The notes: a model not told the origin generated them from the sequence alone. Positions 1-35,117 are shown, numbered from the stretch's first letter. The stretch is 35,117 nucleotides of DNA from a virus (IMGVR_UViG_3300002460_000103:1-35117), one strand, 5' to 3'. Program-made: numbers and translations.

Positions 1-772
1 TCGCTCCAGAGCCGAGGTCTGACGGTGCCCCGATTTCAGTGTCGAGAAAATTGTCGATAGCATCGACACTGGCTTGCGTCGCCAGTGCCGTCAGCCCAGC
101 TCCAGCCACTCCGATGTCGTCGGTGTCGTCCAGAATCGCCGCCGTATCCACTTTCATTGCGATGATGTCGGCCGCGACGGTCGCACCGGCCGCGCCCGTG
201 ACCACAGCACCGTAAATCGTATTGGCGTCCGCTACGGGATCACCAATGGCTTGACCGAATGTGCCCTGCGTCTGATGAGCGGTGGCGTCCAAATCCCACG
301 TTGCCGCCGCATTGACTGCTGCTGTCGGCACCGCCGTCGTGACGGACGTTTTCATGGTCGCGGTAAGGTCGCCATTCGTTGGCGCATTGGTCAGGTTGGT
401 GACGGTGGTAATAACACCGGCGGTGATGTTGGTCGGCGTCGCGAGGTCTTCAATCCCCCGCGCCCGCGTCTGGACGTTCAGCGTCAGGTCGGTCCACTCC
501 GCCCCGGCGGCGTCCGAAAATATGATCGTCAGGTTGTCGGCGTTCGTCTCCGCTTGGCTGAGCGTGATCTTGACCAGTTTGGACGATGCGGGCGTGACGG
601 CCGGAAGCGTTCCGAGATTCGCCAATGCCCCGCCGTCAAGGCTGATCTTCACGTCCCCGGTAGCGAGCGTCGGGTTCGCCTGCCATATACCGGACGGCGT
701 GCGCGGCGCAAGCGAGACGTAGGTGATCCAACCCGCCGCGTTGTTCTTGATCGGATCGGCTTGCTGGGTCAT
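1..772 (-). CDS. Phage tail/structural protein, C-terminus outside window
   Basis: The frame opens with ATG at 772-770 and stays open for 257 codons to the left edge, so the C-terminus is missing. It begins MTQQADPIKNNAAGWITYVS. An N-terminal beta-rich part of about 100 residues is followed by a Thr/Ala/Val-rich region and then repeated VDAI/AIDN/ILDD-type heptads, typical of a trimeric fibre shaft. It starts 3 bases after the in-register stop of the upstream gene (776-778), so it belongs to the leftward late operon. I infer a tail or fibre component from composition and position; no enzymatic motif is visible. The exact role is unknown. Confidence 0.7.
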   Translation of the reverse strand, partial: MTQQADPIKNNAAGWITYVSLAPRTPSGIWQANPTLATGDVKISLDGGALANLGTLPAVTPASSKLVKITLSQAETNADNLTIIFSDAAGAEWTDLTLNVQTRARGIEDLATPTNITAGVITTVTNLTNAPTNGDLTATMKTSVTTAVPTAAVNAAATWDLDATAHQTQGTFGQAIGDPVADANTIYGAVVTGAAGATVAADIIAMKVDTAAILDDTDDIGVAGAGLTALATQASVDAIDNFLDTEIGAPSDLGSGA

Positions 773-775
773 GAG

Positions 776-1133
776 CTACTTTTGAATAACCGTTGCCAGA
801 ACCTTGATGAGCGAGCCGAGGACCGTGCGGGCTTGGGCCAGCGTCGTGACGTTGGCGGCAATCCACGTATCGATCTGTGCGGGCGTTGCTGTCTTGAGAC
901 GGTTCACAAGATCGATGCGTTCGGTCAGAGCTTCGAATGTTGCGTTCCGTAGTTCTTGCGCGGTCGGATTGGGGGGGCACGTAAGGAGCGAGTGTTCCTC
1001 CCGCCGTTACCCACGCAAGATAGACTTGATAGTCCCGGTTGCCAGGATCGGCCGGGATGCTTGCGCCATCGGAAAGACGGATGACGGTATTGCTAGGCTC
1101 GCCCGTGAATTGATTGATTGTCGCTTTGTACAC
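776..1133 (-). CDS. Small tail-associated protein with an internal frame change
   Basis: Starts at GTG 1133 (MYKATINQFTGEPSNTVIRL) and reads sensibly to ...TLAPYVPP, about residue 55. The frame then meets a run of seven C (G7 on plus, 971-977). Without a shift it continues into arginine- and serine-rich low-quality sequence that overlaps the next gene. Shifting +1 at the C-run, equivalent to six C, gives NPTAQELRNATFEALTERID and a smooth ~118-residue protein ending at TAG 778-776, 3 bases before the next ATG. This may be a programmed +1 slip on tRNA-Pro, a real mutation or a homopolymer sequencing error. The family is a small protein common beside phage fibres; its function is unknown. Confidence 0.65.
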
Positions 1134-1136
1134 GGC

Positions 1137-2192
1137 TCAAATCTCTGCATCGCCAACTATGAAACCATAGTAGCTGCCGCCCACCGTCAGACCGCTCGTG
1201 CTGATATAGCCGGGCGCGTGCTCAGAGATCGTCGCAAGCGAGGCTGCGGCCGTATCAACATCGCCCGATGCGCTCCACGCTCCTGCAGTGCCAATCTTGC
1301 TATAGAGCGTGCCTGTGGGTGTGGTTCGCTTGCGTGTTCGCCACGGCGAAAGGTTCGAGATGAACGTGGTCGCACCAGCAATGTAGTAGAGCAGGCCAAC
1401 ATCAGTGTTGGTGCCGGGAGCCGTGGCTAGCTCATAGCTTTTCTCGTAGTATCTCTCGCAAAGACTTAGCTCATTTGGAAACGGACGGAACTCCCGTGTG
1501 CTCGCGACCGCGCCGACTTCAAATTGCAGCGCTCCATCGAGCGTCGCGTTCTGCGCCGCCGTGCCTTCGGTCCAGATGACGACGATCAGGTTGTTTGCGC
1601 TTGAACCGACCGTCGCGGTGAGCGCCGTCAGATCGGTCAGCGTCGCCGCTGCCGGCGTGATCGATCCGACAGCGAGAATGTTCAGGTTGGCAGCAAGAAA
1701 GAAATTGTTGGCGGTATAGGTGCTGCTGGTCCAATCTAGCACCACGTCCGATGTAACCGTATCCTCCGTACTCGTCCACTCGCAGATCGCATAGCGGAGC
1801 GCAGCATTGAGCGAGAACTTGATCCGTCCCGACAGCGTGACCGACTTGCCGCGAAGGTGCTTGCAATTCGCGCCCTCGATGATCTGCGCATAGCTCATGC
1901 GCTGCGCCACAGCCTGGCTCTGCGTCAGCCGCCACATGCGCGGCGTGCTATCCTCGGCATCGGAAATGGTTGAGACGGCAATTGTCGAGGTCTGCGTCAG
2001 TGCATACCAGCGGTCGTGTCCGTAGGTGTCGTCGGCGTTCGTCGCCGGGGCGCGCTGATTGATCCGGCCATCGGGGTTGATGAGAAGGTTTCGCCAGCCT
2101 CCGAGGGGCCATGCCCCCGGCGCTGTCTGGAGGGTGCCGGCCAACTTAGGCAAACCGCTTTTTAAGGGCCTCAATCTCGACCACGATGGCAT
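1137..2192 (-). CDS. Tail fibre / receptor-binding type protein
   Basis: 351 residues from ATG 2192, overlapping the end of the upstream coiled-coil gene. A TTG at 2144, just after that gene's stop, is an alternative start (335 residues), and the first 16 residues look unconserved. Near residues 33-45 it has NLLINPDGRINQR, followed by DTYGHDRWY, and later LSLCERYYEKSYE. This 'NLLINGDFxINQR...DRW...CxRYYE' pattern recurs in tail fibre and appendage proteins, where the segment between is a beta-sandwich carbohydrate-binding-like domain. It probably contacts the host surface. It lies in the leftward structural operon. The family call is from recognised motifs; the receptor is unknown. Confidence 0.7.
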   Translation of the reverse strand: MPSWSRLRPLKSGLPKLAGTLQTAPGAWPLGGWRNLLINPDGRINQRAPATNADDTYGHDRWYALTQTSTIAVSTISDAEDSTPRMWRLTQSQAVAQRMSYAQIIEGANCKHLRGKSVTLSGRIKFSLNAALRYAICEWTSTEDTVTSDVVLDWTSSTYTANNFFLAANLNILAVGSITPAAATLTDLTALTATVGSSANNLIVVIWTEGTAAQNATLDGALQFEVGAVASTREFRPFPNELSLCERYYEKSYELATAPGTNTDVGLLYYIAGATTFISNLSPWRTRKRTTPTGTLYSKIGTAGAWSASGDVDTAAASLATISEHAPGYISTSGLTVGGSYYGFIVGDAEI

Positions 2193-2736
2193 CGCGATCC
2201 GCGGTCTTTGCCTTTATCTCGGCGTCAAGCGCGGTCTTTTCCGCCCGGGTCGTTTCCGCCTCGCGCCGAAGAGCGTCCAACGCCTTGCTTGCGGCAGCGT
2301 GTTCGCCGCGCATATGGGCATCGGTATCGGCAGCTATGGCCTTGGCCTGCGCCCGCGCGGCTTCGATCACGCCTTCAGCTTCGGTTGCGGCCACGCGCTT
2401 CATGGCGGTAATTTCATCGCGGGCACGGGCCAGGGCATCTATGCCGTCCTGACGCCGCGCTTCGGTTTCCGCCAATACGGTGGCGGCACTCGCCGTCAAG
2501 GCTTCTACTTGGGATTCGGCGTTCTTGAGTGCAGCGGCATGTTCCACCGCCAAGCCGTCCAATCGTTTACGAGCGTCGCCTTCCTGCCGCGCAAGATCGG
2601 CAACTACGGCCTGTTTCTGCGTCGCTAGTTTTTCAAACGAACCGATGGCCTCAAGTTCTTCGTCAAACGCGACCAGCCCGCGTAAAACAGACGCGAGATA
2701 CTTGATGTTCTTCCTGGCTTCCAAGGCGGTATTCAC
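2146..2736 (-). CDS. Coiled-coil structural protein
   Basis: 196 residues starting MNTALEARKNIKYLASVLRG. From about residue 30 to the end it is almost entirely Ala/Glu/Lys/Arg heptad sequence, predicting one long coiled coil. It has no cysteines and no membrane segment. It overlaps its upstream neighbour by 4 bases and its 3' end overlaps the fibre gene, so it is translated within the structural operon. Position between two virion-type genes suggests a tail or fibre connector or a scaffold-like rod. I do not recognise a named family. Confidence 0.6.
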   Translation of the reverse strand: MNTALEARKNIKYLASVLRGLVAFDEELEAIGSFEKLATQKQAVVADLARQEGDARKRLDGLAVEHAAALKNAESQVEALTASAATVLAETEARRQDGIDALARARDEITAMKRVAATEAEGVIEAARAQAKAIAADTDAHMRGEHAAASKALDALRREAETTRAEKTALDAEIKAKTADRDAIVVEIEALKKRFA

Positions 2737-3365
2737 AGCGAAAGCTCCTCAAAAACAAGAGTCGCATTTAGAGTTATCGAATCCGCCGGAGCCGTAATCC
2801 GCACCACCAGACGCTGGTTTGGCATCAGGATGGCCCGCTCCGACTGATCGGGGATGTAGAGCCATTCCGATTGGATGTTCCACGACGTAGCCCGAAGGAT
2901 AGCGGCCGTGCCGTCCTGAGCGACCGTCGTATCGTTTTTCCTGACTATCGCGGAGGCACTGCGGCCGGTCGGATCGAAATTCAACGGCGTTATCGCCGAC
3001 CCCCCGGAGCCGACAGTCGTATAGCCGCGCACCACAAGGACGGAGATGATTTCAGCCGCCGCATCGCCAAAGTCGGTATATTGCGACAGCACGACCTCAC
3101 GGATTTTCACCCGTTTGTTGTCCGGGGCCAGGATTGAAAACACATCCTGTGCCGCCGTTACGGCGGTCGCGCTGATCGTGGCGGAGAAGATGTTTCCGGC
3201 CCCGGGATCAACGGACCATGTCGATACAGGGACCATGTTCGGCGCTCCCTGCACCGACATGAGATCGTCAGACGGCGTTCCGGCGGGTGAACCGGACGGG
3301 AGATTCACGATCTCGTTGTCGTCGTCGACTATCGAGACGAACGCCGACGCTCTGCGTTTGGTCAT
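2733..3365 (-). CDS. Virion structural protein, unknown family
   Basis: 210 residues from ATG 3365, preceded by a GGAGATCGGTGAC Shine-Dalgarno region. The N-terminal 40 residues are polar and disordered-looking (SPAGTPSDDL). The rest is beta-rich (IREVVLSQYTDFGD, AIVRKNDTTVA, QRLVVRITAPAD), like small decoration or tail-tip proteins. No catalytic motif is visible. Its 3' end overlaps the coiled-coil gene by 4 bases. The structural call rests on composition and its place between portal and fibre. Confidence 0.6.
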   Translation of the reverse strand: MTKRRASAFVSIVDDDNEIVNLPSGSPAGTPSDDLMSVQGAPNMVPVSTWSVDPGAGNIFSATISATAVTAAQDVFSILAPDNKRVKIREVVLSQYTDFGDAAAEIISVLVVRGYTTVGSGGSAITPLNFDPTGRSASAIVRKNDTTVAQDGTAAILRATSWNIQSEWLYIPDQSERAILMPNQRLVVRITAPADSITLNATLVFEELSL

Positions 3366-3390
3366 GTCACCGATCTCCGATCAGAGCCGT

Positions 3391-4008
3391 TCAGGCATCG
3401 ACCTCAGTCCATAAAAATCCGGCAAAGCCGGTTGTCGCCGTCAACGAGCCGTTGGCAATCCAGCCGCCCGGCGGGATAGTCCAAAAGCCCTTTAGGTCAA
3501 CGATCCCGCCACCACCGGGGCCACCGAAGGCGCCCGCAGTGAAAGCACTACGAAGCGGCATGAGATAGAACGGATTGACGATGGTGCATTCGGTGTCGGC
3601 AAGGGCAACACTGCCCGACGTGCCGTTGATGAAGCAGTTCTGGATACCGGGCGACGGCAGGGAAACGGTGTGCGTCACCACGCCCGCCGAGCTATAGCCA
3701 GCGATCAGGTGCCACGATGCGGCTGCGACTTCAGCGACCGAAAGGGCGTATTGACCGCCGAGTATGATCAGATTCTTGCCAGAGCCGGCCGGGTTGGAAA
3801 CACACAACCCGGTGTAGGTCGTGGTCAGCCCGACCGAAGTTGCCTTGGCGGCAACGTTGGCGGCAACGAACAAATCGCCGCGCCGACTGAGTTCGCCATA
3901 GTCGCCAAGAATGCTGTGCGTGACAAGTCCGCCTTCCTTGGTACCGCGAAGGGAAATCGTCGAATTGTCGGCAGCCGAAATCGGCCCGACCTTGAGGGTG
4001 CCGGTCAT
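3391..4008 (-). CDS. Phage structural protein downstream of the portal
   Basis: 205 residues from ATG 4008, with AAAGGACTTGTA upstream as ribosome binding site. It is a beta-rich, Gly/Ser/Thr-rich protein with TTTYTGLCVSNPAGSGKNLI near residues 62-81, a Gly-rich loop GGPGGGG, and a late IPPGGWIANGS. I have a family-level memory of similar 'LSNPAGSGKNL...IPPGGY' proteins in phage structural clusters near the portal, where they are virion proteins of undefined role. The GKN here is not a convincing P-loop because the surrounding strands and a Walker B are missing. It is a decoration or tail protein rather than a recognised major capsid. Confidence 0.6.
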   Translation of the reverse strand: MTGTLKVGPISAADNSTISLRGTKEGGLVTHSILGDYGELSRRGDLFVAANVAAKATSVGLTTTYTGLCVSNPAGSGKNLIILGGQYALSVAEVAAASWHLIAGYSSAGVVTHTVSLPSPGIQNCFINGTSGSVALADTECTIVNPFYLMPLRSAFTAGAFGGPGGGGIVDLKGFWTIPPGGWIANGSLTATTGFAGFLWTEVDA

Positions 4009-4043
4009 TACAAGTCCTTTCGTTTTCGAAGTGAGTTAAGTGG

Positions 4044-4241
4044 TTACGTCGTCCGCGAACGGACTTTGCGGCCCCGTGCCGCAACTCGTTTGGCAACAAC
4101 TGAATTCGCTATCCGTAGCGCCCGCGCGTCGTCGCCAGAGCGGTGCAGCACAGCGTTGGCAATCCGCGACCACAGTTCACGGTCGTCCATGGACCGCGCC
4201 TTGCGGGTATGTTTGCGCGCGTCTCGCGCTGCCCAAGGAAT
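4044..4241 (-). CDS. Small basic protein with probable ATT start
   Basis: This 65-residue frame begins 1 base after the portal stop. Its sequence, IPWAARDARKHTRKARS then MDDRELWSRIANAVLHR, looks homologous throughout to small phage proteins whose usual opening is MPW, followed by a basic KHT-rich stretch and a helical segment ending in AIRxANxVVA. The codon at the expected start is ATT (4241-4239), preceded by AGGCGGACAGTAAC, a plausible Shine-Dalgarno. The first in-frame ATG is at 4190 and would cut the basic part away (48 residues). No ATG, GTG or TTG lies between the upstream in-frame stop and 4190. Function unknown. Confidence 0.55.
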   Translation of the reverse strand: MPWAARDARKHTRKARSMDDRELWSRIANAVLHRSGDDARALRIANSVVAKRVAARGRKVRSRTT

Positions 4242-4242
4242 G

Positions 4243-6495
4243 TTACTGTCCGCCTGGCCGCTTCGCCGCCGTGCTCGGCTTCGGCCGGTTCTTCGCGGCG
4301 ATCTGGGCCGTGGCTATTTTCACACCGGCATCGATAACGCCCTTGCGCGCCGAAGTCCGGTCGGCGTTAGCCATCCAATCAAGTTCAGTGAGCCGATCCG
4401 ACGCTGTACGTTCACGCTGCACAGCCTGATCGCTGGCGATCTTAGCTGTCTTGACTTGCGCGTCCGTGGCTGTCTTCTGAGCGGCCGTCTGGGCATCAGC
4501 GGCAATCTTCATCCGGCTCGTTTCGGTCGTGGCCTGCAATTCGTGCATGCGATACGCATGTTCGATGTTCGGGTCGGGTTGCGGCGCCCCGGGCTGCCCG
4601 ATCTCTGATCCGATCTTGGCCGTCTCGGCTTGCACCTTGGCAGTCTGGGCTTGTTTCAGCATGCCCTCGATCTGCTTCAGGCCCATCTCCAATTCAGCCA
4701 TGCGCTGCGCCATCTGCGCCTGCGGTCCCTGGCTTGCCTTCTGTGCCGCTTGTTTGACTTCCTCGACAACGCTCTCCGGGAACGGCGAATACTTCATCAC
4801 CGCCAACTGAATCTCCGGCGGCAAATCCCAGAACCTATCCCCGATCAGCGACCACACCCGCTCCTTTTGATTAGGAGAAGACGGGCCTTCATCGACGATG
4901 ATGTCGTATTTGACGTTGGCCTTGTCCGCCTTCATCAGCGGGACGTACTTGGCTCCCTCTTCTCCGATAATCCTGATCAGCCTTCCGTCCGACAGGTAGT
5001 GCTGAATGTAGTAGAGCAGCACCTTTCCCTGATTGCGATGGTAGCGACGCATCGAACGAAAAAGCTGCGCGAGGATCGTAACCCCTGCCTGACGCCGCTG
5101 ATATTCGAGTGAGGCCGGCTGGTTAGCCTCGCGCATCCCCATCATTTCAAGGTTGATGCCGGCGACATCCCTCACCGACGAAATCGCAAACTCCATCAAC
5201 TGATAGAAGCCGGCCGGGAATTGCGCCACGGGTTTCGGCTTGATCTTATCCCCGCTTAACGAGCCCGGCGGCACCCACGTCACGGCGATGGGGTCAGCGA
5301 ACGACTCCTCGAATTTACGAGCGTCATCGACCGCATCCGTCTCGATCATGACTCCGCCCTTGGCGTTGGAGTTCATGATGTGCAGGGCTTGCGAGAGCCA
5401 CTTGTTGGCCCAACGTTGCGGGTCTTTCATGGCCCGGACGAGGCCGTAGAATGTTCCCTTGTTCCTGTCCCGGAATGCGGTGATGCAGTTCAATGAGAAA
5501 TGATCGGGACACGGCGTCGGTCCCGGCGGCTTCAGAAACGTCCGGCCGATGAATGCCTGCTTGAACACCCGACGTGACAGCTTGACTGACTGAAGTGGCC
5601 CACCGGCCAACGCCTCAAGCTTGTCCTTGATGCCGTCGTATTCATCGACCGACATTTCCAGCGTGCCGTCAGTTCCGACCTCCGGCATGTTCATGGCGAG
5701 TTGCGGCGGAACGGCGACCTTGTAGTAAGGCTCCATCTCCCACCACTGGCATTGGACTATAGTTACCTCGGTGTCGTCGTCCGTCGCGTCGTCGTCTTCG
5801 TCGGGATCGTACCGGGTCCGCCGGTCGTCCTTAATTTCCTTTCCCGTCCCGTCGTCTCTCGCCCAGCCGGCGTCAAGATCGGATTTAGCCGCATCCGGGA
5901 ATAACAGTGCAGCCCCATCTTGTGGCATGGTGCGCACGCGCCACAGTCGGCGGGCATCGCTCAGATTGCGTTTGCGGGCGTTGCAGTCGTAGTACACCTC
6001 AAGCGGATCGACCCGCTCGATTGCCGGCATCGGTTCGGACGGGTCGCTGTCTGCATCCAACCTTGAGTCGGTCCATCCTATTCCGCAAACCGCAGCATCC
6101 CAGAAGGCGTCCGATTCCTCGTCGTCGGCGTCGCATTGATCGCGAAACCATTCCGCCGCGTTGGTCAGAAGATCGTTGGCCTTGGCGTCGCCTTCCTCAC
6201 GAGCGAAGAACCGAACCTCCTGCGCATTGTTGATCTGCTCGCCGGCCACCGAACGAATGAGCGGATCGACGCGATTAAAGGTGATGACCGGCCGTAATTG
6301 ATCCTTGAGCGTGTCTACGTCTGTCTGCTTCCACTGATCGCCGGCAACGAAGGCGTAATCCTCCTCGGCCTCCTTGCGCCAGTCGGCCGTATGCTCACGA
6401 TCGCGTTCGAACCAGCGCTTGAGCTTTTTCAGGAGCGCCGTGTCAGTGTCATCAGTGACGCTGGCGGTTTCGTCGGTGTCGGTCGGGTCAGCCAT
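4243..6495 (-). CDS. P22-like portal protein
   Basis: 750 residues. The portal forms the dodecameric ring at the capsid vertex through which DNA is packaged and ejected. Recognisable P22-family features are the N-terminal helical region (KKLKRWFERDREHTADWRKE), EDYAFVAGDQW near residue 48, the NRVDPLIRSVAGEQINN stretch with RFFAREEGD, and a central AAVCGIGWTDSRLD. The C-terminal ~170 residues are Gln/Ala/Lys-rich helix (AQTAKVQAETAKIG...) matching the long barrel of P22-type portals. Length fits the family (about 700-750). GGCGG lies upstream of the ATG at 6495. This suggests podovirus-type head morphogenesis. It sits downstream of terminase in normal order. Confidence 0.9.
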   Translation of the reverse strand: MADPTDTDETASVTDDTDTALLKKLKRWFERDREHTADWRKEAEEDYAFVAGDQWKQTDVDTLKDQLRPVITFNRVDPLIRSVAGEQINNAQEVRFFAREEGDAKANDLLTNAAEWFRDQCDADDEESDAFWDAAVCGIGWTDSRLDADSDPSEPMPAIERVDPLEVYYDCNARKRNLSDARRLWRVRTMPQDGAALLFPDAAKSDLDAGWARDDGTGKEIKDDRRTRYDPDEDDDATDDDTEVTIVQCQWWEMEPYYKVAVPPQLAMNMPEVGTDGTLEMSVDEYDGIKDKLEALAGGPLQSVKLSRRVFKQAFIGRTFLKPPGPTPCPDHFSLNCITAFRDRNKGTFYGLVRAMKDPQRWANKWLSQALHIMNSNAKGGVMIETDAVDDARKFEESFADPIAVTWVPPGSLSGDKIKPKPVAQFPAGFYQLMEFAISSVRDVAGINLEMMGMREANQPASLEYQRRQAGVTILAQLFRSMRRYHRNQGKVLLYYIQHYLSDGRLIRIIGEEGAKYVPLMKADKANVKYDIIVDEGPSSPNQKERVWSLIGDRFWDLPPEIQLAVMKYSPFPESVVEEVKQAAQKASQGPQAQMAQRMAELEMGLKQIEGMLKQAQTAKVQAETAKIGSEIGQPGAPQPDPNIEHAYRMHELQATTETSRMKIAADAQTAAQKTATDAQVKTAKIASDQAVQRERTASDRLTELDWMANADRTSARKGVIDAGVKIATAQIAAKNRPKPSTAAKRPGGQ

Positions 6496-6503
6496 TGCGA
6501 ATT

Positions 6504-6752
6504 CTAGCCGCCTGATTTTTGGTCGCTGGCATCCCGATCATGGAGAATCGCGACACATTCTTGTAGTTCATCTGGGCGAGTACCATTCAGCATGTACGTT
6601 CGCAAACGACCTTCAACCTTTGAGTGATCGGCAATATGCAAGCCATCTTCAAACATTCCATCTCGATCAATTCCATCAGCACGCCTCACCAGCCAATCGA
6701 CGGCTTCGCGCATCGCATCGATTTCATCGACTGAATATTTCTTATCGTTCAT
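6504..6752 (-). CDS. Small hypothetical protein
   Basis: 82 residues starting MNDKKYSVDEIDAMREAVDW. The ATG at 6752 overlaps the stop of the upstream 35-residue gene (ATGA), which fixes this start over longer alternatives. It is acidic and largely helical (DWLVRRADGIDRDGMFEDGL) with no cysteines, and ends 8 bases before the portal start. It is one of four tiny genes between terminase and portal. I do not recognise it. Confidence 0.6.
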   Translation of the reverse strand: MNDKKYSVDEIDAMREAVDWLVRRADGIDRDGMFEDGLHIADHSKVEGRLRTYMLNGTRPDELQECVAILHDRDASDQKSGG

Positions 6753-6859
6753 CACACCACCTTCGTTCGGGCGGCGTGCCGCTCGTTCAACATTGCAATG
6801 GCGGTGTCGAAATCGGCAGCGACGGCTTGGACTACTAAAGCCATTGCCGTCAGCACCAT
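6752..6859 (-). CDS. Short 35-residue protein with hydrophobic N-terminus
   Basis: It begins at ATG 6859 inside the last codons of the upstream gene and overlaps the next gene by ATGA. The peptide opens MVLTAMALVVQAVAADFDTA, a hydrophobic stretch resembling a signal or small membrane segment, followed by an amphipathic helix ending in ARTKVV. The coupled junctions on both sides are the main evidence that it is translated. Confidence 0.45.
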   Translation of the reverse strand: MVLTAMALVVQAVAADFDTAIAMLNERHAARTKVV

Positions 6860-7068
6860 CCCAACCAACCGCAGAACAACCAACGCTGTTGAGGCGCACC
6901 GGCCAACGCTAGCGCGTAACCGATACCGGCGCTCACCGTCAGCCCGCCAATAATGATTGCGATGATAAGCGCATCGAGGCGCCAACCCCACAGACGGCTG
7001 ATTCTCTCGCGATACTCAAGTTCATATGGAGCGGCTAGCATCCGCTTCGCGGTCCACTTAATATCCAT
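6850..7068 (-). CDS. Small single-pass membrane protein
   Basis: 72 residues from ATG 7068 (MDIKWTAKRMLAAPYELEYR), with GGGCGGTGTG just upstream. Another ATG at 7089, directly after the preceding stop, would add 7 residues. One clear transmembrane segment lies at about residues 32-57 (ALIIAIIIGGLTVSAGIGYA), with a positively charged N-terminal side. It lies in the coupled group of tiny genes between terminase and portal. Function unknown; an inner-membrane role cannot be assigned from sequence. Confidence 0.55.
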   Translation of the reverse strand: MDIKWTAKRMLAAPYELEYRERISRLWGWRLDALIIAIIIGGLTVSAGIGYALALAGAPQQRWLFCGWLGWC

Positions 7069-7089
7069 CACACCGCCCATGCGCCTCAT

Positions 7090-7395
7090 TCAAGAGGTTT
7101 TGCCATTTGAATAATGTTCACCTTTGTCAGAGTCTTCTCCTACATGCAGCTCTCCATGTATTTGAAGCATGAGGCGGTTAACCTCCTTGACTGCCGCATC
7201 TCGTTCTTTTCGCGCTTCATTCCTCTCGTGCGTCAACCGATTGACAACCCCCATAGGATTCGGTCCTTCCTTGCCAAGGTCGTCAAGACGAGAAACGCGC
7301 CGCTCTAATACGGCAAACATTTTACCCAATCGGCTCAGGTGATCGACGATGGCCTTGTCGCGCTCTGTGTCCCTACGAAAACCAAACCATGCCAT
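7090..7395 (-). CDS. Small coiled-coil protein
   Basis: 101 residues starting MAWFGFRRDTERDKAIVDHL. AAGGAG lies 7 bases before the ATG at 7395, a strong ribosome binding site that sets this start. The central region (LGKMFAVLERRVSRLDDLG and RNEARKERDAAVKEVNRLML) is two short coiled coils around a flexible GPNPMG linker. It begins 12 bases after the terminase stop and ends directly before the next gene. Function unknown. Confidence 0.6.
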   Translation of the reverse strand: MAWFGFRRDTERDKAIVDHLSRLGKMFAVLERRVSRLDDLGKEGPNPMGVVNRLTHERNEARKERDAAVKEVNRLMLQIHGELHVGEDSDKGEHYSNGKTS

Positions 7396-7406
7396 GTGTG
7401 TTCTCC

Positions 7407-9791
7407 TTAAACCGCCCATGCACTGGTTGCCCGAGGCTTGTCCTTGTCGCCGTAGCGTTGACGGTCTTTCGTTATTGCCAACCGCTCGCCCTCGACAAAG
7501 CCGCTGCACGCAAAGGTCTGGAAGGCGTCGCTATTGCTGACTAGGACGCCGTTTGCCCGATAACAGGCGTTCTTTTCGATGGTTAGGTCGAACACCCACT
7601 GGTTTGCCGTTTCTACGGCGCAACGCTTTATGAGCGCAATTGACGTGGCAGTACTTGGAGCGCGTAGGATAAGGCGTGCAATATAACTGACCGCATTCCT
7701 CACAAGATTTTTCGTGCCACTTGCGGGTTTCCCAAGTGCGCTGGCCATGTTGACTGTGCCAAGCGAGGCCCTCTGGCGATTTATGCCATTCTGCGGCAGC
7801 CGCGCGCGCAACATCGCTGGGCGGCCGCATGGTGCCGTTAGCATGTCGTTCCAACATGTGTTGACGCTGATGCTCGGTTGCGTCGAGGGCTTCAAGATTG
7901 GTCGGGTCATTGTTGAACCGACCGCGTTCTCGATACTCGCGATGATGAACCTCAAAGCCCTCTGAAATATCGCCGTATGCGTGCACATAGACGGCGCGGT
8001 GGAGATTGGACGGTCCTTTAGAGCCCCAGACATTTCGCCGGTAATAATCGCCCGAAAGCTTATAGACGTGACCTTGGAAGCGAATCCGAGCAGGTGGCTC
8101 ATCCACTCCCGACCAGTCAAGAGTTCGTCCGTCATCGTCAGTGAGGACGCCGTAACGAACCCGCGCCGCGTCAGAATTTTGTGTTCCGGCGTGCAAGTGA
8201 GAACACGAATACCCGTGTTGCTCCATATTTCGATTAACTCCGTTGCTTTCTTGACCGGCCCCGCATGCGTAACTGCCGACCAACCCGCAGGAGTCTGCAC
8301 CTGATCCCCAACGACAACGAGTTCAATCGGTATTTTTCCACGGGATGTTTCGACCATCTCACCGGCTATCAGACATCCATGACTCGCATCGTCGTGCCGG
8401 GGACGATCACGCCAGACCGAATGGTCTTCATCCCATTCCTTGCGATAGGCGCGAAGACGTTTCAGCCCTTCGGCACAACCGGCTTCGTCGAACTGGCAGC
8501 GCGGGAATATCCCTCGCGCCGCGTCGATGGCTTCCATTTTCAGGACCGGCCGGGACACAAACTTCGGCCGGAACTTCATCTTCTCCATAACCGTCTTCGT
8601 CCCGCCCTCAAGCCAGAGGCTTTCGCGGTCGCCGTCATGGGGAAGATAGTGATCGCCGAACGTAATCCCGTGTTCCTCTGCCCAGTCGCGCAGCCACTTG
8701 ATGTAGAAGCCGATAAACTCGCCGCTGTTCTCGTAGTAGGAGACGAAACGATGGTAGCCCTTGATGTACTGGTGCAGCCAGATCGTATTGGCGTCGTTGC
8801 GGCCCAAATCCCAAAACGTATTGACGAGATAGCGCGGGTCTAGCGGGAAGCCACCAATACGGCCGTGCTTGTTGGCGACGGCGAGTTGGGTTGAGAAGTA
8901 GGCACCTTCAAGGGCCTGTTCGAAAGCTTCGTCAGGAGTGGCCGGGAATTCCCGTCGCATATCCCCTTCGTTGATGCGCTCCTTGGCGACGTACCAGGCT
9001 TGCTGTCCCCGCGTGAGTTTGATCCCGTCTGCTTCAAGCTTCTCGAAATAGCGCTTGTGCTCCTCGCTGATCACGACAGTCAGAAGATCGCCGGGCAATG
9101 AGTAACTGGGCTCCTGCCACCACGGGTAAAAGTGGAACTTGTAGTCCAGCGGACTAAGCTTCTTGCGTGCCTCGGCTTGCGCCCGCGCGTCCTGACACAT
9201 GCGGTAGAACGCCCCGTCCTGCCCCTCCGCCGTGCTTTCAATGACGACGAACTGACCGGCGTGAACCGCGTTCAACGAGCCGGTGACAATCTCCCGCGCC
9301 TTCTCCGGGTATTGCGCGCAAATCTTGCCGAATTCCGAGACGTGAAAATACTGAAGCGTACCCGACCGCATCGAAGTGGAAACCCGGATCGAACTGTTGT
9401 TTCCGAAGCTCAGGCTATCGGCGCTGTCCTGCGTCGCCGGGCAGGCGTTCTTGATCCCCTCGTCCAATGCGTCGTAGGGCAGCTTGATCTTGTCGCGAAA
9501 GATCGTCTTGGCGTCGTCAACCTTGTGGGCCGTGACGCCGGCCCGCGTGTTAGGCTTGAAGATGCAGGCGTCAAGATAGATCAGGCAGCACAATGTCGTG
9601 ATGCCCAATTGGCGAGCTTTGAGAATTATGTTCAAATCGTGCAGCTCGTCGAGGAACTTGAGCTGCACCCCGTTCGGTCGAAACGGAATGCGGTCGCCGT
9701 GCTGATCGATGACCGTGTAGAGATTCGAAAGCCGCCACCGGGGGTCAAGGAATTGCGACTGGTCGATCTTCACGATTGGACTAGCGGCCAT
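7407..9791 (-). CDS. terL: Terminase large subunit, intein-containing precursor
   Basis: 794-residue precursor; removing the 281-residue intein (residues 473-753) leaves 513 residues, a normal size for a terminase ATPase/nuclease. It drives ATP-dependent DNA packaging and cuts the concatemer. The ATPase half shows a Walker A-type KARQLGITT (58-66), a Walker B-like FHVSEFGK (149-156) and the coupling motif ESTAEG (185-190). The nuclease half shows FWDLG with Asp328, HDGD near 386-389, and the final conserved motif DDASHG/SDAFQTFA, which is split by the intein exactly between SHG and SDAF. Packaging nuclease activity should therefore require splicing. The gene is followed by coupled small genes and the portal. 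Confidence 0.92.
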   Translation of the reverse strand: MAASPIVKIDQSQFLDPRWRLSNLYTVIDQHGDRIPFRPNGVQLKFLDELHDLNIILKARQLGITTLCCLIYLDACIFKPNTRAGVTAHKVDDAKTIFRDKIKLPYDALDEGIKNACPATQDSADSLSFGNNSSIRVSTSMRSGTLQYFHVSEFGKICAQYPEKAREIVTGSLNAVHAGQFVVIESTAEGQDGAFYRMCQDARAQAEARKKLSPLDYKFHFYPWWQEPSYSLPGDLLTVVISEEHKRYFEKLEADGIKLTRGQQAWYVAKERINEGDMRREFPATPDEAFEQALEGAYFSTQLAVANKHGRIGGFPLDPRYLVNTFWDLGRNDANTIWLHQYIKGYHRFVSYYENSGEFIGFYIKWLRDWAEEHGITFGDHYLPHDGDRESLWLEGGTKTVMEKMKFRPKFVSRPVLKMEAIDAARGIFPRCQFDEAGCAEGLKRLRAYRKEWDEDHSVWRDRPRHDDASHGCLIAGEMVETSRGKIPIELVVVGDQVQTPAGWSAVTHAGPVKKATELIEIWSNTGIRVLTCTPEHKILTRRGFVTASSLTMTDELLTGREWMSHLLGFASKVTSISFRAIITGEMSGALKDRPISTAPSMCTHTAIFQRALRFIIASIENAVGSTMTRPILKPSTQPSISVNTCWNDMLTAPCGRPAMLRARLPQNGINRQRASLGTVNMASALGKPASGTKNLVRNAVSYIARLILRAPSTATSIALIKRCAVETANQWVFDLTIEKNACYRANGVLVSNSDAFQTFACSGFVEGERLAITKDRQRYGDKDKPRATSAWAV
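7531..8226 (-). CDS. HNH homing endonuclease nested out of frame in the intein
   Basis: 231 residues from ATG 8226, with GGAG 11 bases upstream; a TTG at 8283 would give 250 residues. The first ~40 residues overlap intein block B and look unconserved. From about residue 50 a canonical family appears: PPARIRFQGHVYKLSGDYYR, LHRAVYVHAYGDISEGFEVH, the HNH core with HH at 94-95 and Asn110, and His119. A helical EWHKSPEGLAWHSQHG region and a zinc ribbon (Cys175, 178, 193, 197) follow. Its frame is displaced one base from the intein frame. Its TAG (7533-7531) overlaps the AAT/AGC splice junction. It would cut intein-less terL alleles; that is inferred. Confidence 0.82.
   Translation of the reverse strand: MEQHGYSCSHLHAGTQNSDAARVRYGVLTDDDGRTLDWSGVDEPPARIRFQGHVYKLSGDYYRRNVWGSKGPSNLHRAVYVHAYGDISEGFEVHHREYRERGRFNNDPTNLEALDATEHQRQHMLERHANGTMRPPSDVARAAAAEWHKSPEGLAWHSQHGQRTWETRKWHEKSCEECGQLYCTPYPTRSKYCHVNCAHKALRRRNGKPVGVRPNHRKERLLSGKRRPSQQ
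7533..8375 (-). mobile_element. Intein in the terminase nuclease motif
   Basis: The 281-residue insert begins with Cys1 (TGT, 8375-8373) and ends with Asn (AAT, 7535-7533), followed by Ser+1 of the extein. Block A is CLIAGEMVETSRGKIPIEL, block B is VLTCTPEHKIL with the TxxH arrangement, and block F/G is VFDLTIEKN...RANGVLVSN. All three are in terminase frame. The penultimate residue is Ser, not the usual His. The middle ~165 residues in this frame resemble no known domain and look like the +1 shadow of the HNH gene read in the other frame. The insertion point sits on a catalytic motif, as typical for inteins. Splicing is inferred from motifs. Confidence 0.88.
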
Positions 9792-9849
9792 TGTTTGCTA
9801 CAATCCAATTCATGAGCGGTTCGGAAACATTCAACACGGAGGCATGACG

Positions 9850-10047
9850 ATGAGGTCAGGCGAAGCCATCCCGCTTCTAACGGTCCCGCCAGGAACCGTT
9901 ATCGAAAACGGCCACGGCCTGCTGAGTCTACTGATCCGCGAACCCGGACAAGAGCCCTACATCTTCTCAGTGGTCAAACTTGAAGCCGGCAGAGTAACGA
10001 CGCTGAAGGTCAGTGCCGACCCAACAATGACGATCTCCTACAAGTAG
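9850..10047 (+). CDS. Small beta-rich protein opposing the packaging genes
   Basis: 65 residues on the plus strand between the two terminase genes, which run the other way. ATG 9850 follows ACGGAGGCATGACG, so the GGAGG is well spaced; the ATG at 9844 is too close. The product (MRSGEAIPLLTVPPGTVIEN...) is beta-rich with evenly placed Val/Thr, ending in TMTISYK, and has no membrane segment. It starts only 58 bases from the terminase start, so both must use the short divergent region. I do not recognise the family. Confidence 0.6.
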   Translation: MRSGEAIPLLTVPPGTVIENGHGLLSLLIREPGQEPYIFSVVKLEAGRVTTLKVSADPTMTISYK

Positions 10048-10154
10048 CCAAAAAGCGCTCGGGCGAGCGAGAGTCTAACCAGCACGATCCCCGCTGACCT
10101 CCGCTCATTCGGGATTTGCTGATGATCTCGACCATCTGAGGCAAGCGCGAAACC

Positions 10155-10451
10155 CTAGCCCTGATCCTCCCCCGACTTGTCCTGAATCCGACGGCCGCCT
10201 TCGGCAATCCGCTGGAGCAACGCCATGATCGTGTTGTCGGCGCTCAACGTCATATCGCCATCGATGGTGACCGCCGAAAGATCGGGCAGAACCTTCTTGA
10301 GTAGACCCAACCCGGCCGAAATTTGCGTGCCTGACATTTCGCGCGTACCTTCAGCGTGTTCAATCAACGCATTGAGAATGTTGCTGTTCTGGATTTTAAC
10401 CCGATGCTCGGGCGACATAACGAATCCAGCGGTGCGACCGCGTTCAGCCAT
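10155..10451 (-). CDS. Putative terminase small subunit-like protein
   Basis: 98 residues, immediately upstream of terL on the same strand (with one opposing small gene between), the usual place for the DNA-recognition subunit. The opening MAERGRTAGFVMSPEHRVKI and the following NSNILNALIEHAEG...QISAGLGLLKKVLPDLSAV match a small helical family I associate with phage packaging clusters. The first part looks like a helix-turn-helix, the second like an oligomerisation helix. The shortness (usual range about 100-180) and lack of a diagnostic motif keep this tentative. Confidence 0.5.
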   Translation of the reverse strand: MAERGRTAGFVMSPEHRVKIQNSNILNALIEHAEGTREMSGTQISAGLGLLKKVLPDLSAVTIDGDMTLSADNTIMALLQRIAEGGRRIQDKSGEDQG

Positions 10452-10781
10452 GTCGGGATACCTTGGAGAATCGGCGAGGCCGCTACGGCGCTTTTGCTAT
10501 GAAAGCGTGTGGGGGTGTGCGCTGATGGGGCGCTCGCCAAATGGAAAGATAATCCCGAGCCGTTGTCCCGTCCTTGCTGGCGATCAACCCAGCCGGTGTT
10601 CGGATTTGTTCTCGGGTTCGCCCTTAGGGCTGTGCCGGCGGCATGTCGTCACGTGAACGACAGAGGCTTGGCCGACCTATTGGGGAAACGCCCGCAACGG
10701 ATGTCTCCGGCCGGGCGCGAAAATCAGGAATGGCGAAATCATGCGCTTGATGCGGACCGTCGTCAAGATGGTCTGGCCCGA
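10452..10781. other. 330-base interval without a convincing gene
   Basis: Neither strand has a frame with recognisable protein character here. Frames present are short or Arg/Pro-rich shadows, such as a 21-codon minus-strand MISPFLIFAPG frame. No tRNA fold or T-tract terminator is evident. It separates the packaging genes from the long leftward operon, so a late promoter could lie here, but I cannot point to one. Confidence 0.4.
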
Positions 10782-11147
10782 TTAATAACGATCCTTGGTG
10801 AGGGCACGAACAATGGTTTGCGCAAGGCTGTCGACGAGAGATTCGCGAGTTTCTGCGGCGAAAAGCTTCTCAGAAACATCAGCGAAAAGCGACTTTATCT
10901 GCGCTTGAAATACTGGATCGGTCGCGATCACTTCGCCTGCATGTTTTCTGGTCTCTTGTTCAATTGCCGCATCGAACGCCTTCTGAAGTGGAGACCTCTT
11001 ATCGTAACTGCCACTGCCGGCCTTGAGAGTTTCCGCGATGGCGTCCTTGATAAGCTTTTCACGTATTTCAGGCGTTAGATTATCTACAAGTGATTTCGCT
11101 ACAAGTTCCTTCAGCGCGTCACTGTCCACTCTAAGGTCCATATCCAT
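10782..11147 (-). CDS. Hypothetical helical phage protein
   Basis: 121 residues starting MDMDLRVDSDALKELVAKSL, with AAAAGGAG just upstream of the ATG. It is almost wholly helical and charged, with the segments TPEIREKLIKDAIAETLKA and a central SPLQKAFDAAIEQETRK. It has no cysteines or membrane segment. I recall similar 'SPLQRAFxxAV' proteins in phage genomes without assigned function. It is the last gene of the leftward operon before the gap. Confidence 0.6.
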   Translation of the reverse strand: MDMDLRVDSDALKELVAKSLVDNLTPEIREKLIKDAIAETLKAGSGSYDKRSPLQKAFDAAIEQETRKHAGEVIATDPVFQAQIKSLFADVSEKLFAAETRESLVDSLAQTIVRALTKDRY

Positions 11148-11171
11148 CTCCTTTTGTTGTGGTCACGTTTC

Positions 11172-11693
11172 TCAAGGCACCAATCCCAAATCCCGCGCCA
11201 GTTCGTCCAAACACTCCCGAAACCTCCGCCCCACAAATTTCAGATTGGCCGGACTGGCCTCACCGTAGATGGTCAGCGTGGCCTCGCGGGTACTACGCTT
11301 GTCGCCGAGGATCATGGACGTGAGTTGCCAGCCAGATGGGCCGAGCGTGGATTTCCAACGGGCCAACCGTTTCATGGCCCGCTGTTGCCGGTCGGTAATA
11401 CCACTAGCAACCCGGCGGGAGCCGTCTACAGGCTCTTGCGTGGTATCCTGCGCCTTTATTCTGCCGATGCCGGAAGCCTCGTACTCGCCCTGCCAGGAGC
11501 GGCCAGCACGGTACTGAGGCTCGCTGATCTGGTGGCGATCATGCATCTGGCCCAAAGCGTCGTCCCTGAGTGAGCGTACCGCAACGACCCGGCGATGCTC
11601 GATTGGTGAATTCGATCCCCAGTAGGGGTTGTCGATTTCGATCAGGCCAGTCTCTGCCATGAGCTTGGGTTTGCGGTTAGGCTGCGCGTTCAC
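11172..11693 (-). CDS. Conserved phage protein, DUF6456-like
   Basis: 173 residues from GTG 11693, preceded by AGGAAAG 8 bases upstream and clear of the upstream stop; ATG 11660 is an alternative. Conserved-looking segments are NPYWGSNSPIEHRRVVAVRS, MHDRHQISEPQYRAGR, EPVDGSRRV...TDRQQRAMKRL, and FVGRRFRECLDELARDLGL. They match an alphaproteobacterial phage/chromosomal family that I associate, from memory, with DUF6456 and a helix-turn-helix-like DNA-binding end. The usual bacterial function is unclear. It lies in the middle of the leftward operon next to a small membrane protein. Confidence 0.65.
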   Translation of the reverse strand: MNAQPNRKPKLMAETGLIEIDNPYWGSNSPIEHRRVVAVRSLRDDALGQMHDRHQISEPQYRAGRSWQGEYEASGIGRIKAQDTTQEPVDGSRRVASGITDRQQRAMKRLARWKSTLGPSGWQLTSMILGDKRSTREATLTIYGEASPANLKFVGRRFRECLDELARDLGLVP

Positions 11694-11727
11694 GGTCTTG
11701 GCTTTCCTAGGCAATAGGGGAGTCCTG

Positions 11728-11898
11728 TTAGCGGAGAAACATCGGCACCGGCATAAATTGAAACCACAGCCAGAGGCCCCCACCGATCAAGATAGGCAGC
11801 AAAATAGCCCCGATTGCCAAATCGGTCTTAGTCATCGGCCTACGCAAATCCCACCAACGATAATCGCGTTCCCACCAAAACTCCTTCATCTTGCTCAT
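11728..11898 (-). CDS. Small membrane protein
   Basis: 56 residues starting MSKMKEFWWERDYRWWDLRR. ATG 11898 overlaps the upstream stop as ATGA. A basic, tryptophan-rich N-terminus is followed by one transmembrane segment at about residues 26-48 (LAIGAILLPILIGGGLWLWF), ending in MPVPMFLR. The positive-inside rule puts the N-terminus in the cytoplasm. The coupled start and clear hydrophobic profile support translation. Function unknown. Confidence 0.6.
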   Translation of the reverse strand: MSKMKEFWWERDYRWWDLRRPMTKTDLAIGAILLPILIGGGLWLWFQFMPVPMFLR

Positions 11899-12197
11899 CG
11901 TGCCACGTCCTTTCCTGATGTGGGGGAGTCCGGCTTCTGGGATGCGAAGTAGACGTTGCCAATGCCACGCCAGATGTCCTCCACATCTCTGAGGCGTCTC
12001 AGAGCTTCACTAATTTCGAGAGAGGCCTCCATCGGTGCCAGCCATGCCGTTGGCGGGGTGGCGAAAAGCTCGGGGACGGATGCAGCCAACATTGCCGCGA
12101 CAACATCAGCATTCGGTTTGAACGCCCGCAGAGCGCCTACCTGACCAAATATGGCGTAAGCTTCACGGGCCGCCTCAATCCGTTCCTCTAGGGTCAT
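11895..12197 (-). CDS. Hypothetical phage protein
   Basis: 100 residues starting MTLEERIEAAREAYAIFGQV. It is helical, with AVPEL-type Ala-rich central turns and LRRLRDVEDIWRGIGNVYFA near the C-terminus. Both ends overlap neighbours by 4 bases, so it sits in a translationally coupled chain. I do not recognise a domain. Confidence 0.55.
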   Translation of the reverse strand: MTLEERIEAAREAYAIFGQVGALRAFKPNADVVAAMLAASVPELFATPPTAWLAPMEASLEISEALRRLRDVEDIWRGIGNVYFASQKPDSPTSGKDVAR

Positions 12198-12559
12198 CCC
12201 TGTTTCTCCGCGGAGTTGGCTTCGCTCAGCAATTCGTCAATGGCATACTGCGGAACGTGGTAGCCTGCTTCGCGCAGCATTTTCAGTCGCTCCGCACACT
12301 CGCCAGCGGTACTGTCGTTGAAATGCGCGCCAGCATACGGAAGGGTGATTGTTTCGCGCTCGCATGTTTCGAGAAACGCCATCGCCAGTTTGTGCGCGGC
12401 CCTGAATTCCTCAACCGGCACAGTGAGAATATTCGGCTCCTCCGGAACATCACCGACAACCCGGTTGCCCGCAACGTGCGTTGTCCAACCGCCGTTCACA
12501 TCCTCGTAAACGTACACGTCAGATTTCCAATTATCCGAAGACCAGCGGCAGTAGCTCAT
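12194..12559 (-). CDS. Conserved 'MSYCRWSSD' phage protein
   Basis: 121 residues from ATG 12559, which overlaps the upstream stop (ATGA); longer starts are excluded by that junction. The opening MSYCRWSSDNWKSDVYVYED is a recurrent signature of small phage proteins beginning MSYCRFSSD. A beta-hairpin region with GGWTTHVAGNRV follows, then a helical C-terminal half (FRAAHKLAMAFLE, AGECAERLKMLREAGYHVP). No function is known to me. Confidence 0.65.
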   Translation of the reverse strand: MSYCRWSSDNWKSDVYVYEDVNGGWTTHVAGNRVVGDVPEEPNILTVPVEEFRAAHKLAMAFLETCERETITLPYAGAHFNDSTAGECAERLKMLREAGYHVPQYAIDELLSEANSAEKQG

Positions 12560-12795
12560 CCCTGTTTCTCCATCTTCCCGAAGCATGTACGTTGCGATGC
12601 TGGCGCCCATGATAATCGACGTGCCACGCGCTGAAATTCATGGGCCTTCCGCTTAAGCAACTGGTTTGCGGCCAAACGAGCATCGCCCTTATAGGCCAGT
12701 TCCAACAAGCGCATCGCCTCCGTGGCGTAGTCGTCCGCCACGGGGTTCTGGATCGGGCCAGATATGGGAAAATGGGCGGGCATAAAGATGCTCAT
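12556..12795 (-). CDS. Hypothetical protein
   Basis: 79 residues from ATG 12795, with GGAGTGAAGC upstream; ATG 12873 is a longer alternative with poorer upstream signal. The protein (MSIFMPAHFPISGPIQNPVA) has a helical core YATEAMRLLELAYKGDARLA and a basic QLLKRKAHEFQRVARR stretch. It is coupled to the following gene. No recognised family. Confidence 0.5.
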   Translation of the reverse strand: MSIFMPAHFPISGPIQNPVADDYATEAMRLLELAYKGDARLAANQLLKRKAHEFQRVARRLSWAPASQRTCFGKMEKQG

Positions 12796-13016
12796 TCTAG
12801 CTTCACTCCATAGCTCCCTCACCCGTTCCCCTCCCTCCCGCATTTCGGCTCTGCGGAAGTTCACCGGGGGCATCTTTCAACAGCGAGTTACCGCACCTGC
12901 CCGTGTCGGGGGCCAGTCGCCCTCCCCTCACTAACTGGCCGTGAGAAGCCCTGTGTGCAAAGCCAGTTGATAACTGACATGCGGACAAATCGGGGGTTTG
13001 GTTGGTGCGCTATCCC
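12796..13016. other. Intergenic interval with a weak inverted repeat
   Basis: No convincing gene is seen in these 221 bases. An AACTGGC/GCCAGTT inverted repeat (12933-12939 and 12962-12968) brackets a 22-base loop; it lacks a T-tract. The minus strand close to 12795 is purine-rich and supplies the downstream ribosome binding site. A promoter could be present but no clear -35/-10 pair stands out. Confidence 0.35.
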
Positions 13017-13238
13017 TCAGATCGATGCCAAATCCTTCGGGGGCTCGGGTGTAATAATTCGCCCCGCTGACCGGCCGCTGTTGCATTCTCTACCAAGTTG
13101 GTCTAGATTTAGCTGGCCACCTGCTAGATGACCACCAACAGTAGAGTCCGAGCCCCGTTCCGCAGCCATGCGAACGGGGTTCGTCATTTCTGGCGTCCGT
13201 GTACCCATCGGGGGCGTTGCGGATTCCAGAGTACGCAT
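13017..13238 (-). CDS. Possible small protein downstream of the replication gene
   Basis: 73 residues from ATG 13238, which overlaps the stop of the replication-type gene as TGATG. The peptide (MRTLESATPPMGTRTPEMTN...) is Gly/Arg/Pro-rich and unstructured-looking. An 8-base inverted repeat (13153-13179) lies inside it. The coupled start is the only strong evidence; the interval may instead be noncoding. Confidence 0.35.
   Translation of the reverse strand: MRTLESATPPMGTRTPEMTNPVRMAAERGSDSTVGGHLAGGQLNLDQLGRECNSGRSAGRIITPEPPKDLASI
13153..13179. repeat. Perfect 8-bp inverted repeat
   Basis: CCCCGTTC (13153-13160) and GAACGGGG (13172-13179) can form a GC-rich stem with an 11-base loop. No T-tract follows on the minus strand and only a weak T-rich stretch follows on plus. 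It could be a pause or processing hairpin after the replication-type gene, or coding coincidence. Confidence 0.45.
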
Positions 13239-13582
13239 CACGAGTCTTCCCAGCGGCCCTGATTGAGCCAGGTCGCGGGATGACAAATAAATTTGCCGCC
13301 GTCTTTCATGCGGTAGGTCGTCCGGTCGAACATGGATTCGCAGTAGCGCTTCGCGCCCGCGATGATCTCCTCGGCCGTCGCGTGAAGCTCGATCTCGACA
13401 TACGAGCCGCTGTCCTTGTCGAGCGTGCGCGTCTTGAGCCCGCCGTTGACGATGGCGTTGAACTTCGCGCGGGCCAGCGGCTTGCCGACTTTCTTCGGAT
13501 ACGCCGCCCAGAATTGGGAAAATCCATTGTCATCAGCTTGCGGCTGATCGTTCACAAGACGGAGCGTAGGGCTTTCAGACAT
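13238..13582 (-). CDS. Replication-initiation type protein (C-terminal-domain-like)
   Basis: 114 residues from ATG 13582, overlapping the GIY-YIG stop. It has FSQFWAAYPKKVGKPLARAK near residues 21-40 and ends with a HPATWLNQGRWEDS tail. These two motifs bracket the C-terminal domain of phage replication proteins of the lambda O / DnaD-like kind, which recruit the host helicase. The usual N-terminal winged helix that binds the origin is missing, so the protein is about half usual length. The GIY-YIG gene lies exactly where the N-terminal half would be, suggesting loss or displacement. The family is recognised from motifs; the truncation history is inference. Confidence 0.6.
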   Translation of the reverse strand: MSESPTLRLVNDQPQADDNGFSQFWAAYPKKVGKPLARAKFNAIVNGGLKTRTLDKDSGSYVEIELHATAEEIIAGAKRYCESMFDRTTYRMKDGGKFICHPATWLNQGRWEDS

Positions 13583-14294
13583 AGTGAAACCCCTCAAACG
13601 TTTTGGCGTTGACGCGGTAGTGCATGGCGCTATGAACGATGCCGACAGCCTTCGCGGCTTCAGCAATCGAGGCGTATTCAATACCGTTAGCGACTACACG
13701 CTTCTGGACGGACGCCCTTAACTTTGCAGCATGATCGGGCGTGATGCGCTTACCGAAATTCCAGTGACGCTCACCACTGTTCGCGAGAGACAGCTTCTGA
13801 CGTTGTGTTTCTGATAATTTTTTGCCGCGCTGGGCTTCACCAATCCTACGGCGTGTTTCGAGACTAGCGGGCGCGCGAGTGCGCCAAGCCCGACGCATCT
13901 TGGCAAGGGAAGTTGGCGTATGACGCCATCCGGCCGCCCCCTCGCCACCAACAGTTTTATTGGTGAGGAGTCCGCCGGTTTCTATCCGGCCGTGTTTGGC
14001 GATCATCTCGCACTCAAGAGCAATTGCTTCGTCGTTCGTCAGTCCATCGCGCAGCTTGACGCGGCGAACTTCACCGCCATCATGCCAAATCTTGCGGATG
14101 ACGTTGCAAACATGAGATCGAACACCGCGACGGGCCTTCCACTCATGAATTGCCCATCGACTTTCCATACCCTTACCGATGTAGAAGGGCTCGCCAGATG
14201 GCCTGTAGAGGCCGTAGACGTAAAACACTCGACCGATGCAGCGGCGCTCGAATGAGTCCGGGGCTTCACGGGATAATGGGAGGACGTTGGTCAT
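13575..14294 (-). CDS. GIY-YIG homing-type endonuclease
   Basis: 239 residues. The catalytic domain shows VYGLY (26-30), FYIGKG (37-42) and Arg46, and then an ALECEMIAKHG segment carrying the metal-binding Glu. The C-terminal half has NUMOD3-like repeats (RRRIGEAQRGKKLSETQRQK) and a NUMOD1-like ANGIEYASIAEAAKAVGI...FEGFHYV, the modular DNA-binding arms of homing enzymes. A 20-residue N-terminal tail MTNVLPLSREAPDSFERRCI precedes the domain and resembles the beginning of an unrelated phage protein. The gene is coupled at both ends to its neighbours and disturbs the replication region. It probably nicks or cuts a sequence in related phages lacking it. Confidence 0.85.
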   Translation of the reverse strand: MTNVLPLSREAPDSFERRCIGRVFYVYGLYRPSGEPFYIGKGMESRWAIHEWKARRGVRSHVCNVIRKIWHDGGEVRRVKLRDGLTNDEAIALECEMIAKHGRIETGGLLTNKTVGGEGAAGWRHTPTSLAKMRRAWRTRAPASLETRRRIGEAQRGKKLSETQRQKLSLANSGERHWNFGKRITPDHAAKLRASVQKRVVANGIEYASIAEAAKAVGIVHSAMHYRVNAKTFEGFHYV

Positions 14295-14497
14295 CCCAGT
14301 CTCCCCAGCGACTCCCGTTCGCGCCGGGACGTGTTCGCCATATGTTGCTCGCAGCGGAGGTGCATCAGGTCGAGGTCGTGCCAGAATTTTTTGTCCATCG
14401 GCAACGGCTGGACGATGCGCCTGCGGGCATTCCGTTTCTGGATGCGTTCGCGGACGATGCGGGCGTATTGCTCGGCGCGGGTCATGTTGCTGGTCAC
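14291..14497 (-). CDS. Small basic protein
   Basis: 68 residues from GTG 14497, overlapping the upstream 30-residue frame's stop; ATG 14485 is the alternative. It is very basic and helical: TRAEQYARIVRERIQKRNAR then MDKKFWHDLDLMHLRCEQHM. A DNA- or RNA-binding role is possible from charge alone. No family recognised. Confidence 0.5.
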   Translation of the reverse strand: MTSNMTRAEQYARIVRERIQKRNARRRIVQPLPMDKKFWHDLDLMHLRCEQHMANTSRRERESLGRLG

Positions 14498-14586
14498 AGC
14501 AGCGCCCCCTGCTTCGGTTCCGGCGCTCCTTGGGGGCTGTGACGGTTGCCAGTGGTCAAGGATTGCTTGACAAGTGGTTGGGTCAC
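14494..14586 (-). CDS. Possible 30-residue peptide
   Basis: GTG 14586 overlaps the upstream stop (GTGA), and its own TGA overlaps the next GTG start. The peptide MTQPLVKQSLTTGNRHSPQG... is polar and disordered. The only support is the pair of GTGA junctions that bridge two better-supported genes; otherwise the interval would be a 90-base gap. Confidence 0.3.
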   Translation of the reverse strand: MTQPLVKQSLTTGNRHSPQGAPEPKQGALL

Positions 14587-15083
14587 GGAGTCGCTCCGCC
14601 CGCTGACAGCGCCGCACGCACCCGCCGCTTGGCCTTTACCAATACTGACGCCCGCTCACTGAGCTTGATGTAGTCACGGACCTCGAAGGCCATCAATTCT
14701 TTGACGGCGGTGACTAGTTCAATGTTGCGATCGTCCGGCAGGATTATGAACAGATTGGCGTCTTTAAGCCGGCGAATGACAAAATCAGCCTGCCGTCGCC
14801 ATTCTTCGCGGACACTCTCTTGCGCCTGTTCCCATATGGGCAGGATGTCACCATGACTGTTGGCGCGCATCGCCATGGCCAACGCTTTTTGGGCATAAGC
14901 GGACATGATGTATTGGTCGGCACGGCAGCCAGCCCACACGGCGATAACGCGCTCAGCGTCTTTCAGCCATGGCACCTTGCGCTCGGGACTCAGATGCACC
15001 CATGCCGGCCGCTCGGCGTTGCCGCGTTCTTCGTCAACGTCATAGATGGCCTGCGCGATGCGCTCCCAAAGACAATCGGTCAT
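14583..15083 (-). CDS. Hypothetical helical phage protein
   Basis: 166 residues from ATG 15083, which overlaps the upstream stop. It opens MTDCLWERIAQAIYDVDEER with PAWVHLSPERKVPWLKDAER next, a layout seen in small phage proteins that resemble the 'WERIAxAIxD' opening. A long helical part (SVREEWRRQADFVIRRLKDA and VKELMAFEVRDYIKLSERA) and a basic C-terminus KAKRRVRAAL follow. Function unknown. Confidence 0.6.
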   Translation of the reverse strand: MTDCLWERIAQAIYDVDEERGNAERPAWVHLSPERKVPWLKDAERVIAVWAGCRADQYIMSAYAQKALAMAMRANSHGDILPIWEQAQESVREEWRRQADFVIRRLKDANLFIILPDDRNIELVTAVKELMAFEVRDYIKLSERASVLVKAKRRVRAALSAGGATP

Positions 15084-15217
15084 GCGACCAGTCCTTTCGC
15101 TCGCAGCCAATCATTCAGGAAGGGGCGCTTCGCCTCCCACGTCTTGCTGACACTGCAATAATCGGCGAAGCCATCGGCACGGCTCCGACCATCGAGGAAG
15201 GTGACGGGTTCGGTCAT
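15080..15217 (-). CDS. Short 45-residue protein
   Basis: ATG 15217 and the stop at 15080 both overlap neighbours by 4 bases, fixing this short frame. The sequence MTEPVTFLDGRSRADGFADY with KTWEAKRPFLNDWLRAKGLV is amphipathic and contains two tryptophans. No family recognised, but spacing argues strongly that it is translated. Confidence 0.55.
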   Translation of the reverse strand: MTEPVTFLDGRSRADGFADYCSVSKTWEAKRPFLNDWLRAKGLVA

Positions 15218-15723
15218 ACCGCCCTCGCAAGGTTTTCGAGTCTTCTGACATTGGCCTCGGACGGCCGGTAGTCGGTGCCCCGCGCTGCGTGATGTGCGCA
15301 GTACGGCGAGCCGGTCCATGTCGCGTGGCCGCAGAACCGATATGGTGAAGATGTGCCGCGAGGCCATTTACATGTCGCATCCGTCAGATCGAGAAGCGAC
15401 AGGTCGAGACTTGTCGGTTCCGGTAAATCGCGGCGCGGTCCCGATGTTGGTTTGCTCGGCGCGGCCCTGTCGGGTGTGAATACCGCCGCCGGGTAGTGGA
15501 CATACGCCACGCGCACCCGGGGCTTCGGCGGTGCCTGTGACGGCCGCCCCGGTGCCGGACCATCGGGACGACGCGGAGCCAGCTTGAGACGATACGCCTT
15601 GCCGATGATGGCGTTGCGGGTAGTGCCTCCTAGAGACTCGGCGATATCGCTTGACGGCAACCCAAGCGCCCATAATTTGACGAGCTGCGTAACCCGCGCG
15701 TCGGTCCACTCGGTTGTGGTCAT
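15214..15723 (-). CDS. gcrA: GcrA-family cell-cycle regulator
   Basis: 169 residues from ATG 15723 (overlapping stop upstream). The N-terminus WTDARVTQLVKLWALGLPSS...TRNAIIGKAYRLKL is the GcrA helix-turn-helix. The C-terminus has CKWPRGTSSPYRFCGH and SPYCAHHAARGTDY, the Cys/His-containing sigma-interacting domain. In alphaproteobacteria GcrA binds RNA polymerase sigma70 and activates promoters carrying GANTC sites methylated by CcrM. A phage copy could redirect host transcription or time phage genes to the cell cycle. The middle 60 residues are Pro/Arg linker, longer than the usual compact form. The family call is confident; the target genes are unknown. Confidence 0.85.
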   Translation of the reverse strand: MTTTEWTDARVTQLVKLWALGLPSSDIAESLGGTTRNAIIGKAYRLKLAPRRPDGPAPGRPSQAPPKPRVRVAYVHYPAAVFTPDRAAPSKPTSGPRRDLPEPTSLDLSLLDLTDATCKWPRGTSSPYRFCGHATWTGSPYCAHHAARGTDYRPSEANVRRLENLARAV

Positions 15724-16043
15724 GCGAGCCTCCACACGGTAACGGAAACCCCACTCGGTGCCGGGCGCTTGAACTTGGCGTCAGCGATCTCGCCCTTCTC
15801 TGTGAGTTGCGCCCGGCGCGGGCGGAGCAAGCTGCGGATGCCCTCTGCTTCGGCCTTCGCCTGAAGCTCGAAGTCCGTCATCGGCCCATGCACGCGAAGC
15901 AGGGACAGAACTACGTCCTCAAGGGACTCGACGTGCGGCTTGATGCGCTGCGCGCCAGCGGCTGACGTTGTGGAATGTTTCTGGAAACCGGGAGCAGATG
16001 GATAACCATCTAGTTCGGATGAATTTGACCAAAGTCTGCTCAT
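15720..16043 (-). CDS. Small winged-helix-like regulator
   Basis: 107 residues starting MSRLWSNSSELDGYPSAPGF. Residues 42-100 (LEDVVLSLLRVHGPMTDFEL...LLRPRRAQLTEKGEIADAKF) look like a short winged helix: helix-turn-helix with a conserved RPRRAQL recognition helix and a C-terminal VTVWRL wing strand. Proteins of this layout are common in phages beside GcrA-like genes. DNA binding is inferred. Both ends overlap neighbours by ATGA. Confidence 0.6.
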   Translation of the reverse strand: MSRLWSNSSELDGYPSAPGFQKHSTTSAAGAQRIKPHVESLEDVVLSLLRVHGPMTDFELQAKAEAEGIRSLLRPRRAQLTEKGEIADAKFKRPAPSGVSVTVWRLA

Positions 16044-16765
16044 GCAAGCCTCGCGAATTCACCAAAGGCTTTATGGGCAGCCTGTGCGTAGGCGTTTTTG
16101 GCTTCATCAATACTGTTAAACCGACCGAGCGGTACTTGACGTCTGTTGATGACTATAGTTGCTTTCCAGCGCTTGCGTTCTCGGTCCCAATACACTCCCT
16201 TGACTCCACATTTATTATCTTTGCGGAGTTTAGTATTCGCCGCGTTTTGGGTATGTGTGGCCTCACGCAAGTTGTCCCATCGGTTGTCAGCAGGATTGCC
16301 GTTCTTATGGTCAACCTCACAGGCGGGCCACACACCGAGAACGTAAAACCACGCCAAGCGAGATGCGCGATGTTTTTTCCCATCAATTGAAATGTCGAAA
16401 CGACCATCAGGCGTGAGCCAACCAGCCGTGCTCCCCGCCTTGACGTAATTGTGGTTTACCCGCCAAGTAAACTCTCCAGTCTCAAGGTCATACGCCAACA
16501 GATCAAATAGCCGCTTGTATGTTAGTTCTTTCTGCCGCGCCCTCGCAGCGCTGCGCTGACCACGAGTTTTTGTGTGTTCTTGATAGCCGGGCCGCAAACG
16601 GCGCTGGAGATAATGACGTGGCAGACCAAGCTGACGAGAAAGCGTAACCCATCTGACGGTCGCTAAATCCTGACCGGCGATTAGTTCTATCGCGCGCTCC
16701 ATCAACTCGGCACGCTCAGCATCTAGCTTTCGTACAGTAGTATTTGAACGGATGACCGGCGTCAT
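16040..16765 (-). CDS. HNH endonuclease with AP2 DNA-binding domain
   Basis: 241 residues. Residues ~80-190 form the HNH_3-type core: LFDLLAYDLETGEFTWRVNH, RASRLAWFYVLGVWPACEVD with HKNGNPADNRWDNLREATHT, giving the H-N-H triad. Residues ~195-241 form an AP2 domain (KGVYWDRERKRWKATIVING-type, FNSIDEAKNAYAQAAHKAFG). The first ~75 residues, rich in Arg, contain a helix-turn-helix-like VRWVTLSRQLGLPRHYLQRR, unusual for this family, and may be a captured phage protein. It is a typical free-standing mobile endonuclease of phages. The coding segment appears less GC-rich than its neighbours, consistent with recent arrival. It is coupled at both ends. Confidence 0.85.
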   Translation of the reverse strand: MTPVIRSNTTVRKLDAERAELMERAIELIAGQDLATVRWVTLSRQLGLPRHYLQRRLRPGYQEHTKTRGQRSAARARQKELTYKRLFDLLAYDLETGEFTWRVNHNYVKAGSTAGWLTPDGRFDISIDGKKHRASRLAWFYVLGVWPACEVDHKNGNPADNRWDNLREATHTQNAANTKLRKDNKCGVKGVYWDRERKRWKATIVINRRQVPLGRFNSIDEAKNAYAQAAHKAFGEFARLA

Positions 16766-17172
16766 GCAGCCTTCCTCGCGTCGGTTTCCGCCCTCAGTGC
16801 ATCGACGAGATCGGAGAATTCCTGCAAGGTGCGCTCAGCGCGTAGAGCGGCAGCGGCCATCTCGCGACATCTGCGCTCTGCCTTGCGTCTCTTGCGGAGC
16901 GCCGCGAAGTATGCGGCTACGGTTGCCTTGTCGGCCCTGTCGGCCTGCTCCAATTCGAGCTGCAAATTCCTGACTGAGACGTTCAGCAGAAACAGGATGG
17001 CGAATGGCAACGAGGCAACCGCACAGACGATGGCGGCAATACGGCGACCATCGCTAACCGCCCAGAGGGACAGCCCGGCAAGCAGAAAGAACGCGCCGGC
17101 ACCGCCCCATAGACAGGCACGGGCGTTGTCGAGAGTCAGAGGATCGAAGATGGCGGTGGGGCGGGAGGTCAT
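16762..17172 (-). CDS. Two-transmembrane protein with coiled-coil tail
   Basis: 136 residues starting MTSRPTAIFDPLTLDNARAC. Two transmembrane segments at about 21-38 (LWGGAGAFFLLAGLSLWAV) and 44-64 (IAAIVCAVASLPFAILFLLN) form a hairpin. A cytoplasmic Arg/Ala coiled coil (RKRRKAERRCREMAAAALRA) follows. The hairpin-plus-coil plan resembles small phage membrane proteins such as superinfection-exclusion factors, but nothing diagnostic is present. It sits between two coupled genes of the leftward operon. Confidence 0.6.
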   Translation of the reverse strand: MTSRPTAIFDPLTLDNARACLWGGAGAFFLLAGLSLWAVSDGRRIAAIVCAVASLPFAILFLLNVSVRNLQLELEQADRADKATVAAYFAALRKRRKAERRCREMAAAALRAERTLQEFSDLVDALRAETDARKAA

Positions 17173-17483
17173 GCCGGCTCGCGCTCTTTTGTCGGAATGG
17201 GCGCAAGCAGTTTGCGGAAGATGGCTAGGCGGGTGTCAGTGAGGGGACGGAAACGGGCTGTGTGATAGCCAGACTCCCTTCCATCCACTTGCACTCGCCG
17301 CAGGATTTCATCTAAGCGCAGACATGTGTGGTTCGCAGGATCAATGAATACCGACCGAATGCGATAGACCCGGCCGCGTGACAATCCGTCCAATCCATGA
17401 CCATTAGGACCGCCGAAATAGGTCCACCCAACATGCACAACGTCATCCACGCACTCGACCAGCGTTCCCGGTTCCCAACTCAT
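17169..17483 (-). CDS. Conserved small phage protein, beta-rich
   Basis: 104 residues starting MSWEPGTLVECVDDVVHVGW. The pattern 'G(T/D)xVxCVDD...L(S/T)xGxVYxIRSV' with a barrel-like beta fold and a C-terminal YHTARFRPLTDTR is frequent in small phage proteins. No catalytic residue is evident, and a nucleic-acid or protein adaptor role is only guessed. The start overlaps the upstream 35-residue gene. Confidence 0.6.
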   Translation of the reverse strand: MSWEPGTLVECVDDVVHVGWTYFGGPNGHGLDGLSRGRVYRIRSVFIDPANHTCLRLDEILRRVQVDGRESGYHTARFRPLTDTRLAIFRKLLAPIPTKEREPA

Positions 17484-17587
17484 CCGACCACCTCGACAAC
17501 GGACAGCCGGGACGGCGCAGGGGTGCTGTCTCCGCCCGACTGCCCGCCGTGTTCGACGCGGGGAATTACAGGCGCGTCGGAGTTCAT
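17480..17587 (-). CDS. Short 35-residue protein
   Basis: ATG 17587 overlaps the upstream stop and its TGA overlaps the next ATG, so it fills the gap exactly. Its sequence MNSDAPVIPRVEHGGQSGGD... is disordered and ends RLSVVEVVG. The perfect double coupling is the evidence for translation; nothing else is recognisable. Confidence 0.4.
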   Translation of the reverse strand: MNSDAPVIPRVEHGGQSGGDSTPAPSRLSVVEVVG

Positions 17588-17931
17588 TTGTCCTCCCGGC
17601 CGGTTTCGTAGGGAGGTTTCGGCCAATGCTTTTCGAGAAAAGTTTCGCCCTCAGCGCCGAGGATCAGCGTCGGCCGACCGAAGCGGTCTGGCTTACCTTT
17701 CGACAGAAGCCCTCTCGCTGCTGCGGCGTCGCCCTCGTCCTTCGTCAGCACGTTCCCGCAACACAGAATCCATCGGCCGTCGCAAAGGCTGATCTCCCGT
17801 TCGAGATTCGGCTTGAAGCCCCATGCATGCCAACCAGTCGAAAGGAAAAAGAGCATGTTGCTGAGCACGGCCTCAGCTTCCGGCGGCAGCGGCTCAATTC
17901 GCGTGAACGCCAGACGCGGCCCGATGCTCAT
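17584..17931 (-). CDS. Hypothetical protein
   Basis: 115 residues starting MSIGPRLAFTRIEPLPPEAE. It has a WHAWGFKPNLEREISLCDGR middle with two cysteines (WILCCGN), an ALTKDEGDAAAA-like helix, and an ending KPPYETGREDK. Coupled by ATGA to both neighbours. I do not recognise a domain. Confidence 0.55.
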   Translation of the reverse strand: MSIGPRLAFTRIEPLPPEAEAVLSNMLFFLSTGWHAWGFKPNLEREISLCDGRWILCCGNVLTKDEGDAAAARGLLSKGKPDRFGRPTLILGAEGETFLEKHWPKPPYETGREDK

Positions 17932-18152
17932 AGCCCTGGCCCCGCGATAATCGTCTCAGCGAAAGGGCGGCGGAGCCGCGCTTGCCGCTCTCGTTTCATC
18001 TGGCGCGAGGCCGCGCCGATGCCGGCGAGCCAGCAATCCAACTCGAGGAGGACAGCATAGGTGCGATGCCAGCCGCGACGCTGCGCAGCGAGAGCCAGTT
18101 TCAGCACGGGATTTGCCTCCCCGCATTTTCCCCACTTGCCCTTCAACGCCAC
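17928..18152 (-). CDS. Small basic protein
   Basis: 74 residues from GTG 18152 (VALKGKWGKCGEANPVLKLA). It is strongly basic and helical with SRQMKRERQARLRRPFAETI near the end. It is the first gene of a coupled run, 53 bases after the MazG-like gene. No family recognised; the start is uncertain because only GTG is available nearby. Confidence 0.5.
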   Translation of the reverse strand: MALKGKWGKCGEANPVLKLALAAQRRGWHRTYAVLLELDCWLAGIGAASRQMKRERQARLRRPFAETIIAGPGL

Positions 18153-18205
18153 ATCTCAGAGGCAGGTGGGATAAGTCACGGCGTCTCGCGCCGCGTCGTA
18201 CTCAG

Positions 18206-18565
18206 TTACGTTGATCGGTTGAAAAGCGTGTTCTCGTAGCCGATCTTCGCCGAGGTCTTGTTGAACTTGGCGATGACCGCATCCTCAAGATTGATGCCGG
18301 CCGCTTGCGCGAGAAGGTCGAGGTAAACGTAGGTGTCGGCGATCTCGTCGATGAGCGCGGCGCGAAGCTCCGGCACAGTCTCGGAGTTGCCCGTAATGCC
18401 GTCGCGAACGCGGTTCAGTTTCTTCGCAATGTTCGCCGCTTCGCCAAGCTCGCCCATCGTCGCGACAAACCAATCCGAGAGCGACCACGACGCCAGCTTG
18501 TGATTGAAGCCCTTCTCGGCTTCGCACCGACGAAGATTGAAGATGCTGAAATCTCGGATATTCAT
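18206..18565 (-). CDS. MazG-like nucleotide pyrophosphohydrolase
   Basis: 119 residues from ATG 18565 (overlaps upstream stop). The helical core holds MGELGEAANIAKKLNR near residues 37-52 and DEIADTYVYLDLLAQAAGIN near 78-97. Together these supply the ExxE...ExxD metal-binding set of the MazG/all-alpha NTP-PPase superfamily. A C-terminal KFNKTSAKIGY tail is also typical. Enzymes of this superfamily hydrolyse NTPs or dNTPs to monophosphates; phage versions are proposed to adjust nucleotide pools or alarmone levels. The length is normal for the single-domain phage form. The substrate cannot be told from sequence. Confidence 0.8.
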   Translation of the reverse strand: MNIRDFSIFNLRRCEAEKGFNHKLASWSLSDWFVATMGELGEAANIAKKLNRVRDGITGNSETVPELRAALIDEIADTYVYLDLLAQAAGINLEDAVIAKFNKTSAKIGYENTLFNRST

Positions 18566-18963
18566 TCGAGTTCCTCCGCCTGTTCGTCGAGAGCGGCCTG
18601 GCGACGCCGAAGATCGGCACGCTGTCCTGCCTTCTCAAATTCCCGATGCCATTGGCGCTTGGCGCGCGGCGTCATGTCGGCGATCAGCGCGTTCAGGAAT
18701 TCGACACCCTTGTCGGATTGGAGGAGTGCAACGACTGCGTCTCCACTCATCGAACGATCGCCGGCCAGCCAGCGCTCGGCCGTTCTCACCGACATACCGG
18801 TGCGAACGGCAAGCTCCGCGGCGACCTTGTTTGCCCATAGCTTCCGCGCCGTTCTGACGAGTCCTGAAACGAGCGACCGACCATTTGTCGGATTTGGATA
18901 CGACAGTTGGTCGGTGTCGAAATTTGCGTTCTGCCGAGCGACCGCGCTTGCTCCGGGGGTCAT
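18562..18963 (-). CDS. HTH DNA-binding protein of the early leftward operon
   Basis: 133 residues from ATG 18963, with GGGGTGGGGAC upstream. Residues ~45-80 contain LWANKVAAELAVRTGMSVRT followed by AERWLAGDRSMSGDAVVALL, a helix-turn-helix like those in phage regulators or replication initiators. A basic helical C-terminus (RAKRQWHREFEKAGQRADLR) follows. It is the first gene after a leader containing a terminator-like hairpin, so its expression may depend on read-through. Function beyond DNA binding is unknown. Confidence 0.6.
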   Translation of the reverse strand: MTPGASAVARQNANFDTDQLSYPNPTNGRSLVSGLVRTARKLWANKVAAELAVRTGMSVRTAERWLAGDRSMSGDAVVALLQSDKGVEFLNALIADMTPRAKRQWHREFEKAGQRADLRRRQAALDEQAEELE

Positions 18964-18987
18964 GTCCCCACCCCAAACCCAAACGCG

Positions 18988-19023
18988 AAAAGAGGCCGCG
19001 GCGCCAACAGGCAACCGCGGCCT
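18988..19023 (-). terminator. Intrinsic-terminator-like hairpin in operon leader
   Basis: On the minus strand, AGGCCGCGG and CCGCGGCCT arms (19023-19015 and 19001-18993, perfect 9 bp) enclose a 13-base loop with a further TGCC/GGCG pairing. CTTTTC (18992-18987) follows. The shape fits a Rho-independent terminator. It ends about 25 bases before the ATG of the HTH gene at 18963, so it would block the whole leftward operon unless antiterminated. Confidence 0.6.
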
Positions 19024-19336
19024 AAGTCTAGGGAGGCGTCAAACAGAAGTGACAGGAGCCACTTCATACTCAAGGCAACTCTCCGCGTGCCGTTCACGGC
19101 CACGCGAAGCTCTGAATAAATACCGGAAACCCTGCCGCATCTCGGCCTCGAGTTTCCGGCCAGTGGCTCCGCCAACCCCTTCGCAGGAACGGGCAGAGCA
19201 ACGGGAAATGGGGATTGGCTCGCCGGGCCGTTTTGAGAAAGGGCAGTCTTAGTGATGGACGCCGTTCCCGGCGCGTCCCTGCCCTCGCGCCAATTCATCA
19301 TGTGGACGCCGGGGAATGGGGATGATGTGGGCAAGG
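19024..19336 (-). other. Noncoding leader with additional hairpins
   Basis: About 310 bases separate the antirepressor-like gene from the terminator-like hairpin. A second perfect 8-bp inverted repeat, CCGGAAAC/GTTTCCGG (19123-19130 and 19152-19159), is followed on the minus strand by TATTTATTC. A third imperfect GGACGC/GCGTCC hairpin lies near 19257-19278. A frame beginning at ATG 19340 (overlapping the upstream stop) runs through the region, but it traverses the hairpins and has no protein-like conservation, so I favour an untranslated leader. Confidence 0.4.
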
Positions 19337-19564
19337 TCATTGCGCGGTCCCGTCGATGACAGGGCCTGTGCGCCAGCGCATATATTCAGCGGCGGCTTCT
19401 TCGGTAAGTCGGCTCTCGCCGCTGCCAAGCGCGTCGAGGAAACGGTGAAACCCTTCCGCCTCGATGATGCGCGAACCGTCGTCCAGTACATGACAGACAA
19501 GTTCAACGCCGCAAATCGTCAGCGTGCTCGTGGCTATCGAATGCGGGATGTGCTTTTCGCTCAT
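19337..19564 (-). CDS. Antirepressor-like N-terminal fragment (P63C-type)
   Basis: 75 residues starting MSEKHIPHSIATSTLTICGV. Residues 15-45 (LTICGVELVCHVLDDGSRII then EAEGFHRFLDAL) resemble the start of P63C-type phage antirepressor proteins (CxVLxDGTRVLSQxGFxRALG). The remaining ~200 residues of that family are absent, so it is a short form or remnant. It is coupled by ATGA to the Cro-like gene. It could modulate the repressor; the assignment is tentative. Confidence 0.5.
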   Translation of the reverse strand: MSEKHIPHSIATSTLTICGVELVCHVLDDGSRIIEAEGFHRFLDALGSGESRLTEEAAAEYMRWRTGPVIDGTAQ

Positions 19565-19833
19565 GCCGTCCCTTCCGCCGGTACGGCTTCGGGTGAAGCT
19601 GGGGAGGGCGTGGGGGTGGCTGGGGTTGCCATGTTGGCGAACACCGCCGGATCAACAGTCGCGTCGGTCTCGGCAAGTTTGTCGGTGATGACCAAAAACA
19701 TTTCAGGTGGGATGCCGCGTGTCCGCCAGTTCGTGATGACCTGGAGGCTTTTGCCGAGCTTGCGGGCAGCTTCGGTCGTGCCGCCGAGGGCGTCGATGAC
19801 TGCGCTGGCCGTGGCAAGCGGTTCGGTTTGCAT
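19561..19833 (-). CDS. Cro/YdaS-like regulator
   Basis: 90 residues starting MQTEPLATASAVIDALGGTT. The HTH spans residues 11-45 (IDALGGTTEAARKLGKSLQV and TNWRTRGIPPEMFLVI), the YdaS/Cro-like layout with the 'WRxRGIPxE' recognition end. The C-terminal 30 residues are Pro/Ala-rich tail. It lies divergent from the XRE repressor across a 91-base operator-promoter region, as Cro lies opposite CI. It should repress its own or the repressor's promoter and commit to lytic growth. The ATG is only 9 bases from the predicted -10 box. Confidence 0.75.
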   Translation of the reverse strand: MQTEPLATASAVIDALGGTTEAARKLGKSLQVITNWRTRGIPPEMFLVITDKLAETDATVDPAVFANMATPATPTPSPASPEAVPAEGTA

Positions 19834-19841
19834 GACGCGAT

Positions 19842-19891
19842 AAGATACACGCGACGTTTACGATTGCAAGCAATTTTCGTGTTTATGGAAT
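19842..19891. promoter_or_regulatory. Divergent switch promoters sharing a palindromic -35
   Basis: TTGCAA (19864-19869) is its own reverse complement and is centred in ATTGC-AA-GCAAT (19863-19874). Leftward, it is followed after 16 bases by TATCTT (19847-19842), a good -35/-10 pair for the Cro-like gene. Rightward, weaker TATGGA/TGGAAT boxes (19884-19891) precede the repressor. ACACG and CGTGT also flank the region. The palindrome is a plausible operator. Confidence 0.55.
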
Positions 19892-19924
19892 GTGACCGTC
19901 AGTTTGGGCAAGAATCGTCGGGAG

Positions 19925-20230
19925 ATGAAGCAGCCAAATGACCCGGAAAGTGTTGAAGCAATTGCCGAAAGGCTGATCCGCCTGCGGACGGCTCTCGGCT
20001 ATGCTGACAGCCAGGCGGCCTTCGCGGCCCTTGTGGAAATTAGTCCACAGGCATGGAATAATTACGAAACATGCGACCGTCGCATCGACATCGATCAGGC
20101 CCGCAAGGTCTGCCGCAAGACCGGCGTAACTCGCGACTGGATATATGATGGGAACGTGGCCGGGCTTCCTCTTAGCCTCGCACAGAGGCTAGGCGAGCCG
20201 TACAAGGGTACTCCCCGCAAGAGAGCCTAA
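19925..20230 (+). CDS. XRE-family phage repressor
   Basis: 101 residues from ATG 19925; GTG 19892 is an in-frame alternative adding 11 residues. The HTH covers about residues 10-60: ERLIRLRTALGYADSQAAFA and ISPQAWNNYETCDRRIDIDQ. The following RKVCRKTGVTRDWIYDGNVA with GLPLSLAQRL is typical of alphaproteobacterial prophage XRE repressors. There is no LexA-like peptidase domain, so induction would not be by RecA-stimulated self-cleavage. It faces the Cro-like gene. It probably keeps the early genes silent in lysogeny. Confidence 0.75.
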   Translation: MKQPNDPESVEAIAERLIRLRTALGYADSQAAFAALVEISPQAWNNYETCDRRIDIDQARKVCRKTGVTRDWIYDGNVAGLPLSLAQRLGEPYKGTPRKRA

Positions 20231-20233
20231 ACC

Positions 20234-20452
20234 CTACCCCTTGACGAGTATCGGCTTTTGAGGGCGCTCTAGCAGCTCGGCAAAGCCATCCCAGCACAAC
20301 AAGAGCTGACGCGCCCTGTCCAACACGGCCAGAGCCGCCTCCATGTCATCAGGAAGCTGTGCCACCATTTGGATTGCCTGACGGTGCGTCCACTGGTCGG
20401 TTTTCCGCCCTGTCTTAGGCTCGCTTGAGCCGGTACTACCACCCTGCAACAT
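20234..20452 (-). CDS. Small protein convergent with the repressor
   Basis: 72 residues on the minus strand, ending 3 bases from the repressor stop. ATG 20452 is preceded by GCGGAGTTCGACG, a well-spaced Shine-Dalgarno. The C-terminal half (QMVAQLPDDMEAALAVLDRA, RQLLLCWDGFAELLERPQKP) is helical. Transcription of this gene would run antisense into the repressor. Its position suggests a regulatory accessory, but I do not recognise it. Confidence 0.5.
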   Translation of the reverse strand: MLQGGSTGSSEPKTGRKTDQWTHRQAIQMVAQLPDDMEAALAVLDRARQLLLCWDGFAELLERPQKPILVKG

Positions 20453-20541
20453 CGTCGAACTCCGCTGGTTGCCTCTCTGACATCACCCCCACCGTCAGGT
20501 GTCCGCCCGCGATGGTCGAGTGTCAACAACCCCAGCGCGAC

Positions 20542-20571
20542 TTGTTGCACCGCAACAACGAATTATCCACG
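20542..20571. promoter_or_regulatory. Operator-like inverted repeat and DnaA-box-like site
   Basis: TTGTTGC-ACC-GCAACAA (20542-20558) is a perfect 7-bp inverted repeat. Its inner TTGC/GCAA resembles the switch palindrome at 19863-19874, though with a different spacer. TTATCCACG (20563-20571) differs by one base from the DnaA box TTATCCACA. A TTGACA lies at 20589-20594 and a GANTC site at 20614-20618. All lie upstream of the first rightward early gene. Confidence 0.45.
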
Positions 20572-20647
20572 CCCTGTGTATTTAGGCGTTGACAATAAAC
20601 GCGCCGTGTACGAGAGTCGTCATCGGATCAAACCGGAGGCGACGGAA

Positions 20648-21343
20648 ATGCGCAAGCCAGACGAAACGATAATCGAATATGTCCGCCGCGCTGTCTCGTG
20701 GCTTGACCAGAACAGCGAAACGATGCTCGACGCTCTGCCGACCGTCGAAAGCGCATTCGAGCTTTTCGACCTGATCAGCGACACCTACGACACCAGCACC
20801 ATCAACGAAATGTACGAACTGATCGCGGATGAAGGCGATGATCCGACGCCGCTCATCGCGTTCATCAACAAGTACCCGGCCGTGAAAGCGGTCTGGGCGA
20901 TGCCGGCGAAGGCCAACACGGGGAAGGACGGGGGAGCGAAATTCACGCCGGGACCATACCGGAGAAGCACCGGCAACTTCGGCAACATGATCGAGGCTGA
21001 TAGCGGGAAGCGAGATTACGATCTGGATACGGGTTGGCGTCCGATAGCCACCTTTCAGGCTTGTACGAATAAACGGCTCGCGGCCGAGGAAGATGAGAAT
21101 CAAGAGGCGAACGGTGCGCTCTTCATCGCCGCGCCGGACGGATTTGCGGTTGCGGTCGCAGCCTACCGCTCCTTTCTTGCCCTGCCGCTTGGCAATGTCG
21201 TTCGCGCGATAAACCAACCGCTAATGGCAGCGCTTCGCGACTACATCGCCAAGGCGACCGGCGCGACCGCCGAAGAAGTGCAGACCTTATACGAGAACGA
21301 ACCGTCTGCCCTTCTTGCTCAAGCCGAAAGGTCCAAGCCATGA
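20648..21343 (+). CDS. First early rightward gene, 'TPGP' domain protein
   Basis: 231 residues from ATG 20648, with CCGGAGGCGACGGAA upstream. The N-terminal ~95 residues are helical and acidic (IIEYVRRAVSWLDQNSETML). Residues ~100-180 carry KFTPGPYRRSTGNFGNMIEA and ANGALFIAAPDGFAVAVAAY, a module repeated in many phage proteins that open 'TPGPW'. The C-terminus includes LRDYIAKATGATAEEVQTLY. The module's function is unknown to me. It leads the rightward early operon and is likely repressor-controlled. Confidence 0.6.
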   Translation: MRKPDETIIEYVRRAVSWLDQNSETMLDALPTVESAFELFDLISDTYDTSTINEMYELIADEGDDPTPLIAFINKYPAVKAVWAMPAKANTGKDGGAKFTPGPYRRSTGNFGNMIEADSGKRDYDLDTGWRPIATFQACTNKRLAAEEDENQEANGALFIAAPDGFAVAVAAYRSFLALPLGNVVRAINQPLMAALRDYIAKATGATAEEVQTLYENEPSALLAQAERSKP

Positions 21344-21696
21344 GCGCCCCGCTGTCCCCGCCGGCCGACCTGAACCGCACAACGTTGAAAGCCCTCAAAG
21401 GCTCCATCGCGAAGTGGAAGCGCATCGTCGCTGGCACGGGCGCTGACAGTGGCGGCGACAATTGCCCGCTGTGCAAGATTTTTCTCTACGCCAGCTGTGC
21501 TGGGTGCCCGGTTAGTGACCGTACTGGATACGCAGGCTGCGAGGGCTCCCCCTACGATAGATGGCGCGACCTAATCTTTTGGCCTGCCCCGTTCAAAGCA
21601 AAGACGAAGATGCAGATCGCAGCCGCCGAGGCTGAACTGCGTTTTCTGCAATCGCTTCTGCCGAAGCCCGCCGCGAAGAAGGCGACGCGCAAATGA
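21340..21696 (+). CDS. Small cysteine-rich phage protein
   Basis: 118 residues starting MSAPLSPPADLNRTTLKALK. A basic helix (KGSIAKWKRIVAGTG) precedes five cysteines: NCPLCKIFLYASCAGCPVSD then GYAGCEGSPY. Small phage proteins with this CxxC...CxGCPV...C..(S/T)PY pattern are known to me; zinc or iron binding is likely. A Lys/Ala-rich tail ends AAKKATRK. The start overlaps the upstream stop by 4 bases. No catalytic function assigned. Confidence 0.65.
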   Translation: MSAPLSPPADLNRTTLKALKGSIAKWKRIVAGTGADSGGDNCPLCKIFLYASCAGCPVSDRTGYAGCEGSPYDRWRDLIFWPAPFKAKTKMQIAAAEAELRFLQSLLPKPAAKKATRK

Positions 21697-22070
21697 CCGT
21701 CCTCCCGATCTGCCGCATCCCGTCAGAGCCGCCGGCCCATGATCCCCGGTTCATTGAATACTTCGGCGCGATTGAGCCGTCACGTCCGCTGTCCGCCGGG
21801 CAGTGCCTCAATGACGCGCTTCAGGACTACCGCTGGCGGCGCTCAGTGCAGATGTCCGCCAGCCCGTGGCGCATCAACGCCGCGATCACCGGGTGCACCC
21901 ATTGGTTCGAAGACGTGGATATCGTCCCCGAACTGGAAGCTTGGGCAGAAGCCGCGCTGGATCATGCCGACTGGTTCAACCCGATGCAGGTTGCCGAGTT
22001 TGAAGCTGCACTGACCGCGCTGGGCGATGTGCGCCAGCAGCGGCGACTGGATAGCGACTACGCACCGTAG
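21693..22070 (+). CDS. Hypothetical early protein
   Basis: 125 residues starting MTVLPICRIPSEPPAHDPRF. It has EYFGAIEPSRPLSAGQCLND and a C-terminal helical pair (LEAWAEAALDHADWFNPMQV, FEAALTALGDVRQQRRLDSD). Coupled upstream by ATGA. No family recognised. Confidence 0.55.
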   Translation: MTVLPICRIPSEPPAHDPRFIEYFGAIEPSRPLSAGQCLNDALQDYRWRRSVQMSASPWRINAAITGCTHWFEDVDIVPELEAWAEAALDHADWFNPMQVAEFEAALTALGDVRQQRRLDSDYAP

Positions 22071-22083
22071 GGGAGGGGAAAGC

Positions 22084-22341
22084 ATGAACGCGATCACCGA
22101 AAACGGGAACCGGATTCTGCGGACTGGCAAGCACGCCATGAAACTCACCCCACAGTCCCCCACCTATCTCCTATTCGCATCGTCGGCGAAGCACGCGATG
22201 GATGCCAGCATATCCTATCGGCGCATTCTGAAGAATTTCCCGAGGGCATTGGATCGCGAACGTTACGAGGCGGAAGCCCGGCGCTGGCGCGATGCCGCGT
22301 GGGCGAGTCTACAAGAGGCAAGGGACCACAGACATGGGTAA
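22084..22341 (+). CDS. Small basic early protein
   Basis: 85 residues from ATG 22084, with GGGGAGGGGAAAGC upstream, a strong ribosome binding site that excludes longer starts. It begins MNAITENGNRILRTGKHAMK and is rich in Arg and His, with a helical C-terminal half (RALDRERYEAEARRWRDAAW). It overlaps the start of the ERF gene. Its place just before the recombination genes suggests an associated role, unproven. Confidence 0.55.
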   Translation: MNAITENGNRILRTGKHAMKLTPQSPTYLLFASSAKHAMDASISYRRILKNFPRALDRERYEAEARRWRDAAWASLQEARDHRHG

Positions 22342-23062
22342 CGCAACGCAGGAACTGATCACGCGCGAGGCCACCGTACTAACGCCGATGGACATGCTCG
22401 ACCGCGCGGTTTCCGCAAACGCCAGTGTTGAAACGATGACGCAACTCATGGCGTTGCAGGAGCGCTGGGAGAAGAACCAGGCTCGCCGCGCCTTCGACGA
22501 AGCTATGGCGGCGGCGAAGGCAGAAATACCCGTCATCGCCAAGAACCGCGCGGTCGATTTCACTTCGGCCAAGGGCCGCACCAACTACCGCCACGAAGAC
22601 CTTGCCGAGATCGCCCGCACCGTCGATCCCATTCTGGGGAAGCACGGCCTCTCGTATCGCTTCCGCACATCGTCGGCACCGAGCGAGCCGGTCAGCGTGA
22701 CGTGCGTCATTTCACATCGCGCCGGACATTCTGAGGAAAACACCCTCACCGCCGGCCGTGACGAGTCCGGCAACAAGAACAGCATTCAGGCGATTGGCTC
22801 GACGATCACCTACCTCCAGCGCTATTCGCTCAAGGCGGCCCTCGGCCTGTCCGCCTCGACGGATGATGACGCAAAGCACGCCGACGTGGGCGAGGCTGTA
22901 AGCGAGAAGCAAGTTACCGAGCTTCAGCGCCTCATCATGGACGTTGACGCCGACCTTCCGAAGTTCCTCGCCTACATGAAAGTCCAGAGCCTCGGCGAGT
23001 TGCCTGCGTCTCGGTTCAAGGATGCTGTTGCTGCGCTTGAAGTCAAGCGGGTGAAGAAATGA
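22334..23062 (+). CDS. erf: ERF-family single-strand annealing recombinase
   Basis: 242 residues from ATG 22334. ERF proteins form rings that anneal complementary single strands. The N-terminal domain carries FDEAMAAAKAEIPVIAKNRA, then GRTNYRHEDLAEIARTVDPI, KHGLSYRFRT, CVISHRAGHSEENTL and QAIGSTITYLQRYSLKAALG. These are the core ERF motifs, including the conserved YRHEDL and TYxxRYxL segments. A C-terminal VSEKQVTELQRLIMDVDADL tail is common in alphaproteobacterial versions. It is coupled to the exonuclease gene next, forming a phage Red-like pair for recombination and circularisation. Confidence 0.88.
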   Translation: MGNATQELITREATVLTPMDMLDRAVSANASVETMTQLMALQERWEKNQARRAFDEAMAAAKAEIPVIAKNRAVDFTSAKGRTNYRHEDLAEIARTVDPILGKHGLSYRFRTSSAPSEPVSVTCVISHRAGHSEENTLTAGRDESGNKNSIQAIGSTITYLQRYSLKAALGLSASTDDDAKHADVGEAVSEKQVTELQRLIMDVDADLPKFLAYMKVQSLGELPASRFKDAVAALEVKRVKK

Positions 23063-23718
23063 CCGCCGCTCAGGGCACGCCGGAATGGTTTGAGGAGAGG
23101 CTGGGGCGCGTCACGGCGTCGAAGGTCGCCGATGTCGTCGCCAAGACGAAAAGCGGCTGGGGAGCCTCCCGCGCCAACTACATGGCCCAGATTATCGCTG
23201 AGCGGCTGACAGGCGTTCCGGCAGACAGCTACACGAACGCCGCGATGCAGTGGGGAACTGACATGGAGCCTGAGGCGCGCGTCGCCTATGAGTTCCGGCA
23301 GAACGCCACCGTCATTGAGACGGGCTTCGTCCTGCACCCGCGCATCGGTATGACGGGCGCCAGCCCGGACGGTCTGATCGGCGATGACGGCCTGATCGAG
23401 ATCAAGTGTCCGTCAACCGCCACCCACATTGAAACGCTTCTCGGCGAGCAGATCGCCGGCAAGTACGTCACGCAGATGATGTGGCAAATGGCCTGCACAG
23501 ACCGTCAGTGGTGCGACTTCGTTTCCTACGATCCCCGGATGCCGGAGTCCTCGCGCCTGTTTGCGAAGCGCGTGCCGCGCGATGCCGAGATGATCGCCGA
23601 TCTGGAAAAGGAAGTCGTGATCTTCCTCGCCGAGACGGACGCGAAAATACGGGCGCTGGAGCAACGCTATTCGCCGCTCAAGGCGATGCTTGAGCAATCG
23701 GTTTTGATGGCGGGCTAG
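23059..23718 (+). CDS. YqaJ-type recombination exonuclease
   Basis: 219 residues. It resembles lambda exonuclease/YqaJ nucleases, which resect 5' ends to give ssDNA for the annealing partner. Motifs are WFEERLGRVTASKVADV (10-26), WGTDMEPEARVAYEF with Glu70, GMTGASPDGLIGDDGLIEIK with Asp104, Glu114 and Lys116 (the PD-(D/E)XK centre), and a later QMMWQMACTDRQWCDFVSYD typical of YqaJ. The length fits the family. It overlaps ERF by 4 bases, and the two probably act together. The catalytic set is complete. Confidence 0.88.
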   Translation: MTAAQGTPEWFEERLGRVTASKVADVVAKTKSGWGASRANYMAQIIAERLTGVPADSYTNAAMQWGTDMEPEARVAYEFRQNATVIETGFVLHPRIGMTGASPDGLIGDDGLIEIKCPSTATHIETLLGEQIAGKYVTQMMWQMACTDRQWCDFVSYDPRMPESSRLFAKRVPRDAEMIADLEKEVVIFLAETDAKIRALEQRYSPLKAMLEQSVLMAG

Positions 23719-24234
23719 ATGACCGACACGCCCCTTCTATTCCGCTGGAGTGGCGACACGATGGAGCCGCTTGGGCGTCACCACGAGCGCTGCAACGAAC
23801 TATTCGTCGTCGGTGAAATCTACCGCATGAACGCGGTCGAGGAGCGATCGCTTGCCAGCCACAATCATTTCTTCGCCGCCCTTCACGATGCCTGGCTGAA
23901 TCTCCCCGACGAAAAGGCGATGGGCTTCCCGACCGCAGAGGCGCTGCGCAAGCACGCGCTGATCATGACCGGCCATCGTGACGAGCGGAAATTCTCCGCG
24001 TCGTCCCCCGCCGAGGCACGGAAGATCGCCGCCTTCCTGAAACCCCGAGACGAGTACGCCATCATTTCGGTTGCCGGAAATGTCGTTCTCGAATGGACGG
24101 CCAAGAGCCAGTCACGAAAGGCGATGGGCGGGCCGACGTTCCAGAAATCCAAAGATGACGTTCTCGACTTCGTGGCTGGCCTGATCGACGTGCCGCGCGA
24201 GACGCTATCGGCCGAAGCCGGGAGGGCCGCATGA
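23719..24234 (+). CDS. Conserved phage protein next to the recombination genes
   Basis: 171 residues directly after the exonuclease stop. The segments ERCNELFVVGEIYRMNAVEE, RSLASHNHFFAALHDAWLNL and ARKIAAFLKPRDEYAIISVA with QSRKAMGGPTFQKSKDDVLD match a family frequent beside recombination cassettes in alphaproteobacterial phages. I do not know its biochemical role; a NinB-like recombination accessory has been a loose comparison but I see no proof. It overlaps the HNH gene by 4 bases. Confidence 0.6.
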   Translation: MTDTPLLFRWSGDTMEPLGRHHERCNELFVVGEIYRMNAVEERSLASHNHFFAALHDAWLNLPDEKAMGFPTAEALRKHALIMTGHRDERKFSASSPAEARKIAAFLKPRDEYAIISVAGNVVLEWTAKSQSRKAMGGPTFQKSKDDVLDFVAGLIDVPRETLSAEAGRAA

Positions 24235-24620
24235 CCGACCGCATATTCATCCCACCGACCCCGCGCCGGAAAATGACAAAGGCGCGGTCGGCCCGGATAT
24301 TCCTATCCCGCAATGGCCGCTGCTGGCGCTGCACAAACCAGATACGCGACGGCGAAGCCTACACGATAGAGCATCCTGACCCGCTCAATCTCGGGGGCTC
24401 AGACGACGACGCGGACCTGTGGCCCGTGCATGTCAAATGCGGGATCAAGAAAACCCGCGAGGACGTAAAGCTGATCGCCGCCCGCAACCGTTCCGTCACC
24501 CGTGGCCTCGTCCGTCCAAAGCGCAGCTGGGGAAACCCGAACCTGAAACGGACAGTGGCCGGCGGCGTTGTGGACAGAAGGACCGGAGAGCCGGTCGGGA
24601 GTCGCAGGGTGCTAACGTGA
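24231..24620 (+). CDS. HNH nuclease of the recombination module
   Basis: 129 residues. The motif region has CWRCTNQIRDG (zinc-type CxxC), AYTIEHPDPLNLGGSDDDAD with the catalytic His of 'IEH', and LWPVHVKCGIKKTREDVKLI, giving the final His/Lys pair. This is the short phage HNH family found in recombination or replication clusters. It differs from the intein HNH and the HNH-AP2 gene in architecture. It is probably a nuclease acting with ERF and YqaJ rather than a homing enzyme, but homing cannot be excluded. Coupled on both sides. Confidence 0.78.
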   Translation: MTDRIFIPPTPRRKMTKARSARIFLSRNGRCWRCTNQIRDGEAYTIEHPDPLNLGGSDDDADLWPVHVKCGIKKTREDVKLIAARNRSVTRGLVRPKRSWGNPNLKRTVAGGVVDRRTGEPVGSRRVLT

Positions 24621-24634
24621 CGGAGACACGAAAA

Positions 24635-24805
24635 ATGGCCGCGGTCGAAACACTGATACTTCGAGTTGATGAACTTACTCGGGCCGTTCGCGCCTTAGAG
24701 ACAAAGTTGGCGCAACAGTTCTCTGCCGTTCCAGTAGGCACGAACGCACCACCACTACCGTCATGGAGAGCCGAAATGCCCTCATATGGTCCGTGGGGCG
24801 GCTGA
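24635..24805 (+). CDS. Short coiled-coil protein
   Basis: 56 residues from ATG 24635, with GGAG upstream; GTG 24617 overlapping the previous stop would add 6 residues. The middle is one coiled coil (LILRVDELTRAVRALETKLA) with a Pro-rich tail PPLPSWRAEMPSYGPWGG. No family recognised. Confidence 0.5.
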   Translation: MAAVETLILRVDELTRAVRALETKLAQQFSAVPVGTNAPPLPSWRAEMPSYGPWGG

Positions 24806-24806
24806 C

Positions 24807-25148
24807 GTGACCCCCATGATCGACGAGAAGCGAATCGAAGCAGCGGCCGTCGCGCTGTTCAACGCGAATATTTGGCATGGGTACGACGCCGAGACGAAGG
24901 CCAGGGAATGGCAACGCGACGCCGGCAGGTATCGGAGCCACGCCCGCGCCGCCCTCGCGGTGGCCGATGCCGTGGTGGGGGAGGCGCATTGGCTGGCGCC
25001 GAACCAATTGGGGGCAGACATCCTCTGGGAATGCGAGAGCATTCCCTATTCACACGGAACCGTCCGTAACTCATCGAAGGCATTGCAGGCGATTTGGGCT
25101 GCGATCCGCACCGCCTATCTCTCCCGCCAGCCCGGAGACGAAACATGA
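24807..25148 (+). CDS. Hypothetical early protein
   Basis: 113 residues from GTG 24807, with GGGGCGG upstream; ATG 24816 is an alternative. The protein (MIDEKRIEAAAVALFNANIW, then TKAREWQRDAGRYRSHARAA) is helical. Phage proteins with 'IEAAAxALF...W...YR..ARAAL' openings are common and unassigned. It is coupled to the next gene by ATGA. Confidence 0.55.
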   Translation: MTPMIDEKRIEAAAVALFNANIWHGYDAETKAREWQRDAGRYRSHARAALAVADAVVGEAHWLAPNQLGADILWECESIPYSHGTVRNSSKALQAIWAAIRTAYLSRQPGDET

Positions 25149-25594
25149 ACACAACCGACGAACTTGACCGTCTTGAGGAACAAGCGGTCACACACGCTGG
25201 CGAAATGATCGAAGCACAACGGCAGATCAATGCCGAACGCCTCCGCGCCTACGCCCTACACAAACTCGCCAAGACACTCGGCAACGCGCTCATGGACTTC
25301 ACGCCGGGCGGCTCGGAGTATTTCATCCAAGTTGGCGATGACTACTACGCCGATGCAGCAGCTTGCTCGCGTGTCATTCGCGAGAAGCTGGACAAAATCG
25401 CACAGTTCGCGGGCGAGCGGAATGACGAGCGCCGCCGCGCCGAGACGGCGGAAACGAAACTGTCGGATGCGCGGAGGCTGCCGTGCCATCGCCGAAGGTT
25501 ACGAAATCAACGTGCTTGGCGACGATCAGCATATTCGAGTACGCAATCCAGATTTTCAGCCCGACGATGGCTCGAATCCGTGGCTGCTAATTGA
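25145..25594 (+). CDS. Coiled-coil early protein with suspect C-terminus
   Basis: 149 residues from ATG 25145. The first ~105 residues look natural: DELDRLEEQAVTHAGEMIEA, KTLGNALMDFTPGGSEYFIQ, ADAAACSRVIREKLDKIAQF, then a coiled coil ERRRAETAETKLSD. After about residue 107 the sequence turns Arg/Ser-rich (RRRLRNQRAWRRSAYSSTQS), while a protein-like frame resumes one base on in the next gene. A frameshift that split one ancestral gene is likely; two overlapping genes is the alternative. Confidence 0.5.
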   Translation: MNTTDELDRLEEQAVTHAGEMIEAQRQINAERLRAYALHKLAKTLGNALMDFTPGGSEYFIQVGDDYYADAAACSRVIREKLDKIAQFAGERNDERRRAETAETKLSDARRLPCHRRRLRNQRAWRRSAYSSTQSRFSARRWLESVAAN

Positions 25595-25868
25595 TGCTCG
25601 TGCCCTGGCCGCCCCATCCACTCCGCTCCCGGAGACGGGGGACGTGAAGGCTGTTCCTCCTGATGGAATCCCCATTGCAGACGAAATAACCAAGTTGGTC
25701 GAGCGTCTTCACATCTGGGCACGGGCCGGCGGTGCGGCATGGACGTGGCCCATTATGGAAGAAGGGCACCATCAAATAGGTGGCGACTGCTACTTAGCGG
25801 CGCTTTTCCTAACGCGACTGCGCAACGAATTCATGCCGGCCGAGGCCGGGAAGGAGAAAACGGAATGA
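25467..25868 (+). CDS. Second half of a split early protein, or separate gene
   Basis: 133 residues from ATG 25467, which lies in the +1 frame inside the previous gene with only a weak upstream signal. The sequence RAIAEGYEINVLGDDQHIRV with NPDFQPDDGSNPWLLIDARA and later VERLHIWARAGGAAWTWPIM is protein-like throughout. A helix in its predecessor would lead naturally into RAIAEGYE. This suggests the two were one protein of about 240 residues. Function unknown. Confidence 0.5.
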   Translation: MRGGCRAIAEGYEINVLGDDQHIRVRNPDFQPDDGSNPWLLIDARALAAPSTPLPETGDVKAVPPDGIPIADEITKLVERLHIWARAGGAAWTWPIMEEGHHQIGGDCYLAALFLTRLRNEFMPAEAGKEKTE

Positions 25869-26245
25869 GCCTGATTGCTAAAGCGAAAATTGAATTGGCG
25901 CGAGCGAATTTTGGCGACAGCGGCACCGCCGCGATGATCGACATTCTCGAACGCTTCTTCGACGAGTGGGACAGTGGCGGCGCTGTTGCCTTCGCGCTGC
26001 CGACGCTCATGAAATTGATCGGCGGCAAGCCGCTTTCGCCGCTGATCGGCGACGATGACGAGTGGATCGAACACGACTATGGCGGTCCCGTCACGTACCA
26101 GAACAAACGGTGCTCCACCGTGTTTAAGGACGTGAAAGACGGTCCTGCCTACGACATCCAGAGTGGACCGCGCATCGCCATCACCTTCCCGTACATGCCG
26201 CAGGATGCACGGGTGCCACTGCCAATCCTTGAGGTTTCGACATGA
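25865..26245 (+). CDS. Hypothetical early protein
   Basis: 126 residues starting MSLIAKAKIELARANFGDSG, ATG overlapping the previous stop. An N-terminal helix is followed by LERFFDEWDSGGAVAFALPT, acidic GDDDEWIEHDYGGPVTYQNK, and a beta-rich end. It has no membrane segment and one cysteine. Not recognised. Confidence 0.55.
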   Translation: MSLIAKAKIELARANFGDSGTAAMIDILERFFDEWDSGGAVAFALPTLMKLIGGKPLSPLIGDDDEWIEHDYGGPVTYQNKRCSTVFKDVKDGPAYDIQSGPRIAITFPYMPQDARVPLPILEVST

Positions 26246-27396
26246 CCGACACCCCCGAGGCCGCCCGCGTGACGGATGAGCAAATCGCGGCGCTGGCCGG
26301 CAGCGCAATGCTGCATCATCGACTGTTGGACATACTCCCCGTTGATGAAGCTGACGCCGTAATGAAGGCAGTCCGCATCGCCGCGGCAGGGCGGAAGCTG
26401 GACGCAGAACTACAGCACAGCATGTCGCTGATCACTGAATTGACGCCGCGCGCCGAGCGCGCCGAAGCCGCCATCGCCCGTGCGCTCCCGGCTGAGATAG
26501 AGGAAGTGGTCGAGCGGCTGGACGAAAAGATCATCGGTCCCGCACTAACCGCCGGCCACATCGTTAGCGGCCTGCTCGCTGAGCGTCTTATCAACGAACG
26601 CCATGATGCCGCCGCCACGATCCGCCGCCTCGCTGCGCCGAGTGACCGCAACAGGACAGTCGCAGCGTTGAAGATAGCCAGACAGTTTACGGCTGGAACC
26701 GATGACGGTGATCGAGAATATATTTTGAACATCATCGACGCGGCGCTCGCTGCGCCTGTCCCCGCTCCCATGCCCCTACAGGACGAGGAGCGGGCAATGT
26801 GGGAACGCGAAGCAATTGAGGCTAACGAATATGCTGTTCGCCTTCGCGCAGCGTTAGTCGCGATCTCGGAACGCGGTCCCAAGGATGATCCATGTCCCAA
26901 CCCCTATGATCCTGACGGCTACCTCTCACAAGAACGAAATGTTGACGAAGCGTTTTCACGAGGCAGCGACCGAGGCGCATATTTCTCCGCGAAGATTGCT
27001 CGGGATGCGCTCAACATTCCGCCCGTCACTCTGTCCGCCGCTTCCATGCCGGAAGGGATGGAGACGCTGATCGCAAGACTGGAGGAATCGGCTGGAGAAT
27101 CTCTGTACTGGATCAGCCGGATGAAAGTTGAGCGAGGTGAAGCCGCCGCCCTGATCCGCCGCCTCTCCGCCAGCCTTGCGGCTGTGCGGGCTACCGCTCT
27201 GGAAGATGCCGCTCGCAAAGTTAGTGAGGCTGCCGATGCAGCAAACGGCCAACGCGAGAAACACATGCGACTTGGTGATGAGGTGGCGGCTGATATCGCT
27301 GCTGCTGAACGCGACACGCTTGATGATGCAGCGGAGACTATCCGTGCGCTCGCAACAGCGCCCGCCGCCTCCATCCGAGGAGCGGACCATGAGTGA
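26242..27396 (+). CDS. Large hypothetical early protein, Ala-rich
   Basis: 384 residues, coupled by ATGA upstream. It is made of several similar helical segments rich in Ala, Glu and Arg: AERAEAAIARALPAEIEEVV, GLLAERLINERHDAAATIRR, MEREAIEANEYAVRL-like and ERGEAAALIRRLSASLAAVR. Several read as 'AATIRRL' or 'DAAETIRAL' units typical of modular phage proteins assembled by duplication. No catalytic motif is seen. The C-terminal ~15 residues are Pro/Ala-rich and overlap the next gene. Confidence 0.55.
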   Translation: MTDTPEAARVTDEQIAALAGSAMLHHRLLDILPVDEADAVMKAVRIAAAGRKLDAELQHSMSLITELTPRAERAEAAIARALPAEIEEVVERLDEKIIGPALTAGHIVSGLLAERLINERHDAAATIRRLAAPSDRNRTVAALKIARQFTAGTDDGDREYILNIIDAALAAPVPAPMPLQDEERAMWEREAIEANEYAVRLRAALVAISERGPKDDPCPNPYDPDGYLSQERNVDEAFSRGSDRGAYFSAKIARDALNIPPVTLSAASMPEGMETLIARLEESAGESLYWISRMKVERGEAAALIRRLSASLAAVRATALEDAARKVSEAADAANGQREKHMRLGDEVAADIAAAERDTLDDAAETIRALATAPAASIRGADHE

Positions 27397-27721
27397 GCGG
27401 CTGACGGAGGAACGGCGGACCATTCACAATGTCGATGACCGTCGTCGTGGCTGGATTGGCTCTTGGGAAACCGAGCCACTCGACTACAACAAACTCGGTC
27501 CCGAGCATATTGGGCAGACTGTGATTTATCAAGATCACGGTCGCGCCGAAGCCGGAACAATTTCATCGTGGCGCGCCGGAATCGTGTTCGCCCGATACAG
27601 CCAAGGTGACACCGCAGCGGGCGCGAATGCTGCGGACCTCGTTCTTGGCATTCGACCTCTTGATGGGCCGGACCTCACCGCCGGCCGCGCCGCTCTCGCC
27701 AGGGAGGCGGAGCATGGCTGA
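27389..27721 (+). CDS. Hypothetical early protein
   Basis: 110 residues from ATG 27389, 8 bases before the previous stop. The sequence (MSERLTEERRTIHNVDDRRR) has a beta-rich core GQTVIYQDHGRAEAGTISSW with RAGIVFARYSQGDTAAGANA, resembling a small barrel. No recognised family. Confidence 0.55.
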   Translation: MSERLTEERRTIHNVDDRRRGWIGSWETEPLDYNKLGPEHIGQTVIYQDHGRAEAGTISSWRAGIVFARYSQGDTAAGANAADLVLGIRPLDGPDLTAGRAALAREAEHG

Positions 27722-28061
27722 CCGGGAACAACTGATCGCACTACTGGCGCGCTGCGAAGCGGCGAGCGGGCCGGATCGCGAGTTGGACACCGACATTTTA
27801 CGGGCGATCCACGCAGGCCCGCAAGATTGGAGAAATGGTGTTGCGTACTTCACCGCCAGCATCGACGCCGCCCTCGCGCTGTCGATCAAAATGGTCGGCA
27901 CGCGGAAAGCGCTAGCATTCCTGGGCACCATCGCGAGCGAGCTTCCCAACCACATCAACTCAAGCGAGATGAGCGGCGGTTTACAGTGCTTCATGCTTTG
28001 CAAGGCGCTGATGGTCAACGTCCTCCGCGCCCTCATCGCCCAAGACCCGGAGCACACATGA
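27714..28061 (+). CDS. Hypothetical helical early protein
   Basis: 115 residues starting MADREQLIALLARCEAASGP, overlapping its neighbours by 8 and 4 bases. It contains IHAGPQDWRNGVAYFTASID and an Ala-rich helical C-terminus. 'LLxRCExAxGPDRELD' openings occur in many phage proteins of unknown role, with the motif PYTASIDAAL here as YFTASIDAAL. Confidence 0.6.
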   Translation: MADREQLIALLARCEAASGPDRELDTDILRAIHAGPQDWRNGVAYFTASIDAALALSIKMVGTRKALAFLGTIASELPNHINSSEMSGGLQCFMLCKALMVNVLRALIAQDPEHT

Positions 28062-28240
28062 CCGGGTTCCAAGCCATTCTCCGCACGGCGCTCGTCTTCG
28101 GCGCGCTCGCTGCCGTCGTCCTCGGCCTGGTCTTCGTGGCGCTCGGCCTGTGGGGAATTGTCGGAGTCACGGTAGCTGCTCTTGTCTGGGCGGCATGGGA
28201 GCCGCCGGCACGTAGCCACCGGCAGCAGAGGAGAGGGTGA
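28058..28240 (+). CDS. Small two-transmembrane protein
   Basis: 60 residues, MTGFQAILRTALVFGALAAV. Hydrophobic segments at about 8-27 and 30-47 (VLGLVFVALG, GIVGVTVAALVWAAW) form a hairpin, and the C-terminus is basic (RSHRQQRRG). Coupled on both sides. Its place in the early operon suggests an exclusion or host-interaction membrane peptide, which is a guess. Confidence 0.6.
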   Translation: MTGFQAILRTALVFGALAAVVLGLVFVALGLWGIVGVTVAALVWAAWEPPARSHRQQRRG

Positions 28241-28503
28241 TGACGGACAAACGGAATGCGACCGCATCGCCCACGAAGCGGGGCAAGACGAAGAAGGCAA
28301 CTGATCATGAACGCGGCTTCGCCAGTGGCGTAGCGGTGGCCTGCGGCATCGCTTACGGCACTTTCGGGAGTGAGGTTGCGGTCGAGGAAATCTTGCGTGC
28401 TTGTGGCCTCGAAACGCGCGCGAAGATGAGGGCGCTCGGCGTGGACGACTACGACTTGGACATCCTCAAGCCGCTACTCGCCCAAATCAACAGGAGGTGG
28501 TGA
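28240..28503 (+). CDS. Hypothetical early protein
   Basis: 87 residues from ATG 28240 (GTG 28237 adds one). A basic N-terminus (KRGKTKKATDHERGFASGVA) precedes a helical AYGTFGSEVAVEEILRACGL region. The C-terminus LDILKPLLAQINRRW overlaps the next start. Not recognised. Confidence 0.55.
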   Translation: MTDKRNATASPTKRGKTKKATDHERGFASGVAVACGIAYGTFGSEVAVEEILRACGLETRAKMRALGVDDYDLDILKPLLAQINRRW

Positions 28504-29174
28504 TGCTCGCCCCCATGACGGACAAGAGCGCGGAACAGGCGGCGCGGGAGGCGGTCGCCGCAGCGACAGCGGTAATCCGACAACACGATATCGATTGGGA
28601 AACCTTCGACGGCATCACACCTGACTTTGAACCCGCCGATTGGCCGCCGCCGATTCGCGATTTACGAGACGTGATTGCAGCCGCCCTCACATCCTACGCC
28701 GACGCCAGAGTGCGGGAGGAACGTGAGGCGTGCGCTGTTCATGTTGAGACGATGCCACAACGGCCTGATCCATTCGATGGCGGTCGACACGACGATGAAC
28801 AGGTGGCGCGGGAGATCGCGGTCGCGATGTGCGGCGACGATCATCTCGCCTGCACCTATCCCGATTGCGGCTGCAAGAAAATACCGGCGCGAATGCCGGC
28901 GGTCATGGCTCTCGTCACCTCCTATGCCGACGCCAGAGGGCGGGAGGGCGCGGAGGCCGAAGGCTGGGCCGTCGTCGAGAACGGCGAGATCAACGTCAAG
29001 ACTGTCTCGCCAACACGCAGGGCGGCGATCGTCAATTGGCTTGTTGTCGATCACGATGTGATGATAACGCGGCACACGGCTGACCGAACCATTGAAGCCG
29101 AGTGGCTTGCTCGCCATCCAGAAGAAACCGACGCCGTGCCGGTTACGATCCGCGCCCGCCCAGTGACGCCATGA
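28503..29174 (+). CDS. Hypothetical early protein with internal repeat
   Basis: 223 residues from ATG 28503. It carries two related 'ALxTSYADARxRE' segments (near residues 60 and 140) and a short cysteine cluster CTYPDCGCKKIPARM between them, which may bind metal. The C-terminal half has AEGWAVVENGEINVKTVSPT with RRAAIVNWLVVDHDVMITRH, a module seen in other phage proteins of unknown role. No enzymatic centre is visible. Confidence 0.55.
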   Translation: MLAPMTDKSAEQAAREAVAAATAVIRQHDIDWETFDGITPDFEPADWPPPIRDLRDVIAAALTSYADARVREEREACAVHVETMPQRPDPFDGGRHDDEQVAREIAVAMCGDDHLACTYPDCGCKKIPARMPAVMALVTSYADARGREGAEAEGWAVVENGEINVKTVSPTRRAAIVNWLVVDHDVMITRHTADRTIEAEWLARHPEETDAVPVTIRARPVTP

Positions 29175-29386
29175 CCCCGGCAGGCGAGACGGGAGGGGGC
29201 GGACATACGCTACGCATGGCGAAGATTGCGCGACGGTACGGCGTCCCTCTCTCTGACTTGAGACATGCCGCCGAGCTTCTATACGAGCACATCGCAGAAG
29301 CATTTGAACCCGAGTGGCTAGACCTTCTCGCGCGCATTCTCATCCGGCGGGTTCCGTCGTCCCTCACCCCCGGCAAGGAGGAGTAG
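29171..29386 (+). CDS. Small hypothetical protein
   Basis: 71 residues, MTPAGETGGGGHTLRMAKIA, coupled by ATGA. After a Gly-rich start the sequence is helical (RRYGVPLSDLRHAAELLYEH, EPEWLDLLARILIRRV). A partial helix-turn-helix is possible at ARRYGVPLSDLRHA. No family recognised. Confidence 0.5.
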   Translation: MTPAGETGGGGHTLRMAKIARRYGVPLSDLRHAAELLYEHIAEAFEPEWLDLLARILIRRVPSSLTPGKEE

Positions 29387-29674
29387 ATGGGCGTCCATTC
29401 ATACATCGTGAACGAGAGGCAATTTGCCAAGATCGTGCGTCAGCATGGGGCGGTTGCCCACGGCGTCAACTTCGGATTCATGGCGGTCATTCCGCCAGAG
29501 GGAGTTAAGACATATACGCTTGCCCAATGCGAATGGATTGGCAACTACAGCCACAAGACTTGCATCTTCACCACCAAGTTTCCACCGAAACGCGCTACCG
29601 ACTCGCGCTATCTCGGCCCTGACCGTTTCTGGGAAGGCCGCGCCCTCGCCCGCCCGGATGGAGGGGGAAGGTAA
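29387..29674 (+). CDS. Small hypothetical protein
   Basis: 95 residues, MGVHSYIVNERQFAKIVRQH, directly after the preceding stop with AAGGAGG upstream. It has GFMAVIPPEGVKTYTLAQCE, WIGNYSHKTCIFTTKFPPKR and a Pro/Gly-rich end. Mixed alpha/beta composition; not recognised. Confidence 0.55.
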   Translation: MGVHSYIVNERQFAKIVRQHGAVAHGVNFGFMAVIPPEGVKTYTLAQCEWIGNYSHKTCIFTTKFPPKRATDSRYLGPDRFWEGRALARPDGGGR

Positions 29675-30040
29675 ATGCGTCGTATCGAGAACATATTGAA
29701 CCTTGCTCGCGGCATTATAACCTACGAACTCGCGGACGGACAACGCATAGACCTCGACGCCACCGCCGTACACCGGCATGGCGCCGCAGAATTAATCCGT
29801 GCCGCTGGCCTTGGCCATCTACTACCCACGGAACGGATGAAGGTCATCCAGAACGGCCGACACATCGGGACGGTCCCACCTGATTTCAACCCGATAGCGA
29901 TCAAAAGCCGGTCGTTCTTGTACGACCCGCGACCGGGTGATTTCCAGCGCGATGGCGACACATGGATTGCGAGTCCATCCCTCGGCAACGGCGATCTTGA
30001 GGCCATTCCAGGGTTCGCCCCCACCCCCGAGGGTGGGTGA
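29675..30040 (+). CDS. Hypothetical protein
   Basis: 121 residues, MRRIENILNLARGIITYELA. It starts immediately after the previous stop, with GGGGGAAGG upstream. The sequence has AVHRHGAAELIRAAGLGHLL, NGRHIGTVPPDFNPIAIKSR and a C-terminal DPRPGDFQRDGDTWIASPSL. 'SFLYDPRPGDF' tails recur in Rhizobiales phage proteins. No function is known. Confidence 0.55.
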   Translation: MRRIENILNLARGIITYELADGQRIDLDATAVHRHGAAELIRAAGLGHLLPTERMKVIQNGRHIGTVPPDFNPIAIKSRSFLYDPRPGDFQRDGDTWIASPSLGNGDLEAIPGFAPTPEGG

Positions 30041-30283
30041 ATGGCGGCGGTCTCGCCTCGGCTTCTCACGCGAGCGGAAGCTGCCGCCTACTGCCGGCTG
30101 GCGCTTTCCAGCTTTGATGCCTGGGTCATTGCCGGCCGGCTTCCCAAGCCTATCCCCGATACTCACAGATGGGATCGCCGCGCGATCGATTTGGCGCTGG
30201 ACAAGATCAGCAACCTCACCCCGAACATAGAGCCTTCCGCTTACGAGCGGTGGAAGGCGGGGCGGCATGCGCGTGCATCTTAG
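30041..30283 (+). CDS. Excisionase / AlpA-like HTH protein
   Basis: 80 residues starting MAAVSPRLLTRAEAAAYCRL. The MerR-like winged helix is clear: LLTRAEAAAYCRLALSSFDA, then GRLPKPIPDTHRWDRRAIDL. This is the layout of phage excisionases and AlpA-type regulators found directly before tyrosine integrases. It overlaps the integrase start by 17 bases. It probably bends DNA at attP or directs excision. Strong context supports the call. Confidence 0.7.
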   Translation: MAAVSPRLLTRAEAAAYCRLALSSFDAWVIAGRLPKPIPDTHRWDRRAIDLALDKISNLTPNIEPSAYERWKAGRHARAS

Positions 30284-31310
30284 GGGCCTTCACTCGGTTC
30301 GGAAGGTTCTGGCCGACGGGGCCGTGACGACCTACCGCTATGCTTGGCGGGGCGGACCTCGCGTCGAGGGCGAGCCGGGGACGCCCGCCTTCATGGCGTC
30401 TTATGCCGCAGCCGTCGCTTCAGTGAAGATCCCGGTGCAGGGCACGCTCTTCACGCTGATCGCTGAATACCGCGCATCAAGCGACTACCTCGGCTGCCGG
30501 CCGGCAACAAGGCGCGACTATGCCCGCTACCTCCGGCTGATCGAAGAGGAATTCGGCGACACGCCGATAGAGGCGCTGACCGACAATCGCATGCGGGGAG
30601 ACTTCAAGGAGTGGCGGGACGGTATGGCAGCCACACCGCGTTCAGCCGACCTCGCGTGGTCGGTTCTGGCCCGCGTCCTGTCCGTCGCCAAAGACCGCGG
30701 GCGCATCGACATGAACCCGTGCGAGCGCGGCGGACGGCTCTACACGGCCGACAGGACCGACGCCATCTGGACGCCAGTCCTTGTCGATCTGGCGCTGGCC
30801 CGCTTTCCCAAGCACCTCCGCTGGGCATTGATGCTGGCATTGTGGACCGGCCAGCGGCAAGGCGATCTGCTTCGCCTACCGTGGTCAGCCTATCAGGGAG
30901 AGCGCATCCGCCTTCGCCAGTCCAAGACCGGCGCCCGCGTCACTATCCCGGTGGGCCGGACGCTCCGCACCGAGCTTGAACGTATCCCGAGACTCGGGCC
31001 GGTCATCCTCACATCGAGCGACGAGACGCCGTGGACCGGCGACGGCTTCCGATCATCATGGGGAAAGGCATGCAAGGCCGCCGGGATCGTTGGCGTGACG
31101 TTCCACGATCTTCGAGGGTCGGCAATCACGCGTCTGGCTGAAGCTGGCGCCACGGTTCCCGAGATCGCCGCCATCACCGGCCACGGCCTCGCCGACGTGG
31201 CGGAGATATTGGACGCGAACTATCTGAGCCACACGAACGCGCTTGCCGACAGCGGGATCAGGAAGCTTGAGCGGAAGGAAAGCCGAACGAAACCTGTAAA
31301 CCGCATGTAA
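30267..31310 (+). CDS. int: Tyrosine-type site-specific integrase
   Basis: 347 residues. An N-terminal arm-binding region is followed by the SAM-like core-binding domain (about 62-150: LIAEYRASSDYLGCRPATRR, DYARYLRLIEEEFGDTPIEA). The catalytic domain has Arg197 in WTGQRQGDLL, Lys220 in RQSKTG, HDLR (His280, Arg283), His306 in ITGHG and Tyr319 in DANYLSHT. The full set of catalytic residues is present. It inserts phage DNA by recombining attP with the host tRNA-Lys gene. It ends 29 bases before the attP core. Confidence 0.93.
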   Translation: MRVHLRGLHSVRKVLADGAVTTYRYAWRGGPRVEGEPGTPAFMASYAAAVASVKIPVQGTLFTLIAEYRASSDYLGCRPATRRDYARYLRLIEEEFGDTPIEALTDNRMRGDFKEWRDGMAATPRSADLAWSVLARVLSVAKDRGRIDMNPCERGGRLYTADRTDAIWTPVLVDLALARFPKHLRWALMLALWTGQRQGDLLRLPWSAYQGERIRLRQSKTGARVTIPVGRTLRTELERIPRLGPVILTSSDETPWTGDGFRSSWGKACKAAGIVGVTFHDLRGSAITRLAEAGATVPEIAAITGHGLADVAEILDANYLSHTNALADSGIRKLERKESRTKPVNRM

Positions 31311-31339
31311 ACTGGTCTAGGGCCGTAGCCCGGAAACCG

Positions 31340-31386
31340 TGGTGGGCGATGCAGGGATCGAACCTGCGACCCGCTGATTAAGAGTC
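31340..31386 (-). other. attP core: tRNA-Lys(CTT) 3' identity segment
   Basis: Read on the minus strand, bases 31386-31340 form the 3' half of a tRNA-Lys: anticodon loop with CTT, variable loop, perfect T-arm GCAGG/TTCGATC/CCTGC, acceptor strand ATCGCCC and CCA. No D-arm or 5' acceptor strand lies upstream (toward 31440). This is the common way a phage attachment core restores the tRNA gene on integration. It sits beside the integrase with phage-type genes on both sides, so attP is preferred over attL/attR. Confidence 0.8.
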
Positions 31387-31476
31387 GAGTGGCGTTCTCG
31401 CAAGATCAATGGCTTCGCTGTAAAATGACTACGAACCGCCCCACCTGATTTCAATGGGTTAGATGGACAATGTAAA

Positions 31477-31959
31477 ATGAAAAAGCGAAGCGATGAGCCG
31501 GGCTACGTCTATTTCATGGTGATGTATCGGCCAATGGGCGACGACGAAACCAACGACAGCAGCGGCGACGACTCCGTCTGGATCAAGATAGGATTCTCAA
31601 CATCGCCGACTGCGCGTCTTAGCAATCTGCGGACGGCAATCCCCTTTGAAATAGAGATCGAAGAGACCTTTCCCGGCACGGAGGCTGAGGAGCGCGCCCT
31701 CCACAAACGTTTTGCAAAGCATCGCATCAAGCGAGAATGGTTCCGCTTCGATGAAGAAATCGGTGAGTTTCTAGATGATCTTCGAGATGCGGAAATTCTG
31801 CTGAAGATGAAGCATGGCGATGACTATGAGCCATCGTTGAGCGAATGCCTTGCCGTCGAGAATCCCGGAAAGACATTTAACGACATTTTCTGTCGCGGCG
31901 ATGCAACCATGCTTCCCGTAGAGCCGCCTTCCCCTAACGAGGATCACCAGCATGGCTGA
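31477..31959 (+). CDS. GIY-YIG (T5orf172/Mug113-like) protein
   Basis: 160 residues starting MKKRSDEPGYVYFMVMYRPM. GYVYFM at residues 9-14 and IKIGFS near 36-41 are the divergent GIY and YIG motifs. ARLSNLRTAIPFEIEIEETF and ERALHKRFAKHRIKREWFRF give the LxH/EWF signature of the Mug113/T5orf172 class, with Arg and Glu in place. The C-terminal 60 residues are acidic and uncharacterised. It lies just beyond attP in a segment that looks less GC-rich, as morons often do. Nuclease activity is inferred; other members serve in stand-alone or defence-linked roles. Confidence 0.75.
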   Translation: MKKRSDEPGYVYFMVMYRPMGDDETNDSSGDDSVWIKIGFSTSPTARLSNLRTAIPFEIEIEETFPGTEAEERALHKRFAKHRIKREWFRFDEEIGEFLDDLRDAEILLKMKHGDDYEPSLSECLAVENPGKTFNDIFCRGDATMLPVEPPSPNEDHQHG

Positions 31960-32146
31960 CCAAGAAGAACTGACGCTGACGGAGATCGCGAAACGTGGCT
32001 ACGCCATTTGGCGCGGAACGCATCGCCGCAACACGCCGACTCCGCAGCATTGGGATGATCTTGCGCCTTCAGAACGCGAGTCCTATGCGGCCGTCGTCGC
32101 ATTTGCAGTCACCTATACCCGCGATGCAATTGCTGAAGCCTCCTGA
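31952..32146 (+). CDS. Small hypothetical protein
   Basis: 64 residues, MADQEELTLTEIAKRGYAIW, overlapping the previous stop by 8 bases. WRGTHRRNTPTPQHWDDLAP with SERESYAAVVAFAVTYTRDA is helical. Phage proteins with 'WDxLxxxxRxxYxxxAxF' endings are familiar but unassigned. Confidence 0.55.
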   Translation: MADQEELTLTEIAKRGYAIWRGTHRRNTPTPQHWDDLAPSERESYAAVVAFAVTYTRDAIAEAS

Positions 32147-32241
32147 TGCCCTCCCCGTTCAGGTTCGCGCACGTCTACATCGGCATAGGCGTGGCGGTGA
32201 TGGTAGGATTCGGAATAGGCCGGTTGGCGGGATGGTGGTGA
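32146..32241 (+). CDS. Short 31-residue membrane peptide
   Basis: ATG 32146 overlaps the upstream stop (TGATG). The peptide MPSPFRFAHVYIGIGVAVMV is one transmembrane segment followed by a GRLAGWW end. The coupled start plus clear hydrophobicity support translation. Function unknown. Confidence 0.45.
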   Translation: MPSPFRFAHVYIGIGVAVMVGFGIGRLAGWW

Positions 32242-32259
32242 GATGAGCGAGATCAATCG

Positions 32260-32460
32260 ATGATAACAAATTCGAATCCAGCATGGCGCGCGTCTGTGCG
32301 ATCAATGCGGCTGCTTTGTCCCCTTGGGGTAATTGCTGCGGCGGCGGTCGGCTATCTCGACTGGTCCTACGAACGCTATGAACTGATGGCCGTCGCCGCT
32401 TTTTGCGGCGGTGTCTCGACTATGCTCACTTGGATTCAATGGCGTTGGTTTTCAATCTAA
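32260..32460 (+). CDS. Small membrane protein
   Basis: 66 residues, MITNSNPAWRASVRSMRLLC. Two hydrophobic stretches (residues ~19-35 CPLGVIAAAAVGYLDW and ~43-62 LMAVAAFCGGVSTMLTWIQW) fit a hairpin. It ends shortly before the next Shine-Dalgarno. The upstream signal is weak, and the first residues could be trimmed to ATG 32305. Not recognised. Confidence 0.5.
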   Translation: MITNSNPAWRASVRSMRLLCPLGVIAAAAVGYLDWSYERYELMAVAAFCGGVSTMLTWIQWRWFSI

Positions 32461-32474
32461 CAAAGGAGAGAGTC

Positions 32475-33224
32475 ATGCTTTCAACACTTCTTCGGCGCTC
32501 ACCAAAAGTCGAAGCCCTTGACCTGATAAAGCGCGAGCGGCCGGACATTTCGTCTGATCGCACAGCGCTGGCACCGGAGCCGCGCCAAGAGCAAAGTCTT
32601 CTGGAGGAATATGCTCGGTTAAGCTCATCGCTCGGCTTGGAAAACCCACACATCAACGCTGATCTGATGGTGGAAAAATTCAAGAACTTTCTGCGGCAGA
32701 AAGATTGGGCGATCTTTTCACTACCAACCGTCGTCGCCTACATGAACAAGAAGTCCGCTGACGAAAGCATGGCGAAGGCTGGATGGCATTGGCGGCCGTT
32801 GCGGATCAAGGATGACATCAAGAACGTCAGATTCGGCACTCAGGCTCGCAAATGGGGCCACCAAGAAAACGAAATGCAGCCAGCCTCTGATTATTATTGT
32901 GGCCCTCACGCGGAACAAGGGCACCAATGGTCAAATAGCCGACAAAACCACGAAGCGGTGACTCTCCACGTCCCTTCAAGCGGCAGTCCCTACGACAAAC
33001 TCATTCCGATACACGCGCTTCGCAAGGTTGCGGAGACTGAAAAGGAATACGCCGACCCCGTAGCGTTTTTCGTCTGCGATTACGCACCAGCGCCGCACAT
33101 CGAGCATCCCGATCCATTTCTGATGGCCGTCGTGAACAATGCTCGTCTTGCGCAGGGCGTCGGGCGCTTCATCATCGACTTTTGGGACGAGCCCGGCTTT
33201 GGCATCGAGCAGATGATGAAATAG
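32475..33224 (+). CDS. Hypothetical 249-residue accessory protein
   Basis: Starts at ATG 32475 behind AAAGGAGAGAGTC, a strong site. The sequence has a charged N-terminal part (LDLIKRERPDISSDRTALAP), an IFSLPTVVAYMNKKSADESM segment, a His/Trp-rich middle (GWHWRPLRIKDD, CGPHAEQGHQW) and LRKVAETEKEYADPVAFFVC near residue 180. The C-terminus ends FIIDFWDEPGFGIEQMMK. I recognise no fold. It is the largest gene in the post-attP segment and looks less GC-rich than the early genes, so it may be a lysogenic conversion gene. Confidence 0.5.
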   Translation: MLSTLLRRSPKVEALDLIKRERPDISSDRTALAPEPRQEQSLLEEYARLSSSLGLENPHINADLMVEKFKNFLRQKDWAIFSLPTVVAYMNKKSADESMAKAGWHWRPLRIKDDIKNVRFGTQARKWGHQENEMQPASDYYCGPHAEQGHQWSNSRQNHEAVTLHVPSSGSPYDKLIPIHALRKVAETEKEYADPVAFFVCDYAPAPHIEHPDPFLMAVVNNARLAQGVGRFIIDFWDEPGFGIEQMMK

Positions 33225-33238
33225 AGCTGCTGAAACGC

Positions 33239-33277
33239 AAAAATCCCGGCCGCCCCGCGCGAAGCGGAACAGCCGGG
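33239..33277 (-). terminator. Rho-independent terminator of the lysis operon
   Basis: Read leftward, CCCGGC (33277-33272) and GCCGGG (33250-33245) with inner CCGC/GCGG pairing form a hairpin followed by ATTTTT (33244-33239). It lies about 360 bases beyond the stop of the leftward lysis-type genes. The plus strand has no T-tract here. Confidence 0.65.
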
Positions 33278-33383
33278 CCAAGGTTCATCTGGAACAAGCT
33301 GAGGGTCAGGTTTACGTAGTACCTCGCATCTACGTTGGACGGAAGCCGGATGGCTCCGCCCCTTCCCGAGGGAAGATCAGAAA

Positions 33384-33644
33384 ATGGAGATGGACGTGAG
33401 CGCAAATATCTACTTCGAGCCAATTGATCCACATCCACGGGCTATCGGCACCTTTGCACCATCGTCGTTTCAGGAAGCGATGCGCAAAGCCGGTTTCGAA
33501 TTGCCCTGCGTCCTTGACGCGAGCGCCGTGCCCGTCCTTTCAGGTATGGCCGCAACTTTTGGCTCTAACTCGCCAAATCCCTACGAAGAAATTATTGAAG
33601 CAATTGAGACACACGGTAAAATACGGCTGTGGGCTGAATACTAA
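33384..33644 (+). CDS. Small conserved phage protein
   Basis: 86 residues (ATG 33384; GTG 33396 is an alternative). ANIYFEPIDPHPRAIGTFAP with SFQEAMRKAGFELPCVLDAS and PNPYEEIIEAIETHGKIRLW are recurrent features of a small phage family opening 'xxNIYFEP...'. Its TAA shares bases with the TAG of the converging gene (33641-33644). The leftward transcript heading for the terminator at 33.24 kb would run antisense through it. Function unknown. Confidence 0.6.
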   Translation: MEMDVSANIYFEPIDPHPRAIGTFAPSSFQEAMRKAGFELPCVLDASAVPVLSGMAATFGSNSPNPYEEIIEAIETHGKIRLWAEY

Positions 33645-34003
33645 CGTAATCCGGCTGGGATCAGGTAGTTCGCGCCGCGCACATCATCGAAGCGCTGCGG
33701 TTTCAGGTTCGGTTCAACCGGCGCGACAACTGGCGGCACTGCCACCGCCCATCCCTTGCCACCGCCGATCAGGCACATCGTATCAGTGTTCGGATGTGCC
33801 CACAGCGACCAGTCGCCCGCCACCGGGTTGACCGTGATGCTCATCGCGTTCCCGGTCAGGGTTTGCGCGGTGAAGGCGGGCAACTCGCCGAATTGGGCTT
33901 TGGCCTTGTCCAATGCGATCTGCCTTGGAAAACAGTCGCCCATAGCCGCCTGAGCGGCAACCGGCATAAACACGGCAAGCGCGATGATGGCGATTTGGTT
34001 CAT
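33641..34003 (-). CDS. Secreted protein, probable lysis-module member
   Basis: 120 residues from ATG 34003. MNQIAIIALAVFMPVAAQAA is a clear signal peptide with AQAA cleavage site near 20. The mature part has two cysteines (GDCFPRQ and DTMCLIGG), which could form a disulfide, a DWSLWAHPNTDTMCLIGGGK segment and a Pro-rich PPVVAPVEPNLKP linker. Similar small periplasmic proteins occur near holins in alphaproteobacterial phages. A spanin-like role is possible but no lipobox or coiled coil is present. It is the last gene of the leftward lysis-type set. Confidence 0.55.
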   Translation of the reverse strand: MNQIAIIALAVFMPVAAQAAMGDCFPRQIALDKAKAQFGELPAFTAQTLTGNAMSITVNPVAGDWSLWAHPNTDTMCLIGGGKGWAVAVPPVVAPVEPNLKPQRFDDVRGANYLIPAGLR

Positions 34004-34296
34004 GGCGATGTCCTGTCTCTCGCGGCCAGCTTTTCCAGAAGGTCGAGAAGCTGCATGTTCAGCGCCTTCAGCGAGGACAGATCGCTCTCCGCGCGGTTCT
34101 GCGATTGGGATTGCGCGGCGAGCCTGTCCTGAACGGCCTTGAGCTGTTCTTCCAGCGTCATGATCCGGTCGTTGACCGTCTGCTTGATGAACGTCTCGGC
34201 ATAGGGCTTCACGATGAAGCCGCCCAACGTCAGGAAGAACCCGGCTAGGATCAGCACGTCGCGGAATTTCTTGGCGAGATCGAGGATGGTGGTCAT
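34000..34296 (-). CDS. Holin-like or holin-accessory membrane protein
   Basis: 98 residues from ATG 34296. One transmembrane segment at about 14-29 (VLILAGFFLTLGGFIVKP) is followed by a long coiled coil (MTLEEQLKAVQDRLAAQSQS and LKALNMQLLDLLEKLAARD). This resembles small holin-accessory proteins. It overlaps both neighbours by 4 bases. The role in timing lysis is inferred from layout. Confidence 0.5.
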   Translation of the reverse strand: MTTILDLAKKFRDVLILAGFFLTLGGFIVKPYAETFIKQTVNDRIMTLEEQLKAVQDRLAAQSQSQNRAESDLSSLKALNMQLLDLLEKLAARDRTSP

Positions 34297-34580
34297 GGGG
34301 TTGCTCTCTGTAACAAATCGTCCAGCTTATTTTCGATCCGATCAAGACGGGCCGTGACCTCGGCGCGTAGCGCCCTGCTATCCGCCTCGGTCCGCACCAA
34401 TCGCTCAATCAGCGCCGGTCGACCGACGAGCGACGTTTCGATGTTCGTCACGCGCCCGTCCATCTTCGCGATCCATGTGGATGTCACGAAGATGAGCAGC
34501 CCGCTTTGAAACAGGATTGTCACGATGAGACCGAGTGCGCTCAGCAACAGGCGACGGTCGGTGAACCAGCGATCGGTCAT
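34293..34580 (-). CDS. XhlA-like membrane protein
   Basis: 95 residues from ATG 34580. A transmembrane segment at about 10-38 (LLLSALGLIVTILFQSGLLI) is followed by a coiled coil DGRVTNIETSLVGR...ERLVRTEADSRALRAEVTAR and RIENKLDDLL. This TM-plus-coiled-coil plan recalls XhlA/holin-partner proteins, though XhlA usually has the TM at the C-terminus. It is paired with the next gene of the same plan, coupled by ATGA. Confidence 0.5.
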   Translation of the reverse strand: MTDRWFTDRRLLLSALGLIVTILFQSGLLIFVTSTWIAKMDGRVTNIETSLVGRPALIERLVRTEADSRALRAEVTARLDRIENKLDDLLQRATP

Positions 34581-34586
34581 GTAATC

Positions 34587-34877
34587 TCAATTCCTCATGA
34601 TCTCTGCGAAGCGATATTTGATCCATCGCCGGGCAAGGGCGATGTTGCCGAAGTAGTGGACGGCCCAAGCCCACACGACGACTGCGACGAAGATGGCGCA
34701 CGTCCCGAATACGGCTTCGATCATCGGATGCGTCGGTTCGGGATGAACGACAAGCTCGGCTGGCGAGACGCACACCGTCGATGTCACCTGTACCGGATCG
34801 TAGAACGCCGCGAGCGGATCAGGACCAAGCGCCGGCACCTCGGCTTCCGGTTCGGGGATGACGAGGTAGTCGGTCAC
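34587..34877 (-). CDS. Membrane protein of the lysis-type cluster
   Basis: 96 residues from GTG 34877. The N-terminal ~50 residues are Pro/Val-rich and soluble (PEPEAEVPALGPDPLAAFYD). One membrane span at about 55-72 (AVFGTCAIFVAVVVWAWAVH) is followed by a basic C-terminus ARRWIKYRFAEIMRN. It could be a pinholin-like or accessory protein. No family recognised. Confidence 0.5.
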   Translation of the reverse strand: MTDYLVIPEPEAEVPALGPDPLAAFYDPVQVTSTVCVSPAELVVHPEPTHPMIEAVFGTCAIFVAVVVWAWAVHYFGNIALARRWIKYRFAEIMRN

Positions 34878-34880
34878 GGG

Positions 34881-35117
34881 CTATTTCTTGGTCTGTGGCT
34901 TACGGCGGATTTGCGCTGTTGAGCGTTCGTTGCGCCGAGCGCGAAACTGGATTGCAAATTTCTTCGGAGCGACACGTACCGTTATCAGTCGCGATCCGCG
35001 CTTCCTCATCTCGACGATTTGAAACTCGAAATCATGAGACAAGCCGCAATCACAACAGATCAACCGATGTTGCAGATGCGCCGACTTGGGGCCGCTCCAC
35101 AACCGCTGGCGTGGATC
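34881..35117 (-). CDS. Small conserved phage protein, 5' end outside window
   Basis: The frame is open to the right edge; a TTG at 35102 is the first possible internal start but weak, so the true start is probably outside. It has HRLICCDCGLSHDFEFQIVE with a CxxC zinc-type site, a hydrophobic LITVRVAPKKFAIQFRARRN and a basic TAQIRRKPQTKK end. The 'CxDCGLxHD...RxRRNxRxTA' pattern is common in phages and is unassigned. It is followed by the membrane-protein cluster. Confidence 0.65.
   Translation of the reverse strand, partial: DPRQRLWSGPKSAHLQHRLICCDCGLSHDFEFQIVEMRKRGSRLITVRVAPKKFAIQFRARRNERSTAQIRRKPQTKK

Follow-up and report, generated by a model that had tools for sequence, protein, structure and literature searches.

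The window, a 35,117-nucleotide stretch of viral DNA (IMGVR_UViG_3300002460_000103:1-35117), encodes a terminase large subunit (TerL) of 794 amino acids on the minus strand (7407..9791), as identified from the ORF list and its translation. The TerL ORF is read from 9791 to 7407 without a stop codon, leaving the host gene unbroken, and its residues 33-472 match PHROG 2 'terminase large subunit' (E 9e-28). Codons 473-753 comprise an intein of 281 amino acids (7533..8375, minus strand), which extends from Cys1 to Asn281 with Ser as the +1 residue and divides TerL into an N-extein (9791-8376) and a C-extein (7532-7410), both on the same strand. Block A (CLIAGEMVETSRG; 8337..8375) begins at the nucleophile Cys1, and block B (GIRVLTCTPEHKILTRRGF; 8157..8213) contains the TxxH motif as TPEH; both T62 and H65 are conserved, in alignment A2 as well as in A4. 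Blocks F and G with the +1 Ser (VFDLTIEKNACYRANGVLVSN/S; 7530..7595, slash marking the junction) have C-terminal columns conserved in A4; in the intein frame block F reads VFDLTIEKNACYRA and block G NGVLVSN/S, supplying the SN/S end of an intein. All four blocks lie on the minus strand. In addition, a 139-amino-acid ORF (7090-7509, minus strand) shares about 100 nt with the 3' end of terL, read in a different frame.

In the intein frame, Pfam returned Intein_splicing (E 3e-6, under the curated cut-off) and Hint_2 (E 0.004). A profile of 45 relatives matched the gp41-1 intein (E 4e-18), which was also recovered by Foldseek with the predicted intein fold (E 9e-6, probability 1.00), and the solved inteins closest to that of the window include gp41-1 and NrdJ-1. 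AlphaFold predicts the HINT fold confidently at both ends (pLDDT 93-98). When the intein is removed, TerL aligns without gaps across the junction with six intein-free TerL proteins (intein-free relatives are 45-49% identical to the window TerL), the junction reading RHDDASHG/SDAF in the window and RHDWASHGADAF in the intein-free proteins. The empty site is accordingly SHG/xDAF, in the form SHG/ADAF in relatives. The insertion point lies within a conserved motif of the TerL C-terminal nuclease region, and none of the 41 TerL relatives found by sequence contains an intein at this site. Positions 7533-8375 (minus strand) are confirmed as an intein in the TerL frame, for which protein splicing is predicted; blocks A, B and F, which the sequence-only reading had placed uninterrupted in this frame, hold up and are joined by block G and the exact empty site.

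The central part of the intein is double-coded. Residues ~100-240 (7656..8078, minus strand) are open in the intein frame, are predicted to be disordered (pLDDT of the overlap mostly 41-63) and lack amino-acid constraint, and they share their bases with an HNH endonuclease ORF in the -1 frame relative to TerL (7531..8283, minus strand, in its longest form from TTG 8283); the third frame of the insert contains many stops. The HNH ORF ends with a TAG codon (7533-7531, minus strand) spanning the last intein codon and Ser+1. It encodes an HNH core (EVHHREYRERGRFNNDPTNLEALDATEHQRQHM; 7855..7953, minus strand) with conserved H94, H95, N105, N106, N110 and H119, as read from 61- and 53-member alignments, and a CxxC...CxxxC zinc ribbon (CEECGQLYCTPYPTRSKYCHVNC; 7636..7704, minus strand) with invariant C175, C178, C193 and C197, the conserved motif residues and zinc-binding cysteines being those of an HNH homing endonuclease. 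Furthermore, the C-terminus of the HNH protein (KPVGVRPNHRKERLLSGKRRPSQQ followed by the stop; 7531..7605, minus strand) is encoded on the bases of intein blocks F and G, and this dual-coded tail is conserved in the related elements L048 and L184. Most HNH homologues stop ~55 nt before the intein end, which makes the coterminal stop of the window unusual.

Separate database searches of the two frames returned different families, with Intein_splicing and Hint_2 for the intein frame and HNH_3 (E 2.5e-5, 0.6 bit under the Pfam cut-off) and PHROG 15471 'HNH endonuclease' (E 3.6e-20) for the HNH frame. Among solved structures, the intron homing endonuclease I-HmuI is closest to the HNH protein (E 0.005 in both the sequence and the fold comparison), and the AlphaFold2 pLDDT reaches 88-98 over most of residues 40-210 of the form starting at ATG. 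As a single-protein query against viral contigs, the window HNH retrieved no relatives, and a family alignment was needed. Together with the zinc ribbon, the HNH_3 and PHROG 15471 matches bear out the proposal, made from the sequence alone, of a complete HNH gene on the same DNA and strand one base off the TerL frame. The coterminal ends proposed with it stand for the 3' end and fail for the 5' end, as the longest HNH ORF begins 92 nt inside the intein.

The two frames differ in their constraint. Within the overlap, substitutions peak at HNH codon position 3, which is host position 2 (6682/14438/8022 at host positions 1/2/3), while host position 3 has the most substitutions outside the overlap (12433/10038/22769), both sets of counts being pooled over 248 non-independent pairs of related elements. 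For the single pair L072/L084, the corresponding counts are 0/14/4 in the overlap and 13/9/61 in the flanks. Between the window and L048, amino-acid identity in the overlap is 0.55 in the HNH frame and 0.29 in both the host and the third frame, and the HINT ends are conserved (identity 0.48 and 0.64). As the host frame is thus no more similar than the unused third frame in a protein whose HINT ends are conserved, only openness is required of it in the overlap. The AlphaFold predictions, with confident HINT ends, a confident HNH frame and an overlap that is disordered in the intein frame, are consistent with this, and all comparative tests agree with the original suggestion that the linker need only be open and that the HNH frame holds the conserved residues.

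When only the window is considered and its HNH protein sequence is kept constant, the TerL frame should contain 1.8 stops on average (P(open)=0.105), and its openness by itself is therefore weak evidence, as the sequence-only reading had cautioned. Across 78 homologous nested loci that were studied closely, in all of which the intein ends are readable, 439 stops are expected in the host frames given the HNH proteins and none occurs, and chance openness of the TerL frame was rejected. The third frame of the same loci contains 1420 stops compared to 1223 expected.

An out-of-frame HNH nested in an intein was identified by automated criteria in at least 243 loci, which form at least 168 clusters at 95% nucleotide identity, and six further nested loci, including the window, were recognized by reading; the scans share some of the loci, which are also related to one another by descent, and the counts are lower bounds and not frequencies. 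Genomes of cultured phages such as Tetrasphaera phage TJE1 are among them, and at least 15 of the nested cases come from bacterial and archaeal genomes. An HNH-profile scan of IMG/VR yielded at least 80 loci, with about nine in ten HNH ORFs lying wholly within a longer same-strand ORF in another frame and no in-frame HNH among the matches listed. Two further scans used patterns of which the endonuclease was not part. Among the matches listed, the intein C-block scan, which is biased by a confirming query that contains the shifted translation, recovered 77 nested loci, two mini-inteins (one with an HNH remnant) and one fractured gene, and the HINT-N scan, restricted to the close HINT group, recovered 79 nested loci and one mini-intein; neither set contained an in-frame HNH. 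Three machine labels were corrected by reading, L282, L336 and L192 being nested in the usual phase. In-frame homologues of the same HNH, which by the sequence-only reading would speak against the layout, were sought from these three anchors, and none was among the matches listed for the intein family. The sole in-frame HNH relative among the matches listed is distant and resides in a ribonucleotide reductase intein (L180). This Planctomycetota ribonucleotide reductase (L180:1743-6719, ORF of 1659 amino acids) contains an intein with in-frame HNH_3 and NUMOD3 in the conventional layout.

The hosts of the nested element are mostly TerL proteins, with insertion at the nuclease-region motif, and DegT aminotransferases host two of the elements. 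One of these, a DegT-type aminotransferase ORF (L127:2075-5242), contains two inteins, one with an HNH out of frame and the other with an in-frame LAGLIDADG endonuclease. The HNH is in the -1 frame relative to the host at nearly all loci, a bias that can be explained without frameshifting because the usual phase has fewer potential stops (~4 to 5 expected given the HNH sequence, compared to 15 to 20 in the other phase). The rarer other phase, in which the host frame is HNH +2 and the HNH lies in the +1 frame, was observed in L053, L059, L105, L116, L121, L122 and L124-L126. Most members of this minority group also differ in their intein C-block (VYCLVVPSTSTFVLGNGAVSHN type), and a separate origin or a switch of frame is implied. 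Mini-inteins without an HNH were found in L253 (2501-3181, ~155 amino acids), L301 (3001-3483, ~138 amino acids) and L249 (2501-3052, ~124 amino acids); L253 has kept a remnant of the HNH zinc ribbon in another frame, which is read as a stage of decay.

Recent movement of whole elements between diverged terL genes is documented, at the level of sequence identity, by two pairs of relatives of the window element. In L098/L117 the exteins are 77-79% identical and the element 97.5-98.5% over HINT-N, HNH and HINT-C; in L052/L054 the values are 84-87% and 98-100%, and in both pairs identity falls off at the intein ends. No endonuclease other than the out-of-frame HNH was found in these recently moved elements. 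No close relative captures a recent transfer of the window's own element, and the evidence for mobility, which bears indirectly on site-specific cleavage of the empty site, comes from its relatives.

Free-standing HNH relatives in named phages nearly all adjoin an intact, intein-less terL. A free HNH beside an intact terL was observed in L004, L005, L132, L134, L135, L137, L058, L063, L083, L088, L104 and L115, and such homologues are candidates for collaborative homing or packaging cofactors. In only one of the window's 41 TerL relatives does a related HNH occur within ~4 kb. Free and nested forms are mixed in the HNH tree, where well-supported branches force at least three switches.

In contrast to the unbroken TerL ORF of the window, the gene is fractured and the intein split at two related loci. 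The first is that of Vibrio phage 1.238.A (L130), with an interrupted host frame and the order TerL-IntN, HNH and IntC-TerL in the same relative phase. The TerL of this phage (L130:143-3871) has two inteins: the upstream one contains an in-frame LAGLIDADG (Pfam residues 87-339), and the downstream one is the split intein with the free HNH between its halves. The second case (L184, IMG/VR) is a relative of the window intein at the same site, with a TerL-IntN ORF (1160-2839), an endonuclease ORF (2751-3617) and an IntC-TerL ORF (3343-3777) within L184:1160-3777. Its endonuclease has a different N-terminal domain and the same zinc-ribbon tail as the window HNH. Pfam and NCBIfam named no domain in this endonuclease, which matches a PHROG 'homing endonuclease' (E 4e-14) and contains a FYVGKG motif that is GIY-YIG-like by eye. 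This looks like a swap of the nuclease domain that kept the DNA-binding tail. We hypothesize that a stop codon arising in the overlapped host frame would turn a nested gene into a split intein, a direction that we infer and that both L130 and L184 fit.

Endonuclease-bearing inteins are usually described as one polypeptide with an in-frame domain, and split inteins are much-used tools. Canonical inteins with a homing endonuclease (HEN) share with the window a HINT domain and an endonuclease between blocks B and F, but their endonuclease is in frame, belongs to the same polypeptide and leaves with the intein, whereas the window HNH is in the -1 frame. The dCTP deaminase of cyanophage CL131 has such an intein with an in-frame HNH_3 (PMC6293099). 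The ShiLan domain and Pacc40 are out-of-frame HNH inserts in mycobacteriophage methylases without a splicing domain (PMC11855218, 2025). As in the window, their host frame is open through an out-of-frame HNH insert, with the stop at the very insert end, and their spread is sporadic; unlike the window, they have neither intein blocks nor a HINT fold, the host gene is non-essential and the insert is thought to be retained in the protein. In fractured genes, including gp41-1 and NrdJ-1 (Dassa et al. 2009, as cited in PMC10448857), the intein is split and the endonuclease ORF is likewise a separate gene between its halves, but the host gene of the window is unbroken. A group I intron with an HNH ORF of the I-HmuI type is similar in carrying an independent endonuclease ORF inside a self-splicing element. 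As splicing of the window element would occur at the protein level, unlike that of an intron, the host frame must stay open through the HNH gene, and the conserved open host frame and the intein blocks argue against a group I intron.

A brucellaphage TerL with an out-of-frame HNH gene, ascribed to an intein, was noted in passing in PMC4422536. Compared by description only, its layout is the same in words as that of the window; the report covers one phage group and contains no frame analysis, selection test or generalisation. No paper describing the nested intein class in general was found in a search that reached few subscription journals and preprints, and the generality of the layout and its link to split inteins appear new. 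The sequence-only reading had recognized the layout correctly and missed its wide spread, the second relative frame, the single mention found in print (PMC4422536) and the fractured split-intein versions.

Both frames with their differing constraint, the empty sites, the recurrence and the recent lateral movement of relatives, all read from sequence comparisons, lead us to conclude that the window very probably contains a mobile TerL mini-intein with a nested, separately translated HNH homing endonuclease gene. The product of the TerL frame would be a mini-intein, a HINT domain with its two halves joined by a disordered linker; its self-splicing would restore the nuclease motif of TerL. The DNA of the linker would at the same time serve as the HNH gene in the -1 frame, most likely expressed by initiation at a start codon within the terL mRNA. 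As a free protein, the HNH would attack intein-free terL at the insertion site by nicking or cutting, and the whole element would be copied in during repair. The essential TerL would keep the host frame open, and selection on homing would keep the HNH frame intact.

Candidate HNH starts in the window are TTG 8283, ATG 8226 and GTG 8106 (minus strand). A weak Shine-Dalgarno-like GGAG (8238..8241, minus strand) lies 11 nt before ATG 8226 and is tentative; the position of GTG 8106, which has no clear Shine-Dalgarno site, finds support in L048 and in the point where homology begins. Close to the HNH start, 55 of 65 non-redundant loci have an in-frame ATG, compared to 13.3 expected from synonymous resampling of host codons, with a z of 14.7 that is inflated because related sequences are not independent. 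Shine-Dalgarno sites of at least 5 nt occur at 22 of 78 loci (28%) against a background of 9%, and slippery heptamers are not enriched (5 seen, 7.6 expected). Given the excess of ATG codons and Shine-Dalgarno sites and the lack of a slippery-site excess, internal initiation of the HNH is our preferred explanation. Expression by -1 ribosomal frameshifting, as a TerL-N/IntN/HNH fusion, would agree with the -1 frame of the HNH at nearly all loci, but is quite unlikely in view of the slippery-heptamer count, the rarer group with an HNH in the +1 frame, the explanation of the phase bias by fewer potential stops and the surplus of internal ATGs. We consider it very unlikely that the HNH frame is an unexpressed relic, once in frame or free, that is carried passively in the intein linker. 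The absence of a clear ribosome-binding site in the window and the mini-intein with an HNH remnant (L253) would fit such decay, which is contradicted by the substitution pattern at HNH third positions, the invariant catalytic and zinc residues and the internal ATG excess.

A role of the HNH as a packaging cofactor similar to HK97 gp74, working with the terminase and placed in terL for co-regulation and not for homing, is unlikely. HNH proteins beside terminases act in packaging (Kala et al. 2014, as cited in PMC4422536 and PMC10448857), and the position of the free-standing relatives in named phages beside intact terL would suit this role; nevertheless, the similarity to I-HmuI, the sporadic presence among the 41 TerL relatives (intein in none, nearby HNH in one), the two DegT hosts, which are not terminases, and the movement of whole elements between diverged terL genes all argue against it. 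Retention of the insert in TerL as an unspliced, ShiLan-like loop is highly improbable, given the complete splicing blocks and HINT fold, both of which the ShiLan domain lacks (PMC11855218), and the interruption of the conserved motif in the C-terminal nuclease region. Inteins with HNH_3 in frame occur elsewhere (cyanophage CL131 dCTP deaminase, PMC6293099; L180), and an in-frame HNH could have been moved out of frame by two compensating frameshifts or assembly errors. Such an artefact or single accident has a negligible probability and is refuted by the recurrence of the same layout in at least 168 independent sequence clusters, cultured phages included. Two compensating frameshifts in one copy, the alternative that the sequence-only reading had offered, are likewise excluded by the many independent loci, and an ancient origin of the nesting through frameshifts is possible.

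With the mobile mini-intein and its nested HNH gene as the favoured interpretation, we propose with moderate confidence that out-of-frame nesting is the norm for the HNH in the phage TerL intein family and represents a third mobile-intein architecture beside in-frame HEN and split inteins. A stop codon would lead to fracture, as in Vibrio phage 1.238.A and L184, and the nested layout may thus provide a natural route to split inteins and constitute a large class of overlapping genes hidden by annotation. According to the predicted products, a phage gene that is essential, a protein that splices itself and a homing endonuclease translated on its own would share one stretch of DNA, in a layout that recurs across two host gene families and at least 168 sequence clusters. 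By this arrangement the selfish element would gain endonuclease expression that is independent of host splicing. The family provides a large natural set for the study of overlapping genes in which openness is the sole constraint on one frame, and would lead directly to split inteins. Part of the sequence of many annotated phage TerL proteins would accordingly be another gene translated in a shifted frame.
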